Assembly (NCBI RefSeq): GCF_017876295.1
Contig: NZ_JAGINT010000002.1
Coordinates: 186,001 to 250,000, forward strand
Length of the DNA: 64,000 bases
Direction of reading: 5' to 3'
From: Kribbella aluminosa
Lineage (GTDB): Bacteria; Actinomycetota; Actinomycetes; Propionibacteriales; Kribbellaceae
Each line of letters opens with the position of its first letter. Position 1 is the stretch's first letter. The translations under genes and the position numbers were made by a program. Of the stretch, positions 1 to 64,000 are shown piece after piece. The notes beneath the pieces were generated by a model. The model ran no database searches and was not told where the DNA came from. It saw only the letters and a program-made list of their open reading frames with translations.

Positions 1-73
1 ATCCGCGACGCCGTCATCCGGTGGCGCGAACGCCGTACGCCGCCCCGCGAACTGGTGTGCCAAGCTGAGGACC

Positions 74-985
74 GTGATCGAGGTACGACGCCTGCGGGTG
101 TTGCGCGCGCTTGCTGACCACGGCACCGTGACCGCGGCCGCCGAGGTGCTGCACCTGACACCCTCGGCGGTCTCGCAGCAACTGGCGGCCCTGGAGACCG
201 AGGTCGGCCAGGAACTGCTCGAACGCCGCGGCCGCAGGGTGTCGATCACCTCCGCCGGCCGCCTGCTGCTCGCTCACGCGGACACCATCCTCGCCGAGGT
301 CGAACGCGCCGAGGACGCGATGCGGCTGCATGCGAACGGCGCGAACGGCGAGGTCCGCGTGACGGCTTTCGCGACCGCGATCAGCTTGCTGGTCGCGCCG
401 GCACTGACCCGGCTCCGCGAAACCAGCCCCGGCCTCAGCCTCGTCGTCCGGGACGCCGAAGGCCATCAGGGCATCACCCAACTGCTCGACGGCGACGCTG
501 ACCTGGCAATCGCCGTCGAACACCGCGGCTCCCCCCGCCCCGACGACCGCCGACTCACCCGCATCCCCCTGTACGCCGAACCCTTCGTCGCCGTCCTCTC
601 TCCGACCCACCCCCTGATCGGCGGGGGCGGCGGGGAGGGTGCGATCGAGCTGGCGGCGCTTGCGAACGACGACTGGGTGATGCCCGCCCCGGGCAACCCG
701 ATCCGCGACGTCGTCCTGCTCGCCTGCGAACAGGCGGGCTTCCAGCCCCGGATCGTCCACCAGTCCGACGACTTCCGCGCCGTCGCCGCGCTGGTCGCGG
801 CCGGCGGCGGCGTCTCCCTGGTCCCCCGGCTCGCCGTACCCGACCCGACCCTCGCCCTGATCCGCCCGCTCCCCGACCCGGCTCCCACCCGCCGCGTGTA
901 CGCCGCCGTCCGCACCAGCCGCGCCGACCACCCACTGATCACGGCGACCCTCGCCGTCCTCACCGAGGTCGCCGAGAAGCTCTAG
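74..985 (+). CDS. LysR-family transcriptional regulator
   Basis: A 303-residue protein of the usual LysR length. Residues 1-60 form a winged helix-turn-helix (GTVTAAAEVLHLTPSAVSQQ is the recognition region), and residues about 90-300 look like the periplasmic-binding-like effector domain. It starts with GTG at 74. Regulators of this family normally control a divergent neighbour, which would lie left of the window, so the target and the effector cannot be named. Its stop overlaps the stop of the convergent NAD(P)-binding gene by two bases. Family assignment is firm; function is unknown. Confidence 0.93.
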   Translation: MIEVRRLRVLRALADHGTVTAAAEVLHLTPSAVSQQLAALETEVGQELLERRGRRVSITSAGRLLLAHADTILAEVERAEDAMRLHANGANGEVRVTAFATAISLLVAPALTRLRETSPGLSLVVRDAEGHQGITQLLDGDADLAIAVEHRGSPRPDDRRLTRIPLYAEPFVAVLSPTHPLIGGGGGEGAIELAALANDDWVMPAPGNPIRDVVLLACEQAGFQPRIVHQSDDFRAVAALVAAGGGVSLVPRLAVPDPTLALIRPLPDPAPTRRVYAAVRTSRADHPLITATLAVLTEVAEKL

Positions 986-1653
986 TTCGAGATCACCGCG
1001 GTCCTCCGGACCAGGGCCGCATCGTCGATCGCGTTGAGCATGTACGTCGCGACGTCCGCGCGGGTGATCGTGAAGCCGCCCCGGACGGTCCCTTCGGTGC
1101 TACTGCGGAAGGTCCCTTTCGCAGAGCCGTTCGTCAACCGCGGCGGGCAGACGATCGTCCAGTCGAGTGGGCTCGCGCCGATCAGTTCCTCCATCCCGCG
1201 GGCGTCCGCGAACGACTCCCGGAGCAGCCGCTGGATGAGCGGTTTCACGACGTACTTCGTGACCGGGCCGTCGTTGCCCGTGTGGATGCCGGCCACGCTC
1301 ACCACGACGTACCGACGAACGCCGCTGTCCTCCATCGCCTGCAGGGTGCTCCGGGCGCTCGACGTCAGGACGTCGCTCGGCCCCTTCGGGCGCGGGCCCA
1401 GTGCGGACAGTACGGCGTCGTGGCCGGCGAGGACCGGGGCGATCGACGTCGGGTCCAGCACGTCGGCGGTCACCACCTCGACCAGGCCGCCGGAGACGCC
1501 GGCGCGGGCCGCGACCAGGCGGAGCTCCGGGAGCGGCACCTGCAGGGTCGAGCCCTCGCGGACGACGGCCGTGACCGTGTGCCCGGCCGCTACGGCCTGG
1601 CACACCAGCTCGGTCCCGATCCGCCCGGATGCCCCGAACACCACCAGCTTCAT
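982..1653 (-). CDS. NAD(P)H-binding (NmrA/atypical SDR-like) protein
   Basis: About 223 residues with a Rossmann start, MKLVVFGASGRIG, whose GxxGxxG loop binds a dinucleotide. Such proteins act as flavin or quinone reductase-like enzymes or as redox sensors; the substrate here is unknown. An upstream ATG at 1659 would add two residues, but the GGAGG at 1661-1665 abuts it. The ATG at 1653 sits seven bases from that Shine-Dalgarno and begins exactly at the Rossmann strand, so I prefer it. The gene is divergent from a TetR regulator across two operator-like repeats, which suggests it is that regulator's target. Confidence 0.88.
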   Translation of the reverse strand: MKLVVFGASGRIGTELVCQAVAAGHTVTAVVREGSTLQVPLPELRLVAARAGVSGGLVEVVTADVLDPTSIAPVLAGHDAVLSALGPRPKGPSDVLTSSARSTLQAMEDSGVRRYVVVSVAGIHTGNDGPVTKYVVKPLIQRLLRESFADARGMEELIGASPLDWTIVCPPRLTNGSAKGTFRSSTEGTVRGGFTITRADVATYMLNAIDDAALVRRTAVISN

Positions 1654-1666
1654 CGTCATTCCTCCA

Positions 1667-1708
1667 GGTTAGTAAACACTCACTCACCATGGTTAGTGAA
1701 CACTCACC
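1667..1708. promoter_or_regulatory. Tandem TetR-type operators between divergent genes
   Basis: Two copies of GGTTAGTrAACACTCAC lie at 1667-1683 and 1691-1708, 24 bp apart. The second is an imperfect 18-bp palindrome (GGTtAGTG-aa-CACTcACC). They lie in the short gap between the oxidoreductase start and the TetR start, the expected place for an autoregulating TetR repressor. Binding is inferred. Confidence 0.7.
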
Positions 1709-1732
1709 AACCTGTCAAGGTAGGGTGCGGAC

Positions 1733-2347
1733 ATGGGGACCCGAGACGAGATCCTGGACGCGGCCGCGGACGTGCTGCGGACGCAGGGGTACGCGCGAGC
1801 CACGACCCGGTCGATCGCGCAGGTCGCCGGGTACTCCGAGGCCGCGCTCTACAAGCACTTCGCGGACAAGTCCGCGATCCTGCTCGCGGTCCTGCACGAA
1901 CGGATGCCGCAGCTGCCCGGTTCGCTGAAGGAGCTGATCGGCAACCCCGGCAGCGGGACGGTGCGCGGCAACCTGACCCGGCTGGCCCGGATCGCGATCG
2001 ACTTCTACGTCGAGGGCTTCCCGATCCTGGTCTCGCTGTTCTCGTCCCGCGAGTTGCTGACCGCGCACCGGCTCCGCCTGCAGGAGCTGAACGCCGGCCC
2101 GCACCGCGCGCAGGAGGGCCTGATCCTTTACCTGCGCGAGGAGCAGAAGCTCGGGCGGATCCGGCGTGCCGCCGATGTGCCGGCCGCGGCGGCGTTGCTG
2201 TTCGGGGCGTGCTTCCAGCGTGGGTTCGAGGTGAACTACACCGGGGCGACACCGTCGGACGCGGAGACCGGCAAGTACGCGGCGGCGCTCACCAAGACGC
2301 TGTACGAATCGCTACGGCCGGCGGCGGCCGTCAAGTCCGACGGTTGA
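1733..2347 (+). CDS. TetR-family transcriptional repressor
   Basis: A 204-residue TetR protein. The N-terminal helix-turn-helix covers about residues 5-50 (ATTRSIAQVAGYSEAALYKH, with the family-typical YKHF end of the recognition helix). The C-terminal helical domain would bind an unknown ligand. ATG at 1733 follows the tandem operator. It is divergent from the NAD(P)-binding gene and probably represses both that gene and itself. Its 3' end overlaps the convergent SDR gene by 36 bases. Confidence 0.92.
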   Translation: MGTRDEILDAAADVLRTQGYARATTRSIAQVAGYSEAALYKHFADKSAILLAVLHERMPQLPGSLKELIGNPGSGTVRGNLTRLARIAIDFYVEGFPILVSLFSSRELLTAHRLRLQELNAGPHRAQEGLILYLREEQKLGRIRRAADVPAAAALLFGACFQRGFEVNYTGATPSDAETGKYAAALTKTLYESLRPAAAVKSDG

Positions 2348-3079
2348 CACCCGCGCGATCAGCGCCCGCGGCGTGAACCGCGCGGCGGCCGCGATCAGCT
2401 TGTACCGACGGCTCGGGATCGAGATCGGCTTGCCGCGCATCAGGTCCTTCCAGGCCGCGTCGACCAGCTCGGTCGCGTCCAGCCACATGAACGACGGGAT
2501 GACCGACTTGTCCATCGCCATCCGCTCGTGGAACTCCGTGTGCACGAACCCCGGGCACAACGCCATCACGGCGACACCCTTGGCGTGCAGCCCGGTCGCC
2601 AGCCCGGCGGAGAAGGTCGTCACCCAGGACTTGTGCGCGCTGTAGATGTTCCGCTGCAGGAAGCCGGCGACCGAGGACACGTTGATCACCGCGCCCGAAC
2701 CACGTTCGATCATCGGGAGCACGGCGGCGTGCGTGAGCCGCAGGACGACCCGGACCAGCAGGTCGAGCTGCTTCTCCTCGACGTCGACCGGGTTCTCCCA
2801 GAAGGGCTTCTTCTGCCCGAAGCCGGCGTTGTTCACGAGCACTTCGATCGGCCCGGTCCGGAAGCGTGCCTCGACCCGGGCCAGGTCGTCCGCGTCGGTC
2901 AGGTCCGCGGCGAGCACCTCGCACTCGACACCGTGCAGCCGCACGATCTCGGCCGCGACGTCCTTCAGCCGCGCCTCGTCGCGGGAAACCAGCACGAGGT
3001 CGTACCCCTCGACCGCCAGCTTCTCCGCGAACGCCCGACCGATCCCGGTCGCCGGCCCGGTCACGAGCGCAGTCGGCAT
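2312..3079 (-). CDS. Short-chain dehydrogenase/reductase
   Basis: A 255-residue classical SDR. It shows the cofactor loop TGPATGIG near residue 8, the NNAG motif (VLVNNAGFG) near residue 90, a catalytic Ser in INVSSVAG and the YSAHK catalytic Tyr/Lys pair about 15 residues later. The ATG at 3079 gives a start a few residues before the first strand, as the family requires; a longer in-frame reading upstream has no coding character. The substrate is unknown. It is divergent from the HAD gene, and its 3' end overlaps the TetR gene. Confidence 0.92.
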   Translation of the reverse strand: MPTALVTGPATGIGRAFAEKLAVEGYDLVLVSRDEARLKDVAAEIVRLHGVECEVLAADLTDADDLARVEARFRTGPIEVLVNNAGFGQKKPFWENPVDVEEKQLDLLVRVVLRLTHAAVLPMIERGSGAVINVSSVAGFLQRNIYSAHKSWVTTFSAGLATGLHAKGVAVMALCPGFVHTEFHERMAMDKSVIPSFMWLDATELVDAAWKDLMRGKPISIPSRRYKLIAAAARFTPRALIARVSTVGLDGRRRP

Positions 3080-3097
3080 GCTCCAACCCTCCGTCGA

Positions 3098-3124
3098 TGA
3101 CGCACCCAGTGTGTCACCTACATT
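3098..3124. promoter_or_regulatory. Divergent promoter with inverted repeat
   Basis: TGACGCAC-cca-GTGTGTCA at 3098-3116 is a 7/8 inverted repeat. TACATT at 3119-3124 resembles a -10 box six bases before the GTG of the HAD gene, so that transcript may be leaderless. The binding protein is unknown. Confidence 0.35.
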
Positions 3125-3130
3125 GGCAGG

Positions 3131-3769
3131 GTGCTGGCGGACATCGACACCTGGGTTCTGGATCTCGACAACACCCTCTACCCGGCCGGATCGGCGCTCG
3201 CCGTGCAGCTCACGGACGGCATCCTGTCGACGATCGCCGAGTACTACGGGACCGACGTCCCCGGCGCCCGGCGGATCCAGTCCGAGCTGGTCGCGGAGTA
3301 CGGCACGTCGCTGCGCGGCGCGATGCTCACCGGCACGATCGACCCGCACGAGTTCCTCGGCTTCGAGCGCCGGATGGACTACTCGGTGATCGGCCCTGAC
3401 CCGGCGCTGGCCGGCGTACTGGAGGAGTTGCCGGGGCGGCGGTACGTGTACACGAACGGGTCGGCGTACCACGCGGAGCAGGTGCTCACCCGGCTCGGGC
3501 TGACCGAGCACATCGACGGCGTGTTCGACATCCTCGCCGGCGAGCTGATCCCGAAGCCGTACGCCGAGAGCCTGGACGCGTTCCTCGCCCGGTTCGGGGT
3601 CGACCCGGCGCGGTCGGCGATGTTCGACGACCTCGAGGTGAACCTCGCGCTGCCGCACGAGCGTGGGATGACGACCGTCTGGGTGACCGCCGGTACGCCG
3701 TACGAGCAGCTGGCCGAGCGCCGCTGGCGGGCCGCTGACCTGCCGAGCTTCCTTCGAGCAAACGTCTGA
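3131..3769 (+). CDS. HAD-family hydrolase, pyrimidine 5'-nucleotidase-like
   Basis: 212 residues. HAD motif I is DLDNTLYP with nucleophile D11 and acid/base D13. The later motifs are YTNGSAYH (motif II Thr/Ser region), the Lys in LIPKP, and MFDDLEVN (motif IV acidic pair binding magnesium). The DLDNTLYP variant with an alpha-helical cap is typical of SSM1/pyrimidine 5'-nucleotidase-like HADs, so a nucleotide monophosphatase role is likely but not proven. It starts with GTG, probably leaderless. Confidence 0.88.
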   Translation: MLADIDTWVLDLDNTLYPAGSALAVQLTDGILSTIAEYYGTDVPGARRIQSELVAEYGTSLRGAMLTGTIDPHEFLGFERRMDYSVIGPDPALAGVLEELPGRRYVYTNGSAYHAEQVLTRLGLTEHIDGVFDILAGELIPKPYAESLDAFLARFGVDPARSAMFDDLEVNLALPHERGMTTVWVTAGTPYEQLAERRWRAADLPSFLRANV

Positions 3770-3863
3770 TGAATCGCTCGAATGCCGGAGGCCGGCAGGC
3801 GGAAGGAGGGCAAAGGTGACCAGGAGTGGTCTGAGGACTTACGCTTCGGGAGGAGGTGAGGGG

Positions 3864-4562
3864 ATGGCGGCTACGGACAAGGCGCTGGCCGGGTTGCGGC
3901 AGATGATCGCGTCCGGGGAGCTCGGGCCGGGGGCGAAGTTCCCGCCGGAGCCGGAGTTGTGCGACCACCTGGGGGTGTCCCGGAGCTCGTTGCGGGAGGC
4001 GGTCCGGTCGCTCGGTGCGCTCGGCGTGATCGAGTCCCGGCACGGCTCGGGGACGTACGTCTCGGCACTCGACCCGGCGGCGATCATCAGCCGGTTCTCG
4101 CTGTCGGTCGAGCTGATCCCGCTCGAGGGCGTCCTCGAACTGCTCGAGGTACGCCGGGTGCTCGAGTCACACGCCACCGCGACCGCGGCCGCCCGCCAGG
4201 ATCTGGACCTTGCCGAGCAGCTCGGCAAGGTCCTCGACCGGCTGGAGTCGACCACCGACGCGACCGAGATCCAGCACCTGGACGCCGAGTTCCACGGCCT
4301 GATCTGCATCGCCGGCGGCAATCCGACCGTCACCGCGCTCACCGAGGTGATCCGCGGCCGCGGCGGGCACTACCGGATCTTCGAGCCGGGCGCCGACTTC
4401 GACGCGATCAAGCGGACCAGCGACCGCGGCCACCGCGCGATCCTGTCCGCGATCCTGACCCGCGACCCGGCCGCCGCCGCGACCGCCGCGTCCGCGCACA
4501 TCGCCCAGACCGAGGTCTGGCTGCGCGCTCTGCGTCCAGAGCCGCGGCCGGCCCTGCCATGA
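3864..4562 (+). CDS. FadR-type GntR transcriptional regulator (FCD domain)
   Basis: About 232 residues from ATG 3864. A winged helix (residues about 5-70, PPEPELCDHLGVSRSSLREA) is followed by an FCD ligand-binding domain whose metal-binding Asp/His residues are suggested by LDAEFHGLI and the later HRAI segment. An upstream GTG at 3816 also has a good Shine-Dalgarno, but GGGAGGAGGTGAGGGG just before ATG 3864 is stronger, and the HTH begins right after it. The next gene overlaps by ATGA, so the two are translationally coupled. The ligand is unknown. Confidence 0.9.
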   Translation: MAATDKALAGLRQMIASGELGPGAKFPPEPELCDHLGVSRSSLREAVRSLGALGVIESRHGSGTYVSALDPAAIISRFSLSVELIPLEGVLELLEVRRVLESHATATAAARQDLDLAEQLGKVLDRLESTTDATEIQHLDAEFHGLICIAGGNPTVTALTEVIRGRGGHYRIFEPGADFDAIKRTSDRGHRAILSAILTRDPAAAATAASAHIAQTEVWLRALRPEPRPALP

Positions 4563-5026
4563 CCCATCCACCCGCGACCGGACCCGCCCTGAACTGGGCC
4601 CTTCGGCCCGCGACAGCCGCCGACCTCGAACCGCTCGTCGAGCTCCGCGCCGTCGTGATGCGTCCCGACCTGGAACGCCTCGGGCGGTACGACGCACACC
4701 GGGTCCGGCAACGCCTCCGCGACTCGTTCTCCCCGGCGCACACCCAGATCATCGAGGTCGACACCGGATTCGCGGGCTCGATCACGGTTCGCCCGGCAAC
4801 TGCCGCGCGATGGCTCGAGCACTTCTACCTGAACCCACGCCATCAGGGCCGGGGCCTCGGCACCGCGGTCCTGGGAACCGTGCTCGCCACCGCCGATGCG
4901 GATCAGGCGACCGTCAGGCTGAACGTCCTGCAAGGAAGCCCAGCCCGCAACCTCTACGAACGGCACGGCTTCGTAGTCGACAGTGAAGACCCAGTGGACG
5001 TCTTCATGATCCGGAAATTTCTCTAA
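4559..5026 (+). CDS. GNAT-family N-acetyltransferase
   Basis: 155 residues, translationally coupled to the GntR regulator by an ATGA overlap. The acetyl-CoA pyrophosphate loop is visible as HQGRGLGTAVL near residue 98, preceded by the usual beta strand LEHFYLNP, and LYERHGF is the conserved C-terminal GNAT motif B. The substrate is unknown; coupling to a regulator suggests co-expression with that regulator's regulon. Confidence 0.9.
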   Translation: MTHPPATGPALNWALRPATAADLEPLVELRAVVMRPDLERLGRYDAHRVRQRLRDSFSPAHTQIIEVDTGFAGSITVRPATAARWLEHFYLNPRHQGRGLGTAVLGTVLATADADQATVRLNVLQGSPARNLYERHGFVVDSEDPVDVFMIRKFL

Positions 5027-5098
5027 GCTGTCGAGATCTTGCACTGAAAGCGTCGCCTGAATAACCTCCAGACACTTCGTCCGGGAGGGGATCCGCCA

Positions 5099-7029
5099 AT
5101 GTCCCGTTCACACGTGATCACACTCGCGCTGCTCGGCGCCCTACTCACAGCTCAACCAGCCGCGGCGCAGCCGGCCCCGCGGATCACCCGCGCCGGGCTC
5201 GATCCCGCGCTCGTCACCGGCCGCGGCGCCGACGTACCGTTCGTCGAACAGGAGGCGGAGAACGCCACCTTTACCGGCGTGAAGATCGGCCCGGGGCGGG
5301 ACGCGTACACGCTGCCGGCCGAGGCTTCCGGGCGGACCGCCGTACGGCTGCAGCCCACGCAGTACGTCGAGTTCACGCTGACCCGCCCAGCGAATGCGTT
5401 CACCCTTCGGTACAGCATCCCGGACGCGCCGGCCGGTGGTGGCATCACCGCGCCACTGGACATGACGGTCGACGGCAAGCACAAGCGCACGATGACCCTG
5501 ACGTCGCAGTACGCCTGGCTCTACGGCATGTATCCGTTCTCGAACGATCCGAACGTCGACCCGACCCCGGGCTGGTGGAAGCCCGAACCCGATCCGGTCG
5601 CCAAGCCGTTCCGTCCGAACCACTTCTACGACGAACAGCGCGTGCTGCTGGACCGGACGCACCAGGCAGGCGACAAGGTGCGGTTCGCCGTACCGCGGAG
5701 CACGACCGCGGCCTGGACCGTCCTCGACGTCGCGGACTTCGAGCTGGTGCAGGCGCCGTCGAAGCAGCCGGCGCGTTCGCTCGACGTCCGGCTGTTCGGC
5801 GCCGACCCGACCGGACGGCGGGACGCGGCGCCCGCGATCGAACGCACGATCGCCGCCGCGAAGGAGCTCGGCCGGTCGGTGTTCATCCCGGCCGGCACGT
5901 TCCAGGTGAACCGGCACATCGTCGTCGACCAGGTGACGATCCGCGGCGCCGGCAACTGGTGGACGATCATCAAGGGCAAGGTGCTGCCGCTGCCCCAACC
6001 GGCGCCGGACAAGTCCACGCACAGCGCGCCCGGCTTCTACGGCCGGTACGCCGCCGACGGCGGGAGTACCGGCGTACACCTGTCGGACTTCGCGATCGAG
6101 AGCGACGTCCGCGAGCGCATCGACACCGACCAGGTGAACGGGATCGGCGGCGCGATCGGCGGCGGCTCGACGATCGAGAACCTGTACCTGCACCACACCA
6201 AGGTCGGGATCTGGCTGGACGGTCCGATGGACGGCCTGCTGATCAAGAACAACGTGATCACCGATGCGGTGGCCGACGGCATCAACCTGCACCTCGGGGT
6301 GTCGAACGTCCGGGCGACCGGCAACTTCGTCCGGAACAGCGGCGACGACGGGCTGGCGATGTGGTCGGAGTCCAACGCCGGCGGCCTGGTCAACCACGAC
6401 AACGTCTACGACCACAACACCGTGCAGACGCCGGTGCTGGCCAACGACATCGCGATCTACGGCGGCCGCGACAACGCGGTCACCGACAACCTGGTCGCGG
6501 ACCCGATCCGCGAGGGCAGCACGCTGCACGCCGGGTCCCGGTTCAACGCGACACCGTTCGAGGGGACGCTGACGTTCGCCCGCAACACCACGGTCCGCGG
6601 GACCTGAACTGGGACATCGGCCTCGGCGCGATCTGGCTGTACGCGTTGCAGTCCTCGATGTCCGGGCGGATCGAGATCACCGACAGCTCGTTCCTGGACT
6701 CGACGTACAACGCGATGATGTTCGTCGTCGACTGGCCGGTGAAGGACGACTACGCGATCACGAATGTTGCCGTCCGCAACATCAAGGTCGACGGCACCGG
6801 GACCAACGTCGTGAACGCGCGGGTCGGCGGCTGGGCGACGTTCGAGAACGTCGACGCGCGCAACGTCGGAGCGCCGTTCGTGAACAACTGCGGCACGTTC
6901 CACTTCAACGGCCCGCCCGAGTTCGAGGTCCGCGACCTGGGCGGCAACGACGGCGGCTGGACCGGCGCATCGTGGTGCGAGGACCGGCCCGCCGTCGTAC
7001 CGCCACCGCCGCCATCACCCTGGAACTGA
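5099..7029 (+). pseudogene. Secreted beta-helix glycan hydrolase (GH87/mycodextranase-like), frameshifted
   Basis: A signal peptide (MSRSHVITLALLGALLTAQP...AQA) leads into a CBM6/35-like beta-sandwich (about residues 50-215) and a right-handed beta-helix starting near residue 230 (LFGADPTGRRDAAPAIE; FIPAGTF). ADGINLH and SGDDGLAMWS, 23-24 residues apart, resemble the acidic catalytic residues I recall for GH87 alpha-1,3-glucanases. The first frame stops at 6607, but clear coding continues in another frame from about 6602 (DLNWDIGLGAIW) to 7029. Restoring one G in the GGG at 6599-6601 rejoins the frames into about 643 residues. This is either a real pseudogene or a sequencing error; assignment to GH87 is inference. 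Confidence 0.8.
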
Positions 7030-7035
7030 GGATCT

Positions 7036-7118
7036 CCAGGCCATCACAATCAGCCGATCCCGGCGCGCTCGGGCTCAGCTCCGTCCGCGACGGCCGATTG
7101 TGATGGCCTGGCGGTCCG
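7036..7118 (+). repeat. Palindromic dispersed element, copy A
   Basis: Arms CCAGGCCATCACAAT (7036-7050) and its perfect complement (7097-7111) enclose 46 bp. A 24-nt block from CGATTGTGATGG through GGCGGTCCG (7095-7118) is identical in copies B and C at 20.9 and 21.9 kb. This copy lies downstream of the pseudogene and forms the 3' end of the convergent MFS gene. Confidence 0.85.
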
Positions 7119-8597
7119 GAACGCGAGCGCCAGCACGACCGCGCCGGTAAGCACGAACCCGGCGGCGACCCCGGCCGCGACATGCATCGCGTGCACGAAA
7201 GTGTCGTTCGCGGTCTGCACCAGGTCCGGCCGGTGCAGGAGCGCGGCCGCGTGCCGGGTCGCTTCGGCCGACGTACCGATGGCGTCGCTGTTCGGCAGAC
7301 CGGTCAGCGACGGGGCGATCCGGTGCTGGTACGTCGACGACACGACGGTCCCGAGTACGGCGACCCCGAGCACGCTGCCCACCTGGCGGAGGGCGTTGCT
7401 GACCGCGGAGCCGGCACCGATCCGGTCCATCGGGAGGGTGGCCATCACGGCCGCGGTGGTCGGCGCGACGGTCATCCCGATCGCGAGCCCGGCCAGTCCG
7501 CCGATGATCCCGATGACGATCAGCGAGGTGTTCACGTCGTACAGCAGGTTGGCGGCGAAGCACAGCGCGAGGGCGAGGATCGCCGGGCCGGAGACCTTCG
7601 CGACACCGAGGCGCGCGGCCAGGCGGGCGCCGAGCGGGGCACCGACGATCACGCCGACCGCACTGGGTAGCGACATCAGCCCGGCATGCAGCGCGCTCAT
7701 CCCGCGGGCGCCCTGGAGGTAGAACGCGAGGTAGAAGCTCTGCCCGGTCAGGGTGAGGAAGACCGCGGCGAGCGAGAAGTTGCCGGCCGCGAACCGGCGG
7801 TTGCCGAACAGCCGCGGGTCGAAGCTCGGCTCGTGCTCACGCCATTCCGAGAACAGGAACCCGGCGAGCAGGACCAGACCGGCCGCGATACTCGCCCACA
7901 CCTGCCAGCGGTCCCAGCCGCCCTGGTGACCGCCTTCGATCAGGCCGTACGACAGGCCGAGCAGGCCGAGGGTGGACAGGCTGAGGCCGAGCGGGTCGAG
8001 CCGGCGGCGCTGCGGGCTGCGCGGGTTCGGGAGTACGACGGCCGCGCCGATCAGGCCGAACGCGACGATCGGCAGGTTGATGGTGAAGACCGAGCCCCAC
8101 CAGAAGTGGTCGATCAGCAGCCCGCCGAGCACCGGGCCGACGGCGACGCCGACGCCCGCGGAGGAGGACCAGATCGCGATCGCGCCGGCCCGGCGTTCCG
8201 GTGGGAACGTCCAGCCGATGATCGCCATCGACGTCGGCATGATCAGCGCGCCGCCGAGGCCCATCGTGGCTCGGGCCAGGATCAGGCCGACCGGATCGGT
8301 CGCCCAGGCGGCCCAGGCGGATGCGGCGCCGAAGACGAGCAGGCCGGTCATCAGCACGGTGCGATGGCCGTACCGGTCGCCGAGGGCGCCGGCCAGGAAG
8401 AGTGCGGTGGCGAACAGCAGCGAGTAGATCCCGACCGCCCACTGGAGCTGGCCGGGCGTGGCGCCGAGTCCGTCGACGGGGTCGGCGAGGCGTTCGAGGG
8501 CGATGCCGAGGACGGTCGAGTCGATCCAGATCAGTACGGCCGAGACGACCAGGATGGCGAGAATGCGGCGTTGCCGCGAAGGGTCGATGGTGGACAC
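7050..8597 (-). CDS. MFS drug-efflux transporter, DHA2 (EmrB/QacA) type
   Basis: About 515 residues with roughly 14 hydrophobic helices. Family motifs are visible: GDRYGHRTVLMTG (loop 2-3 motif A) and WIDSTVLGIALERL in helix 1 (motif D1 region). It is predicted to export hydrophobic compounds using the proton gradient. The GTG start at 8597 is chosen because a GGAG lies six bases upstream; the longer reading from 8642 has no hydrophobic or conserved start. The last ~25 residues (from RTARPSQS) are encoded by repeat copy A, so the native C-terminus was probably replaced. It is divergent from a MarR gene across palindromic operators, the usual efflux/repressor layout. Confidence 0.92.
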   Translation of the reverse strand: MSTIDPSRQRRILAILVVSAVLIWIDSTVLGIALERLADPVDGLGATPGQLQWAVGIYSLLFATALFLAGALGDRYGHRTVLMTGLLVFGAASAWAAWATDPVGLILARATMGLGGALIMPTSMAIIGWTFPPERRAGAIAIWSSSAGVGVAVGPVLGGLLIDHFWWGSVFTINLPIVAFGLIGAAVVLPNPRSPQRRRLDPLGLSLSTLGLLGLSYGLIEGGHQGGWDRWQVWASIAAGLVLLAGFLFSEWREHEPSFDPRLFGNRRFAAGNFSLAAVFLTLTGQSFYLAFYLQGARGMSALHAGLMSLPSAVGVIVGAPLGARLAARLGVAKVSGPAILALALCFAANLLYDVNTSLIVIGIIGGLAGLAIGMTVAPTTAAVMATLPMDRIGAGSAVSNALRQVGSVLGVAVLGTVVSSTYQHRIAPSLTGLPNSDAIGTSAEATRHAAALLHRPDLVQTANDTFVHAMHVAAGVAAGFVLTGAVVLALAFRTARPSQSAVADGAEPERAGIG

Positions 8598-8611
8598 GAA
8601 GTCTCCTATAA

Positions 8612-8668
8612 TTGACAGGACCCTGACGAGGTTTCCGATCATCCTCGATTGACAGGAACCTGTCAATC
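8612..8668. promoter_or_regulatory. MarR operators in the efflux promoter
   Basis: GATTGACAGG-aa-CCTGTCAATC at 8647-8668 is an all-but-perfect 22-bp palindrome, and a degenerate copy (TTGACAGG...CCTGACGA) lies at 8612-8630 over the MFS ribosome-binding region. The adjacent MarR regulator is the obvious ligand. Confidence 0.75.
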
Positions 8669-8673
8669 TACTT

Positions 8674-8724
8674 GGGGACGTCTGGGGACTCCGCGTAGTA
8701 GGCGCAGAGTCCCCAGACGTCCCC
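8674..8724. repeat. 18-bp perfect inverted repeat (stem-loop)
   Basis: GGGGACGTCTGGGGACTC at 8674-8691 is perfectly complementary to 8707-8724, with a 15-base loop. It lies between the operator and the MarR start and would form a very stable hairpin in the MarR leader. It is not related to the three-copy palindrome family. Confidence 0.8.
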
Positions 8725-8742
8725 TTGGGCAGAATGTGGTGT

Positions 8743-9174
8743 ATGGACCCCAACGACGAGACCGGGTGTGTGACGTTTCTGGTGCGGCACGCCTGGCTGA
8801 GCATGCGGACGGCGTTGGCGGCCGCGCTGGCCGAGCACGAGCTGTCGGTGCAGCAGTACGGGACGCTGCTCTGCGTGCGGGAGGCCCCGGGCCTCACGGT
8901 CGCCGAGGTCGGGCGGGTGGTCGGCACGACGCGGCAGTCCGCGAACGAGCTGATCACCGGGATGGAGCGCGCCGGGCTCGTCGAGCGGCGCCCGAACCCG
9001 AACGACCGGCGTACCCAGCAGGTGCACCTCACCGCGGGCGGCGAACGCCGGCTGGCCGACGCGGCGCCGGCGATCCGCAAGGTCGAGAACGAACTCGAGG
9101 CCGCCTTCAGCAAGACCGACCGCGCCACCGCGCGCGCCTGGCTTGCACACATGGTCACCGCAGTCGAGGGTTGA
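8743..9174 (+). CDS. MarR-family transcriptional regulator
   Basis: 143 residues with the MarR winged helix: VQQYGTLLCVREAPGLTVAE, then RQSANELITGMERAGLVERR as the recognition helix and NPNDRRTQQVHLTAGG as the wing. ATG at 8743 is preferred over an upstream TTG that falls inside the hairpin. It probably represses the divergent MFS gene through the 22-bp palindrome and is released by an efflux substrate. The downstream aminotransferase starts four bases after its stop. Confidence 0.92.
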   Translation: MDPNDETGCVTFLVRHAWLSMRTALAAALAEHELSVQQYGTLLCVREAPGLTVAEVGRVVGTTRQSANELITGMERAGLVERRPNPNDRRTQQVHLTAGGERRLADAAPAIRKVENELEAAFSKTDRATARAWLAHMVTAVEG

Positions 9175-9177
9175 GGG

Positions 9178-10326
9178 ATGCGCGCACACGCTGAGCGGTT
9201 GGACGGGCTGGGTACGACGATCTTCGCGGAGATGTCCGCGCTGGCGGTGGCGACCGGGTCGGTGAACCTCGGCCAGGGGTTCCCGGACCAGGACGGGCCG
9301 GACTCGTTGCTGGAGGGCGCGATCGCGGCGATCCGCTCCGGTGCGAACCAGTACCCGCCGGGTCGCGGCATCCCCGCGCTCCGGCAGGCGATCGTCGACC
9401 ACCAGCAGCGGTTCTACGGGCTCGCGTACGACCCCGGCACGCAGGTCCTGGTCACCACCGGCGCCACCGAGGCGATCGCGGCCGCACTGCTCGCGTACGT
9501 CGAGCCCGGCGACGAGGTGATCGCGCTCGAGCCGTACTACGACTCGTACGCGGCCGGGATCGCGTTCGCCGGCGGCCGCCGGGTACCGGTCACGTTGCGC
9601 GCCCCGTCGTACCGGCTGGATCTCGACGAGCTGCGCGCCGCGGTCACGCCACGGACGAAGGTGCTGCTGATCAACTCACCGCACAACCCGACCGGCACCG
9701 TCCTCACCGACGAGGAACTGCGCGGGATCTGCGCGGTCGCCCTCGAGCACGACCTGGTCGTGATCACGGACGAGGTCTACGAACACCTGGTGTACGACGG
9801 CACGCACCGGCCGCTGGCGTCGTACGACGGGATGGCCGACCGGACCGTGTCGATCAGCAGCGCCGGGAAGACGTTCGCGGTCACCGGGTGGAAGATCGGG
9901 TGGGTCACCGGTTCGCCCGAGGTGGTGACCGCGGTGAACACCGCGAAGCAGTTCCTGACCTACGTCTCCGGCGCCCCGTTTCAGCCCGCCGTCGCCGATG
10001 CGCTTGCCCTCGGCAACGACTACTACGACGGCCTGCGCGCCGGCCTGCGGTCCCGCCGCGACCTGCTCGCCGACGGCCTCGGCGAGTTCGGCTTCGAGGT
10101 CCACCGCCCGGCTGCCACGTACTTCATCACCACCGACATCCGCCCGCTCGGCTACACCGACGGCATCGACTTCTGCCGCCAGCTCCCCGAACGCGCCGGC
10201 GTCGTGGCCATCCCCCACCAGGTCTTCTACGACAACACCGAAGCCGGCAAACCCCTGGTCCGCTGGGCCTTCTGCAAACGCCCCGAAGTCCTCCAGGAAG
10301 CCCTCATCCGCCTGCAGAAGCTCTAG
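9178..10326 (+). CDS. dapC: PLP-dependent aminotransferase, DapC-like
   Basis: 382 residues of aminotransferase class I/II. NLGQGFPDQDGP, QYPPGRG, NSPHNPTGTVL, ITDEVYEHLVYDG, the PLP lysine in SSAGKTFAVTGWKIGW and the substrate carboxylate Arg near VRWAFCKR are all visible. The pattern matches what I recall of mycobacterial DapC, N-succinyl-diaminopimelate aminotransferase of lysine biosynthesis. Related kynurenine/glutamine aminotransferases share these motifs, so the exact substrate is inferred. It follows the MarR gene closely and may be co-transcribed, though a housekeeping role would not need that. Confidence 0.85.
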   Translation: MRAHAERLDGLGTTIFAEMSALAVATGSVNLGQGFPDQDGPDSLLEGAIAAIRSGANQYPPGRGIPALRQAIVDHQQRFYGLAYDPGTQVLVTTGATEAIAAALLAYVEPGDEVIALEPYYDSYAAGIAFAGGRRVPVTLRAPSYRLDLDELRAAVTPRTKVLLINSPHNPTGTVLTDEELRGICAVALEHDLVVITDEVYEHLVYDGTHRPLASYDGMADRTVSISSAGKTFAVTGWKIGWVTGSPEVVTAVNTAKQFLTYVSGAPFQPAVADALALGNDYYDGLRAGLRSRRDLLADGLGEFGFEVHRPAATYFITTDIRPLGYTDGIDFCRQLPERAGVVAIPHQVFYDNTEAGKPLVRWAFCKRPEVLQEALIRLQKL

Positions 10327-10772
10327 CGCTGGAACCAGAGTTTGGTGGGGCGCTGCAGCATCAGGATCAGCAAGGTGACGTGGATGGCCAGCCCGAGCAG
10401 GCTCGCGGGCAGGGCCATCAGGCCGCCGGCGATGCCCATCGCGGCGACCGCGATCAGCACGTACCGCGCCCACGCGTACCGCTTGCGGAGGTAGATCGCC
10501 GGGACCAGGTAGATGAACGCGCAGACCAGCGCCGCCGCGACCGCGACCGGGGTGTTGTCTCGGGAGCCGGTGAGCACTTCGGAGATCGGACCGCCCGCGG
10601 AGGTCAGCGTGAGGACGGCGAGCAACAGGCACATCGCGCCCAGCCCGGCGGACATGACCGCGGCGATCGTCACCTGTTTCGGCCGGACGGCCGGGCGGTA
10701 GCTGTACGAGTCCGGAACGCTACCGAACAACCCGCTGTACGGCCCCGGTTCGTCACCGCGTTGCCCTGTCAT
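10323..10772 (-). CDS. Small four-helix membrane protein
   Basis: 149 residues. A short proline-rich cytoplasmic N-terminus (about 30 residues) precedes four hydrophobic segments (ITIAAVMSAG-like, a second after VAVAAALVCAFIYLVPAIYL, a third and fourth in the last 45 residues). No family motif is recognised. ATG at 10772 follows a GGAAGG Shine-Dalgarno. The stop overlaps that of the convergent aminotransferase by two bases. Confidence 0.75.
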   Translation of the reverse strand: MTGQRGDEPGPYSGLFGSVPDSYSYRPAVRPKQVTIAAVMSAGLGAMCLLLAVLTLTSAGGPISEVLTGSRDNTPVAVAAALVCAFIYLVPAIYLRKRYAWARYVLIAVAAMGIAGGLMALPASLLGLAIHVTLLILMLQRPTKLWFQR

Positions 10773-10881
10773 CGACCTTCCTTCCACGACCCCCGTGTCC
10801 CTCGATCCTCCCAGATCACCCAAGCCGGACCGATTCCTTTCCCGGCTGTGCCCGGTCTACACAGACAACGAGAGGAGAATC

Positions 10882-11436
10882 ATGCGCAAGATCATCGCTT
10901 CGACGCTGATGACGCTCGACGGTGTGGTGGAGGATCCGGGAGGTTTCGGCGGTACGTCGTTCGGCGGCTGGGCGCAGCCGTACTTCGGAGAGGAGGCGGT
11001 CCGGCGGTCCATCGAGAAGCTGGCGTCGTGCGACTACTTCCTGTGCGGGCGCCGTACCTATGAGATGTTCGCGGCCGCCTGGGGTGCCGCGGACGGGCCG
11101 TACGCCGACCGGCTCCGCGAGCTGCCCAAACTTGTTGCCTCCAGCACCTTGACCGGCGAGCTGACCTGGAACGCGACGCTCCTGGAGGGCGACGCGATCG
11201 CGGCGCTCAAGCGGATCAAGGAGGAGGAGGACGGTGGCGACATCATGATGTACGGCAACCCGGCGCTGCTGCACACCCTGCTGGAGAACGGCCTGGTCGA
11301 CCAGCTGGACATCATGCTGCACCCGATCGTGCTCGGCACCGGGACGAAGCTGTCCGGACCACGCACCGAGCTTAAGCTGGTCCAGCAGGACACCCTGCCG
11401 TCGGGTGTCATCGCGCTCGGCTACGAAGCCGTATAG
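10882..11436 (+). CDS. Dihydrofolate reductase-like RibD C-terminal domain protein
   Basis: 184 residues of the RibD_C/YyaP-type reductase fold: KIIASTLMTLDGVVEDPGG at the N-terminus, FLCGRRTYEMF in the middle, and MMYGNPALLHTLLENGLVDQ with LHPIVLGTGTKL near the end. Family members bind NADPH, and most stand-alone ones have no known substrate. ATG at 10882 is preceded by AGAGGAGA. It converges on clpB, separated by a strong hairpin. Confidence 0.88.
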   Translation: MRKIIASTLMTLDGVVEDPGGFGGTSFGGWAQPYFGEEAVRRSIEKLASCDYFLCGRRTYEMFAAAWGAADGPYADRLRELPKLVASSTLTGELTWNATLLEGDAIAALKRIKEEEDGGDIMMYGNPALLHTLLENGLVDQLDIMLHPIVLGTGTKLSGPRTELKLVQQDTLPSGVIALGYEAV

Positions 11437-11441
11437 ACGGA

Positions 11442-11466
11442 AGGGGCCCGGCAGAACCGGGCCCCT
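11442..11466. terminator. Bidirectional hairpin terminator
   Basis: AGGGGCCCGG-cagaa-CCGGGCCCCT forms a perfect 10-bp GC stem between the convergent RibD-C gene and clpB. There is no U-tract, as is common in high-GC actinobacteria. Confidence 0.7.
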
Positions 11467-11470
11467 CCAG

Positions 11471-14056
11471 TCATCGTGCGGCGGACACGTCCAGCGCGTC
11501 CTTGGACTCGTTGAGCGTCACCCGGACGGTCTCGCCGTCGCGGATCGAGCCGTCCAGCAGGCCGCGGGCGAGCTCGTCGCCGATCGCGGACTGCACCAGC
11601 CGGCGCAGCGGACGGGCGCCGTACACCGGGTCGTACCCGGTCATCGCCAGCCACTCCATCGCGCCTTCGTCGACGTCCAGGGTGATCCGCCGGTCGGCGA
11701 GCCGCTTCTGCAGCGAGTCGATCTGCAGCCCGACGATCTGCGTCAGCTCCTCGCTGCCGAGCGCGTCGAACAGCACGATCTCGTCCAGCCGGTTGATGAA
11801 CTCCGGCTTGAACGACTGCCGCACCACCGCCATCACCTGGTCGCGCTTGACCTTGTCGTCCAGCGACATGTCGGCCAGGTACGCCGAACCCAGGTTGCTG
11901 GTCAGGATCAGGATCACGTTCCGGAAGTCGACCGTACGACCCTGGCCGTCGGTCAGCCGGCCGTCGTCCAGCACCTGCAGGAGGATGTCGAAGACCTCGG
12001 GGTGCGCCTTCTCCACCTCGTCCAGCAGGATCACCGAGTACGGACGGCGCCGCACTGCCTCGGTGAGCTGGCCGCCCTCCTCGTACCCGACGTACCCGGG
12101 CGGGGCGCCGACCAGCCGCGCGACGCTGTGCTTCTCGCCGTACTCCGACATGTCGATCCGGACCATCGCCCGCTCGTCGTCGAACAGGAAGTCCGCGAGC
12201 GCCTTCGCCAGCTCGGTCTTGCCCACACCGGTCGGGCCGAGGAACAGGAACGATCCGGTCGGCCGGTCCGGGTCGGAGATGCCGGCCCGAGCCCGCCGTA
12301 CGGCGTCACTCACGGCCTTGACCGCCTCGCGCTGACCGATCAGCCGGTGCGCGAGCTCGTCCTCCATCCGGAGCAGCTTGCCGGTCTCGCCCTCGAGCAG
12401 CCGGCCGGTCGGGATGCCGGTCCACATCGCGATCACCTCGGCGATCTCGGTCGGGCCGACCTCCTCGTTCACCATCGCTTCGGGGCCTTCGGCAACCTCT
12501 TCCTCGGCGTCGGCCTCCTCGAGCTCCTTGGTGAGTTGCGGGATCTCGCCGTACAGGATCCGGGCCGCGGTCTCCAGGTCGCCGTCGCGCTGGGCACGCT
12601 CGGCCTGGCCGCGCAGCTCGTCGATCCGCTCCTTGATCTCACCGACCCGGTTCAGGCCGGACTTCTCCCGCTCCCAGCGGGCCTCGAGCGCGCGCAGCTC
12701 CTCCTCGCGGTCCGCGAGGTCGGCGCGCAGCCGCTCCAGCCGCTCCTGGGACGAGGCGTCGTCCTCGCGGGACAACGCGAGCTCCTCCATCTTCAGCCGG
12801 TCGACGGTACGCCGCAGCGAGTCGATCTCGACCGGGGACGAGTCGATCTCCATCCGCAGCCGGGACGCGGCCTCGTCGACCAGGTCGATCGCCTTGTCGG
12901 GCAGCTGCCGGCCGGTGATGTACCGGTTGGACAGCGTCGCCGCAGCGACCAGCGCCGAGTCGGAGATCGCGACCTTGTGGTGCGCCTCGTAGCGCTCCTT
13001 CAGGCCGCGCAGGATCGCGATCGAGTCCTCGACCGACGGCTCACCGACGAACACCTGCTGGAAACGGCGCTCCAGCGCGGGGTCCTTCTCGATCCGCGTC
13101 CGGTACTCGTCGAGCGTGGTGGCACCGATCATCCGCAGCTCGCCGCGGGCCAGCATCGGCTTCAGCATGTTCCCGGCGTCCATCGCGCCCTCGCCGGACG
13201 CACCGGCGCCGACGACCGTGTGCAGCTCGTCGATGAACGTGATGATCTGACCGTCGGACTCCTTGATCTCGGTCAGCACCGCCTTCAGCCGCTCCTCGAA
13301 CTCACCGCGGTACTTCGCACCAGCGACCATCGCGCCGAGGTCGAGGCTGATCAGCCGGCGACCGCGCAGCGACTCGGGTACGTCGCCCGCGATGATCCGC
13401 TGGGCCAGCCCCTCGACGACGGCGGTCTTGCCGACGCCGGGCTCACCGATCAGCACCGGGTTGTTCTTGGTACGGCGGGACAGCACCTGGACGACGCGCC
13501 GGATCTCGGTGTCCCGGCCGATCACCGGGTCGAGCTTGCCGTCCTTGGCGCGCTCGGTCAGGTCGACGCCGTACTTCTCCAGGCTCTTGGTGGTGCCCTC
13601 GGCCTCCGGAGAGGTGATCCGCCGGTTGCCGCGCATCTCGCCGAACGCGGTCAGCAGGGCGTCCGCCGTCACACCGAGCGCACTCTGCGCAGCGCCCTCG
13701 ACGGCCGCGAGCGCGATCAGCAGGTGCTCGGTGGATACGTATTCATCGCCTAGCCCGAGCGCCCGCTGCTCCGCCTGGTTCAGCACGTCGCCGGTCTTCG
13801 GCGACAGGCTCGGCGCCTGCACGCTGCCGCCGCTCGCCTTCGGCAGCCGGCTCAGCTGCTCGGCGGTCTTCCGGCGGACCGCGTCGGGGTCGCCACCGGC
13901 CGCCTCGAGCAGGCCGATCGTCGTACCCTCGGGCTGCGCGAGCAGCGCGGACAGCAGGTGAATCGGTTCCACGGTCGGGTTGCCCGCCGCGGACGTCTGA
14001 CGGATCGCGACCGACAGGGTTTCCCGGGCCAGCGTCGTCAACCGTTGAACGTCCAT
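11471..14056 (-). CDS. clpB: ClpB disaggregase chaperone
   Basis: 861 residues, the usual ClpB length. It has a double Clp-N domain (about 1-145), first AAA+ module with Walker [10 protein letters not shown] near residue 205, a charged coiled-coil middle domain (about 400-530) that distinguishes ClpB from ClpA/ClpC, and a second AAA+ module with GPTGVGKTE near residue 605 followed by the C-terminal D2-small domain. It works with DnaK/DnaJ/GrpE to resolubilise aggregated proteins in the cytoplasm. A HAIR operator lies about 60 bp upstream, so it should be repressed by the HspR encoded at 15.4-15.8 kb. Confidence 0.98.
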
Positions 14057-14114
14057 CTAGTTCCAGCCTTTCGTTTCCAGCGACAAAACGGTCACTAGAC
14101 ACAACTTATCCAAA

Positions 14115-14135
14115 CTTGAGTCCATTCCACTCAAC
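14115..14135. promoter_or_regulatory. HAIR operator (HspR site) of clpB
   Basis: CTTGAGT-n7-ACTCAAC matches the known HAIR consensus CTTGAGT-n7-ACTCAAG with one mismatch. It lies about 60 bp upstream of the clpB ATG. Confidence 0.9.
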
Positions 14136-14166
14136 TCTGGAAAATCTCAGGGCCGAACCAGGGTTC

Positions 14167-14469
14167 TCAGCCGCGGCCGGCGGTCACCAGGCCGGCGTTG
14201 TAGGCGAGGATGACGGCCTGGACGCGGTCCCGGGTACCGGTCTTGGCGAGCATCCGGCTGACGTGCGTCTTCACCGTGTGGTCGGTCAGGTGCAGGTCAG
14301 CGGCGATCTCGGCGTTCGAGTTGCCCTTGGCAACCAGGACCAGGATCTCCCGCTCCCGCGCGGTCAGTACGTCGAGTTTCGCGACCTGCTCCGGGCCGAC
14401 ATGGTTCTCGGCGAAGCGGTCGATCAGCCGCCGGGTCACCGGTGGCGCGAGCAGCGCGTCGCCGGACTG
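14167..14469 (-). pseudogene. Truncated NarL/LuxR-type response regulator (output domain only)
   Basis: The reading frame from GTG 14439 encodes about 90 residues comprising a complete LuxR helix-turn-helix (LTAREREILVLVAKGNSNAEIA; DHTVKTHVSRML) and the linker typical of NarL-type regulators. GDALLAPP, part of the normal linker, can be read upstream to about 14469, after which similarity stops: the receiver domain with its phospho-acceptor Asp is gone. It is therefore a remnant, or at most a constitutive stand-alone DNA-binding domain. The boundary coincides with the start of another remnant on the opposite strand. Confidence 0.65.
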
Positions 14470-14643
14470 CTGATCGCCCGCCGGCTGGCCGCGGTCTGCA
14501 TTTCGACGCGGTCTTCGTGACCGGGCTGCCGTGGTGGCTGCCGTTCGCGCACGACCAGGAGTTCCACTACAACGCCGTACAGTCCGTGATCGCGAACGCG
14601 TACCTGCTCTGCGCCGTCGGGCTGATCGGTCAGGCGCGGAAGT
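14467..14643 (+). pseudogene. Remnant of an unidentified membrane protein
   Basis: Codons with strong G/C third positions encode LLIARRLAAVCI (frame 1, from about 14467) and then FDAVFVTGLPWWLPFAHDQE, HYNAVQSVIANAYLLCAV and GLIGQARK (frame 3, to about 14640). The two pieces need a frameshift near 14500 to join. There is no start codon or ribosome site, and the 3' end runs into the GNAT gene. It looks like the 3' part of a deleted gene; I do not recognise the family. Confidence 0.45.
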
Positions 14644-15166
14644 CGGAGGCGCGGATGCGGTACACCTGGAGATTGAGGTCGTAGTACTTGTCGGTCTCGC
14701 CGACCCACTCCATGCCGAGGCGTTTCGCGGTCGCGATCGCGCGCTTGTTGTGCGGCCGGGCGACGGCGAACAGCTCGTCCACCTCGCCGCCGCTGAACGC
14801 CCAGCGCAGCAGCCCCCGGCTCGCCTCGGTCGCGTACCCGTGACCCCAGGCGCTCGGCCGGAGCTGCCAGCCGATCTCCAGATCCTCCTCGTACGGCGGG
14901 AGCAACCGGATCAGCAGCGCGCCGACGACCTCACCGTCGTCCTTGCGGGCGACCGCCCAGCGGCCGGCCGGGACCACGAAGTTCGGCTGGGCCTCGATCC
15001 AGGAGTGCAGGATCAAACGCATGGTTGTGGCGTCCGGCACCTTCTCGATGGCCGGTGACAGCCAGGGCGCCACGTCGGCGGAGCCGTAGATCTCCAGCGC
15101 GGCGTCGGCGTCGTCTTCCTCCCAGTCCCGGATCACGAGCCGGTCCGTCTCCAGCTTCAGGGTCAC
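14630..15166 (-). CDS. RimJ/RimL-type GNAT acetyltransferase
   Basis: 178 residues with the RimJ/L pattern: LETDRLVIRDWEEDDADA at the N-terminus, EIGWQLRPSAWGHGYATEA containing the acetyl-CoA loop, and NKRAIATAKRLGMEWVGE at motif B. The substrate could be a protein alpha-amino group or an antibiotic; this cannot be told. GTG at 15166 is the only start that fits the family N-terminus. It lies downstream of hspR behind several hairpins, so it is probably transcribed separately. Confidence 0.88.
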   Translation of the reverse strand: MTLKLETDRLVIRDWEEDDADAALEIYGSADVAPWLSPAIEKVPDATTMRLILHSWIEAQPNFVVPAGRWAVARKDDGEVVGALLIRLLPPYEEDLEIGWQLRPSAWGHGYATEASRGLLRWAFSGGEVDELFAVARPHNKRAIATAKRLGMEWVGETDKYYDLNLQVYRIRASDFRA

Positions 15167-15224
15167 CTGGCCAGGGTATGCGGTCGGCCGCAGCAGACAA
15201 CAGAAACGACGGGTGAACGAGAGA

Positions 15225-15373
15225 ACCGCAGGGCGGTCCTGGAACGGACCACCCTGCGGTGGCCGAAGGGCGCCGGGGGGTGGCGCACCTTCGACTTGCG
15301 GAGGCGTCGAGGGGGAACGACGACCTCCACCGGGTCCGGAGACGCCGAGGGGTGGGTTTCGGAACGTCTCCGG
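15225..15373 (-). terminator. Cluster of stem-loops after the dnaK operon
   Basis: Two main inverted repeats: CCGGAGACG/CGTCTCCGG at 15336-15344 and 15365-15373, and ACCGCAGGGcGGTCC/GGACCaCCCTGCGGT at 15225-15239 and 15246-15260 (one G-U pair, 6-base loop). They follow the hspR stop on the minus strand and most likely terminate the heat-shock operon. Confidence 0.6.
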
Positions 15374-15393
15374 TGGCTTTGTTGTGCGGGGGA

Positions 15394-15848
15394 TCAGCGC
15401 GGGCCGAGTTCCAGAGGCTGGGTGCGGATCCACCGGGTGGTCGTCTGCTGCCGGCCCATGGCGATCACGTCGCCCGCGGGGCCGGCGGAGAAGACCCGGC
15501 TGGCGGCGGGACGTCGCGAGACGCCGACACCGCGCTGGACCTCTGCCAGTAGCTGGTTGACCCGCTTGCGCAGGTCCTCCACTTCGGACTGTAGCGCGAG
15601 AACGTGCCGAATTCCCGCGAGGTTGACGCCTTCCTCCTGACTGAGGTGCTGCACGTACCTCAGCCTGGCCACGTCGTACGCCGAATACCGCCGGCCGCGG
15701 CCGGACGCCCGGCTCGGCACCACCAGGCCGAGCCGGTCGTACTGGCGCAACGTCTGCGGGTGCATGCCGGCCAGCTGGGCCGCCACCGAGATCACGTAGA
15801 TCGGGGTGCGGTCGTCCCAGGTCGGCACCTGGCTGAACGGGATGCCCA

Positions 15849-15849
<1 letters not shown>
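15394..15849 (-). CDS. hspR: HspR heat-shock repressor (MerR family)
   Basis: 151 residues. A MerR-type winged helix (YVISVAAQLAGMHPQTLRQY, DRLGLV, then GRGRRYSAYDVARLRYVQ) is followed by a coiled coil (LQSEVEDLRKRVNQLLAEVQ). HspR binds HAIR operators and, in Streptomyces and mycobacteria, uses DnaK as co-repressor. The gene is last in the dnaK operon; its ATG overlaps the dnaJ stop as TGATG, with GGGAG six bases upstream (a GTG one codon earlier is possible). HAIR sites at 14115, 19650 and 19715 define its likely regulon here. Confidence 0.95.
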
Positions 15850-17015
<1,166 letters not shown>

Positions 17016-17042
17016 CTGGCGCCTCCCCTCCCGTCGTGCCGA

Positions 17043-17731
17043 TTACTCCGCGGACTCGTCCGCGGCCTTGTCGTCATCAATGTTCTCCACCGGTACGTCG
17101 GCCTTGGCGGCGTCGGCCGGCAGTTGTTCCGTCGGCTCCGACACGGCCACCCGGGCCGCCCGCAGGATCCGCTCGCCGAGCCGGTAGCCCGGTTGCATGA
17201 TCATCGTCGCGGTCGGGCCGTCGACGTCGTCGGAATAGTTGTGCAGCAAGGCCTCGTGGATCCGCGGGTCGAAGGGGTCGCCCTTCTCGCCGAACCGCAC
17301 CAGGCCGAGCTTCTCGGTGACCCGCTCCAGCGACTCGGCGACCGCCTTGAAGGCGCCCTCCAGCTCACCGGCCTCGCGGGCCCGGCCGATGTCGTCCAGG
17401 ATCCCGAGCAGCTCGGTGAGCACCGTGCCGACCACCAGCTCCCGGGCCGCCTCGCGGTCCCGGTCCACGCGGCGCTTGTAGTTCACGTACTCGGCCTGCA
17501 GCCGCTGCAGGTCCGCCGTACGCTCCGCGAGCGCCTCGGTCAGCAGGGCCTCCTGCGCGGACGGACCGACCAGGTCCGACGGGTCCCGCGGCGGCTGCTG
17601 TCCACCAGGGCCGCCGGCCGCGGAAGCCCCGTCCGAGGGCTCCCGCAGCTTGCCGGTTTCCGGGTCGATCCGGCGCTTGTCCCGGACGACGGGCTCGCCG
17701 TCGCCGAACTCGCTGCCGGTCGGTCGATCCG

Positions 17732-17735
<4 letters not shown>
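17043..17735 (-). CDS. grpE: GrpE nucleotide-exchange factor
   Basis: 230 residues. A disordered acidic/proline-rich N-terminal tail (about 1-55) precedes a long coiled coil ([20 protein letters not shown] and on) and a C-terminal beta domain ending in [18 protein letters not shown], the GrpE signature. It releases ADP from DnaK. The GTG start overlaps the dnaK stop (GTGA). The long C-terminal tail after the signature is acidic and of unknown role. Confidence 0.97.
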
Positions 17736-19597
<1,862 letters not shown>

Positions 19598-19649
19598 GCT
19601 TTACCTCCACACTGTGTGAGTCCGGGGAACGACCCCCGAGACCCCCGGA

Positions 19650-19670
19650 CTTGAGTGATACAGACTCAAT
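19650..19670. promoter_or_regulatory. HAIR operator 1 of the dnaK operon
   Basis: CTTGAGT-n7-ACTCAAT, one mismatch to the HAIR consensus, about 53 bp upstream of the dnaK ATG. Confidence 0.9.
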
Positions 19671-19714
19671 GTTGCCCGTTCGTCCGCCTCGGTTCAAATC
19701 CGTGACGCGACAAA

Positions 19715-19735
19715 CTTGAGTTCACTGGACTCAAC
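19715..19735. promoter_or_regulatory. HAIR operator 2 of the dnaK operon
   Basis: CTTGAGT-n7-ACTCAAC, 65 bp upstream of the first site, roughly six helical turns, which would allow cooperative HspR binding on one face. Confidence 0.88.
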
Positions 19736-19854
19736 ATTGCACACCGCCCAGGTCATTCCCAAGGGGAGGCCCGATTTTCCGGGTTCAGGTCAGGGTCGGG
19801 CCAGGGGCCCGCCGAAACTGCCCCTGCCTCAGCAAGGGTTATCCATGGGATGGT

Positions 19855-20340
19855 GTGCCGGTGAGACTCCGCCCGATGACCGCCGCCGACTTCGTCGCGG
19901 TACTTGCGCTCAACTCCGCTGCGGAGGGTCTGGTCCAACCACTCGGCCCGGACCGCCTGGACTGGCTCCGCCTGATCGCCGCCCACGCCGTCGTGGTCGA
20001 CGTGGACGACCGGCCCGCCGGTTTCGTCCTCACCTTCACCCCCGGGTCGGCGTACGACGGTCTCGAGTTCGGGTGGTTCACCCAGACCTACGCCGACCGC
20101 TTCCTGTACATCGAGCGGATCGTCGTCGACCCCGAACACCGCCGCCAGGGCATCGCCTCGACGGTCTACAACGCGATCGAGCGGGCCGCCAAGCCCTTCG
20201 ACCGCGCTGTCGCCCGGGTCCGCTCCGACTCCCTCGACTCCGCCGGGCTGACCTTCCACACCTCCCGCGGCTACCACGAGGTCGCCAACCAACGCCTCGC
20301 CAACGGCACCTCCACCGCACTCCTGTCCAAGGAGCTCTAA
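19855..20340 (+). CDS. GNAT-family acetyltransferase
   Basis: 161 residues. RLRPMTAADFVAVLALN is the usual GNAT start, and IVVDPEHRRQGIASTVYNAI carries the acetyl-CoA loop (RRQGIA); FHTSRGYHEV is motif B. GTG starts at 19855 and 19861 are both possible; the first gives the commoner two-residue extension. The substrate is unknown. It ends against the convergent phosphoribosyltransferase, with stops overlapping. Confidence 0.87.
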   Translation: MPVRLRPMTAADFVAVLALNSAAEGLVQPLGPDRLDWLRLIAAHAVVVDVDDRPAGFVLTFTPGSAYDGLEFGWFTQTYADRFLYIERIVVDPEHRRQGIASTVYNAIERAAKPFDRAVARVRSDSLDSAGLTFHTSRGYHEVANQRLANGTSTALLSKEL

Positions 20341-20873
20341 AGCTGCCGCACGTCGAGCAACCCCCGCACCGGCAACTCGTGCCGCAACCGCGACTCGCTC
20401 AACCCGTCGACGACACAGGCCACCCCGATCCACCGCGCCCCACAGTCCTCGACCAACCCCCGAGCCACCCGCGCCGTCGCCCCGGTCTCGACCCAATCGT
20501 CGACCATCAGCACCCGATCCCCCGCCCGTACCAACCGCCGCGGAAACCCGAACACCTGCTGCCGATCCCGATAGTCCGGCCCACCCGTACGCCGCACCCA
20601 CCGCTCACTGTCGACCCCGGCCCCCGCCTCCTTCCGCATCTCCACAAACCCGACGTGCAGCGCCGCCGCGGTCAGAGCCCCCACCAACGACCCCCGCGAC
20701 ACCGGCCCAAGCACCACCGTCGGCACCTCGCCATACAACCCCGCCAACGCCGGCCCAAGCTCCCGCAACAGCTCACCGTCCCGCCACCACCCGGTGACGT
20801 CCGCGCAGTCCCTTCACGCCCCTCGATCGCCCCGCCAGCGAAACGCCGCCTGCAACCGTGCTCTCGTGTCCAT
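20337..20873 (-). pseudogene. Phosphoribosyltransferase with in-frame TGA at codon 20
   Basis: The main frame encodes a PRTase-fold protein: VVLGPVSRGSLVGAL, then the PRPP loop VLMVDDWVETGATA (D-D-x-x-x-T-G) and a C-terminal hood. Related actinobacterial proteins, as I recall, begin MD-R-LL---FRW. ATG 20873 (MDTRARLQAAFRWRGDRGA) is in frame with the body and supplies just that start, but codon 20 is TGA (20814-20816). After it the frame resumes with DVTGWWRDGELLREL. No ATG or GTG lies between the stop and the body; a TTG at 20768 would remove the first strand. Most likely a recent nonsense mutation or a sequencing error. Confidence 0.7.
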
Positions 20874-20918
20874 GACCCCACGGTCTCGCGGCTGCCGTGC
20901 CCTCCGCATCCGGTTTTC

Positions 20919-21009
20919 CGGACCGCCAGGCCATCACAATTGAGCGGCCGCGGGCAGGCTGAGCGTGCGGAGGTGGTCGGCCCGTCGATTGTGATGGCCT
21001 GGCGGTCCG
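20919..21009 (+). repeat. Palindromic dispersed element, copy B
   Basis: The most complete copy: 22-nt arms at 20919-20940 and 20988-21009 are perfectly complementary (CGGACCGCCAGGCCATCACA... ) and enclose 47 bp. It fills the gap between the phosphoribosyltransferase start and the DUF559 gene. The right block 20986-21009 is identical to those of copies A and C. Confidence 0.88.
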
Positions 21010-21059
21010 CCTGTGGATAACCACCGCCGCGGCCTCGGCCGGTGCGCCACGATGAACCC

Positions 21060-21974
21060 ATGCCCGAGGTCGTCGACGTACTGCTGCGGCGCGAGGGCAC
21101 GGCGACGTTCGGGCAACTGCGCGCCGTCGTGTCCGGTCGCGCAATTCGCGCAGCTCTGGCCACCGGATCGATTCGCCGGATCGCCAAGGGCGTCTACGCC
21201 CTGCCTGCTGCGCCCGACCCGATCACTGCCGCTCGCGCCCAGGGTGGGCTGGTGTCGCATCTCAGCGCTGCCGTGCTCCACGGATTCGACGTACTGGAAC
21301 TGCCGGACAAGCCCCAGATCACCGTTCCCCGCGGCCAGCACCGGCGGCTGAGCCCGGTGAGCTGTGTGCTGCACTGGGCCGACGACCTGCCGTCCGACGG
21401 CACCTGCACCAGCAAGCTTCAGACGGTTCTGGACTGCGCACGAACTCTGCCGTTCGCGGCCGGCCTCACGATTGCCGACTCCGCGCTCCGCGGACGGGTA
21501 CTGGACCGCTCCCAGCTCATGGTCGCCGCCGCCAACCTGAGCGGACCAGGCTGCCGCAGGGCGAGGCAGGTGGCGGCCGCCGCGGATGGCCGGGCCGAGT
21601 CCCCGCTCGAATCGGTGCTCCGCGCGATCCTGATCGAGGCGGGCATCCTCGGGTTCGAGCCACAGGTCGTGGTGCGCGACGGCACCTTCTCCTCCCGGAT
21701 CGACCTTGCCAACCCGGCGCTGATGATCGCGGTCGAGGCCGACGGCTTCGCGTACCACGGGACCCGTGCGGCGCTCGCTCGCGACTGTCGCAGGCACGTC
21801 AGCCTCACAGTGCGCGGCTGGCGGCTCCTCCGGTTCTCCTGGGAGGACGTGATGTTCGACCCGGAGTGGGTGCTCCAGGCGATCCGCGACGCGATCGCCG
21901 GATCCCCAGGCCATCACAACGGATCGGATTCGCGCACGGCCACGCTTGAGGCGGCCGGCTCGGGCCGATTGTGA
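21060..21974 (+). CDS. DUF559/Vsr-like endonuclease with AbiEi-type N-terminal domain
   Basis: 304 residues. The N-terminus (about 1-60) resembles the winged-helix 'gatekeeper' domain of AbiEi-type antitoxins (ATFGQLRAVVSGRAIRAALA; IAKGVYAL). The C-terminus (about 190-285) is a DUF559 PD-(D/E)xK-type fold: ESPLESVLRAIL, then IDLANPALMIAVEADGFAYH with the acidic residues, and WRLLRFSWEDV. This combination is common in actinobacteria and its function is unknown. The last ~20 residues (GHHNGSDSRT...) come from repeat copy C. Copy B lies just upstream, so the gene is bracketed by the same palindrome. Confidence 0.85.
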   Translation: MPEVVDVLLRREGTATFGQLRAVVSGRAIRAALATGSIRRIAKGVYALPAAPDPITAARAQGGLVSHLSAAVLHGFDVLELPDKPQITVPRGQHRRLSPVSCVLHWADDLPSDGTCTSKLQTVLDCARTLPFAAGLTIADSALRGRVLDRSQLMVAAANLSGPGCRRARQVAAAADGRAESPLESVLRAILIEAGILGFEPQVVVRDGTFSSRIDLANPALMIAVEADGFAYHGTRAALARDCRRHVSLTVRGWRLLRFSWEDVMFDPEWVLQAIRDAIAGSPGHHNGSDSRTATLEAAGSGRL

Positions 21975-21989
21975 TGGCCTGGCGGTCCG
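21906..21989 (+). repeat. Palindromic dispersed element, copy C
   Basis: 14-nt arms CCAGGCCATCACAA (21906-21919) and 21969-21982 enclose 49 bp; the 24-nt block 21966-21989 is identical to copies A and B. It overlaps the 3' end of the DUF559 gene, supplies its TGA, and ends one base before the hutI stop. Confidence 0.85.
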
Positions 21990-21990
21990 G

Positions 21991-23154
21991 CTAGGTGTCG
22001 CGGCCGGCGACGAGGGTGCGGGTGATCAACGGGACGGCGGGGCGGTAGGCGAGGTGGAGGTACGACGGGGCGTCGAGGATGGCCAGGTCCGCGGGGGCGC
22101 CTGGGGTGAGGTGGCCCAGGTCGGGGCGGCGGAGGGAGGTGGCGCCGCCGGCGGTGGCGGACCAGAGGGCCTCGGCGGGGGTCATGTGCATTTCGCGGAC
22201 TGCCAGGGCGATGCAGAAGGGCATTGAGGAGGAGTAGCCGGAGCCGGGGTTGCAGTCGGTGGCGAGGGCTACGGTGACGCCGGCGTCCAGGAGGCGGCGG
22301 GCGTTGGGGTACGGCGATCTTGTCGAGAACTCGATCGCGGGCAGGAGGCCGGCTACTACGCCGCTGGAGGCCAGGGCGTCGATGTCGGCGTCGGCCAGGT
22401 GGGTGCAGTGGTCGGCTGACGCGGCGCCGAGCTCGACGGCCAGTTGTACGCCGGGGCCTTCGCCGAGCTGGTTGGCGTGGACGCGGGGCTGGAGGCCGCG
22501 GGCGATGCCTGCCTGGAGGATCGCCCGGCCTTGGTCGGCGTCGAAGGCGCCGCGTTCGACGAAGACGTCGATCCACTTCGAGTGCTTCGCGGCAGCGTCG
22601 AGCATGGGGCCGGTGACCAGGTCCACGTAGCCGGCCGGGTCGTCGGCGTACTCGGCTGGCACGACGTGGGCCCCGAGGTACGTCGTCTCGTCGGTGAACT
22701 GGGACGCGATCTGCAGCGCCCGGGCCTCGTCGGTGACCGTGAGGCCGTAGCCGGACTTGATCTCGACCGTGGTGGTGCCTTGGCGGCGCATCTCGGCGAC
22801 CAGGCGGGACACGTTCGCAGTCAGGTGCTCGTCGGAGGCGGCGCGGGTGGCGGCGACGGTCGTACGGATGCCGCCGGCGGAGTACGGCGTACCGGTCATC
22901 CGGGCGGCGAACTCCTCGGCGCGGTCGCCGGCGAAGACGAGGTGCGAGTGCGAGTCGACGAAGCCAGGGATCACCGCGCGGCCGCCGAGGTCGGTGGCGG
23001 CGTCTGTCGCCGGGGCGTTGCGGCGTTGGCCGACCCAGGCGATCTTGCCGCCGTCGATGACGAGGGCGGCGTCGTGCAGTTCCCCGAGGAGGCCGCCGTG
23101 GGCGGGGTCGTTGGTGACCAGAGAGCTGATTCCGGTGAGCAGGAGCGACGTCAT
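21991..23154 (-). CDS. hutI: Imidazolonepropionase
   Basis: 387 residues of the amidohydrolase superfamily. Metal ligands are in [13 protein letters not shown] (HxH), the later VHANQLG and DHCTHL histidines, and ATDCNPGS (Asp). VEIKSGYGL and AGGIRTTV are HutI-specific. It hydrolyses 4-imidazolone-5-propionate to N-formimino-L-glutamate in histidine degradation. The start overlaps the hutF stop by four bases, so it is the last gene of the hut operon. Its stop abuts repeat copy C. Confidence 0.96.
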
Positions 23155-24461
23155 CGGGTCACCGCCGCGATCGAAGCAGCCAGCTCGGCCGCCACATCCA
23201 TCCGAATGTGCTTGCCATCAGCAACCAGATGATTGCCTGAGGCGATGACGTCGGACACGTCCGCGGCGGTTGCGGCGAAGACCGCGGTTTCGGTTGCGCC
23301 GCCGGTGCCGGCGGTGCGGACTGTGTCGAGGCGGATCACGACCAGGTCGGCGCGGGCGCCGGGCTCGATCGCGCCGGCGTCGGGGAAGCCGATCGACCGA
23401 TGGCCGTCGGCGGTTGCCGCCTTCAACAGCTCCGACGCGGACCAGTGGCCGCGTTGCTCGGTGGCCAGTCGTTCGTTCAGTTCGAGCGCGCGCATCTCCT
23501 CGAAGAGGTCGATCACGGCGTGGCTGTCGGAGCCCAACGTCAACGGCGAGCCTGCGTCGCGGAGGTGGACCGAGGGGCCGATGCCGTCGGCCAGGTCGCG
23601 TTCGGTGGTGGGGCAGAAGCAGGAGTACGTCGCGGAGCTTCCGAGGAGGCCGACGTCGACCGAGGTCAGGTGCGTCGCGTGTACGGCGCTCGTCCGGCCG
23701 CTGAGGAAGCCGGTCTCGTCGAGGACCTGGGTCGGAGTCCGCCCGTACGCCGCGAGGCTTGCCTCGTTTTCGGCGACCTGTTCGGACAGGTGGATGTGCA
23801 GCGGTACGTCGGGGAACGCCGAGGCGACCGCGCCGAGCTGGTCCTGCGGGACGCCCCGGACCGAATGCGCCGCGGCACCGATCACCACGTCGTCGCCGCC
23901 GCTCAGCTGCGCGACGCGGGAGGCCCACGCGGTCGCGTCGCCGTCGCTGAACCGCTGCTGTACCTCGTTGAGCGGCTGATCGATGCCGCCGGCAACGTAG
24001 CAGGTGTCGAGCAGCGTGATCCGGATCCCGGCGTCGCGCGCGGCCGCGATCAGCGCCGTACCCATCGCGTTCGGGTCGTCGTACCGGCGGCCGCCGGGAG
24101 CGTGGTGCAGGTAGTGGAACTCGCCGACCGCGGTGATCCCGGCGAGCAGCATCTCGCCGTACACGGCGCGGGCGAGCTCGTAGTACGTGTCGGGGGTGAG
24201 CGTGGCCGCGACGGCGTACATCTGCTCGCGCCAGGTCCAGAACGTGCCGCGCTCGGTCTGTGTACGGCCGCGGAGCGCGCGGTGGAACGCGTGGCTGTGG
24301 CAGTTCGCGAGGCCGGGGACGACGAGGCCGTTCAGGACCGTGGCGTCGCCCGGGTCCGCGCCGGACTCAACCGCGGTGAAGCGGCCGCCGACCACCGTGA
24401 GGAGCACTCGTGATGCGAGACCACTCGGGAGCAGGGCGGTCTCGCACCAGTACGTCGTCAC
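23151..24461 (-). CDS. hutF: Formimidoylglutamate deiminase
   Basis: 436 residues, amidohydrolase superfamily. The metal site shows [29 protein letters not shown] and LGSDSHA. HutF converts N-formimino-L-glutamate to N-formyl-L-glutamate plus ammonia, the branch that by-passes direct formiminoglutamase. It overlaps both the M20 gene upstream and hutI downstream by four bases, so translation is coupled. The pathway then needs an N-formylglutamate hydrolase, discussed with the next gene. Confidence 0.95.
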
Positions 24462-25732
24462 CTCGCGAGATCCCTCAGTACGGCGGCCAGCGCGTCGACG
24501 CCCGCGAGGCAGTCGTCCAGCTCCGCGTACTCGGCCGGGGAGTGCGAGACGCCGGTCGGGTTCCGGACGAACAGCATCGCGGTCGGGATGCCGGCGTCGG
24601 AGAACACGCCCGCGTCGTGCCCGGCGCCGGTCGGCAGCACCGGGGCGCCGTCGAGTACGCCGACCAGGCGGTCGCGGAGGCCGGCCGGGAAGTCGACGAT
24701 CGGCGAGACCGACTCGGCGGTGACCTCGAGCGTCGTACCGTCGCGTTCGGCGCGTTCGGTGGCCTGCTTGGTGATTGCCGCGAGCAACGATTCGAGAGTA
24801 GCGGTTTCGGCGGCGCGGGCGTCCAGCCAGGCGGTGACCTGGGACGGTACGGCGTTGGTGCCGTTCGGCTCGACGGACACCCGGCCGAACGTCGCGCGGG
24901 CACCGGCCAGGCGGGCCTGCTTGTTCGCGGCCAGGGCGGTCATCGCGTACGTGAGCATCGGGTCGTGCCGGTCCTCCATCAGGGTCGTACCGGCGTGGTT
25001 GGCCTCACCACCGAACGTGAACCGGTACCGCCCGTGCGGCCAGATCGAGCTCGCGACACCCACCGGCGCCGTCAAGCCTCGCCCTTGCTCCACGTGCAGC
25101 TCGACGAACGTCCCCATCCGCTGCAGGAGCGGCGACGGCCCGACGCCGGCCGGATCGATCCCAGCCTGCTCCAACGCCTCCCCGAGCCCAACTCCCGCGC
25201 GATCCTTCAGCTGCAGCGCCTTCTCCGCGGACAGCACCCCTGCCGCGATCCGGGACCCCAAACAGGGCATCCCGAACCGCGACCCCTCCTCCTCGACAAA
25301 AGCCCCGATCCCAATGGGCACGCCCGGCACGAACCCGTCCGCCCGCAACTTGTCCACAGCCGCCAGAGCGGAAACCACCCCAAGCGGCCCGTCGAACGCC
25401 CCACCATCAATCACCGAGTCCAGATGACTCCCGGTCACGATGCCCGGGCTGGCAGCCGGCCCTCCGGCCGGCTCCCCGCCCGGGGTTGGAGAGGGGGCAC
25501 CGGCTCGGTGCTCACCGCCCGCGAGTGCAGCCGGGGCGCCAGGCGGTTCCCACCAGGCGATCAGGTTGCCGATGGGGTCGGACTCGACCTTCAGGTTGCG
25601 GGCGGCGCACTGGTCGAGGAACCAGTGCGTCGCTTCGCGTTCGGTGGGGGTGTAGCCGCCGCGGGTGTAGCCGCCGGTTTCGGGGCTGCGGCCGATGGCG
25701 GACTGGTCGGCCCAGAGGGATTCGAAGCTCAA
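24458..25732 (-). CDS. M20-family allantoate amidohydrolase-like enzyme, candidate formylglutamate hydrolase
   Basis: 424 residues of the M20 hydantoinase/carbamoylase group. Zinc-site motifs are TGSHLDSV with DGGAFDGPLGVV, EEEGSRFGMPCLGSR and ELHVEQG; a dimerisation lid follows. Allantoate amidohydrolases and N-carbamoyl amino-acid hydrolases belong here. No classical hutG is in the cluster and this gene is coupled to hutF, so I infer it may hydrolyse N-formyl- or N-formimino-glutamate. A TTG at 25732 is the only sensible start, ten bases after the preceding stop. Odd: about 30 Ala/Gly/Pro-rich residues (GAPAALAGGEHRAG...) interrupt the sequence just before the first zinc motif. Confidence 0.85.
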   Translation of the reverse strand: MSFESLWADQSAIGRSPETGGYTRGGYTPTEREATHWFLDQCAARNLKVESDPIGNLIAWWEPPGAPAALAGGEHRAGAPSPTPGGEPAGGPAASPGIVTGSHLDSVIDGGAFDGPLGVVSALAAVDKLRADGFVPGVPIGIGAFVEEEGSRFGMPCLGSRIAAGVLSAEKALQLKDRAGVGLGEALEQAGIDPAGVGPSPLLQRMGTFVELHVEQGRGLTAPVGVASSIWPHGRYRFTFGGEANHAGTTLMEDRHDPMLTYAMTALAANKQARLAGARATFGRVSVEPNGTNAVPSQVTAWLDARAAETATLESLLAAITKQATERAERDGTTLEVTAESVSPIVDFPAGLRDRLVGVLDGAPVLPTGAGHDAGVFSDAGIPTAMLFVRNPTGVSHSPAEYAELDDCLAGVDALAAVLRDLAR

Positions 25733-25742
25733 GTCAGGACTC

Positions 25743-26666
25743 TCAGGACACTGGGTTCTTCGACAGCCAGTCCTTGGCGACCGCGTCCGCGCTCTCCTTG
25801 CCGACGTCGATCCGCTTGACCAGCGCGGTCAGGTCGTCGGTGGTGAGCTTGGCGTCGACCGCGTTCAGCGTGGTGGCGACGTCGCCGGCCTTGTGATCGG
25901 TCCGGATCAGCGGAACGATGTTGTTCGGCGGCAGGATGTGCTGCGGGTCCTCCAGCTGGACCCAGCCCTTGTCCTTGATCACGGCCTGTGTGGTGAACAG
26001 GTCGGTCACCTGGATGGTGTTGTCCCCCAGCGCCTTGATGCTCAGCGGGCCACCCGCGTCCAGCGTCTTGTAGTCCTTGAAGTCGACGCCGTACTTCTCC
26101 TTCATGCCCTTCAGCCCGGCGGTCCGGACCTTGAACTCGGAGCTGCCGCCGGCGACCAGGTTCTTGCCCTTCAGGTCGGCGATCGACTTCAGGTTGTACT
26201 TGTCTGCGGTCGCCTTGGTCACCACGATGGTGTCCTCGTCGGCGGCCGGCGACATCTCCAGGATCTCCAGGCCCGGCGTCAGCGCCTTCTTCAGCGCGTC
26301 GTACGCCTTCTGCGGGTCGGTCTCGGTGGAGTTCTTGTCGAAGTACGCGAGCGAGGCACCGGTGTACTCCGGCACCAGGTCGACGGACCCGTCCTTGATC
26401 GCGGCCATGTAGGTCTCGCGGTTGCCGATGTTCGGCTTCTTCTTCACGTCGATGCCCTTGGCGGCGAGCGCCTGGCCGTAGATCTCCGCCAGCAGCTGGC
26501 TCTCGGAGAAGTCGGCGGACCCGACGGTGATGCTCGTCACCTTGGACGGTGCAGGCGAGGACCCCGCGTTGTTGTTGCCGAGCTGGTTGCCCCCACCCCC
26601 ACAGCCGGCCAGGCCGAGCACCGCCACCCCGGCGATCGCAGTACGGATGAGCGTGGATCTCAACAC
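25743..26666 (-). CDS. Substrate-binding lipoprotein, glycine betaine/OpuAC-type (HutX-like)
   Basis: 307 residues. A lipoprotein signal peptide with lipobox LAGC and a Gly/Asn/Ser linker is followed by an OpuAC domain (ITVGSADFSESQLLAEIYGQ, GSVDLVPEYTGASLAYF, TDLFTTQAVIKDKGWV). It captures a quaternary or imidazole-type solute outside the cell for the two permeases encoded downstream. Because the transporter lies within the hut operon, histidine, or a betaine of histidine, is the likely cargo, as for HutXWV of Sinorhizobium (established example). Ligand identity here is inferred. Confidence 0.9.
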   Translation of the reverse strand: MLRSTLIRTAIAGVAVLGLAGCGGGGNQLGNNNAGSSPAPSKVTSITVGSADFSESQLLAEIYGQALAAKGIDVKKKPNIGNRETYMAAIKDGSVDLVPEYTGASLAYFDKNSTETDPQKAYDALKKALTPGLEILEMSPAADEDTIVVTKATADKYNLKSIADLKGKNLVAGGSSEFKVRTAGLKGMKEKYGVDFKDYKTLDAGGPLSIKALGDNTIQVTDLFTTQAVIKDKGWVQLEDPQHILPPNNIVPLIRTDHKAGDVATTLNAVDAKLTTDDLTALVKRIDVGKESADAVAKDWLSKNPVS

Positions 26667-26742
26667 GAGAGCCTCCAGTGTTCTCGTTCAGCCACCGACC
26701 GGTGCCGATGGATGTGGCAAGTTCATCAGGTCCGACGGACAG

Positions 26743-27393
26743 TTAGCCCAGTTTCAGCCCAGGCGAGACGGTGATTCGCCCGATCAGCGCGAACATCGCG
26801 TCGAGCAGCAGCGCCATCAACGCCACCAGCAACGCCCCGCTGAACATCTGCGGGAAGTCCCGCAGCTTCAGCCCGTCGATCACGTACCGCCCGAGGCCGC
26901 CGAGCGACACCAGCGCCGCGATCGTCGCGGTCGACACGATCTGCAGCGTCGCGCTCCGGACGCCGGAGATGATCAGCGGCATCGCGATCGGGATCTCCAC
27001 CTTGGTCAGGATCTCGCGTCCGGTCATCCCCATCCCCCGCGCGGCGTCGATCGTCGCCGGATCGACACCCGAGATACCGGCGTACGTCGAGGCGAGGATC
27101 GGCGGGATGCCCAGCGCGACCAGCGCGATCAGCACCGGCAGGAAACCGATCTGGTTGGTCAGCAGTACGGCGAGCATCAGCAACCCGAGGCTCGGCAGCG
27201 CCCGCGCCGCGTTGCCGAGGTTGATCGCCAGGAACGCCCCGCGCCGGGTGTGCCCGATCCGCAGGCCGATCGGTAGCCCGATCACGACGGACAGGCCGAG
27301 CGCGGCAAACGTGTACCAGAGGTGCTCGAGGATCCGCGCCCAGATGCCCTCGTTGCCGGACCAGTTGTACGAGTCGGTCAGGTACTGCCACAT
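26743..27393 (-). CDS. ABC transporter permease, OpuBB/ProW type
   Basis: 216 residues with about five membrane helices. The EAA-like loop that contacts the ATPase reads DAARGMGMTGREILTKVEIP. ALGIPPILASTYAGI and TIAALVSLGGLGRYV are typical of the glycine-betaine permease family. It pairs with the next permease one base upstream, giving a heterodimeric channel. It lies 76 bases before the binding-protein gene. Confidence 0.92.
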   Translation of the reverse strand: MWQYLTDSYNWSGNEGIWARILEHLWYTFAALGLSVVIGLPIGLRIGHTRRGAFLAINLGNAARALPSLGLLMLAVLLTNQIGFLPVLIALVALGIPPILASTYAGISGVDPATIDAARGMGMTGREILTKVEIPIAMPLIISGVRSATLQIVSTATIAALVSLGGLGRYVIDGLKLRDFPQMFSGALLVALMALLLDAMFALIGRITVSPGLKLG

Positions 27394-27394
27394 G

Positions 27395-28051
27395 TCAGGC
27401 CACCTCCGCCACCGGCGCCGCGACCCGGGCCCAGGGAGTCAGGACCCGCTGCAGGGTCACCAGTACGAAGTCCGCGAGCAGGGCGAGCGCCAGCGAGAGC
27501 ACGACGCCGACGACCACCGGGGTCAGGAACGCCTTCTGGAAGCCGAGCGTGAAGAGTTCGCCCAGGCCGCCGATGCCGATCACCGCGCCGACGCTCACCA
27601 TCGAGATGTTCGCGACCGTGACGACCCGCAGCCCGGTGAAGATGACCGGTATGGCGATCGGCAGGTCTACCGCGACCAGCCGGTGCAGCGAGCCGTACCC
27701 GACCGCGATCGCGGACTGCCGGACGTCGGGCGGTACGGAGCGGAGCCCGTCGATCACGTTCCGGATCAGCAGCGACACGGTGTAGATGGTCAGCGCCACG
27801 ACGATGTTGATCGAGGACAGCACCTTGGTCCCGAGGATCGCGGGCAGCACGATGAACAGCGCGATCGACGGCAGCGAGTACAGCAGCCCGCCGAACGCGA
27901 CCAGCGGGTTCGCCAGCCACGAGTACCGCGTCGCGACGTACCCGAGGGGCACCGAGATGATCAGCCCGAGGATCACCGGGATGATCGCCAGGTAGATGTG
28001 CTCGCGCAACTGCTCCCAGATCAGCCCGAGGTTGTTGCCTATCCAGGTCAT
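27395..28051 (-). CDS. ABC transporter permease, OpuBD/ProW type
   Basis: 218 residues, about five or six helices. PLGYVATRYSWLANPLVAFG and YSLPSIALFIVLPAILG are followed by the EAA loop VRQSAIAVGYGSLHRLVAVDLP. It is the partner of the second permease, separated from it by one base. The mRNA upstream of its ATG carries a long inverted repeat (28052-28130), so its expression may be tuned relative to the ATPase. Confidence 0.92.
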   Translation of the reverse strand: MTWIGNNLGLIWEQLREHIYLAIIPVILGLIISVPLGYVATRYSWLANPLVAFGGLLYSLPSIALFIVLPAILGTKVLSSINIVVALTIYTVSLLIRNVIDGLRSVPPDVRQSAIAVGYGSLHRLVAVDLPIAIPVIFTGLRVVTVANISMVSVGAVIGIGGLGELFTLGFQKAFLTPVVVGVVLSLALALLADFVLVTLQRVLTPWARVAAPVAEVA

Positions 28052-28130
28052 GGGGCCTCCCGGTCTGGACTGAGGAGCGGAGGGAGCGCAGCGACCGGAG
28101 CGACGAGGGAAGACCGGGAGTTACAGCCCC
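28052..28130 (-). repeat. Long inverted repeat inside the transporter operon
   Basis: GGGGC (28052-28056) and CTCCCGGTCT (28057-28066) pair with AGACCGGGAG (28111-28120) and GCCCC (28126-28130). The loop holds a GAGCG-rich motif of the kind scattered through actinobacterial spacers. Located between the ATPase stop and the permease start, it may attenuate or stabilise the operon mRNA. Confidence 0.6.
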
Positions 28131-28166
28131 ATGACCCGTCGCGACGGAGTCGCGACATCAATACAG

Positions 28167-29165
28167 TCATGAGCGGAGCACTTCCGCCACGGAGCCCTGG
28201 TCGACGACGCCGACCGCGCGGCCTTCGTCGTCGACGACCACGCCCAGTCCGTTCGGTGACGTCAGTACGGCGTCCAGGGCCGCGCGCAGCGAGTCGCCGC
28301 GCTTGAAGACCGCGCCGAGCGGCTCCAGGTCGTCGGAGCCGTTCTTCCAGCCGACCGGTACGCCGTCGGTCAGCGCGAGCTCGTCCGGCAGCGGCCGCAC
28401 GGTCAGCTGGTCCGCGTGCACGAACGTCAGCGCCCGGTAACCGCGGTCCTGACCGACGAAGCCACGGACGAAGTCGTCGGCCGGGTTCGCGAGCAACTCG
28501 GCCGGCGGGGCGAACTGTGCGAGCTTCCCGCCGACCTGCAGTACGGCGACGTTGTCGCCGAGCTTGATCGCCTCGTCGATGTCGTGCGTGACGAACACGA
28601 TGGTCTTGCCGATGTCGCGCTGCAGCCGGAGCAGTTCCTCCTGCAGCTGGTGCCGGACGATCGGGTCGACCGCGCTGAACGGCTCGTCCATCAGCATGAT
28701 CTTCGGGTCGGCCGCCAGCGCCCGGGCGACGCCGACTCGTTGCTGCTGGCCACCGGACAGCTGGGCCGGGTACCGCCCGGCCATCTTCAGGTCCAGGCCG
28801 ACGCGTTCCAGCAGCTCCATCGCCGTACTGCGGGCCTTGCGCTTGTCCCAGCCGAGCAGCTTCGGCACCGTCGCGATGTTGTCCACCACGGTCTTGTGCG
28901 GGAACAGGCCGGCGTTCTGGATCACGTACCCGATCCCGCGCCGCAGCGTCACGGCGTCCTGCGAGTTGATGTCGGAGTCGTCGATCGAGATCGTCCCGGA
29001 GGTGCGCTCGATCGTCCGGTTGATCATCCGCAGCGAGGTGGTCTTGCCGCAGCCGGACGGGCCGACGAACACGGTGATCTGGTTGCTCGGGATCCGTAGG
29101 GACAAGGTGTCGACGGCGACGGTGCCGTCCGGATACTGCTTGGTGACGTCCTCGAACTCGATCAT
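28167..29165 (-). CDS. ABC transporter ATPase, OpuA/ProV (HutV-like)
   Basis: 332 residues from ATG 29165 (AAGGGG eight bases upstream). Walker A GPSGCGKTTS, Q-loop VIQNAGLFPHKT, signature LSGGQQQRVGVARAL, Walker B IMLMDEPFSAVDP and H-loop VFVTHDID are intact. A C-terminal regulatory extension (about 245-332) ends with a partial CBS-like segment (GVVVDDEGRAVGVVD), as in osmoprotectant transporters. It energises uptake by the two permeases. A longer reading upstream of 29165 lacks conservation. A regulatory gap of 136 bp separates it from hutU. Confidence 0.95.
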   Translation of the reverse strand: MIEFEDVTKQYPDGTVAVDTLSLRIPSNQITVFVGPSGCGKTTSLRMINRTIERTSGTISIDDSDINSQDAVTLRRGIGYVIQNAGLFPHKTVVDNIATVPKLLGWDKRKARSTAMELLERVGLDLKMAGRYPAQLSGGQQQRVGVARALAADPKIMLMDEPFSAVDPIVRHQLQEELLRLQRDIGKTIVFVTHDIDEAIKLGDNVAVLQVGGKLAQFAPPAELLANPADDFVRGFVGQDRGYRALTFVHADQLTVRPLPDELALTDGVPVGWKNGSDDLEPLGAVFKRGDSLRAALDAVLTSPNGLGVVVDDEGRAVGVVDQGSVAEVLRS

Positions 29166-29223
29166 GGCGCCCCTTCGCGCTCGTCGTCCGGTCGCCCGAA
29201 AGACCCTAGCGGAACGACAGACC

Positions 29224-29280
29224 GAAACCACGCTGTCGTACGGTTTCTCGTTCCTCGGGAATGTGTACCGTAGCGCTACA
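29224..29280 (-). promoter_or_regulatory. Promoter/operator region of the transporter-hutF-hutI sub-operon
   Basis: The hutU-transporter gap contains an inverted repeat GAAACC-n12-GGTTTC (29224-29247) and a perfect 10-bp palindrome GTAGCGCTAC (29270-29279). This suggests an internal promoter with an operator, possibly for the IclR regulator at 33.8 kb. The regulator is inferred. Confidence 0.4.
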
Positions 29281-29301
29281 GATTGCTACCGTCGCAGACA
29301 G

Positions 29302-30957
29302 TTAGTTTTCCCGCATCGGGACGCGCACCCCGCGCTCGTCCGCGACCTCGACTGCCTTGTCGTAGCCGGCGTCGACGTGACGGATCACACCCATCGCCGG
29401 GTCGTTGGTCAGTACCCGCTGGAGCTTCTGCCGCGCCAGGTCGGTGCCGTCGGCAACGGATACCTGGCCGGCGTGGATGGACCGGCCGATGCCGACGCCG
29501 CCGCCGTGGTGGATCGACACCCAGGACGCGCCGCTGGCCACGTTCACCATCGCGTTCAGCAACGGCCAGTCCGCGATCGCGTCCGAGCCGTCGAGCATGC
29601 CTTCGGTCTCCCGGTACGGCGAGGCGACGCTGCCGGTGTCCAGGTGGTCGCGACCGATCACGATCGGGGCCTCGAGTTCACCGGAGGCCACCATGTCGTT
29701 GAACCGGACGCCGGCCTTGTCCCGCTCGCCCTGGCCGAGCCAGCAGATCCGGGCCGGCAGACCCTGGAACGCGACCCGCTCGCCGGCCAGCTTGATCCAG
29801 CGCGCGAGGTGCTCGTTGTCCGGGAACAGGTCCAGGACCGCCTGGTCGGTCTTCGCGATGTCGGCCGGGTTGCCGGACAGCGCGACCCACCGGAACGGAC
29901 CCTTTCCTTCACAGAACAACGGCCGGATGTACGCCGGTACGAAGCCCGGGAACTCGAACGCCCGGGCGTACCCGGCCTTCCGCGCCTCGTCCCGGATCGA
30001 GTTGCCGTAGTCGAACACCTCGGCACCCGCGTCCTGGAACTCGACCATCGCCTGGACGTGCTTGGCCATCGACTCCTGCGCGCGCTCGGTGAACCCGGCC
30101 GGGTCCTTCTCCCGCGCGGTCGTCCAGTCCTCGAACTCGACGCCGAGCGGCAGGTACATCAACGGGTCGTGCGCCGAGGTCTGGTCCGTGACCACGTCGA
30201 TCGGCGCGCCCCGCTCGAGCAGGTCCGGGACGATCCTGGCCGCGTTGCCGAGGACACCGATCGACAACGGCCGCCGCGCCTTCTTCGCCTCCTCCGCCAG
30301 GTGCAGCGCCTCGTCGACGGACGACGCCCGTACGTCGAGGTACCGGTGCTCGATCCGGCGCTGGATCCGGGATTCGTCGACGTCGACGCAGATCGCGACG
30401 CCGTCGTTCATCGTGACCGCCAACGGCTGCGCGCCGCCCATGCCACCGAGGCCGGCGGTCAGCGTGATCGTGCCGGCGAGCGTCCCGCCGAACTTCTTCT
30501 CCGCGACCGCGCCGAACGTCTCGTACGTACCCTGCAGGATGCCCTGGGTGCCGATGTAGATCCACGACCCGGCCGTCATCTGGCCGTACATCGTGAGCCC
30601 CATCGCCTCCAGCTTCCGGAACTCCTCCCAGGTGGCCCAGTCGCCGACCAGGTTCGAGTTCGCGATCAGCACCCGCGGCGCCCACTCGTGCGTCTGCATC
30701 ACGCCGACCGGGCGGCCGGACTGGACGAGCATGGTCTCGTCGTCCTTGAGGGTGGTCAGCGTCCGGACCATCGCGTCGAACGAGTTCCAGTCCCGGGCGG
30801 CCTTGCCGGAACCGCCGTACACGACGAGCTCGTCGGGGTGCTCGGCGACCTCCGGGTCGAGGTTGTTCTGCAGCATCCGCAGCGCGGCTTCCTGCTGCCA
30901 GCCGCGGGCGGTCAGGGTGGTGCCGCGGGGTGCGCGGACGGGTCGTGGTCCGGACAT
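29302..30957 (-). CDS. hutU: Urocanate hydratase
   Basis: 551 residues, the usual urocanase size. NAD+-binding is marked by [10 protein letters not shown]; the conserved Cys region reads [22 protein letters not shown] and NWPLLNAM-type segments also fit. It adds water to urocanate to give 4-imidazolone-5-propionate. It starts 15 bases after hutH and is followed by a spacer with its own regulatory repeats before the transporter genes. Confidence 0.98.
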
Positions 30958-30972
30958 GGGTGATCCAGCCTC

Positions 30973-32514
30973 TCAGTTCAGCGGACCGGTGACGGTCTCG
31001 GCAGCGGTGACATAGGTGCCGTCAGCAACGAGTATGACGGAGTGCTCGAGCTCCGGAGCGAGATGCCGGTCCGTGCCCGGCCCCTCGACGTACCGCCGGA
31101 GCACGGTCCGGACAGCGGCGGTGGCCGGGGCCGGGTCGAGCGGCGCGCGCAGGTCGAGCGCCCGCGCGGCGGTGAGGATCTCGATCGCCAGGACCCGCTG
31201 GAGACCGTCGACGGCCTTGCGCAGCTTGCGGGCGGCGGACCAGCCCATCGAGACGTGGTCCTCCTGCATCGCGCTGCTCGGGATCGAGTCGACACTGGCC
31301 GGTACGGCGAGCCGCTTCAGCTCGGAGACGATCGCGGCCTGGGTGTACTGCGCGATCATGTGGCCGCTGTCGACGCCCGGGTCGTCGGCCAGGAACGCGT
31401 TCAGCCCGTGGTTGCGCGCCACGTCCAGGAAGCGGTCGGTGCGGCGTTCGCTGATGCTGGCGAGGTCCGCGACCGCGATCGCGAGGAAGTCGAGGACGTA
31501 CCCGATCGGTGCGCCGTGGAAGTTGCCGTTGGACTCGACGCGGCCGTCCGGCAGTACGACCGGGTTGTCGATCGCGGCGGACAGCTCATAACCCGCGACC
31601 GTGGCCGCGTGCGCAGCCGTGTCGCGGGCGGCGCCGTGCACCTGGGGCGAGCAACGCAGCGAGTACGCGTCCTGCACGCGGTTGCAGTCCGGGCCGCGGT
31701 GGCTGGCGACGATCGCGCTGCCCTTGAGGATCGCGCGCAGGTTCGCCGCGGACGCGCCCTGGCCGGGATGCGGCCGCAGCGCCTGCAGGTCCTCGGCGAA
31801 GACCCGGTCGGTGCCGAGCTGGGCCTCGACGCTCATCGCGGCGGCCAGGTCGGCGGTCTTGAACAGCCGATCGAGGTCGGCGAGCGCGAGGACCAGCATG
31901 CCGAGCATGCCGTCGGTCCCGTTGATCAGCGCGAGGCCTTCCTTCTCCGCGAGCACGATCGGGGCCAGGTTGTGCTTTGTCAGTGCTTCGCCCGCGTCGA
32001 GAAGGTTGCCGTCGGCATCGCGGACCTTGCCCTCGCCGAGGATCGCCAGCGCGACATGGGACAGCGGCGCCAGGTCCCCGGAGCAGCCGAGGCTGCCGTA
32101 CTCGTGCACCACCGGCGTCAGGTGCGCGTTCAGCAGGCCGGCGTACGCCTGGGCCGTCTCCACCTTCACACCGGTGCGGCCGGTGGCGAGGGTGGACAGC
32201 CGGAGCAGCGCGAGCGCGCGGACGACCTCGGTCTCCACCTCGGGGCCGGAGCCGGCCGCGTGCGACCGGATCAGGCTGCGCTGCAGCTGCGCCCGCAGTT
32301 CCGGCGCGATATGCCGGGTGGCGAGCGCGCCGAACCCGGTCGAGACGCCGTAGTGCGGGGTGTCCGCATGGGCCAGCGCCTCGATCGCGGCACGCGACTT
32401 CGCGATCTCCTCGAGGGCCTGGTCGTCGATCCGTACCTGCGCGCCGTACCGCGCCACCGCGACCACCTGGGCCGGGGTCAGCGGGCCGACGCCGACAATC
32501 ACCGTCTGTTCCAC
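30973..32514 (-). CDS. hutH: Histidine ammonia-lyase
   Basis: 513 residues. YGVSTGFGALA, the MIO region GSLGCSGDLAPLSH, NGTDGMLG, ESNGNFHGAPIGYVLD, DNPVVLPDG and SSAMQEDHVSMGWSAARK are all present. It deaminates histidine to urocanate. The MIO cofactor would form from C144-S145-G146 rather than the commoner Ala-Ser-Gly; I recall the same Cys in Streptomyces HutH, so it should be active. GTG 32514 matches the family N-terminus; a reading from 32586 adds an unconserved tail. First gene of the hut operon. Confidence 0.97.
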   Translation of the reverse strand: MEQTVIVGVGPLTPAQVVAVARYGAQVRIDDQALEEIAKSRAAIEALAHADTPHYGVSTGFGALATRHIAPELRAQLQRSLIRSHAAGSGPEVETEVVRALALLRLSTLATGRTGVKVETAQAYAGLLNAHLTPVVHEYGSLGCSGDLAPLSHVALAILGEGKVRDADGNLLDAGEALTKHNLAPIVLAEKEGLALINGTDGMLGMLVLALADLDRLFKTADLAAAMSVEAQLGTDRVFAEDLQALRPHPGQGASAANLRAILKGSAIVASHRGPDCNRVQDAYSLRCSPQVHGAARDTAAHAATVAGYELSAAIDNPVVLPDGRVESNGNFHGAPIGYVLDFLAIAVADLASISERRTDRFLDVARNHGLNAFLADDPGVDSGHMIAQYTQAAIVSELKRLAVPASVDSIPSSAMQEDHVSMGWSAARKLRKAVDGLQRVLAIEILTAARALDLRAPLDPAPATAAVRTVLRRYVEGPGTDRHLAPELEHSVILVADGTYVTAAETVTGPLN

Positions 32515-32620
32515 CCGATCATTGCACCGCGCCGGACCGGCGCCGGACAGCAGCGGCACACACTTTTCGTCTCGAATCTGAGACAACGAGGGCGACCCTC
32601 AGTAGCCGTAAGGTTCTGAC

Positions 32621-33511
32621 ATGGTCTTCGAAGTCCGGACGGCGCGGCCGGAGGACGCGGTCGGTGTCGCCCGGGTCTGGGCCGCCACGATGCCGTACCT
32701 GGTGAAAACGGCACGGGCGGTCGAGCTACAACTGCGGCACGGCCGTTCGCAGGAGGTGCTGATCGCTGTCGACGAGCCTGACGTGGTCGGGTACGCGAAC
32801 CTCTACCTGCCGCCGGCGGACGCCGAGGCGCCGCGGGTGCGGATCACGATCCAGGTACCGCCGTCGAACCGCGGTCTTGGGATCGGCGCGGCGCTTCTGG
32901 ACGCGATCACTTCTCGCGCGCGGGAGCTCGGGGCCGCTCGGTTGCTGGTCGCGGTGGCCGAGGACTCGATGGACTTCGCCACGAAGCAGGGGTTCACGAT
33001 CGGGCGGCGGATGACGCATTCCGCGGCCGATCTGACCGCGGCGCGGGAGCCGTTGCCGGTACCGGACGGGCTGCGGCTGGTCACGTACGAGCAGCTGGAG
33101 CCGCGGCAGCTGTACGACGCCGAGGTCCAGGTCCGCGACGACGACCCGAGCGGGCTGTCCGGCGGGCCGGCGTACGAGGAATGGGTCCGTACGTCGTGGC
33201 AGAACCCGGACACCCGGTACGACCTCAGCGTCGCCGTACTGGACGGGGACCGGGTGCTGGCGTTCGTGACCACGACCGCGGACCCGGACCGCCGGGTGAT
33301 CTGGTCGAACCTGACCGGGACGATCCCGTCGGCGCGCGGGCGCGGGCTCGCGAAGGTGGCGAAGTCCGCGGCGCTGGCGCGGTCCCGGGACGCCGGCTTC
33401 ACGGTCGCCTCCACCGGGAACGACGCCGCGAACGAGCCGATGCTGGCGGTCAACCGCTGGCTCGGGTACCGGGAGACCTCAGGCGCGTGGACCGCGGAGA
33501 AGGAGCTGTGA
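32621..33511 (+). CDS. Tandem GNAT acetyltransferase
   Basis: 296 residues with two GNAT-like halves. The first (about 1-150) carries a recognisable acetyl-CoA loop, PPSNRGLGIGAALL; the second (about 160-296) carries SARGRGLAKVAKSAAL and NRWLGYRET. Such two-domain GNATs resemble mycothiol synthase-type proteins, but the substrate is unknown. It is divergent from hutH and overlaps the following small gene (GTGA). Confidence 0.88.
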   Translation: MVFEVRTARPEDAVGVARVWAATMPYLVKTARAVELQLRHGRSQEVLIAVDEPDVVGYANLYLPPADAEAPRVRITIQVPPSNRGLGIGAALLDAITSRARELGAARLLVAVAEDSMDFATKQGFTIGRRMTHSAADLTAAREPLPVPDGLRLVTYEQLEPRQLYDAEVQVRDDDPSGLSGGPAYEEWVRTSWQNPDTRYDLSVAVLDGDRVLAFVTTTADPDRRVIWSNLTGTIPSARGRGLAKVAKSAALARSRDAGFTVASTGNDAANEPMLAVNRWLGYRETSGAWTAEKEL

Positions 33512-33693
33512 AGCGGCTCGCCGTCTCGCTGACGCTCTTCCTGGTGCTGTCACTCGGCGTCGGACTGGCTGTCTCCGGGCCGGACTTCATGGACTGGGGC
33601 ATCGCCGGCGGGCTGTTCGCGATCGCGGTCGCAGGCGAGAGCTTCCGCTTCTGGCTGCGCCGAACCCGCGCAAAGAAGCGCTCCGAGATCTAA
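33508..33693 (+). CDS. Small membrane protein
   Basis: 61 residues with two hydrophobic helices (LAVSLTLFLVLSLGVGLAV and WGIAGGLFAIAVAG) and a basic C-terminus (RRTRAKKRS), suggesting both ends are cytoplasmic. The GTG overlaps the GNAT stop as GTGA, so it is translationally coupled. I do not recognise the family. Confidence 0.7.
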   Translation: MKRLAVSLTLFLVLSLGVGLAVSGPDFMDWGIAGGLFAIAVAGESFRFWLRRTRAKKRSEI

Positions 33694-33773
33694 GCCCCGC
33701 TCCGTCCGAAGAAGCGGCGAGACGCCTCGTGAGTTCCTCGGACGTACGAGGGTGTGAGGGTTACGCTGCCGTT

Positions 33774-34532
33774 GTGAGCGGCAACGTTCCCGCCTCGACC
33801 CGCACGCTGCGGGTGCTGACGTTCCTGGCCACCCAGCCCGGGCCGGTACCGATGGAGCGCATCGCCTCCGCGGTCGGGCTGCCGCGCTCGTCGACGTACC
33901 ACTTGCTGCGGGCAATGATCCACGAGGGGTACGTCGTACATCTTCCCGAGGAGAAGCGGTACGGGCTCGGGGTGGCGGCGTTCGAGATCGGCTCCGCCTA
34001 CCTGCGGCACGATCCCCTGGAGCGGTTGGCGCGGCCGTTGCTGGTCCAGCTGGTACACGAGGTCGGGCAGACGGCGCATCTCGGCGTACTGCACGGCCGG
34101 GAACTGGTGTACCTCCTGAAGGAACAGCCGCCGCGTCCCGTGACACTGGTGACCGACGTCGGCGTACGCCTCCCCGCCACGCTCACCGCCTCCGGCCGCG
34201 CCCTGCTCGCCGAACTACCACCCGCCCAGGTCCGAGCCCTGTTCCCGTCCACGGAGTCCTTCGTACGCCGAACCGACCTCGGCCCGCAGTCGCTGAGCCA
34301 ACTCCGTCGAATCCTCGCCGACGAAAAACGCCAAGGCTTCGCGGTCGAGGACTCCTTCATCACCCCCGGCATGGCCTCGGTAGCCAGCGCCGCCGTAGAC
34401 CACGCCGGCCACCCGGTAGCCGCCATCAGCGTCACCTTCCGCACCGACACAGTCCCACCCACGGACCGCCCCCACCTGGCCCACAAAATCCGCCAAGCCG
34501 CCAAAGCCCTAACCCGCCGCCTCCACGGCTAA
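33774..34532 (+). CDS. IclR-family transcriptional regulator
   Basis: 252 residues. The winged helix (residues about 5-65, PMERIASAVGLPRSSTYHLL) is followed by the IclR effector domain (HLGVLHGRELVYLLKEQ, LPATLTASGRALLAELP, QGFAVEDSFITPGMASVA). A GTG at 33729 would add 15 residues; GTG 33774 is preferred because TTACGCT, a -10-like box, lies just before it, suggesting leaderless mRNA. It lies beside the hut cluster, so control of histidine use is plausible but not shown. Confidence 0.9.
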   Translation: MSGNVPASTRTLRVLTFLATQPGPVPMERIASAVGLPRSSTYHLLRAMIHEGYVVHLPEEKRYGLGVAAFEIGSAYLRHDPLERLARPLLVQLVHEVGQTAHLGVLHGRELVYLLKEQPPRPVTLVTDVGVRLPATLTASGRALLAELPPAQVRALFPSTESFVRRTDLGPQSLSQLRRILADEKRQGFAVEDSFITPGMASVASAAVDHAGHPVAAISVTFRTDTVPPTDRPHLAHKIRQAAKALTRRLHG

Positions 34533-34556
34533 AGAACTAACAGGCGGAGGCGCTAC

Positions 34557-34604
34557 GGCTGGGAGGTACGACGGCTGGGAGGTACGACGGGAGGAGGTAC
34601 GACG
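34557..34604 (+). repeat. 16-bp direct tandem repeat
   Basis: GGCTGGGAGGTACGAC occurs twice back to back (34557-34588), followed by a diverged third unit (34589-34604). It opens an 820-bp gap without a credible gene after the IclR stop. Confidence 0.75.
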
Positions 34605-34876
34605 CGGGGGTACGTAATGCAGACGGGGATAGTAGGAGACGGGGGAACCAGCCCCCGCGTGCTCTGCGGGCGCTTACTTCGTCGCTCCGCTCCTCAGCGC
34701 ACCCACTCCGCGCGCTCCACCCGCCCCCGGCTACCGCCGGAGCATTTGTTCCGGCTGACGCCGTGGAGTTGTCGGCTACCGCCGACGAGTTGCTCGCTGG
34801 CGCTCGCCAGCGACTACCAGGTGTTCGGGCAACCGGCCGCGATCTGATCGGCGATCCTGTGGTCGTCGGAGACAGA

Positions 34877-34912
34877 ACAACTCCTCCGATCCACCTGAAT
34901 CGGAGGGGTTGT
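34877..34912. repeat. Stem-loop in intergenic gap
   Basis: ACAACTCCTCCGAT (34877-34890) pairs with ATCGGAGGgGTTGT (34899-34912) around an 8-base loop, with one G-U pair. It is the strongest hairpin in the 34.5-35.3 kb gap and could end the IclR transcript or belong to a small RNA. Confidence 0.55.
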
Positions 34913-34966
34913 CGGGCTCTTCTGTCCGGGTGGAGGAGTGATGGTGGTCCCGGTTCGGGGTCGTTA

Positions 34967-35024
34967 GACAGGTTGTGGTGGGTTGGGACCTGGTATTGCC
35001 TGTCTCCTGTCACCAGAACCTGTC
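34967..35024. repeat. Inverted repeat in intergenic gap
   Basis: GACAGGTTgTGGTG (34967-34980) and CACCAGAACCTGTC (35011-35024) pair at 13 of 14 positions across 30 bp that also contain CCTGTCTCCTGTC. Unknown function; it may be a structured RNA or a decayed mobile-element end. Confidence 0.5.
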
Positions 35025-35181
35025 CCCGGTCCGCACCGTCACCCCCGCAACTGCGGCACACCACACGACGGCATTCCCCACGCCCGGGACCCGGCGGGCG
35101 GAGTTCTCCCCACGCGAAACGACCGGCACGCCGGCCCTGTCGCTCGGGCGGACGCGGCTCGGATTCGGTTCAATTTCCTTC

Positions 35182-35233
35182 GCCCGGCTGCCGCGCGGAG
35201 CGAGCTCGCCCGGCTGCCGCGTGGACCGAGCTC
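35182..35233. repeat. 26-bp direct repeat, two copies
   Basis: GCCCGGCTGCCGCGCGGAGC... at 35182-35207 is repeated at 35208-35233 with two changes. It lies in the same gene-free gap and has no coding character. Confidence 0.6.
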
Positions 35234-35280
35234 GCCCCGGGTCACGCCGAGTCGTGGCGCCCAGTTGGCGCTGTCAACCG

Positions 35281-35327
35281 CGAGTCGTGGATTGAGGCGG
35301 TGTTTGACCGCCGAGATCCACGACTCG
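35281..35327 (-). terminator. Terminator of the rpmG-rpsN operon
   Basis: A two-part hairpin: CGAGTCGTGGAT/ATCCACGACTCG (35281-35292, 35316-35327) enclosing GGCGGT/ACCGCC (35296-35301, 35307-35312). It begins 27 bases after the rpsN stop in the direction of transcription. Confidence 0.75.
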
Positions 35328-35353
35328 ACAACGCGCGTCGTTGCGGTTGTCGG

Positions 35354-35659
35354 CTACCAGGAGGACTTGGTGATGCCGGGGAGTTCGCCTCGGTGGGCCA
35401 GTTCGCGGAAGTGGATTCGGGACAGCCCTGCCTTGCCGAGGTAGCCGCGGGGGCGGCCGTCGATCGTGTCTCGGTTGCGGATCCGGATCGGGCTGGCGTC
35501 TCGCGGGAGTTTCTGGAGACGGAGTTGGGCCTCGGCGCGGTCGGCGGCCGACGTCCGCGGATCGGCGATGATCGCCTTCAGGGCGGTCCGGCGCTCGGAG
35601 TAGTGGGCGGCGGTGCGGCGCCGTTGGTCGTTCTTGGCGATCTTGGCCGTGGTGGCCAT
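35354..35659 (-). CDS. rpsN: 30S ribosomal protein S14, zinc-independent paralogue
   Basis: 101 residues. This is the long, cysteine-free form of S14 (no CxxC pairs), seen in [20 protein letters not shown] and [20 protein letters not shown]. Such C-minus paralogues replace the zinc-binding S14 during zinc starvation under Zur control. It follows rpmG with a one-base overlap and shares the spacer with the divergent cobW-like gene that carries a Zur box. Confidence 0.95.
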
Positions 35660-35826
35660 TACCGCTCTTCGCGGAAGTCGACGTGGACGCGGAGGGTCGG
35701 GTCGTACTTGCGGATCACCAGGCGGTCGGGATTGTTCCGGCGGTTCTTCCGCGTTACATAGGTGTGCCCCGTGCCCGCGGTGCTGCGGAGCTTGACGATC
35801 GGGCGGAGGTCGTTGCGCTTGGCCAT
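35659..35826 (-). CDS. rpmG: 50S ribosomal protein L33, zinc-independent paralogue
   Basis: 55 residues, [20 protein letters not shown]... with no cysteines, so it is the zinc-free type. ATG 35826 follows AAAGGA; an upstream ATG in the same frame adds an unconserved leader. It lies first in the rpmG-rpsN operon and is divergent from the CobW-like gene. Expected function: to replace the zinc form of L33 when zinc is short and free that zinc. Confidence 0.95.
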
Positions 35827-35898
35827 GCTGTCCTTTCTCTCATCAGAACGAACGCCGGCCGGGTGGCAGGCATTCCGTCCGACAGGGTACGTTGTAGT

Positions 35899-35915
35899 GG
35901 TTATCGTTTTCAATA
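35899..35915. promoter_or_regulatory. Probable Zur box
   Basis: GGTTATCGTTTTCAATA; on the other strand TATTGAAAACGATAACC, which resembles the actinobacterial Zur site TGAAAAT-ATTTTCA. It sits between rpmG-rpsN and the cobW-like-rpmE2 operon, all of which are typical Zur targets. Confidence 0.7.
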
Positions 35916-35930
35916 AGACGAGGAGAGTCG

Positions 35931-37016
35931 ATGCTGCCGGTGATCTTGCTGACAGGGCTCGACGACGAGTTCCGCGGTGCCGTCGCGGGGAACCTGCTGG
36001 CCGAGGCCGGCCCGGCCGGCGTCCTGGTGGAGTACGCCGTACGCGACCTGAGCGCCGTCGTCCGCACCGCCCGGACCGCCGCCGGAGTGATCGACCGTGA
36101 GGTGATCACGATGAGCCACCCGTGCGTCTCGTGCGCGATGCGTGGCTCCCTCGTCCAGCTGCTCGCGAGCATCGCGGCCGTCGAGCGGTACGGCGTGGCG
36201 ATCGTCAACGTCCCCGCCGCCGGCGACACGCACGCGATCACGACCGAGATCGACCAGCACACCGACCTCCACGTCGGCCTGGTCGTCACCAGCGTCGACA
36301 CTGCGACCGTCCTCGCCGACCTGAACGGCGAGGACCTGCTCCGCGAGCGCGGCATCCCGACAGCGGCCGAGGACGGCCGTGCGACCGCGGAGGTCGTCGT
36401 ACGGCAGCTCGAGTACGCCGACACCGCCGTCCTCAGCACCGCCGACAGCCCCACCGACAGCCCCACCGAAAGGCTGCTCCAGGCGATCAACCCGCGCCTG
36501 TCGACCCGCACAACCCCGGCAGGACTCCTCGACGTACGGCCGAACCTGCCCCGGACCATCGAGCCCGGCTCCATCGCCGCGCCGGTCGAAGGGCTGACGT
36601 TCGTCTGGCAGGCGGACCGGCCGTTCCATCCCGAGCGGTTGTACGACGCCCTCGAGGACCTGGTCGCGGGTACGGTCCGCGGCCGCGGCACCCTGTGGAT
36701 CGCGACCCAGCACCGCCACCGCCTCAGCTGGGACAGCTTCGGGACCAACGTCGCGTTCGGCGTCCTCGGCCCATGGCTGGCCGACCTCCCGGCCGACCGT
36801 TGGCCGTCCGTCGGGCAGCAGCACCAGGCCCGGTCGGCGCTCGAGTGGCATCCCGAGCACGGCGACCGCGCGTCGTACCTGTCCTTCACCGGCTCCGCGC
36901 TGGACATCCGGGAATTACAGCGACGCCTCGACGGTTGTGTCCTCCGTGCGGACGAAGCAGTCCACCCCCTGACTGATCCGTTCGCTCCCTACTTGGAAGG
37001 AAGTACTGCAGCATGA
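35931..37016 (+). CDS. COG0523/CobW-like zinc-homeostasis protein lacking a P-loop
   Basis: 361 residues with the CobW/COG0523 layout: an N-terminal G-domain-like half, a cysteine motif [16 protein letters not shown] in place of the usual CxCC, and a C-terminal CobW_C domain ([32 protein letters not shown]). Family members deliver zinc to client proteins. Odd: the Walker A GxxGxGKT normally found after the first strand is replaced by GLDDEFRGA, so GTP binding is doubtful. AGGAGA lies four bases before the ATG. It overlaps rpmE2 by ATGA and is probably Zur-regulated. Confidence 0.85.
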
Positions 37017-37258
37017 AGAAGGACATTCACCCCGACTACCGCCGGGTCGTCTTCCGGGACAAGTCCGGCAACTTCAGCTTCCTCACCGGTTCGACCCGCG
37101 AGAGCACCGAGACCGTCGTCTGGCAGGACGGGAACACCTATCCCGTCGTCGACGTCGAGATCTCGTCCGCGAGCCACCCGTTCTACACGGGCCAGCAGCG
37201 CGTGATGGACACCCAGGGCCGCGTGGAGAAGTTCAAGAGGCGCTACGGCCAGAAGTGA
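37013..37258 (+). CDS. rpmE2: 50S ribosomal protein L31 type B
   Basis: 81 residues. [20 protein letters not shown] and [20 protein letters not shown] are typical of the longer, cysteine-free L31 type B. It replaces the zinc-binding L31 during zinc limitation. The ATG overlaps the upstream stop (ATGA). A strong intrinsic terminator follows seven bases after its stop. Confidence 0.97.
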
Positions 37259-37264
37259 CCCCCA

Positions 37265-37298
37265 CAGCCCGTCAGGTAACTGACGGGCTGTTTTCTTT
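37265..37298 (+). terminator. Intrinsic (Rho-independent) terminator
   Basis: CAGCCCGTCAG-gtaa-CTGACGGGCTG forms a perfect 11-bp stem, followed by TTTTCTTT. It is the clearest classical terminator in the window and ends the cobW-like-rpmE2 operon. Confidence 0.95.
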
Positions 37299-37361
37299 GG
37301 TCGCACCGGCAACCACCGAAGATGGACGATTCACGCGCCGTGGTGTTCTAGCGTCGACAGC

Positions 37362-38294
37362 GTGAAGCGTTGGGCTGTGGGTCTGTTCTTCCTGGCACCG
37401 TTCGTCGGCGAGTTCCTGCTCGGCAACCAGCCGATCGGCAAGCTCGGCTCGATCTTCCTGTTCGCCCCGATGTACGGCGGCGGCGCTGTGCTGATCCGCG
37501 AGGTCGCGCGCCGCTACGGGCTCGACTGGACCGGGATCGTGCTGATGGCGCTCGCGTACGGGCTGCTGGAAGAGGGCCCGATCGACCAGATGCTGTTCAA
37601 TCCGGCGTACGTCGGTCTCGACAGCTTCGACGGGATGGCGGTGATCCCCGGCCTCGGGATCAGCCTGACGCTTCTGCAGGGCACGGTCACGCTGCATACG
37701 ATCTGGAGCATCTGCGTACCGATCGCGCTGATCGAGTCCTGCGCCCCGCGCGAACCCTGGCTGCGGCGCGGCGGGCTGATCACGGTCGCGGCGATCTTCA
37801 TCGTCGGTTCGAGTCTGCTCGGGGTGATGCAGGCCGTCGGCCTCCACTTCGTCGCGTCGGCGGCCGAGTTCATCGGCTCCGCCGTGGTGATCCTCGGACT
37901 GATCGCGCTGGCGTTCGTCCTCGGTCGCCGTACACCGCGACCTGCCGACGGCCGGGTACCGCGCCCGCTCGTCGTCGGGCTCACCGCCTTCGCGATGACC
38001 AGCGTCTACTGGCTCGAGTCGATCGTGTTCCCCAACGCCAACGAGTGGGTCTCGGCCGCCTGGTGGTTCGTCCTGCTCGGCGCCGCGACGGCGATCGTCC
38101 TCCGCTGGGCACGCCGCCGTACCTGGACGCCTCGCCACACCCTCGCGCTCGCGACCGGCGCACTCCTCACCTACGCCTGGGCCGGCTTCAGCCAGGCCCG
38201 CGAACTGGACCACCCGTCCTTCCTCGGAAACACCGCCTTCGCGCTGGTCGCGGTCGCGCTCTCGGTCTTCGCCTGGCGACGACAACCCGCCTAG
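37362..38294 (+). CDS. Multi-pass membrane protein of unknown function
   Basis: 310 residues with about eight to nine hydrophobic helices. An acidic pair in the third helix (YGLLEEGPIDQ) is reminiscent of the EE motif of CPBP-type intramembrane proteases, but the later histidine motifs are not obvious, so I do not assign it. The GTG start lies soon after a TAGCGT -10-like box, suggesting a leaderless message. It has no functional link to its neighbours that I can see. Confidence 0.8.
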   Translation: MKRWAVGLFFLAPFVGEFLLGNQPIGKLGSIFLFAPMYGGGAVLIREVARRYGLDWTGIVLMALAYGLLEEGPIDQMLFNPAYVGLDSFDGMAVIPGLGISLTLLQGTVTLHTIWSICVPIALIESCAPREPWLRRGGLITVAAIFIVGSSLLGVMQAVGLHFVASAAEFIGSAVVILGLIALAFVLGRRTPRPADGRVPRPLVVGLTAFAMTSVYWLESIVFPNANEWVSAAWWFVLLGAATAIVLRWARRRTWTPRHTLALATGALLTYAWAGFSQARELDHPSFLGNTAFALVAVALSVFAWRRQPA

Positions 38295-38468
38295 GGCGGA
38301 CCTGCGCCACTCACTAACCGAGCGTTAGCGGCCGGAGCCACGCCCGGAGTCGGCTGGGCAGAGGGGTGCGCGGGGAGTTGGTGAGTGGCACAGGTCCGTC
38401 TCGGATTCGAGATGCTGACCTCAGCGCGGCGGTTACCCCCGAGGGCCCCGCAGTTCCACACTGTGCAC

Positions 38469-39890
38469 ATGGAACCGGTCGAGCTCAGCGGTGCTGGGTT
38501 GGCGCCGCTCGACGCTGTGGCGTTGGGGCAGCGGCGTACTGCGGTGCGGCTGAGTGACGACGCGCGGAAGCGGATGCGGGAGTCGGCGCGGGTGGTGGCC
38601 GAGGTGGCGCGGCGGCGGCCGGTGTACGGGCGGACGACCGGGGTCGGGGCGAACCGGGACGTGCTGACGTCCGACCCGGAGCACGGCGCGCGGCTGCTCG
38701 CGTCGCACTCCACGACCGGTACGACGTCGTACCCGAAGGACGTGGTCCGGCTCGGGCTGCTGATCCGGGTCAACCAGCTCGCCGCCGGCGGGTCGGGGCT
38801 CGAACCGGCGGTCGCCGACGCGATCGTTGGCCTGCTCAACGACGACGACCTGCCCGACCTGCACCGCGGTGGCGCGATCGGTACCGGCGACCTCGGCCCG
38901 CTCGCGGAGCTCGGGCTCGCGCTCGGCGACGTCATCGACGGCACCAGCGCGCTCCCGCTGCTGTCCAGCAACGCGCTCACGCTCGCCGAGTGCTGCCTGG
39001 CGTACGTCGAGGCCGCCACGCTGATCGAGGTCGTACCGCTGGTCGGCGCGCTCACGCATGTCGCGCTCCGCGGCAACGCCGAGGTGTACGACGTCCGCGT
39101 GCACGAGGCCCGTCCGCAACCCGGGCAACTGAGGGTCGCCCGAAGGATGCGCGAGCTGCTCGACGGCCTGCCGATGAAACCTGCCCGGATCCAGGACCCC
39201 TTCGGCCTCCGGGCCTTCGCCCAGGTACTCGGACCGGCCGTCGACCACTCCGATGCCCTGGGCAACAGTGTGCGGATCGACATCAACGCCGCCGCGGAGA
39301 ACCCGCTGGTGGCCGGCGACACCGTGCTGCACAACGGCAACTGGCACGCGATGCCGATCGCGCTCGCGCTGGACGCGCTCCGGCTCAGCCTGCACAGCGT
39401 CGCGACCCTCTCCACCACCCGGGTCGCGAACCTGGTCGACCCGGACTACAGCGGTCTCAGCCGGTTCCTGGCCAGCGGCGCCGAGGCGAGCTCTGGCGTG
39501 ATGATGATCGAGTACGTCGCCCACGACGCGCTCGCCGCGGTCCGCTCCGCCGCCCAGCCCGCGACCCTCGGTACGGCGACGTTGTCCCGCGGCGCCGAAC
39601 TGCACGCGAGCTTCGCTCCGCAGGCCGCCGTACTGACCAAGCAACTCCTGGACGCGCTCCGCGAGGTCCTGGCCAGCGAACTCGTCACCGCGACCCGCGC
39701 GATCCGGCTGGCCGGGCTGACCCCCGACGACCTGTCCCCCGCGGCCGTCGGCCCGTGGCTGACCGACGCGCTCGCCGCCCTGCCGGACGACCTCGCCGAC
39801 CGATCCCTGCGCGAGGATCTGGAGATCGCCCGCGGTCTGCTCACCCAGTGGGGCGATCGCCAGGTCGAACACCCGGCCGAGTCCGGCTAG
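38469..39890 (+). CDS. Histidase/phenylalanine-lyase family paralogue without MIO tripeptide
   Basis: 473 residues of the aromatic amino-acid lyase fold. VYGRTTGVGANRDVL matches the Tyr loop, NGNWHAMPIALALD the NGNFHG region, INAAAENPLV the DNPVV region and SRGAELHASFAPQAA the C-terminal Glu region. At the cofactor position the canonical ASGDL is replaced by G138-T139-G140-D-L (IGTGDLGPL), so the MIO-forming serine is missing. It may be inactive as a lyase, make a Thr-derived cofactor, or have a new role. It is distinct from hutH at 31-32.5 kb. ATG 38469 fits the family start. It converges with the hydrolase gene (50-base overlap). Confidence 0.88.
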   Translation: MEPVELSGAGLAPLDAVALGQRRTAVRLSDDARKRMRESARVVAEVARRRPVYGRTTGVGANRDVLTSDPEHGARLLASHSTTGTTSYPKDVVRLGLLIRVNQLAAGGSGLEPAVADAIVGLLNDDDLPDLHRGGAIGTGDLGPLAELGLALGDVIDGTSALPLLSSNALTLAECCLAYVEAATLIEVVPLVGALTHVALRGNAEVYDVRVHEARPQPGQLRVARRMRELLDGLPMKPARIQDPFGLRAFAQVLGPAVDHSDALGNSVRIDINAAAENPLVAGDTVLHNGNWHAMPIALALDALRLSLHSVATLSTTRVANLVDPDYSGLSRFLASGAEASSGVMMIEYVAHDALAAVRSAAQPATLGTATLSRGAELHASFAPQAAVLTKQLLDALREVLASELVTATRAIRLAGLTPDDLSPAAVGPWLTDALAALPDDLADRSLREDLEIARGLLTQWGDRQVEHPAESG

Positions 39891-40704
39891 CGAGCAGCTC
39901 GCGGAGTTGCGCGGCGAACTCGACCGGATGCGTGGCGTACCCGATGTGGTTGCCGGGAAAGTCCACGACCTGCAGGCCGAGCCGTTCGGCGAGCACCGTG
40001 TTCGGCCGGTACGGGAACAGCTCGCGCGACTCGTTGCCACCAGCAAGCACAAGCCGGTCGTCCAGCGCGGCCAGCGCCGTCAGGTCGGGCTCGTACCGCG
40101 GGTAGGTCCTGAGCTCGTACTCGAACCAGAAGTTCAGGTTCGCACTCATCCGCTGCATCAGCTCGGCGCGCTGCTCCTCCGGGAGCGCCGCGAACCGCTC
40201 GGACGAGTCGTCCGCGGTCACCCCGAGGACGCGTTCGCCGAACCGGCGCATCGCCTCGGCCGGGCCGTCCGCGCGCCACGCGTCGTACAGCTCGTCGAGG
40301 AACGCGAGCCACTCGTCGCCGTCCGGCAGCAGCGTCGCGAGCGGTGGTTCGTGGCTGATCAACGTCGCGACGTGCTCCGGCGAACGGGTGAGCAGGTGCA
40401 GGCCGACGATCGCGCCCGAGCTGCTGCCGAACACGTGCGCGGGTCCGGATCCGAGGTGTTCGATCAGCGCCACGGCGTCGTCCGCGTCCGCGTCGAGCCG
40501 GGTCGCGGCGTCGACCGGACCGTCGGCCGGACTCCGCGAGAAGCCGCGGCGGTTGTAGGCGACGACGGTGTAGTCGTCGGAGAGCTGGCGGAGCAGGCCG
40601 GCGTACGGCATGGCATCGCCGTTGCCGCCCGGGATCAGGAGGACGAGCGGGCCGCTGCCCGCGGTCTCGTAGTACAGCTCGGCACCAGGTACGGCAAGCA
40701 TCAT
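39841..40704 (-). CDS. Alpha/beta hydrolase
   Basis: 287 residues. The oxyanion strand LVLLIPGGNGDA, the nucleophile elbow FGSSSGAIVG and the catalytic histidine near FPGNHIGYATHP mark an alpha/beta-hydrolase fold enzyme. YNRRGFSRS is typical of esterase or epoxide-hydrolase-like members. The substrate is unknown. Its ATG overlaps the stop of the TetR gene (ATGATG), so the two are coupled and the enzyme is probably part of that regulator's own operon. Confidence 0.9.
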   Translation of the reverse strand: MMLAVPGAELYYETAGSGPLVLLIPGGNGDAMPYAGLLRQLSDDYTVVAYNRRGFSRSPADGPVDAATRLDADADDAVALIEHLGSGPAHVFGSSSGAIVGLHLLTRSPEHVATLISHEPPLATLLPDGDEWLAFLDELYDAWRADGPAEAMRRFGERVLGVTADDSSERFAALPEEQRAELMQRMSANLNFWFEYELRTYPRYEPDLTALAALDDRLVLAGGNESRELFPYRPNTVLAERLGLQVVDFPGNHIGYATHPVEFAAQLRELLASRTRPGVRPGDRPTG

Positions 40705-41279
40705 TGCGGCCTTCCGATGATCGATTCGAGTTCGTTCAACGCGTTCTGTACGTAGCTGTGGATCGGCGCGGGACCGCCGTCGGCGAGCCAGCGCGAGACG
40801 GCCAGCTCGGCAGCGGCGTTGACGGCCGCGGCCACCACGACCGGCATCAGGCCGTCGCCTGCCCGAGCGGCGATCGCGGCGGCCAGTTCGCGTTCCGTCG
40901 CGTTCCGGGCCTTGAGGTACTCGCCCTGCAGGTCCGGCGCGCTCGTGACCAGCCGGACGCCGGCGACCCATTCCGGATCCGGGTCGCCGGCCTCGTACTC
41001 CGCGAGCACGCTGAGCCGGATGCTGTCCCACAACGGTTCGCCGGCCGGGCGCTCACGCAGCGCCCGGCCGGTCCGGGTGGCACGATCCGTCGCCAGCGAG
41101 CAGATCGCCTCGTACTTGTTCGCGAAGTAGTTGTTGTAGGTCCGCGGCGACACGCCGGCCGCGGCGGCGATGTCCTCGACGAGGACGTTCTCCAGGCCGC
41201 GCTCGATCGCGAGGCGCATCGCCGCGATCCCGATCGCCCGCCGGGTGGCGAGCTTCTTGCGTTCCCGAAGACCGGTCAT
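40701..41279 (-). CDS. TetR-family transcriptional regulator
   Basis: 192 residues. The HTH (about 8-55) reads KLATRRAIGIAAMRLAIERG and VEDIAAAAGVSPRTYNNYFA, with NNYF ending the recognition helix. The C-terminal domain is of the common actinobacterial type with unknown ligand. Upstream, the palindrome TGCGTGTCACGCA and paired direct repeats suggest autoregulation. It is translationally coupled to the hydrolase. Confidence 0.92.
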   Translation of the reverse strand: MTGLRERKKLATRRAIGIAAMRLAIERGLENVLVEDIAAAAGVSPRTYNNYFANKYEAICSLATDRATRTGRALRERPAGEPLWDSIRLSVLAEYEAGDPDPEWVAGVRLVTSAPDLQGEYLKARNATERELAAAIAARAGDGLMPVVVAAAVNAAAELAVSRWLADGGPAPIHSYVQNALNELESIIGRPQ

Positions 41280-41301
41280 GCGACCAGCCTAGGCACCTCT
41301 C

Positions 41302-41336
41302 TGCGTGTCACGCAATTATTCGCGCCACGCAGTTAT
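41302..41336. promoter_or_regulatory. TetR operator region
   Basis: A perfect 13-bp palindrome TGCGTG-T-CACGCA (41302-41314), overlapped by a direct repeat CACGCArTTAT at 41309-41319 and 41326-41336. It lies just upstream of the TetR start. Confidence 0.65.
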
Positions 41337-41357
41337 CGGCCAGGTCCCGCGTGGCGC

Positions 41358-42200
41358 TCAGAGGCGGTTGTAGGCCTTCAACGTGCGGAGGGCGCCGACC
41401 GTCACGATGCCGCGGTACTCCAGCGTTGCGGCCGGGCCTGGTGGCTCCCACGTGATCCCCCAGCCGCCGTCGGGCTGCTGGTCGGCGATCAGGCGGTCGA
41501 GGTGGGCGTCGAGCTGTTCGTCGGTGAAGAGTGGGCGCCAGATGCTGTCCGGCGTCTGCGCGAACTGCAGCGGCGTCACGCCGTACGACGGATCGGCCGC
41601 GTCGGCGCGGTAGTAGGCGAGCTTCGGGAGCCACTCGCGAACCCGGTCCAGGTCGGCGTCGCCGCGGTGTTCGAGGAATTCGAGCGCCTCGTGCATGCCG
41701 TGCGCGTCCTCCGGGAAACCGTTCGCCAGCTGCTCGGCGCACCAGGCGGCGGCCTTGTCGCGCCAGGGGTGCTCGACGCCCAGCTTGTGCAGCCGGCCGA
41801 CCAGCCCGGCGGTCGGGTTCACGCCCGGCTGGTACGTCCACTCGGTCATGTGCTCGGCGTGCGGGTAACCCTCGACGGCCGGACCGCACAGCGGTACGGC
41901 GCCGTCCGGCGTCGCGACGGAGGCGAGCCAGTCGACGGCCCGTCGAACCATGTCCTCGTCGCGGGCACCGGCCGCGAGCAGCGTGTCGAACGCGACCTCG
42001 ACGTCGAGCGGCAGGCTGTCCGGGCAGCGCTTGTCCGGCTCCAGTCCCCATCCGAATCCCCCGTCGGCGTTCTGGAATCCGCGCAAGGCGTCCACCACGC
42101 CCTGCGCATCCGCCCCCTCGAAAACCGTCGCGAAGAGCCGCCGCTCGAGCACCCGAGCGTCCCGCCGTACGAAGTCCCGTGCTGCCGTGAAGATGTCCAT
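41358..42200 (-). CDS. Alpha/alpha-toroid (prenyltransferase/squalene-oxidase repeat-like) protein
   Basis: 280 residues with repeats of the QW/prenyltransferase type: RGFQNADGGFGWGLEPD near residue 45 and DQQPDGGWGITWEPPG near residue 245, with further toroid-like helices between. No signal peptide and no DxDD cyclase motif are seen, so cyclase activity is unproven. ATG 42200 follows a GAGGGAGGGTGAAGG region. It may be a stand-alone protein between kdpE and the TetR operon. Confidence 0.75.
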   Translation of the reverse strand: MDIFTAARDFVRRDARVLERRLFATVFEGADAQGVVDALRGFQNADGGFGWGLEPDKRCPDSLPLDVEVAFDTLLAAGARDEDMVRRAVDWLASVATPDGAVPLCGPAVEGYPHAEHMTEWTYQPGVNPTAGLVGRLHKLGVEHPWRDKAAAWCAEQLANGFPEDAHGMHEALEFLEHRGDADLDRVREWLPKLAYYRADAADPSYGVTPLQFAQTPDSIWRPLFTDEQLDAHLDRLIADQQPDGGWGITWEPPGPAATLEYRGIVTVGALRTLKAYNRL

Positions 42201-42250
42201 GCCTTCACCCTCCCTCAGATCCTTCGACGGCGTATTGAACGAAACGGACG

Positions 42251-42928
42251 TCACGGCTCGAATCGGTAGCCCATGCCTGGTTCGGTGAGGAGGTGTTTGG
42301 GGCGGGCGGGGTCCGGTTCGAGTTTGCGGCGGAGTTGGCCCATGTAGAAGCGTAGGTTGCCGCTCGCGGTCTCGTAGCCGGGGCCCCACACCTCGGTGAG
42401 CAGCTGGCGCTGCGACATCAGCTTGCCGGGGTTGCGGACGAGCACCTCCAGCAGGTGCCACTCGGTCGGCGTGAGGCGGATGTCCTCGCCGTTCTCCAGC
42501 GTGACGCGCTTCGCGGACAGGTCCACCACCGAGCCGCCGACGGTCACCACCGGCTGGTCCTGCGCGATGTTGCTGCGCCGCAGTACGGCGCGCATCCGGG
42601 CCAGCAGTTCGTCGATCCCGAACGGCTTGGTCACGTAGTCGTCGGCGCCGGCGTCCAGCGCCTCCACCTTGTCGGTCTGGTCGGTCCGCCCGGACAGCAC
42701 CAGGATCGGCGCGTCGGTCCAGCCGCGCAGCCCGCGGATCACGTCGACGCCGTCGAAGTCCGGCAGCCCGAGGTCCAGGATCACCAGCTCCGGCGGGTGC
42801 TGCGCGGCCACCTTCAACGCCGACGTACCGGTGCCGGCCAGGTACACCTCGTACCCCCGCGCCTTCAGATTGATCTGCAACGCCCGCACGATCTGCGGCT
42901 CGTCGTCAACCACCAGAACTCTGGTCAC
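42251..42928 (-). CDS. kdpE: KdpE response regulator
   Basis: 225 residues. The receiver domain carries VLVVDDEPQIVRAL, the phospho-acceptor Asp in LVILDLGLPDFDG and the conserved Lys in YVTKPFG; the OmpR-type winged helix carries RLTPTEWHLLEVLVRNPGKL and SGNLRFYMGQLRRKLEPD. It activates kdp transcription when phosphorylated by KdpD. GTG 42928 overlaps the kdpD stop (GTGA). Last gene of the kdp operon; likely binding sites are the direct repeats at 50165-50214. Confidence 0.96.
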   Translation of the reverse strand: MTRVLVVDDEPQIVRALQINLKARGYEVYLAGTGTSALKVAAQHPPELVILDLGLPDFDGVDVIRGLRGWTDAPILVLSGRTDQTDKVEALDAGADDYVTKPFGIDELLARMRAVLRRSNIAQDQPVVTVGGSVVDLSAKRVTLENGEDIRLTPTEWHLLEVLVRNPGKLMSQRQLLTEVWGPGYETASGNLRFYMGQLRRKLEPDPARPKHLLTEPGMGYRFEP

Positions 42929-45501
42929 TCGACGCCTTCCTGTTCGGAGCGTTCGCGGGCGCCGGGGATCGGTACGTCGGGGCGCGCGGCGGCGGCCGGG
43001 ATCGAGACCACCATGGTCAGTCCACCACCCGGCGTGTCCTCGGGCTGCAACGTGCCCTGCATCGCCTCGGCGAGTCCGCGGGCCAACGCCAGCCCGAGGC
43101 CCACGCCGACCGTGTTGTCGGTGTCGCCGAGCCGCTGGAACGGCGCGAACACCCGGTCCCGGTGCTGCCGCGGGATCCCCGGCCCGCGGTCGATCACCCG
43201 GACCTCGACGGTGGCTCCGAGCGCGCTTCCGGTGACCAGCGGCGGCCGTCCGGGCGGGGAGTACCGGATCGCGTTCGCGAGCAGGTTCGCGACCACGCGC
43301 TCCAGCAGCGCCGGATCCGCCTCGACCAGCGGCAGCGTGTGCGGGATGTCGACGGTCACCTGGTCCGCCTCGTCGCCCAGCTCGGACAGTACGCCGGGCA
43401 GGATCTCGTCGAGCGCCATCGGTCGTGTGAAGACCGGGAGTACGCCGGCCTGCAGGCGGCTCAGGTCCAGCAGGTTGTCCACCAGCCGCGACAACCGGTC
43501 CAGCGACTCGTCCGCGGTCTCCAGCAACTCGGCCCGCTCGGACTCGCTCCACTCCACATCGTCGCTGCGCAGCGACGTCACCGACGCCTTCGCCGACGCC
43601 AACGGGGACCGCAGGTCGTGCCCGACCGCCCGGAGCAACGCAGTACGCAGTTTGTCGGCCTCGGCCAGCGGCTTCGCCTCCGCGGCGGCCTCCTCCAGCC
43701 GCTCCCCGTCGACCAGGGCCGCGGCGTACAAGGCCATCGCTCCGACCAGCCGTCGCTCGTCCGCGGCGAGCTGATGGCCCTGCAGGACGAGGACGAGGTC
43801 GTCGCGGGCCGGAACCTCCGCGTCACCGTCCTCAGGACGTCCGCAGGTCATCGTTCCGGCCGAGGCCAGTGGGCGCCAGATCTCGGTCAGCTCGTCGCCG
43901 TCCACGCGCTCCATCAGGCACGCTCCGGTCATTCCGAAGGCCTCGCGCACCCGTTCGAGCAGGGCAGGCAGCGCGGTCTCGCCACGCAGCACCGAGCCGG
44001 CCAGGGTCGACAACGTCTCTGATTCGGCGGCCGACCGGGCTGCCTCCCTGGTCCGGCGGGCGGCGCGGTCGACGACCGAGCTGACCATCGCCGCGACCAG
44101 GACGAAGGTCAGCAGCGCGAGCGCGTTGTTCACATCGGCGATCGTGAACGTCCGCTTCGGCGGGGTGAAGAACCAGTTCAGCACCAGCGACCCGCCGATC
44201 GCGGTCACCATCGCGGGCCACATCCCGCCGACCAGCGCGACGACCACCACCGCGAACAGGAACGCCAGCACGTTGCTGGTCAGGTTGAGCGTGTCGCCGC
44301 CCAGCCCGAGGATCAGCGCGAGCACCGGTTGCAGGACGACGGCCAGGACGAAGCCCTGCAGCTTCCGGCGCCGCGACAGGCTCCCCCGCTGCCGCGGCAG
44401 CCGTCCGCGCCCCATCAGCGAGTGCGTGACGATGTGTACGTCGATCTCGCCCGAATCGCGGATCGTGGTCGCGCCGATCCCCGGCCCGGTGAACAGCGAC
44501 CCGAACCGCGAGCGCCGACTGCCGCCGAGTACCAACTGGGTCGCGTTCTCCGCCTTGGCGAAGGTCAGCAGCGCGGCCGGGATGTCGTCGCCGACCACCT
44601 GGTGGTACGTACCGCCGAGCTGCTCGACGAGGTTCCGCTGCTGGGCGAGCTTGCTCGGGTTCGCGCCGGTCAGTCCGTCGGACCGCGCCACGTGGACCGC
44701 GAGCAGGTCACCGCCGGCCGACCGGGCCGCGATCCGGGCCGCGCGGCGGATCAGCGTCTCGCCCTCGGGGCCGCCGGTGAGCGCGACCACGACCCGCTCC
44801 CTGGCCTCCCAGGTGGAGTCGATGTCGTGCTCGGCGCGGTACTGCTGCAGGCCGGCGTCCACCCGGTCCGCCAGCCAGAGCAGCGCGAGCTCCCGCAGCG
44901 CCGACAGGTTGCCGACCCGGAAGTAGTTGCCGAGGGCAGCGTCGATCTTGTCGGCGGCGTACACGTTGCCGTGCGCCATCCGCCGGCGCAGCGCCTCCGG
45001 CGTCATGTCGACCAGCTCGATCTGGTCCGCGGCTCGGACCACCCGGTCCGGCACCGTCTCCTGCTGCGGTACGCCGGTGATCTTCTCGACCACGTCGTTG
45101 ATCGACTCGAGGTGCTGGATGTTCAGCGTCGAGATCACGTCGATGCCGGCGTTCAGCAGCTCCTCGATGTCCTGCCAGCGCTTCTCGTTCCGGCTGCCCG
45201 GCACGTTGGTGTGCGCCATCTCGTCGACCAGCGCGACGTCCGGGCGCCGGGCGAGTACGGCGTCCAGGTCCATCTCGGTGAAACTGGCGCCGCGGTAGTC
45301 GATGATCCGCCGCGGCACCGTCTCCATACTGTCCAGCATCTCTTCGGTGTACTTGCGGCCGTGGGTCTCCACGAAGCCGACCGCGACGTCGGTCCCGCGG
45401 GCGTGCCGGCGCCTGGCCTCGCCCAGCATCTTGTAGGTCTTCCCAACGCCGGGCGCGGCCCCCAGGTAGATCCGCAGATGCCCGCGGCCGCTCATTCCCA
45501 T
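42925..45501 (-). CDS. kdpD: KdpD osmosensitive potassium-sensor histidine kinase
   Basis: 858 residues. An N-terminal KdpD domain with a Walker A-like GAAPGVGKTYKML and Walker B region (VALVDEMAHTN) is followed by a UspA-like domain (about 235-365, ending in LVLGGSRRSRF), four membrane helices (about 385-480), a GAF-like segment and the kinase core with H-box RAVGHDLRSPLASAKAS, N-box NLLANAIRYSPPG and G-boxes. It senses potassium or cell turgor and phosphorylates KdpE. It starts 12 bases after kdpC. Confidence 0.97.
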   Translation of the reverse strand: MGMSGRGHLRIYLGAAPGVGKTYKMLGEARRRHARGTDVAVGFVETHGRKYTEEMLDSMETVPRRIIDYRGASFTEMDLDAVLARRPDVALVDEMAHTNVPGSRNEKRWQDIEELLNAGIDVISTLNIQHLESINDVVEKITGVPQQETVPDRVVRAADQIELVDMTPEALRRRMAHGNVYAADKIDAALGNYFRVGNLSALRELALLWLADRVDAGLQQYRAEHDIDSTWEARERVVVALTGGPEGETLIRRAARIAARSAGGDLLAVHVARSDGLTGANPSKLAQQRNLVEQLGGTYHQVVGDDIPAALLTFAKAENATQLVLGGSRRSRFGSLFTGPGIGATTIRDSGEIDVHIVTHSLMGRGRLPRQRGSLSRRRKLQGFVLAVVLQPVLALILGLGGDTLNLTSNVLAFLFAVVVVALVGGMWPAMVTAIGGSLVLNWFFTPPKRTFTIADVNNALALLTFVLVAAMVSSVVDRAARRTREAARSAAESETLSTLAGSVLRGETALPALLERVREAFGMTGACLMERVDGDELTEIWRPLASAGTMTCGRPEDGDAEVPARDDLVLVLQGHQLAADERRLVGAMALYAAALVDGERLEEAAAEAKPLAEADKLRTALLRAVGHDLRSPLASAKASVTSLRSDDVEWSESERAELLETADESLDRLSRLVDNLLDLSRLQAGVLPVFTRPMALDEILPGVLSELGDEADQVTVDIPHTLPLVEADPALLERVVANLLANAIRYSPPGRPPLVTGSALGATVEVRVIDRGPGIPRQHRDRVFAPFQRLGDTDNTVGVGLGLALARGLAEAMQGTLQPEDTPGGGLTMVVSIPAAAARPDVPIPGARERSEQEGVE

Positions 45502-45513
45502 AGACCCATGCTC

Positions 45514-46149
45514 TCAGAGCCGGGCCAGGGCAGCGTTGAGCTTGACCACGTTCACGACCGGCTCTCCGAGGAAGCCGAGCACCCGGCCGTCGGTGTTCTG
45601 CTTCACCAGCCTCTGCACCTGTTCCACGCTCAGACCACGCTCGCGGGCGACCCGGTTGACCTGCAGAGCGGCGTACGCCGGGCTGATGTCCGGGTCGAGA
45701 CCGCTGCCGCTCGCCGTGACCGCATCCGGCGGGACCTGGGACTCGTTCACGCTCTCGAGTGCCGCGACGGCCTTCTTCCGCTCCTGGACCGCCGCACGCA
45801 GGTCGGTGTTGTTCGGACCGAGGTTCGAACCGCCGCTGGCCTTCGCGTCGTAGTCACTCGCGGACGGCCGGGTCTGGAACCACTTCGGGTCCGCGACCAT
45901 GATCGCCTTGCCGGCGGAGTCCTTCTTGCCGCTGTCCATCGTGTACGCCTGACCGATCAGGCCGGACGCCACCTCTTTGCCGTTCACCGTGATGATCGAG
46001 CCGTTCGCGTTGCCGTGGAACAGCGCCTGCGCCGCACCGGTCATCGCCAGCGGGTACAGGATGCCGAGAGCAACGGTGAAGACCAGCAGGGCCCGGATTG
46101 CGACCCCGAACTGGCGGACCGAGCCGGGGAGATTGCTTGCCATTGACAA
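45514..46149 (-). CDS. kdpC: KdpC, potassium-transporting ATPase C subunit
   Basis: 211 residues with one N-terminal membrane helix (ALLVFTVALGILYPLAMTG) and an extracytoplasmic domain ending in ERGLSVEQVQRLVKQNTDGR and FLGEPVVNVVKLNAAL, the KdpC signature. It supports assembly and potassium affinity of the KdpFABC complex. It lies 24 bases after kdpB. Confidence 0.97.
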   Translation of the reverse strand: MSMASNLPGSVRQFGVAIRALLVFTVALGILYPLAMTGAAQALFHGNANGSIITVNGKEVASGLIGQAYTMDSGKKDSAGKAIMVADPKWFQTRPSASDYDAKASGGSNLGPNNTDLRAAVQERKKAVAALESVNESQVPPDAVTASGSGLDPDISPAYAALQVNRVARERGLSVEQVQRLVKQNTDGRVLGFLGEPVVNVVKLNAALARL

Positions 46150-46173
46150 ATACCCTTCAAGAATTGGACACAG

Positions 46174-48263
<2,090 letters not shown>

Positions 48264-48267
<4 letters not shown>

Positions 48268-49925
48268 AGTCCCTCCGCGAGGGGTCCGAGAGTAAGAGCG
48301 GGGAAATAGGTCAGGCCGGTGACGATCAGGACGACTCCGACCAGCATCGTCACGAACAGCGCCTTGTGGGTGGGCAGCGTGCCCTGGGTCACCGGGACCG
48401 GCTGCTGCTGGGCGAACGAGCCCGCCAGCGCCAGCACGACCACGATCGGCACGAACCGGCCGAGCAGCATCACGATCCCGAGAGCCGTGTTGTAGAAGGG
48501 GATGTTCGCGCTGATACCGGCGAACGCGCTGCCGTTGTTGTTGCCGGCCGAGGTGAAGGCGTACAGCACCTCGGAGAAGCCGTGCGGGCTGCCGGTGTTG
48601 AGGATCGACGCCCGAGCCGTCGCCAGCCCCATCGCGATCGAGGCACCGACCAGCACGACGGTCGGCGTGGCCAGGATGTACAGCGAGACCAGCTTCATCT
48701 CGCGGCCGGTGATCTTCTTCTTCAGGTACTCCGGCGTCCGGCCGACCATCAGCCCGGCCACGAACACCGTGAGTACGGCGAGCACGAGGATGCCGTACAA
48801 ACCGGTCCCGGTACCACCGGGTGTCACTTCTCCCAGCATCATGTGGAACAGCGGCACGCCACCACCGAGCGGGGTGAAGGAGTCGTGCATCGAGTTGACC
48901 GCGCCGGTCGACGTACCGGTCGTAGAAACCGCGAACAGCGACGACGCCCACTCCCCGAAGCGCGTCTCCTTCCCTTCCATGGCGGCACCGGCGGCCCGGG
49001 TCGCAGTGCCCGCGCCCTGAACCTCGAAGAGCGTCGCGAGGAAGACGAAGGCGCCCCAGATCGTGCCCATCACGCCGAGGATCGCGTAGCCCTGCCGCTT
49101 GTCGTTGACCATCACGCCGAAGGTGCGGGTCAGGCAGACCGGGATCACCAGCAGCAGGAAGATCTCGAACAGGTCGGAAAGGCCGTTCGGGTTCTCGAAC
49201 GGGTGCGCGGAGTTGGCGTTGTAGTAGCCACCGCCGTTGGTGCCGAGCTCCTTGATGACCTCCTGGCTGGCGACGGCACCGCCCGGGATCGTCTGGGTCT
49301 GACCGACCACCGAGGTGACCTCGTGGCCGCCGGAGAAGTTCTGTACGACGCCCATCGCGACCAGCGCCAGCGTCCCGATCACCGCGATCGGGAGCAGCAC
49401 CCGCAGTACGGTCCGGGTCAGGTCGACCCAGAAGTTGCCGAGCCGGTCGGTCTTGGACCGGGCGAAACCACGGATGACCGCGATCGCGACGGTGATGCCG
49501 ACCGCCGCGGACAGGAAGTTCTGCACCGCGAGGCCGGCGAACTGGACCAGGTGGCCCATCACGGCCTCGGGCACGTAACTCTGCCAGTTCGTGTTCGACA
49601 CGAACGACGCCGCGGTGTTGAACGCGAGCCCGGAGTCGACGTTCGGCAGGCCGAGGGACAACGGCAACCAGTGCTGCAGCCGCTGGAGCAGGTACAGCAG
49701 GACGACGCTGACCGCCGAGAACGCGAGCAGCGAACGGGCATAGACCGCCCAGGTCTGGTCGGCCTTCGGGTCGACGCCGAACAGCTTGTACGTCGCACGC
49801 TCGATCCGCAGATCCTTGCCGGACGTGTAGACCCGGGCCATGTACCCGCCGAACGGGCGGTACACGGCCGCCAGGCACGCGAGCAGTAGGCCGACCTGTA
49901 ACAGGCCGGCTGCGGTGTCGGACAT
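48264..49925 (-). CDS. kdpA: KdpA, potassium channel-like subunit
   Basis: 553 residues with about ten helices and the four selectivity-loop segments typical of KdpA, e.g. [44 protein letters not shown] and [14 protein letters not shown]. It selects potassium. ATG 49925 overlaps the kdpF stop as TGATG. Confidence 0.98.
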
Positions 49926-50014
49926 CAGAACCTCTCGGGGAAGACCAGGGCGGCGATCAGATAGAGGACCAGAGCAACGGCCACGACCAGGCCGGCGATG
50001 TTCTCGGCGCTCAC
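49925..50014 (-). CDS. kdpF: KdpF small stabilising subunit
   Basis: 29 residues, too short for usual gene finders. One hydrophobic helix ([20 protein letters not shown]) ends in PERF, the KdpF signature. It stabilises the KdpABC complex. GTG 50014 overlaps the stop of the 27-residue ORF upstream, and its own stop overlaps the kdpA ATG. Confidence 0.93.
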
Positions 50015-50094
50015 AACTTCTCCACTCCACGCAACGCGAGCCAGACGGCCGCGAACACGACGACGGTGACAGCGAGATAGATGACGTCACCCAT
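50011..50094 (-). CDS. 27-residue membrane peptide at the head of the kdp operon
   Basis: [20 protein letters not shown] then LRGVEKL: one hydrophobic helix with a charged C-terminus. The stop overlaps the kdpF GTG (TTGTGA), the same coupling used throughout the operon, so I believe it is translated. It may be a second small subunit or a leader peptide controlling kdp translation. No start of equal quality lies elsewhere. Confidence 0.65.
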
Positions 50095-50164
50095 GACGGC
50101 AGCACCTCGCGGCAGAATTCCTCATGCCTTCACTGCACACCGCTGATCGCCTCGTCAGGAGGGT

Positions 50165-50214
50165 TCTCGCAGGTCTCTCACACCCGCCGACACAGCTCTC
50201 ACAGGCTTCTCACA
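50165..50214. promoter_or_regulatory. Paired direct repeats, likely KdpE binding sites
   Basis: TCTCrCA occurs at 50165, 50176, 50197 and 50208. Within each pair the spacing is exactly 11 bp, the arrangement used by OmpR-type regulators such as KdpE. They lie 70-120 bp upstream of the first kdp ORF. The divergent gene at 50262 may be influenced too. Confidence 0.6.
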
Positions 50215-50261
50215 TACTTACGCGTGGCATCTCCACCGAGAGTGAAGGAAAGATTCCGCAC

Positions 50262-50885
50262 GTGACTGAACTGGATAACCCCGCCCCGGCCGAGCAGTTC
50301 TTCTCCGCAGAGACCCGGGCCGCACTCGCCGAGGCCAGCCGCAAGCTCGCCGAGCGGCTGCAGGCGCACACCGACGCCCTGCTCGCGATGACCGGCGACG
50401 AGGACCACAACACCCTGTTCGAGCACAACGCGGCCCTCGAAGGCGTCGTCGAGGACTGGAACGACGCCGTCTTCGAACACACCGGTACGACGGCGCTGCT
50501 GCTCGACGACACTGCCGAGGACGAGGACGACGAGGAGGCCGAGCCGGACCAGCTGATCAGCGTGGTGTCGCGCTTCGACCTCCGGGTCGTCGACCTCGAC
50601 GAACTCCTGGAGGCCGGCCGGGCCGCGCAGGAGCGGCACCCGGCCGAGCTGGACGAGTCCGGCGACCGCGAGCCGGTCGACAGCGCCGAGCAGGCGATCT
50701 ACGAGATCAGCCGCGAGGTCGGCGAGGCGTGGTTCGAGCTGCCCGGTATCGAGCTGATCGCCGGCGCCCGGGCGTACGTCGTCCCCGAGCCGCCGTTCGA
50801 GCCGCTGGACGCCGACGCCGAGGACGTCATCACCGAACTGATCGCCCCGAACGGCGTGGCGACCCACGCCGAGACCTGGGCGTAG
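50262..50885 (+). CDS. Acidic protein of unknown function
   Basis: 207 residues, very acidic (a run of Glu/Asp near residue 85: TAEDEDDEEAEPD), without membrane segments or cysteines. Helical N-terminus (ETRAALAEASRKLAERLQAH) and a more structured C-terminal part (EISREVGEAWFELPGIELIA). I do not recognise a family. GTG 50262 follows an AAGGAA. It is divergent from the kdp operon and shares the spacer with the putative KdpE sites. Confidence 0.7.
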   Translation: MTELDNPAPAEQFFSAETRAALAEASRKLAERLQAHTDALLAMTGDEDHNTLFEHNAALEGVVEDWNDAVFEHTGTTALLLDDTAEDEDDEEAEPDQLISVVSRFDLRVVDLDELLEAGRAAQERHPAELDESGDREPVDSAEQAIYEISREVGEAWFELPGIELIAGARAYVVPEPPFEPLDADAEDVITELIAPNGVATHAETWA

Positions 50886-50888
50886 GTC

Positions 50889-51695
50889 TCATACGAACAA
50901 CTCCCCGTCGAGGACGGTGATCGCGCGGCCCTTGAGGTAGACGCGGTCACCGGCCGGGACGACCCGGACGACACCGCCCCGGGCGGACGCCTGGTAGCCC
51001 ACCAGCTCGTCCCGTCCGAGGCGTTCGGCCCAGTACGGCGCCAGACTCGTGTGCGCGCTGCCCGTCACCGGGTCCTCCGGGATACCGCTCCCCGGCGCGA
51101 AGAACCTCGACACGAAGTCGTACTCCGAACCCCGCGCCGTGACGATCACCCCACGCAACTTCTCGCCCTCGATGATTCCGGCCATCACGTCGTAGTCCGG
51201 GACCACCGCGCGCACCGTCGCCTCGTCGCGAACGACGACGAGCAGGTCGCGAAGCTCGCCCGCGAGGTAGACCTCCGCGGGCTCGACCCCCAACGCTGTC
51301 TCGAGCCCGTCCGGAGCCGGTACCTCGATCGGCCGGTTCACCGGGAAGTCCAGCGTGATCCCGTCGTCCCCGACCGTCGCGATCAGGATCCCGCTGAGGG
51401 TCGCGAACGAGACCTTCCCGGATACCTTGCCGTCCGCGGCCAATGCGTGGGTGGTCGCGAGCGTGGCGTGGCCGCAGAGCCGCTCTTCCTGCGTCGGCGT
51501 GAACCAGCGCAGATCCCAGTCCGCGTCGGCCCGCTCGGACGGCCGCACGAACGCGGTCTCCGCATGGTTCAGCTCCGCGGCGACGCTCTGCATCCACGCT
51601 TCGTCCGGCCAGTCCCCGGGCTCGAGTACGCAGACCCCGGCCGGGTTTCCGGTGAACGCTCGTTCGGCGAAGGCATCGACCACGCGAATCCTCAT
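50889..51695 (-). CDS. PhzF-family isomerase/epimerase-like protein
   Basis: 268 residues of the diaminopimelate-epimerase-like fold. RVVDAFAERAFTGNPAGV is the family start, the catalytic Glu is in LNHAETAFV (E46), and ERLCGHATLATTHAL and EDPVTGSAHTSLAPYW are conserved. No phenazine genes are near, so the substrate is unknown. It converges with the acidic-protein gene, three bases apart. Confidence 0.92.
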   Translation of the reverse strand: MRIRVVDAFAERAFTGNPAGVCVLEPGDWPDEAWMQSVAAELNHAETAFVRPSERADADWDLRWFTPTQEERLCGHATLATTHALAADGKVSGKVSFATLSGILIATVGDDGITLDFPVNRPIEVPAPDGLETALGVEPAEVYLAGELRDLLVVVRDEATVRAVVPDYDVMAGIIEGEKLRGVIVTARGSEYDFVSRFFAPGSGIPEDPVTGSAHTSLAPYWAERLGRDELVGYQASARGGVVRVVPAGDRVYLKGRAITVLDGELFV

Positions 51696-51819
51696 GCTCA
51701 GACGCTAACCAGCCGTGGTATGCGCGGGCCAGATCCACTTCCGGTGCGAGTGGCGTTGAACCGGGCGCGGCGGCGGGACGTATCGAAAGCGTCCACATCC
51801 CGATCTAGGGGGAAGTGTC

Positions 51820-52899
51820 ATGTCTTTGCGCCCACTCGCAGTTGCCACCGCGTTCGCCGGCAGCCTCGCACTGGCCGTGCCCGCGACCGCCGACGCACAC
51901 GGTCCGTCGGACGATCTCGCCGTACGGCAGGTCAATCTCGTCTCCGACCAGCCGGGCAAGGCCGTACTCCAGGACCCCGACCTGGTGAACCCATGGGGTC
52001 TGTCGCTCGGCGCGACCACCCCGCTGTGGGTGTCCAACAACGGTACGTCGTCGTCGACGCTGTACTCGTCCGCGCCGGGCTCGGGCACCGCCTCGAAGGT
52101 GGCGGCGATCCGGGTGACGCTGCCGGCGCCGACCGGGCAGGTCAACAACCCCGGCACCGGGTTCGTCCTGAGCAACGGGACCACCAAAGCGCCCGCCAAC
52201 TTCATCTTCGCCACCGAGACCGGCCAGATCGCGGCCTGGAGCCGGCTGGTCGACCAGCCGATGGGCCCGGCCGAGATCAAGCTCACCACACCCGGCGCCA
52301 AGTACAAGGGCCTCGCGCTGGCCGCGAACCAGTTGTACGCCGCCAACTTCACGCAGCACCGGATCGACGTGATCGACAGCTCGTTCAAGCCGGTGAAGCT
52401 GCCCTCCTGGGCGTTCCGCGACCGGCACGTGCCGGCGTCGTACGGCCCGTTCAACGTGCAGGCGCTGGACGGCCGGCTCTTCGTCGCGTACGCCAAGGTC
52501 AACGCGAAGACCGGTGACGAGATCGACGGCCGCGGCCGCGGCTTCGTCGACGAGTACAGCACCGAGGGCAGGCTGATCGCCCGCGTCGCGACCCGCGGCT
52601 CGCTGAACGCGCCGTGGGGCCTGGCACTCGCCCCGGCCGGCTGGGACGCACCGGCCGGAACGCTCCTGGTCGGCAACTTCGGCGACGGCCGGATCAACAT
52701 CCTGGTACCCAGGTCACGGCACCGCTTCGAACCCGCCGGCCAGGTCCGCGACACCACCACGGGCAAGCCGCTGACGATCGACGGCCTCTGGGCGCTCCTC
52801 CAGGGCACGCCGACCACCGGCGGCACCGACGTCCTCTGGTTCTCCGCCGGCACCGGCGGCGAGTCCCACGGCCTCCTCGGCCAGCTGCAGAAGCCCTGA
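51820..52899 (+). CDS. Secreted TIGR03118-family protein
   Basis: 359 residues. A Sec signal peptide (MSLRPLAVATAFAGSLALAV, cleaved after ATADA-H) is followed by a beta-propeller-like domain: QVNLVSDQPGKAVLQDPDLV, NPWGLSLG, SLNAPWGLALAPAGWD and LLVGNFGDGRIN fit the TIGR03118 pattern. Family function is unknown; it is presumably extracellular. Its promoter region lies between 51695 and 51820. Confidence 0.88.
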   Translation: MSLRPLAVATAFAGSLALAVPATADAHGPSDDLAVRQVNLVSDQPGKAVLQDPDLVNPWGLSLGATTPLWVSNNGTSSSTLYSSAPGSGTASKVAAIRVTLPAPTGQVNNPGTGFVLSNGTTKAPANFIFATETGQIAAWSRLVDQPMGPAEIKLTTPGAKYKGLALAANQLYAANFTQHRIDVIDSSFKPVKLPSWAFRDRHVPASYGPFNVQALDGRLFVAYAKVNAKTGDEIDGRGRGFVDEYSTEGRLIARVATRGSLNAPWGLALAPAGWDAPAGTLLVGNFGDGRINILVPRSRHRFEPAGQVRDTTTGKPLTIDGLWALLQGTPTTGGTDVLWFSAGTGGESHGLLGQLQKP

Positions 52900-52928
52900 C
52901 CTGATCGGGCTGTCCGGCCGTCGCTCGG

Positions 52929-54653
52929 TCAACCGATCCGGGCGACGGCCTGGACAGCTCGGACGCGACCGTCGCTCAGGGCCTCGGTGAGGTGCTTGAC
53001 GCGCTCGCCGAAGTTGAGGACGAAGGACTGCAGGCCGAGCGGGCTGGCCGGCAGCGACCGCATGATCGTTCCGGCCGTCTCGGTCAGGTCTTCCCAGTGC
53101 TCGACGGTGAACCCGGCAGCTTCGATCGTCGCGCGTAGCTCGGTCGGCGTACCGAGATGACTCTGGTCGGCGGTATCGGCCCACGGCAGCGGGTAGTCGA
53201 GGTCGCGCCCGTCGCCGGCGACCAGATCCCACAGGGCGAGCCGACCGCCCGTCTTCAGGACCCGCGCCGCCTCCCGGTAGAGCACGTCCTTGTCCGCCAC
53301 GTTCATCTGGACGTGCTGGCTGAACACGACGTCGTACGCCTTCTCGTCGAAGGGCAGCGCGGTCACGTCGGCCCGGCGTACGACGATCCGGTCGTCCAGG
53401 CCGACGAGCCCGTTGAGCCACGTGGCGGTCTCGCAGTACTCGTCCGACAGGTCGACGGCGGTCACGGTGCACCCGAAACGGTGGGCGACGTACCGCGACG
53501 TCCCTCCGATACCGGCACCCGCGTCGAGCACCGTGCTGGCCGGGGTGAGCTCAGCCAGGTCCACGAGCTGAGCCGTCGCGAGGCGTCCGCCGGTGTGGTA
53601 GTCCTCCAGCATCGCCAGCTCCGCGGGCTCGACACTCCCGAGATCCTTGCCCGCAGCAACGAGTGCCTTCTCGATGTCCAGCCGGACGGTTCCGGTCCGA
53701 TAGGGAACGCTTGCGGTGCCCACGCCGTGCCTGGAGGCGATGTCGGCGATCGCAGCGGCCAGCAGGTCCGGGTGTTCGGCGGTGGTCAGGTGACCGCCGG
53801 GGAACGTGATGATCCGCGCTTCGGGAACCCGTTCGCGGGCCGCGTCGAGCTGGCGATGCTCGTACGGGTCTTCCGCGCTGCCCCCGACGTACAACGGCAC
53901 CGAGCCCTTGAGCTCACGAGCGATCGCCGCGAAGTCCCAGCGGGCCGCGTTCCGGCGGTGCTCCCTGACGAAACCGGCGCCGTCGTGGAGGAACCTCGCG
54001 CCGTCCCGGCGGGTCAGCGCGGACCACAGCTCGCCGAGCTCGGCCTCGCTGGGCCGGTAGTCGCGGGAGTACATCCGCGCCTGCTGCCAGCCCTTGACGA
54101 ACGGCACCACGGATCGCTGGATGCCCCGCGCGCCGAGGGCACCGAGCGGCGATCTCAGCATCGGCGTGCCCTGCCACGGATGCGTGTGCGCGTCGGCGAA
54201 CAGGCCTCCGTTCACCATGAAGACGGCCTCGATCGCCGGCTCCGGGTCACGCCGCAACAGCTCCAGCAACGCGAGCGAGCTGTAGTCGAACGTGACGACG
54301 ACGGTACGACGTACACCGTGGTGCCGCCACAGCGCCTCGACGAGATCGGCACGCCCGGCCGTCGAATGCGGATAGTGCCTCGGCTTGTCCGAATCGCCCT
54401 GCCCGATCGGCTCGACGTACAGCCGTGGGCCGAGGCCTTCCGGGAGCAGGTGATCCACCTGCGCCCAACCGTACGAGCCGTCCGGGAACCCGGGCAGCAT
54501 CGTCAGCCAGACCGCGTCGGCGTCGGCCGTCGGCGTTGCCCGTTCGAAGACCTTCAGTACGCCGGCGTCGTCCGTCCGGGCGTGCTTCGCGTCGTACCCG
54601 ATCCGTCGGCCGCCGGCGAACCACTCGGCGGCGGTGACCCACACCGTTCCCAT
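52929..54653 (-). CDS. Alpha/beta hydrolase-methyltransferase fusion protein
   Basis: 574 residues in one open frame. The first ~310 residues look like an alpha/beta hydrolase (WLTMLPGFPDGSYGWAQVDH, VEPIGQGDSDKPRHYPH, GGHLTTAEHPD), but the nucleophile elbow reads VTFDYSSLA rather than GxSxG. Residues about 335-574 are a class I SAM methyltransferase (VLDAGAGIGGTSRYVA; VFSQHVQMNVADKDVLYREA; AARVLKTGGRLALWD). ATG 54653 is preceded by GGAGGG. Its promoter holds two TetR palindromes, so it is likely the target of the adjacent regulator. Substrate unknown. Confidence 0.85.
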   Translation of the reverse strand: MGTVWVTAAEWFAGGRRIGYDAKHARTDDAGVLKVFERATPTADADAVWLTMLPGFPDGSYGWAQVDHLLPEGLGPRLYVEPIGQGDSDKPRHYPHSTAGRADLVEALWRHHGVRRTVVVTFDYSSLALLELLRRDPEPAIEAVFMVNGGLFADAHTHPWQGTPMLRSPLGALGARGIQRSVVPFVKGWQQARMYSRDYRPSEAELGELWSALTRRDGARFLHDGAGFVREHRRNAARWDFAAIARELKGSVPLYVGGSAEDPYEHRQLDAARERVPEARIITFPGGHLTTAEHPDLLAAAIADIASRHGVGTASVPYRTGTVRLDIEKALVAAGKDLGSVEPAELAMLEDYHTGGRLATAQLVDLAELTPASTVLDAGAGIGGTSRYVAHRFGCTVTAVDLSDEYCETATWLNGLVGLDDRIVVRRADVTALPFDEKAYDVVFSQHVQMNVADKDVLYREAARVLKTGGRLALWDLVAGDGRDLDYPLPWADTADQSHLGTPTELRATIEAAGFTVEHWEDLTETAGTIMRSLPASPLGLQSFVLNFGERVKHLTEALSDGRVRAVQAVARIG

Positions 54654-54669
54654 CGACCCTCCCGATTTA

Positions 54670-54713
54670 GTGGACAGTGTCCACATTACGACGGTTAAGT
54701 GGACAGTGTCCAC
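54670..54713. promoter_or_regulatory. Two perfect TetR operators
   Basis: GTGGACAGTGTCCAC occurs at 54670-54684 and 54699-54713, each a perfect palindrome about a central base, 29 bp apart. TTATCCT just downstream resembles the -10 box of the TetR gene. Confidence 0.85.
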
Positions 54714-54730
54714 CTTGTTATCCTGAGCCG

Positions 54731-55345
54731 ATGAGCGAACCGGCGGAAGCACCGCGGCGACGGCGGGCGCGGGGCGACGTACGGGCCGGGCTGGTCGCGG
54801 CCGGGCTCGAGCTGGCGCGGGCCGGCGGTCCGGAGGCCGTGGTACTGCGGGAGGCGACCCGGAGCGTCGGCGTCGTACCCAACGCGGCGTACCGGCATTT
54901 CGCCGACCGCGACGAGTTGCTCGCCGAGGTCTGTACGGCGGCGATGAACGAGCTGGCCGAGCGGATGGCCGCGGGGATCGCGCGGGTCCGCGGCAAGCGC
55001 GGGAACCCGGACGCGGCGGGGCGGCGGCTGGCCGCGATCGGGGCGGCGTACCTGGAGTTCGCGCACCAGGAGCCGGGGCTGTTCGCGACCGCGTTCGCAG
55101 TACCGCAGCAGCATGCCTACGCGGGGGCGGACCGCACCCCGCTGAGACTGCTCCGGGACGCGCTCGACGAACTGGTGGAGGCCGGGGTCCTCGATCCGCA
55201 CCGCCGCGAGGGCATCGAGTACCCGATCTGGTCGATCGTCCACGGCACGGCTGTGCTGACGACCCAGGGCCCGCTCCGGGACAACTCCGAGGTCCGCAAG
55301 ATCGAAGCGCTGACCGCGGCCTTCATCGGCAACGGCCTGACGTGA
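54731..55345 (+). CDS. TetR-family transcriptional regulator
   Basis: 204 residues. HTH near residues 12-60 (RGDVRAGLVAAGLELARAGG; REATRSVGVVPNAAYRHFAD). The C-terminal part matches the TetR_C_33-like type (YLEFAHQEPGLFATAFA). The ATG at 54731 comes 9 bases after a -10-like TTATCCT, suggesting a leaderless message. It should repress itself and the divergent fusion gene through the two 15-bp palindromes. Its stop is followed at once by a hairpin terminator. Confidence 0.92.
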   Translation: MSEPAEAPRRRRARGDVRAGLVAAGLELARAGGPEAVVLREATRSVGVVPNAAYRHFADRDELLAEVCTAAMNELAERMAAGIARVRGKRGNPDAAGRRLAAIGAAYLEFAHQEPGLFATAFAVPQQHAYAGADRTPLRLLRDALDELVEAGVLDPHRREGIEYPIWSIVHGTAVLTTQGPLRDNSEVRKIEALTAAFIGNGLT

Positions 55346-55377
55346 CCGCAGGCCCGTTCGGTGGACGGGCCCGCGGT
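55345..55377. terminator. Bidirectional hairpin terminator
   Basis: ACCGCaGGCCCGT (55345-55357) pairs with ACGGGCCcGCGGT (55365-55377), one mismatch, 7-base loop, between the convergent TetR and cysteine dioxygenase genes. Confidence 0.75.
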
Positions 55378-55399
55378 TGGTTGTCGGTCGAGGTGGTGA

Positions 55400-55960
55400 T
55401 CAGTCGATCGGGCGGAGTTCGTCGGCGTACGAGACGGAGACGCGGCGGAGTACGCCGTCCTTCACCGAGTACTGGCCCATCCGCCACAGCGGCGGGCTGT
55501 AGGCGTGGACGGTGACGCTGCCCTTGTCGAGGCCGGTCAGGCGGTGGATGTGGTCGGGGCCGAAGCCGTACACGTCACCCGCCTCCACCTCGGTCTCGAC
55601 GGCGGCCGTCCCGATCGCCAGGTTGTGCTCGACGAGCTTGCCCCGGGCAACGGCTACCGCGCCGGAGGAGACGTCGTGGTCGTGCCAGCCGGTGTCGTTC
55701 ACGGGCGTCCAGCAGATCAGCCAGACGTCGACGTTGGCGTCCCGGTGCAGCGACGCGAAGACCCGCTCCTCGTCGCTGTACGCGACCTGATCCTCCCAGA
55801 GGTGCGGCTGCGCGGCGATCGACGCGGCGAGCTCGGACAGCTCCGCCGGCGTCAGGTCGCGGCCCGGAAGGTCGTCCAGCGACAGACAGTTGTTGAGCTC
55901 CACGAGCCGGTTGGCCTGGCGCGCCGGGACGTTGGGTACGTCGATTGGCTGAGCAGTCAC
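55400..55960 (-). CDS. Cysteine dioxygenase-type cupin enzyme
   Basis: 186 residues of the type I cysteine dioxygenase cupin family. The iron ligands are in GWHDHDVSSGAV (HxH) and PDHIHRLTG (His). It would oxidise cysteine or a related thiol such as mercaptopropionate to the sulfinate. GTG 55960 overlaps the stop of the amidohydrolase gene, so both come from one operon. Downstream of two LacI operators. Confidence 0.88.
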   Translation of the reverse strand: MTAQPIDVPNVPARQANRLVELNNCLSLDDLPGRDLTPAELSELAASIAAQPHLWEDQVAYSDEERVFASLHRDANVDVWLICWTPVNDTGWHDHDVSSGAVAVARGKLVEHNLAIGTAAVETEVEAGDVYGFGPDHIHRLTGLDKGSVTVHAYSPPLWRMGQYSVKDGVLRRVSVSYADELRPID

Positions 55961-56859
55961 TGCACTCCCCTCTCAGGAGTAGGTGTACCGGTGCCGAAGA
56001 GCAGCCGGTGTGGGTTGTTGTGGCGGATCACCGCGGTTGCGGCGGCGCCTTGGCGGAGGTCGGTGATGTCGGCGTACGGCCGGTCCGTGCCGTGCACGAC
56101 CTGGTCGATACCGAGCACCCGCGCGACCGCGTCGATCCCCTGCGGGCCGTAGCTCGAGGTGTCGACGTACAGGTTGGGGTCGATGGTGCCGAGCCGGCCG
56201 CCGCGCGCGGTCAGCCGTTCGTGATGCACCGGGGCGAGACCGGCGGCGGCGACGAAGCAGAGCCGGAGGCCGGGGAAAGTACGCCGTCCCCCGAACGCGT
56301 GCCACGCCCACCACGCGGCCTGCAGCTGCGTCGTGTAGTCGACGACCGGCGCCCACCACCCCTGCGCCGCGGTCGATCGAGCCACACCGGGATGAACGAG
56401 GACCGGCTTCCCCAGCTCTTCAGCTGCTCGCAGCAGGTCGGCTTGCACCTCCCACGCGGATGGCGCGCCGAGCACGTGAGCCGGTAGCTGGAGACCAAGA
56501 AAGCCCTTGTCCAGAAGGCCTTTCAGCTCTTCCGCATCGGGATCGACCAGGTTGACGGAGGCCCAGGCGCGGAACGGCGCCGGGAACGCGGCCGCCCCGT
56601 CGTGCCAGGCGGCGAGCAGCTCCAGGTCGCCGAGCTCCTCGACACCGAGCGGGCTCGACAGCGACACGGCCGCCAGCGTCGTACCGGCGTCCTGCTCGAC
56701 GGCGACCCGCTTGCCGAGCTCGTGCGCCGCCGGATCCACGTCGTACGGCGCCTCGGTCGCGGTGTGCAGGGTCCAACCGTCCAGGTACGGCGGCTCGCGA
56801 CGGGCCCGCAGCCGGTCCACGAAAGCCTCCGGCCAGAGGTGCTGGTGAACGTCGATCAT
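55957..56859 (-). CDS. Amidohydrolase-family (metal-dependent hydrolase/decarboxylase) protein
   Basis: 300 residues of the amidohydrolase_2 type: MIDVHQHLWPEAF supplies the HxH pair, VLVHPG the next His and VVHGTDRPYADI the Asp. Members are TIM-barrel hydrolases or decarboxylases; substrate unknown. ATG 56859 is seven bases from GGAGGA; a GTG one codon upstream is less well spaced. First gene of the operon with the cysteine dioxygenase, controlled by the divergent LacI protein. Confidence 0.87.
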   Translation of the reverse strand: MIDVHQHLWPEAFVDRLRARREPPYLDGWTLHTATEAPYDVDPAAHELGKRVAVEQDAGTTLAAVSLSSPLGVEELGDLELLAAWHDGAAAFPAPFRAWASVNLVDPDAEELKGLLDKGFLGLQLPAHVLGAPSAWEVQADLLRAAEELGKPVLVHPGVARSTAAQGWWAPVVDYTTQLQAAWWAWHAFGGRRTFPGLRLCFVAAAGLAPVHHERLTARGGRLGTIDPNLYVDTSSYGPQGIDAVARVLGIDQVVHGTDRPYADITDLRQGAAATAVIRHNNPHRLLFGTGTPTPERGVQ

Positions 56860-56889
56860 CACCGTCTCCTCCCACCGATTTGATCAGAT

Positions 56890-56925
56890 TGAAGCGCTTC
56901 AGGATGAATAGAGTGAAGCGCTTCA
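56890..56925. promoter_or_regulatory. Two LacI-type operators
   Basis: TGAAGCGCTTCA occurs twice as a perfect palindrome, at 56890-56901 and 56914-56925, 24 bp centre to centre. The central CG is typical of LacI/GalR sites. They lie between the divergent amidohydrolase and LacI genes. Confidence 0.88.
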
Positions 56926-56987
56926 AAGGCGCCCCTGTCAAGTTTCTGTCCAGCGTGGATCGGGGTCCATGCTCTAAGGTCGTGGAC

Positions 56988-57995
56988 ATGTCCGGAACGA
57001 GCCGGAGGCCAACCCTCAAGGACATCGCCGCCGAGACCGGGCTCTCGATGGCCGCGGTGTCGTACGCGCTGCGCGGTCTGCACGGCACGCCCGAGACCCG
57101 GCAGCGGGTCCAGGAGGCCGCCGAACGGCTCGGCTACCAGGCCGATCCGGTCGCCCGCGCGCTCGCCTCGGGCCGCAGCGGCTCGATCGGCGTGCTCTGT
57201 GCCTCGCTCGAGGACCTCTGGCAGCAACGCGTCGCCGCCGCCCTCGGTCGGGAGCTGCTCGCCCCGGACCGGAACGCCTGGATCATCGACTCGGCCGGCG
57301 ACGCCGACCGGCAGCTCGAGCTCGCCCAGCACCTGGTCGACCACCGCGCCGACGCGATCGTCGTGGTGCCGATCGACCCGGCCGCGAAGGCCTGGGCGGA
57401 GATCGCCCGCCAGGTGCCGGTGATCGCGATCGGCGACGCGCTGCCCGGCGCGAAGGCGAAGTCCGAGGTGATCCTCGACAACGAGACCGGCGTCAGTACG
57501 GCGCTGCGCCGGCTCGCGGACGCCGGCCACCGCGACATCGCCGTACTGAGCCCGACCCGGCGCCTCGAGGTGGAGCGCCCCGCCGAGGAGATCGCGCAGC
57601 GGGTGGCTCACGACCTCGGCCTGAGGATCCGGCTGCTGCAGTGCCCGCACGACCTGCCCGGCGCGACCGAGGTCGCCCGCACGCTGCTCACCGGCGCCGA
57701 CCGGCCGACCGGCATCCTCGCGCTCGCGGACTCGATGGCCTTCGGGGTGTACGCCGCCGGCCGGGAGCTCGGGCTGCGCATCCCGGACGACCTGTCGCTG
57801 CTCGGGTACGACGACCAGCCGATGTCGCAACTGCTGACACCGCCGCTGTCGACGTTCCACTGGCCACTCGACGACCTGGTCAGCCACGTCGTCGCGCGCG
57901 TCACCTCCGCCGTCGACACGAACCGCCGCGTCCGCCGCACCACGCTGACGCCGACCCTGATCGAACGCGGCTCGGTCGCCGGCCCGCCTCGGTAG
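56988..57995 (+). CDS. LacI-family transcriptional regulator
   Basis: 335 residues. The LacI HTH (PTLKDIAAETGLSMAAVSYA) with hinge helix (YQADPVARALASGRSG) is followed by a periplasmic-binding-type effector domain (IGVLCASLEDLWQQRVAAAL; PTGILALADSMAFGVYAAGR; LSLLGYDDQPMSQLLTPPLS). ATG 56988 is chosen because an upstream reading would translate through the operators. It should regulate the divergent amidohydrolase/dioxygenase operon; the inducer is unknown. Confidence 0.93.
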   Translation: MSGTSRRPTLKDIAAETGLSMAAVSYALRGLHGTPETRQRVQEAAERLGYQADPVARALASGRSGSIGVLCASLEDLWQQRVAAALGRELLAPDRNAWIIDSAGDADRQLELAQHLVDHRADAIVVVPIDPAAKAWAEIARQVPVIAIGDALPGAKAKSEVILDNETGVSTALRRLADAGHRDIAVLSPTRRLEVERPAEEIAQRVAHDLGLRIRLLQCPHDLPGATEVARTLLTGADRPTGILALADSMAFGVYAAGRELGLRIPDDLSLLGYDDQPMSQLLTPPLSTFHWPLDDLVSHVVARVTSAVDTNRRVRRTTLTPTLIERGSVAGPPR

Positions 57996-58086
57996 GCGAG
58001 CCGGGCGTCGTTGCGCGTCAGGCTCCACGCCCTCGAAACTAGACTAGGTCACTACACTTACATCCCATTGTCCAGGATCCGGACGG

Positions 58087-58168
58087 CAGCCAGGACCTCG
58101 ATGGCGGCCAGGACCTCGGTGGCGGCCAGGACCTCGGAGGCGGCCAGGTCCTCGGTGGCGGCCAGACG
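58087..58168 (+). repeat. 18-bp imperfect tandem repeats
   Basis: Four and a half units of CrGCCAGGwCCTCGrwGG (18 bp) at 58087-58168, diverged from each other. They run directly into the 13-bp array. An AT-richer spot with TACACT at 58053-58058 just upstream could be a -10 box. Confidence 0.85.
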
Positions 58169-58701
58169 CGGCGTACGAGATCGGCGTACGAGATCGGCGT
58201 ACGAGATCGGCGTACGAGATCGGCGTACGAGATCGGCGTACGAGATCGGCGTACGAGATCGGCGTACGAGATCGGCGTACGAGATCGGCGTACGAGATCG
58301 GCGTACGAGATCGGCGTACGAGATCGGCGTACGAGATCGGCGTACGAGATCGGCGTACGAGATCGGCGTACGAGATCGGCGTACGAGATCGGCGTACGAG
58401 ATCGGCGTACGAGATCGGCGTACGAGATCGGCGTACGAGATCGGCGTACGAGATCGGCGTACGAGATCGGCGTACGAGATCGGCGTACGAGATCGGCGTA
58501 CGAGATCGGCGTACGAGATCGGCGTACGAGATCGGCGTACGAGATCGGCGTACGAGATCGGCGTACGAGATCGGCGTACGAGATCGGCGTACGAGATCGG
58601 CGTACGAGATCGGCGTACGAGATCGGCGTACGAGATCGGCGTACGAGATCGGCGTACGAGATCGGCGTACGAGATCGGCGTACGAGATCGGCGTACGAGA
58701 T
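58169..58701 (+). repeat. 41 perfect tandem copies of a 13-bp unit
   Basis: The unit CGGCGTACGAGAT repeats without visible change from 58169 to 58701, 533 bp, exactly 41 copies. Each unit contains the palindrome CGTACG. None of the six frames has a stop codon, so open frames across it are not evidence for protein. There are no spacers, so it is not CRISPR. Such uniformity implies recent expansion or strong homogenisation. Confidence 0.95.
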
Positions 58702-58867
58702 CGTACTTCGTGAGCAGTCGTTGTAACCGGTCAGGGGTTCAGCCCCGACGGCAGGCGGACGATCGGCTCGGCACCCCTGCGGGCGGGCAGCGCGAACGCC
58801 GACTCCGCCGCGACCTGCAGGCGCGCGAACCGGCGGCCGAGGCCGGTCGACGCCCGGCTGAAGGGCG

Positions 58868-59012
58868 ACCCGACCTCGCCGAGCAGTACCCCGAGTACGC
58901 CGCCCGCAACGACCGCGGCAAGTCCGGCTACAACGAGCCGACCCAGTCGATGCGGGTCCCGATCAAGGCCGGCATCCGCCTGCACTCCGCCCTCGCCGAC
59001 TGGTCGGCCTAG
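58868..59012 (+). pseudogene. Stranded 3' coding fragment
   Basis: The frame ending at TAG 59010-59012 has a normal codon pattern and reads EQYPEYAARNDRGKSGYNEP then TQSMRVPIKAGIRLHSALAD. There is no start codon or ribosome site before it other than in the tandem array. It looks like the C-terminus of a gene whose front was lost. I cannot name the family. Confidence 0.45.
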
Positions 59013-59017
59013 GCGGA

Positions 59018-59755
59018 CTCGGCGGACTAGGCGGACTCGGCAGGCTCGGCAGACTGGGCGGACTGGGCCCAACGCGTCCCACCCGCCAAGCCGTCCCCGA
59101 CCACCTGACCGGCCTGCTTGCCCACTGAGCTGGAGCGTTGCCCCCTCATATTTTCAGTGGGCAACCCTCCACCTCGACAGGCAACCCCAGGCGCCTACCC
59201 TCCGCGCCGCGGGACGGGGAGGATTTCTGCCCAAATCGGCACACGATCTTCCCCAGGTCCCCCGCTCGAACACCGAGGCGCGCACGGCCGGTCGAACCCG
59301 ACCAGGCGGGGCTCGACGAGCAGCCGAGGGAGCTGTGGGCCGGGTGGCCGTACGCCGCTAGCGCATCCGGTGAGCGCGCGGTAGTCGGGGCGCGCACGGG
59401 CCGGCACGAGCCGGATGGACACGAGCCGGGCGGCGCGCGGGACGCGGCGCGGGGCAGGTCGGCGCGGGGCAGGTCGGCGCGGGGCAGGTCGGCGCAGGTG
59501 TGGTGGGCGCGGGCGCGGGCGAGTGTGGGGTCGGTGCGGGTCGGCGTGGCGCCGGGGCGGGTCGGGGCCGCGAGCACGGGTCGGCGCGGCGCGGTGGCGG
59601 GGCGGAGGGGGCCGGGGCCGAGGGACCGCGCGGAGGGACCCGCGCGGAGGGACCCGCGCGGAGAGACCGCGCGGAGGACCGGGCGGAGGACCGGGCGGAG
59701 GACCGGGCGGAGGGGCCGGGGGGCGGGTGGGTGGCGGGGGCGGGGTGGAATGCCG
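59018..59755. other. Gene-free, G-rich low-complexity tract
   Basis: Short tandem repeats: GGCGGACTcGGC-like units near 59020-59070, three copies of GGCGCGGGGCAGGTC at 59446-59490, and 12-14-bp GCGGAGGAC/GCGGAGGGACC units at about 59630-59715. The plus strand is G-rich with many GGGG runs and could form G-quadruplexes. No gene is supported on either strand. Confidence 0.7.
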
Positions 59756-59789
59756 GAAGGCCGGTCGAGTGGGTGCTCGGCCGGCCTTC
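59756..59789 (-). terminator. Terminator of the M36 protease gene
   Basis: GAAGGCCGG (59756-59764) pairs with CCGGCCTTC (59781-59789), with an inner CGAG/CTCG stem. It begins 14 bases after the protease stop on the minus strand. Confidence 0.75.
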
Positions 59790-59802
59790 GCGGGGGGAGG
59801 TG

Positions 59803-62724
59803 TTACTTGGTGCCGAAGACCTGGAGTTCGGTCATGTCGGTGAACTTGCAGCCGCCGAACGCGCCGTTCGGGCAGTTGTTCTGGAAGTCCGGGACCTGCG
59901 GGCTGAGCATCCAGAACCGGACGTACTGGACGCCGGTCGCGTTGCCGGTCGGGGCGACCAGGTTGTACTTGCCCCGGTTGGTGGCGTCGAAGGTGCCCTG
60001 TGCCGCGGTGGCCCAGGTGGTGCCGTCGACCGAGGTCTCGATCTTGTACTGACCGGTGGACGAGCTGCCCGGGTCGCCACAGGTGTTCGACGGGTCGACG
60101 TTGAAGTTGCTGATGTTGACCTTCGCCGGCAGCTTGACGTCGACGTGCTTGGCGATCATCTGGTTGGTCGCCGTGCCCTTGTCGTCACCCGTCGTGCTGC
60201 CCCAGCCAGTGCCCTGAGCGTTGTCGATGGCGGACGCCGGCCCACACTGCGGGCTGAAGTCCGGCCCGTTGAACCCGGCGACCGTGCCGCCGCCGGACGA
60301 GGCCGCCCAGTTACGCCGCGGGACGAAGTTCGACTTCGCGCCCGGCGTGACCTTCACCGGCTGAACGATCAGCTCGTACCCGGGGGCCGAGACGACGACC
60401 TTCGGGTAGGTGCCGGGGGCAACGCCCGCGACGGCGTAGTTGCCCTGGGCATCGGTCGTACCGGCGTAGTCGCCGGCGTAACCGGAGGAGTGACCGCCGA
60501 CGTAGACCAGCGCGCCGGCGATCGGGGCGCCGGTGTCCTTGTCGGTCACCTTGCCGCTGAGCGTGGTGGTGGCGCCTGTCGGCGGCTTGTGGAAGTCCTG
60601 CGCCGGGTAGGCGTCGCCGCCGTCGACGACACCGGCGTACCAGCCCATGCCGCGGTTGGCGAACACGGTCCAGATGGTGTCGGCGTTCTTGCCGCCGCTG
60701 GCGACCAGGTCGGCCTGGACGATCGCGTTCCGCATGTCGAGCATCGTCGGGTCGGCCGGCGACAGCTCCATCGCGCGGGTGATGATGCTCATCGCGTACG
60801 GACGGCCGAAGCGCTCGCGCAGGTCCCAGAGGGTCTGCGCCCAGACCTCACCGGAGGCGTGCACCTCGGGCGCGCCGCCGATGGTCGGGAAGTCGGCGTA
60901 CGTGTAACCGCCCTTCGAGCCATCCGCCTTGATGCAGTTCGGGCTGACCGCGTGTACCCGGCAGTCGATGGCCTCGGTCCGGAACAGGTCGCCGTGCGCG
61001 ACGTACCGGCCCTCGAGTACCTCGCCCGGCTTCGTGGTGTCCTTCTCCAGGCCGTGCGAGACCAGGTAGTCCATCGCGTAGAAGTCGCTCCACGCCTCAC
61101 CCATCGAGCCGGCCTGGATGCTGTTCAGCGTCGAGTTGCCGGTGGCGTCGACGACCAGGCGGTTCGACAGACCGTGGGTGTACTCGTGGTACAGGATGCT
61201 GGCGTCGTTCGCACCGCTGGACGGTACCCACGGGTCCTGGGCGTCGGTCGCACCCGGGGCGTGCCACAGGTACATCTGCATGGTCGGCGGAGTGCCGTCC
61301 GGCGGGGTCGACATGTTCGCGTTGTCGAGGTGGTTCGCGTCGGGGCCGCCGTTGGCTCCGGTCGCCGCGCCGTCCAGGGCGTTCAGCAGCACCGGGTCGC
61401 CGCCCGCGGCGTCGAACGAGCCGGCCGCCGGGGTGAAGCTGATCGGCGGCTTCGCCAGCCAGTCGTGGTAGTTGCTGGCCAGGTAGAACGCGTTGGTGAC
61501 GTCCTGGTTCATGTTCGTCTTCCAGGAGTCCGGCTTCGCCGGGTCCCAGGTGCAGATGAACGCGGCCGAGCAGAACGACGACGCCTTCGGGAAGCTGGTC
61601 AGCTTGTACTCGGCGCCGGTCTTGGTGCCGGGCACCTTGACGATACCTTCCGGATGCGGCTGGTTGTCGTCGTAGATGTCCGCCCAGGCCGACACCGAGG
61701 TGCCCTCGAGCAGGGTCTTGGCGGTCTTCGGGAGCCACTTGTTGTAGATCAGGTTCTCGACCCGCTGGGTGCCGCCCTTGGCCGCACCCGGGTAGTAGTC
61801 CTGGACCAGCGCGTCGCCGTTGGCCTCGCTGACCAGGTCCTTGCGGTACAGCAGTCCGCCGGTCTGGGCGTCGATGACGTGGCTGTAGATCTTGGTGCCG
61901 CCGGCGTTGACGTAGGTCAGCCAGCCCTTGCGCAGCCCGTCGGCGGTGTGGAACCACACCTGCTTCGCGGTGTCGCCGTTGCTGAACTTCGTGCTGTCAC
62001 CGGCGGTGCTCGCGGTCGCGGACTTCGCCGTACCGCCGACGTCCTCGATGGCGGCGCTGCGGGCCGCCGTGGCGGACAGGTTCGGTGCGGCCGCGGCGGA
62101 CCGGGACTGGGCCGCGGCGGTCAGGCCGGAGACCGGCGAGCCCATCAGCGAGATCAGCTCGCCGTGCTTGGTGACGTTGGCCTTCAGGCCGTTGCCGAAC
62201 ACCTCGACGCCGTCGACCACCTGCGACCAGAAGATGTGGTGGGTGCCGAGGTCGTCGACGTAGTCCTTGCGCAGCTTCAGCGTGCCGAGGTCGGCGTCGG
62301 AGAGCTTGAAGACCTCCGGGTGCGCCTTCACGTAGCCGAGCGCGACGTCGGCGGCCTTCTTGCCGCTCTTGCCGGTCAGGAAGCCGTTCAGCTTGGAGAC
62401 CTGCGCCGGGGTCCCGGTGTTCGGGTCGACCTCGACGACGCCCTGGGCACCGAGCGACTCACGGAACTTCTTCGACGCCGCGGTCTCCTTGCCACCGACC
62501 TTGGCGGCCCGGGCGTAGGTGGTCTTGGCGTTCGGCGTCCGGGCGTCGTAGTTGCCCTTCCGCTCCTTGCCGGCGTTCTGCTTCTCGGCCTGGGCCGGCT
62601 TCTTGCCTTCGGCACCGGAATTCTGCACGGCGTTCGCACCGCCGGCCGTCATGGCCAGCAAAGTGGCGGCCGCTGAGACGGCGGAGACTGCGAGGAGCCC
62701 CCGCCCTCTGCGTGATGTGGTCAC
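59803..62724 (-). CDS. Secreted M36 (fungalysin-type) metalloprotease
   Basis: 973 residues. A signal peptide (RRGRGLLAVSAVSAAATLLA) leads to an FTP-type propeptide (to about residue 270) and the M36 catalytic domain with zinc motif HEYTHG (first His about 513) and downstream Glu in GEAWSDFYAMD. A carboxypeptidase-regulatory-like domain (TLSGKVTDKDTGAPIAGALV, about 760-840) and a discoidin/F5-8C-like C-terminal domain (FNVDPSNTC, YVRFWMLSPQ) follow. GTG 62724 with GGAG seven bases upstream is preferred over a longer reading. Presumably digests extracellular protein. Confidence 0.93.
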   Translation of the reverse strand: MTTSRRGRGLLAVSAVSAAATLLAMTAGGANAVQNSGAEGKKPAQAEKQNAGKERKGNYDARTPNAKTTYARAAKVGGKETAASKKFRESLGAQGVVEVDPNTGTPAQVSKLNGFLTGKSGKKAADVALGYVKAHPEVFKLSDADLGTLKLRKDYVDDLGTHHIFWSQVVDGVEVFGNGLKANVTKHGELISLMGSPVSGLTAAAQSRSAAAAPNLSATAARSAAIEDVGGTAKSATASTAGDSTKFSNGDTAKQVWFHTADGLRKGWLTYVNAGGTKIYSHVIDAQTGGLLYRKDLVSEANGDALVQDYYPGAAKGGTQRVENLIYNKWLPKTAKTLLEGTSVSAWADIYDDNQPHPEGIVKVPGTKTGAEYKLTSFPKASSFCSAAFICTWDPAKPDSWKTNMNQDVTNAFYLASNYHDWLAKPPISFTPAAGSFDAAGGDPVLLNALDGAATGANGGPDANHLDNANMSTPPDGTPPTMQMYLWHAPGATDAQDPWVPSSGANDASILYHEYTHGLSNRLVVDATGNSTLNSIQAGSMGEAWSDFYAMDYLVSHGLEKDTTKPGEVLEGRYVAHGDLFRTEAIDCRVHAVSPNCIKADGSKGGYTYADFPTIGGAPEVHASGEVWAQTLWDLRERFGRPYAMSIITRAMELSPADPTMLDMRNAIVQADLVASGGKNADTIWTVFANRGMGWYAGVVDGGDAYPAQDFHKPPTGATTTLSGKVTDKDTGAPIAGALVYVGGHSSGYAGDYAGTTDAQGNYAVAGVAPGTYPKVVVSAPGYELIVQPVKVTPGAKSNFVPRRNWAASSGGGTVAGFNGPDFSPQCGPASAIDNAQGTGWGSTTGDDKGTATNQMIAKHVDVKLPAKVNISNFNVDPSNTCGDPGSSSTGQYKIETSVDGTTWATAAQGTFDATNRGKYNLVAPTGNATGVQYVRFWMLSPQVPDFQNNCPNGAFGGCKFTDMTELQVFGTK

Positions 62725-62868
62725 AGCAAATCTCCATGGAGTTCGTGTTAGCGGGTCGCCCTCCACGACCCGTCCCGGGGGCTGACCTTAAGCCTGCGGG
62801 GGCGTCCGGGGAAGAGAAATCACCGGATTGCCGCGGAGTCGAGGGTTGTCCTTCGTGCTTGGAACAGT

Positions 62869-62919
62869 ACTGGGAGCGACCGGTCGATTGCACGTAGCAA
62901 TCGCCCGGTCGCTCCCAGT
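62869..62919 (-). terminator. Very strong hairpin terminator
   Basis: ACTGGGAGCGACCGG (62869-62883) pairs perfectly with 62905-62919, enclosing a second stem CGATTG/CAATCG with a 7-base loop. It starts 20 bases after the S53 protease stop. Confidence 0.85.
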
Positions 62920-62938
62920 GTTCAAATCCTGCGTCGGA

Positions 62939-64000
62939 TCAGAAAGCGCCGGCGCCGTTCGGGGTACCGAGGCCGGTCGGGCCGTCCCAGCCGGTGCGCG
63001 CGTTGCACCACTGGGTCGTCGGGCACGAGCCGTTGCTGCCGCTGGTCACGTCGAACAGCGAGCTCGCGTGGCCGTACGGCAACGCGTTCGCGTAGCCGGT
63101 GGTGTTGCCGGACAACGCGTAGACCGCGGCGATGATCGGCGCCGACTCACTCGTCCCGCCGAACTGCGCCCAGGTGGACGCGGTCTTGCTGGTCGGGTAG
63201 TAGATCGCCATCCCGCCCTTGCCCGGGTCGGCCGCGGCGGACACGTCGGCCATCGCCCGCTTCGAGCAGCCGGTGCCGAACGACGACGCCGCACTCAGCG
63301 CCGTGTTGTACGACGAGCAACCGGAACCGGCGCCGCTCCACACGGACTCGCTCCAGCCCCGACTGTTGCTCGCGGCAACCAGCGACGTACCGCCGACGGC
63401 CGTGGTGTACGACGAGGACGCCGGGTAGCTGCCGCCCTGGTAACCGTTGTCACCGGTCGATGCGGTGACCGCGATTCCCGGGTGGTTGTAGTACTTGCCG
63501 TACGTCGTGTCGTCCGCGTCGCCGCCGCCGTAACTGTTGGAGATGGCAACGACTCCGGCCTGCTTGGCCGCCGTCTGCACCGCGGTGCCGAGGTCGGCGA
63601 AGCTTGCCGAATTGGCCTGGACGACGATGATCTTGGCGTCCGGCGCAGCGGCCGAGACCGCGTCCACGTCGAGCGCCTGCTCACCGGCCCAGCCGACGTT
63701 GAAGGTCGGCAGCGACGTACCGCCGGTCTGGTTGACGACCTTCAGGCAGCCGTTGGCCGTCGTACAGGCGGACAGGCCGAACTGCGAGCGGTAGACGCCG
63801 AGGTCACGCTCCAGGTTCGGGTAGCCGTACGCGTCGACGATCGCGACCGTACGTCCGTTCGCCTTCAGGCCCTTGAGCTTGTAGGCGTCCTGCAGACCGG
63901 TCGGCGTCAGGCCGGTCGACGGCGGAGCCGCGGACTTCGGGGCGAAGCCGTTGGCGTCGACGAGTTTGATCGCGTCGCAGACCGCCGTATGGGCGGACCT
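62939..64000 (-). CDS. S53 sedolisin-type secreted serine protease, 5' end outside window
   Basis: The last ~353 residues are present; the frame is open to base 64000 and the start lies beyond it. The S53 triad is visible: Glu and Asp in GEQALDVDAVSAAAPDAK, the oxyanion Asp in VTASTGDNGYQGG and Ser in FGGTSESAPIIAAVYAL. It would be an acid-tolerant secreted endopeptidase. A linker (APKSAAPPSTGLTPTGLQ) separates the propeptide from the catalytic part. Neighbour to the M36 protease on the same strand. Confidence 0.92.
   Translation of the reverse strand, partial: RSAHTAVCDAIKLVDANGFAPKSAAPPSTGLTPTGLQDAYKLKGLKANGRTVAIVDAYGYPNLERDLGVYRSQFGLSACTTANGCLKVVNQTGGTSLPTFNVGWAGEQALDVDAVSAAAPDAKIIVVQANSASFADLGTAVQTAAKQAGVVAISNSYGGGDADDTTYGKYYNHPGIAVTASTGDNGYQGGSYPASSSYTTAVGGTSLVAASNSRGWSESVWSGAGSGCSSYNTALSAASSFGTGCSKRAMADVSAAADPGKGGMAIYYPTSKTASTWAQFGGTSESAPIIAAVYALSGNTTGYANALPYGHASSLFDVTSGSNGSCPTTQWCNARTGWDGPTGLGTPNGAGAF

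Follow-up and report, generated by a model that had tools for sequence, protein, structure and literature searches.

The genome of Kribbella aluminosa carries a run of 41 identical 13-bp units that is very probably a lineage-specific, recent and neutral minisatellite, grown inside a pseudogene. Eye-catching as it is, the array is most likely of an ordinary kind, a young minisatellite seated in what is left of a decayed gene, and no function is needed to explain it. It lies in a stretch of 64,000 nucleotides (the window; contig NZ_JAGINT010000002.1, positions 186,001 to 250,000), and positions are given from the first letter of the window unless a locus is named.

A long, perfect array found in one genome

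A direct script found 41 full units of CGGCGTACGAGAT, all perfect, at 58169-58701. Period 13 persists to 58703, so that the maximal run is 41 units plus 2 bases, and Tandem Repeats Finder reported 58169-58703 with period 13, 41.2 copies, 100% matches, 0% indels and a score of 1070. For the assembled sequence, both methods bear out the 41 perfect copies described in a sequence-only reading of this DNA, which had also correctly placed the palindrome CGTACG inside every unit. At each unit-unit junction, GATC is formed.

To compare the array with the rest of the chromosome, we sampled 40 stretches of 20 kb from this genome, 800,000 bases or ~9% of it. No tandem row in this sample matched the score of 1070. 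The top row reached 1006, with a 342-bp period, 1.8 copies and 88%, and among arrays of period 6 or longer with 4 or more copies just one was 100% perfect, a 9-bp repeat of 6.7 copies. The array is far beyond chance and is unusual within the sampled part of the genome; the earlier statement that such arrays are rare in this chromosome agrees with these 800 kb, which held nothing comparable. With up to 3 mismatches allowed, the CGGCGTACGAGAT dimer had 40 matches in the whole genome, all of them within the array. The perfect 9-bp array sits at L092:18933-18992. Two stretches of the same genome, L092:17192-18992 and L105:12240-19292, are rich in tandem repeats whose listed rows have multiple-of-three periods, and they possibly encode repeat proteins.

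Of the 38 family genomes, only this one has the two-unit pattern with up to 2 mismatches; all 37 relatives lack it. A collection of bacterial and archaeal genomes turned up a single exact dimer, which belongs to Streptomyces geranii (L009:1537-1562) and lies just upstream of a presumably TetR-like open frame. That genome has no second dimer site at up to 2 mismatches, and the dimer might serve as an operator or have arisen through a chance tandem duplication. A viral origin of the array was considered and rejected, as the viral contig collection contained 0 exact dimers. In a literature search, none of the papers listed dealt with this array, and none was found on tandem repeats in Kribbella.

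The array lies among the remains of a lost gene cassette

The features of the locus are as follows.

56880..57995, plus strand: LacI-family regulator gene, left border (Pfam LacI and Peripla_BP_3; homologues in relatives)
58072..58165, no strand: imperfect 18-bp tandem array, 5.2 copies, 85% (Tandem Repeats Finder; alignment)
58169..58703, no strand: 13-bp array, 41 perfect units plus 2 bases (Tandem Repeats Finder and direct script)
58659..58850, minus strand: SDR-A remnant, C-terminal residues 191-255 of 277, 63% identity, one TGA (protein search of own genome)
58869..59024, plus strand: PadR regulator remnant, C-terminal residues 120-171 of 183, 63% identity, one TAG (protein search of own genome)
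58998..59068, no strand: imperfect 9/18/27-bp tandem array where the PadR remnant ends (Tandem Repeats Finder)
59431..59718, no strand: further imperfect GC-rich tandem arrays with periods of 15/30, 21 and 12 bp (Tandem Repeats Finder)
59803..62766, minus strand: M36 (fungalysin-type) peptidase gene, right border (Pfam Peptidase_M36)

The longest reading of the LacI gene starts at TTG 56880, which is a candidate start only. Its protein has matches in all 58 genomes searched, this genome included, and strong ones in all 36 same-genus relatives. The LacI and M36 genes converge, which puts the array between two facing gene ends. The interval between them is repeat-prone: several different tandem arrays cover 987 of the 1807 bases of 57996-59802, whereas such arrays account for 573 of the window's other 62193 bases and for 1.15% of the 800-kb sample. 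Four of the 36 relatives (G003, G011, G012 and G014) have arrays of at least 4 copies in the same region, made of other units, some only 62-80% alike. G003 has arrays of its own in the same interval (L066, about 784-1198), 138 bp x 1.9 and 34 bp x 5.8.

We then compared the ~6 kb that follow the LacI gene in each of the 36 same-genus relatives, 218,392 bases in total. Six of them (G007, G010, G016, G029, G031 and G033) have a cassette beside LacI that consists of SDR-A (minus strand, short-chain dehydrogenase), SDR-B (minus strand) and PadR (plus strand). These genes are full or near-full length, and both SDRs are without an internal stop; the PadR match of G033 has one stop, where the match extends beyond the end of its frame. 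The M36 gene follows the cassette in 5 of the 6, and none was matched in the stretch fetched from G031. In G022 the cassette is present as fragments only, eroded there too. Cassette matches were absent from the fetched stretches of the other 27 relatives, except for a far-off partial SDR-B in G005. G002 (L059) and G011 (L056) have SDR-B and PadR inverted between LacI and M36, with no SDR-A match.

The G010 proteins served as queries to search the K. aluminosa genome for remnants. For SDR-A, 58659-58850 is the match of highest identity (63%); longer SDR matches elsewhere score higher, at no more than 41% identity. The best match of PadR is 58869-59024, at 63% and with one TAG. In tblastn, over slightly different stretches, the SDR-A remnant reached 53% and the PadR remnant, over a slightly longer stretch, 57%. 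The two remnants keep the order and orientation of the intact cassette with a gap of 18 bases between the tails, and the missing middle (SDR-A start, SDR-B and PadR start), calculated from G010 coordinates, amounts to ~1.8-1.9 kb. The end of the SDR-A remnant overlaps the last units of the 13-bp array, and the right flank together with these units is 72-77% identical to the SDR-A region of the six relatives (best E 2e-26). The unit of the neighbouring 18-bp array is similar to the SDR-A C-terminal coding region in relatives. A pseudogene setting for the array is well supported.

The unit probably derives from SDR-A

Within the 218,392 bases from the 36 relatives, CGTACGAGAT had 4 matches, and 0 on the other strand. 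There is one each in G010, G016, G029 and G033, all at the matching place within SDR-A: base 260-264 of the slice in the relatives, where the first copy here is at 278. The shorter TACGAGAT adds one match elsewhere, in G001. In the other two open SDR-A genes, a MAFFT alignment places TACGAG where CGTACGAGAT would stand. The sequence-only reading had named a single-copy orthologous sequence in every close relative as something that would count against it; this holds in part, for four of the six gene-keeping relatives, which have CGTACGAGAT once, and not for relatives lacking the gene, which have no copy there.

For pairwise alignment, we collapsed both arrays to one unit each and aligned the result to four of the six cassette-bearing relatives. 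Against G033, G010 and G016, a 16-base gap falls exactly between CGG and CGTACGAGAT; against G029, the gap is split 3+13. Joining CGG to CGTACGAGAT across the 16-bp gap gives exactly the 13-bp unit. All four alignments also need an 11-base gap directly right of the unit, and MAFFT with the 18-bp array retained did not place the unit opposite the proposed SDR-A source. The summed score for a 32-base core was reached by 0 of 2000 shuffles (0 to 13 of 2000 for single relatives). In four of the six relatives, no stretch matches this core better than the proposed source; in G016 and G031, 4 of about 130 other stretches each do. Given the SDR-A setting, the lone CGTACGAGAT at the matching place and a 16-bp gap that yields the unit, the unit is probably debris of the decayed SDR-A gene, amplified in this lineage, and a 16-bp founding deletion in the SDR-A tail is likely.

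A proposed route to a recent array

Comparison with the relatives supports an ancestor that would have had the order LacI - SDR-A - SDR-B - PadR - M36, and a loss of ~1.8-1.9 kb from the cassette that would have left two gene tails side by side. Less firmly, and from the alignments, the 16-bp deletion in the SDR-A tail may then have fused CGG to CGTACGAGAT to create the founding unit. The intact SDR-A of G010 and G033 has an imperfect echo at about the spacing of the 13-bp unit, CGTCGTACGAG followed by CGTCGACGAG; a first duplication might have started from such an echo. Within the dead gene, replication slippage or unequal recombination would have carried the array to 41 copies, and between converging gene ends the added length should cost little. 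The amplification would have to be recent enough, or copy-correction strong enough, to leave zero base differences.

Not one base is changed across the 535 bp of the array. Divergence at M36 four-fold sites amounts to 22-29% between this genome and 16 of the 36 relatives, a set outside which G001, G003, G015 and G021 also have a long M36 match. An array as old as those splits would be expected to carry some 60-80 changes in 535 bp, by our own arithmetic from half the divergence. The contrast indicates that the array expanded, or was homogenised, recently, and the data fit both alike.

Artefact, binding and coding readings

An error of assembly or consensus, in which the copy number or the perfection of the array is wrong, is unlikely. 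A perfect 535-bp repeat is beyond counting by short reads, and consensus polishing can erase small differences. Misassembly, however, usually collapses repeats and does not lengthen them; the assembly consists of just 2 contigs (4.4 and 4.5 Mb), which suggests long reads; and both flanks match relatives.

We consider it quite unlikely that a regulator or nucleoid protein is titrated or tethered by binding to the 41 identical sites. The CGTACG palindrome, the GATC at each junction and the exact S. geranii dimer upstream of a presumably TetR-like frame would all suit a binding site. So would the enrichment of the 13-mer GGCGTACGAGATC, which at up to 1 mismatch has 235 matches in this genome, 41 in the array and 194 outside, compared with 6 for a reversed control. 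But all 13 exact copies outside the array fall within frames that run for 135 or more codons without a stop (these are not gene calls), and AYEI or ISYA is what the best-scoring frame encodes in 10 of them. Judged from these exact copies, favoured codons probably explain the enrichment better than a regulatory motif would, and the motif reading was set aside. CGTACG and GATC occur 422 and 3772 times in 400 kb elsewhere (about 9,400 CGTACG genome-wide by extrapolation), so that 41 extra sites change little. No promoter-like sites, promoters or terminators were found in 57900-59900.

Iteron or parS-type arrays are likewise made of repeated short sites. Unlike those, the array is not conserved in relatives (its dimer, with up to 2 mismatches allowed, is in 0 of 37), and beside it lie a LacI regulator gene, a peptidase gene and gene remnants, none of them a replication or partition gene. 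Among the options of the sequence-only reading were an array that titrates or anchors a protein and a structure for replication or recombination. Neither finds support: the dimer is missing from all 37 relatives and the unit apparently goes back to the coding sequence of a decayed SDR gene; for the former, the abundance of CGTACG counts as well.

That an array born by accident has since been adopted as a decoy or structural element is very unlikely. On this account, pairing of CGTACG and GATC would fold each strand, and copy-correction or selection would maintain perfection. The predicted fold of ten units does beat that of all 200 dinucleotide shuffles. Among controls that are themselves repeats, a fold as good or better came from 72 of 400 tenfold repeats of shuffled units and from 93 of 400 random 70% GC units. 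We therefore discarded the hairpin as a special property, the predicted foldback being unexceptional for a repeat. Rfam, searched for structured RNAs, had 0 matches at the gathering score in 57900-59900.

A protein with a 13-residue repeat, read from the open frame at 58011-59012 (333 aa), is scarcely credible: the frame is open throughout the array and ends in the PadR tail, but it runs antisense to the SDR-A remnant and has no Pfam match at E 0.001, and the two-unit DNA pattern is found in 0 of 37 relatives. All six frames of the array are stop-free, and the three frames of one strand give the same 13-residue peptide. Because 63% of random 70% GC 13-mers would be stop-free as well, the missing stops carry little weight. 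The sequence-only reading was right that 13 is not a codon multiple, but with six stop-free frames this does not in itself exclude coding.

Comparison with known repeats

Bacterial minisatellites, or VNTRs, have head-to-tail units of about 10-60 bp and are often intergenic and lineage-specific. The array resembles them in its head-to-tail tandem arrangement as seen by Tandem Repeats Finder, in unit size and in lineage specificity; an expansion from a short ancestral sequence is indicated too, with reservations on the unit alignment. It differs in that its 41 unchanged copies look extreme; the comparison covered one genome per species, and one strain of this one. The perfection of 41 copies, extreme for the sampled part of the genome, counts against a minisatellite. 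Of the fast-mutating minisatellite that the sequence-only reading had listed as an option, the minisatellite is supported; the mutation rate itself was not observed.

Read as a minisatellite, the array has a readable pedigree for a bacterial repeat: a source gene that is open in relatives, a likely founding deletion and then amplification. It offers a probable neutral marker and a means to study the origin and growth of long perfect repeats in GC-rich bacterial chromosomes, and gives no evidence for a new regulatory or replication system.

The tandem repeats of archaeal Borg elements are described as perfect, recently formed, independently arisen and very rarely common to genomes, with intergenic units that are mostly not multiples of three (PMC9879509). 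The array is like these repeats in being perfect, apparently recent and, within the family, confined to one genome, and in having a unit that is not a multiple of three. Borg repeats are pervasive and A-rich and belong to extrachromosomal elements (PMC9879509); here, in contrast, a single GC-rich array in a bacterial genome has a traceable pseudogene source.
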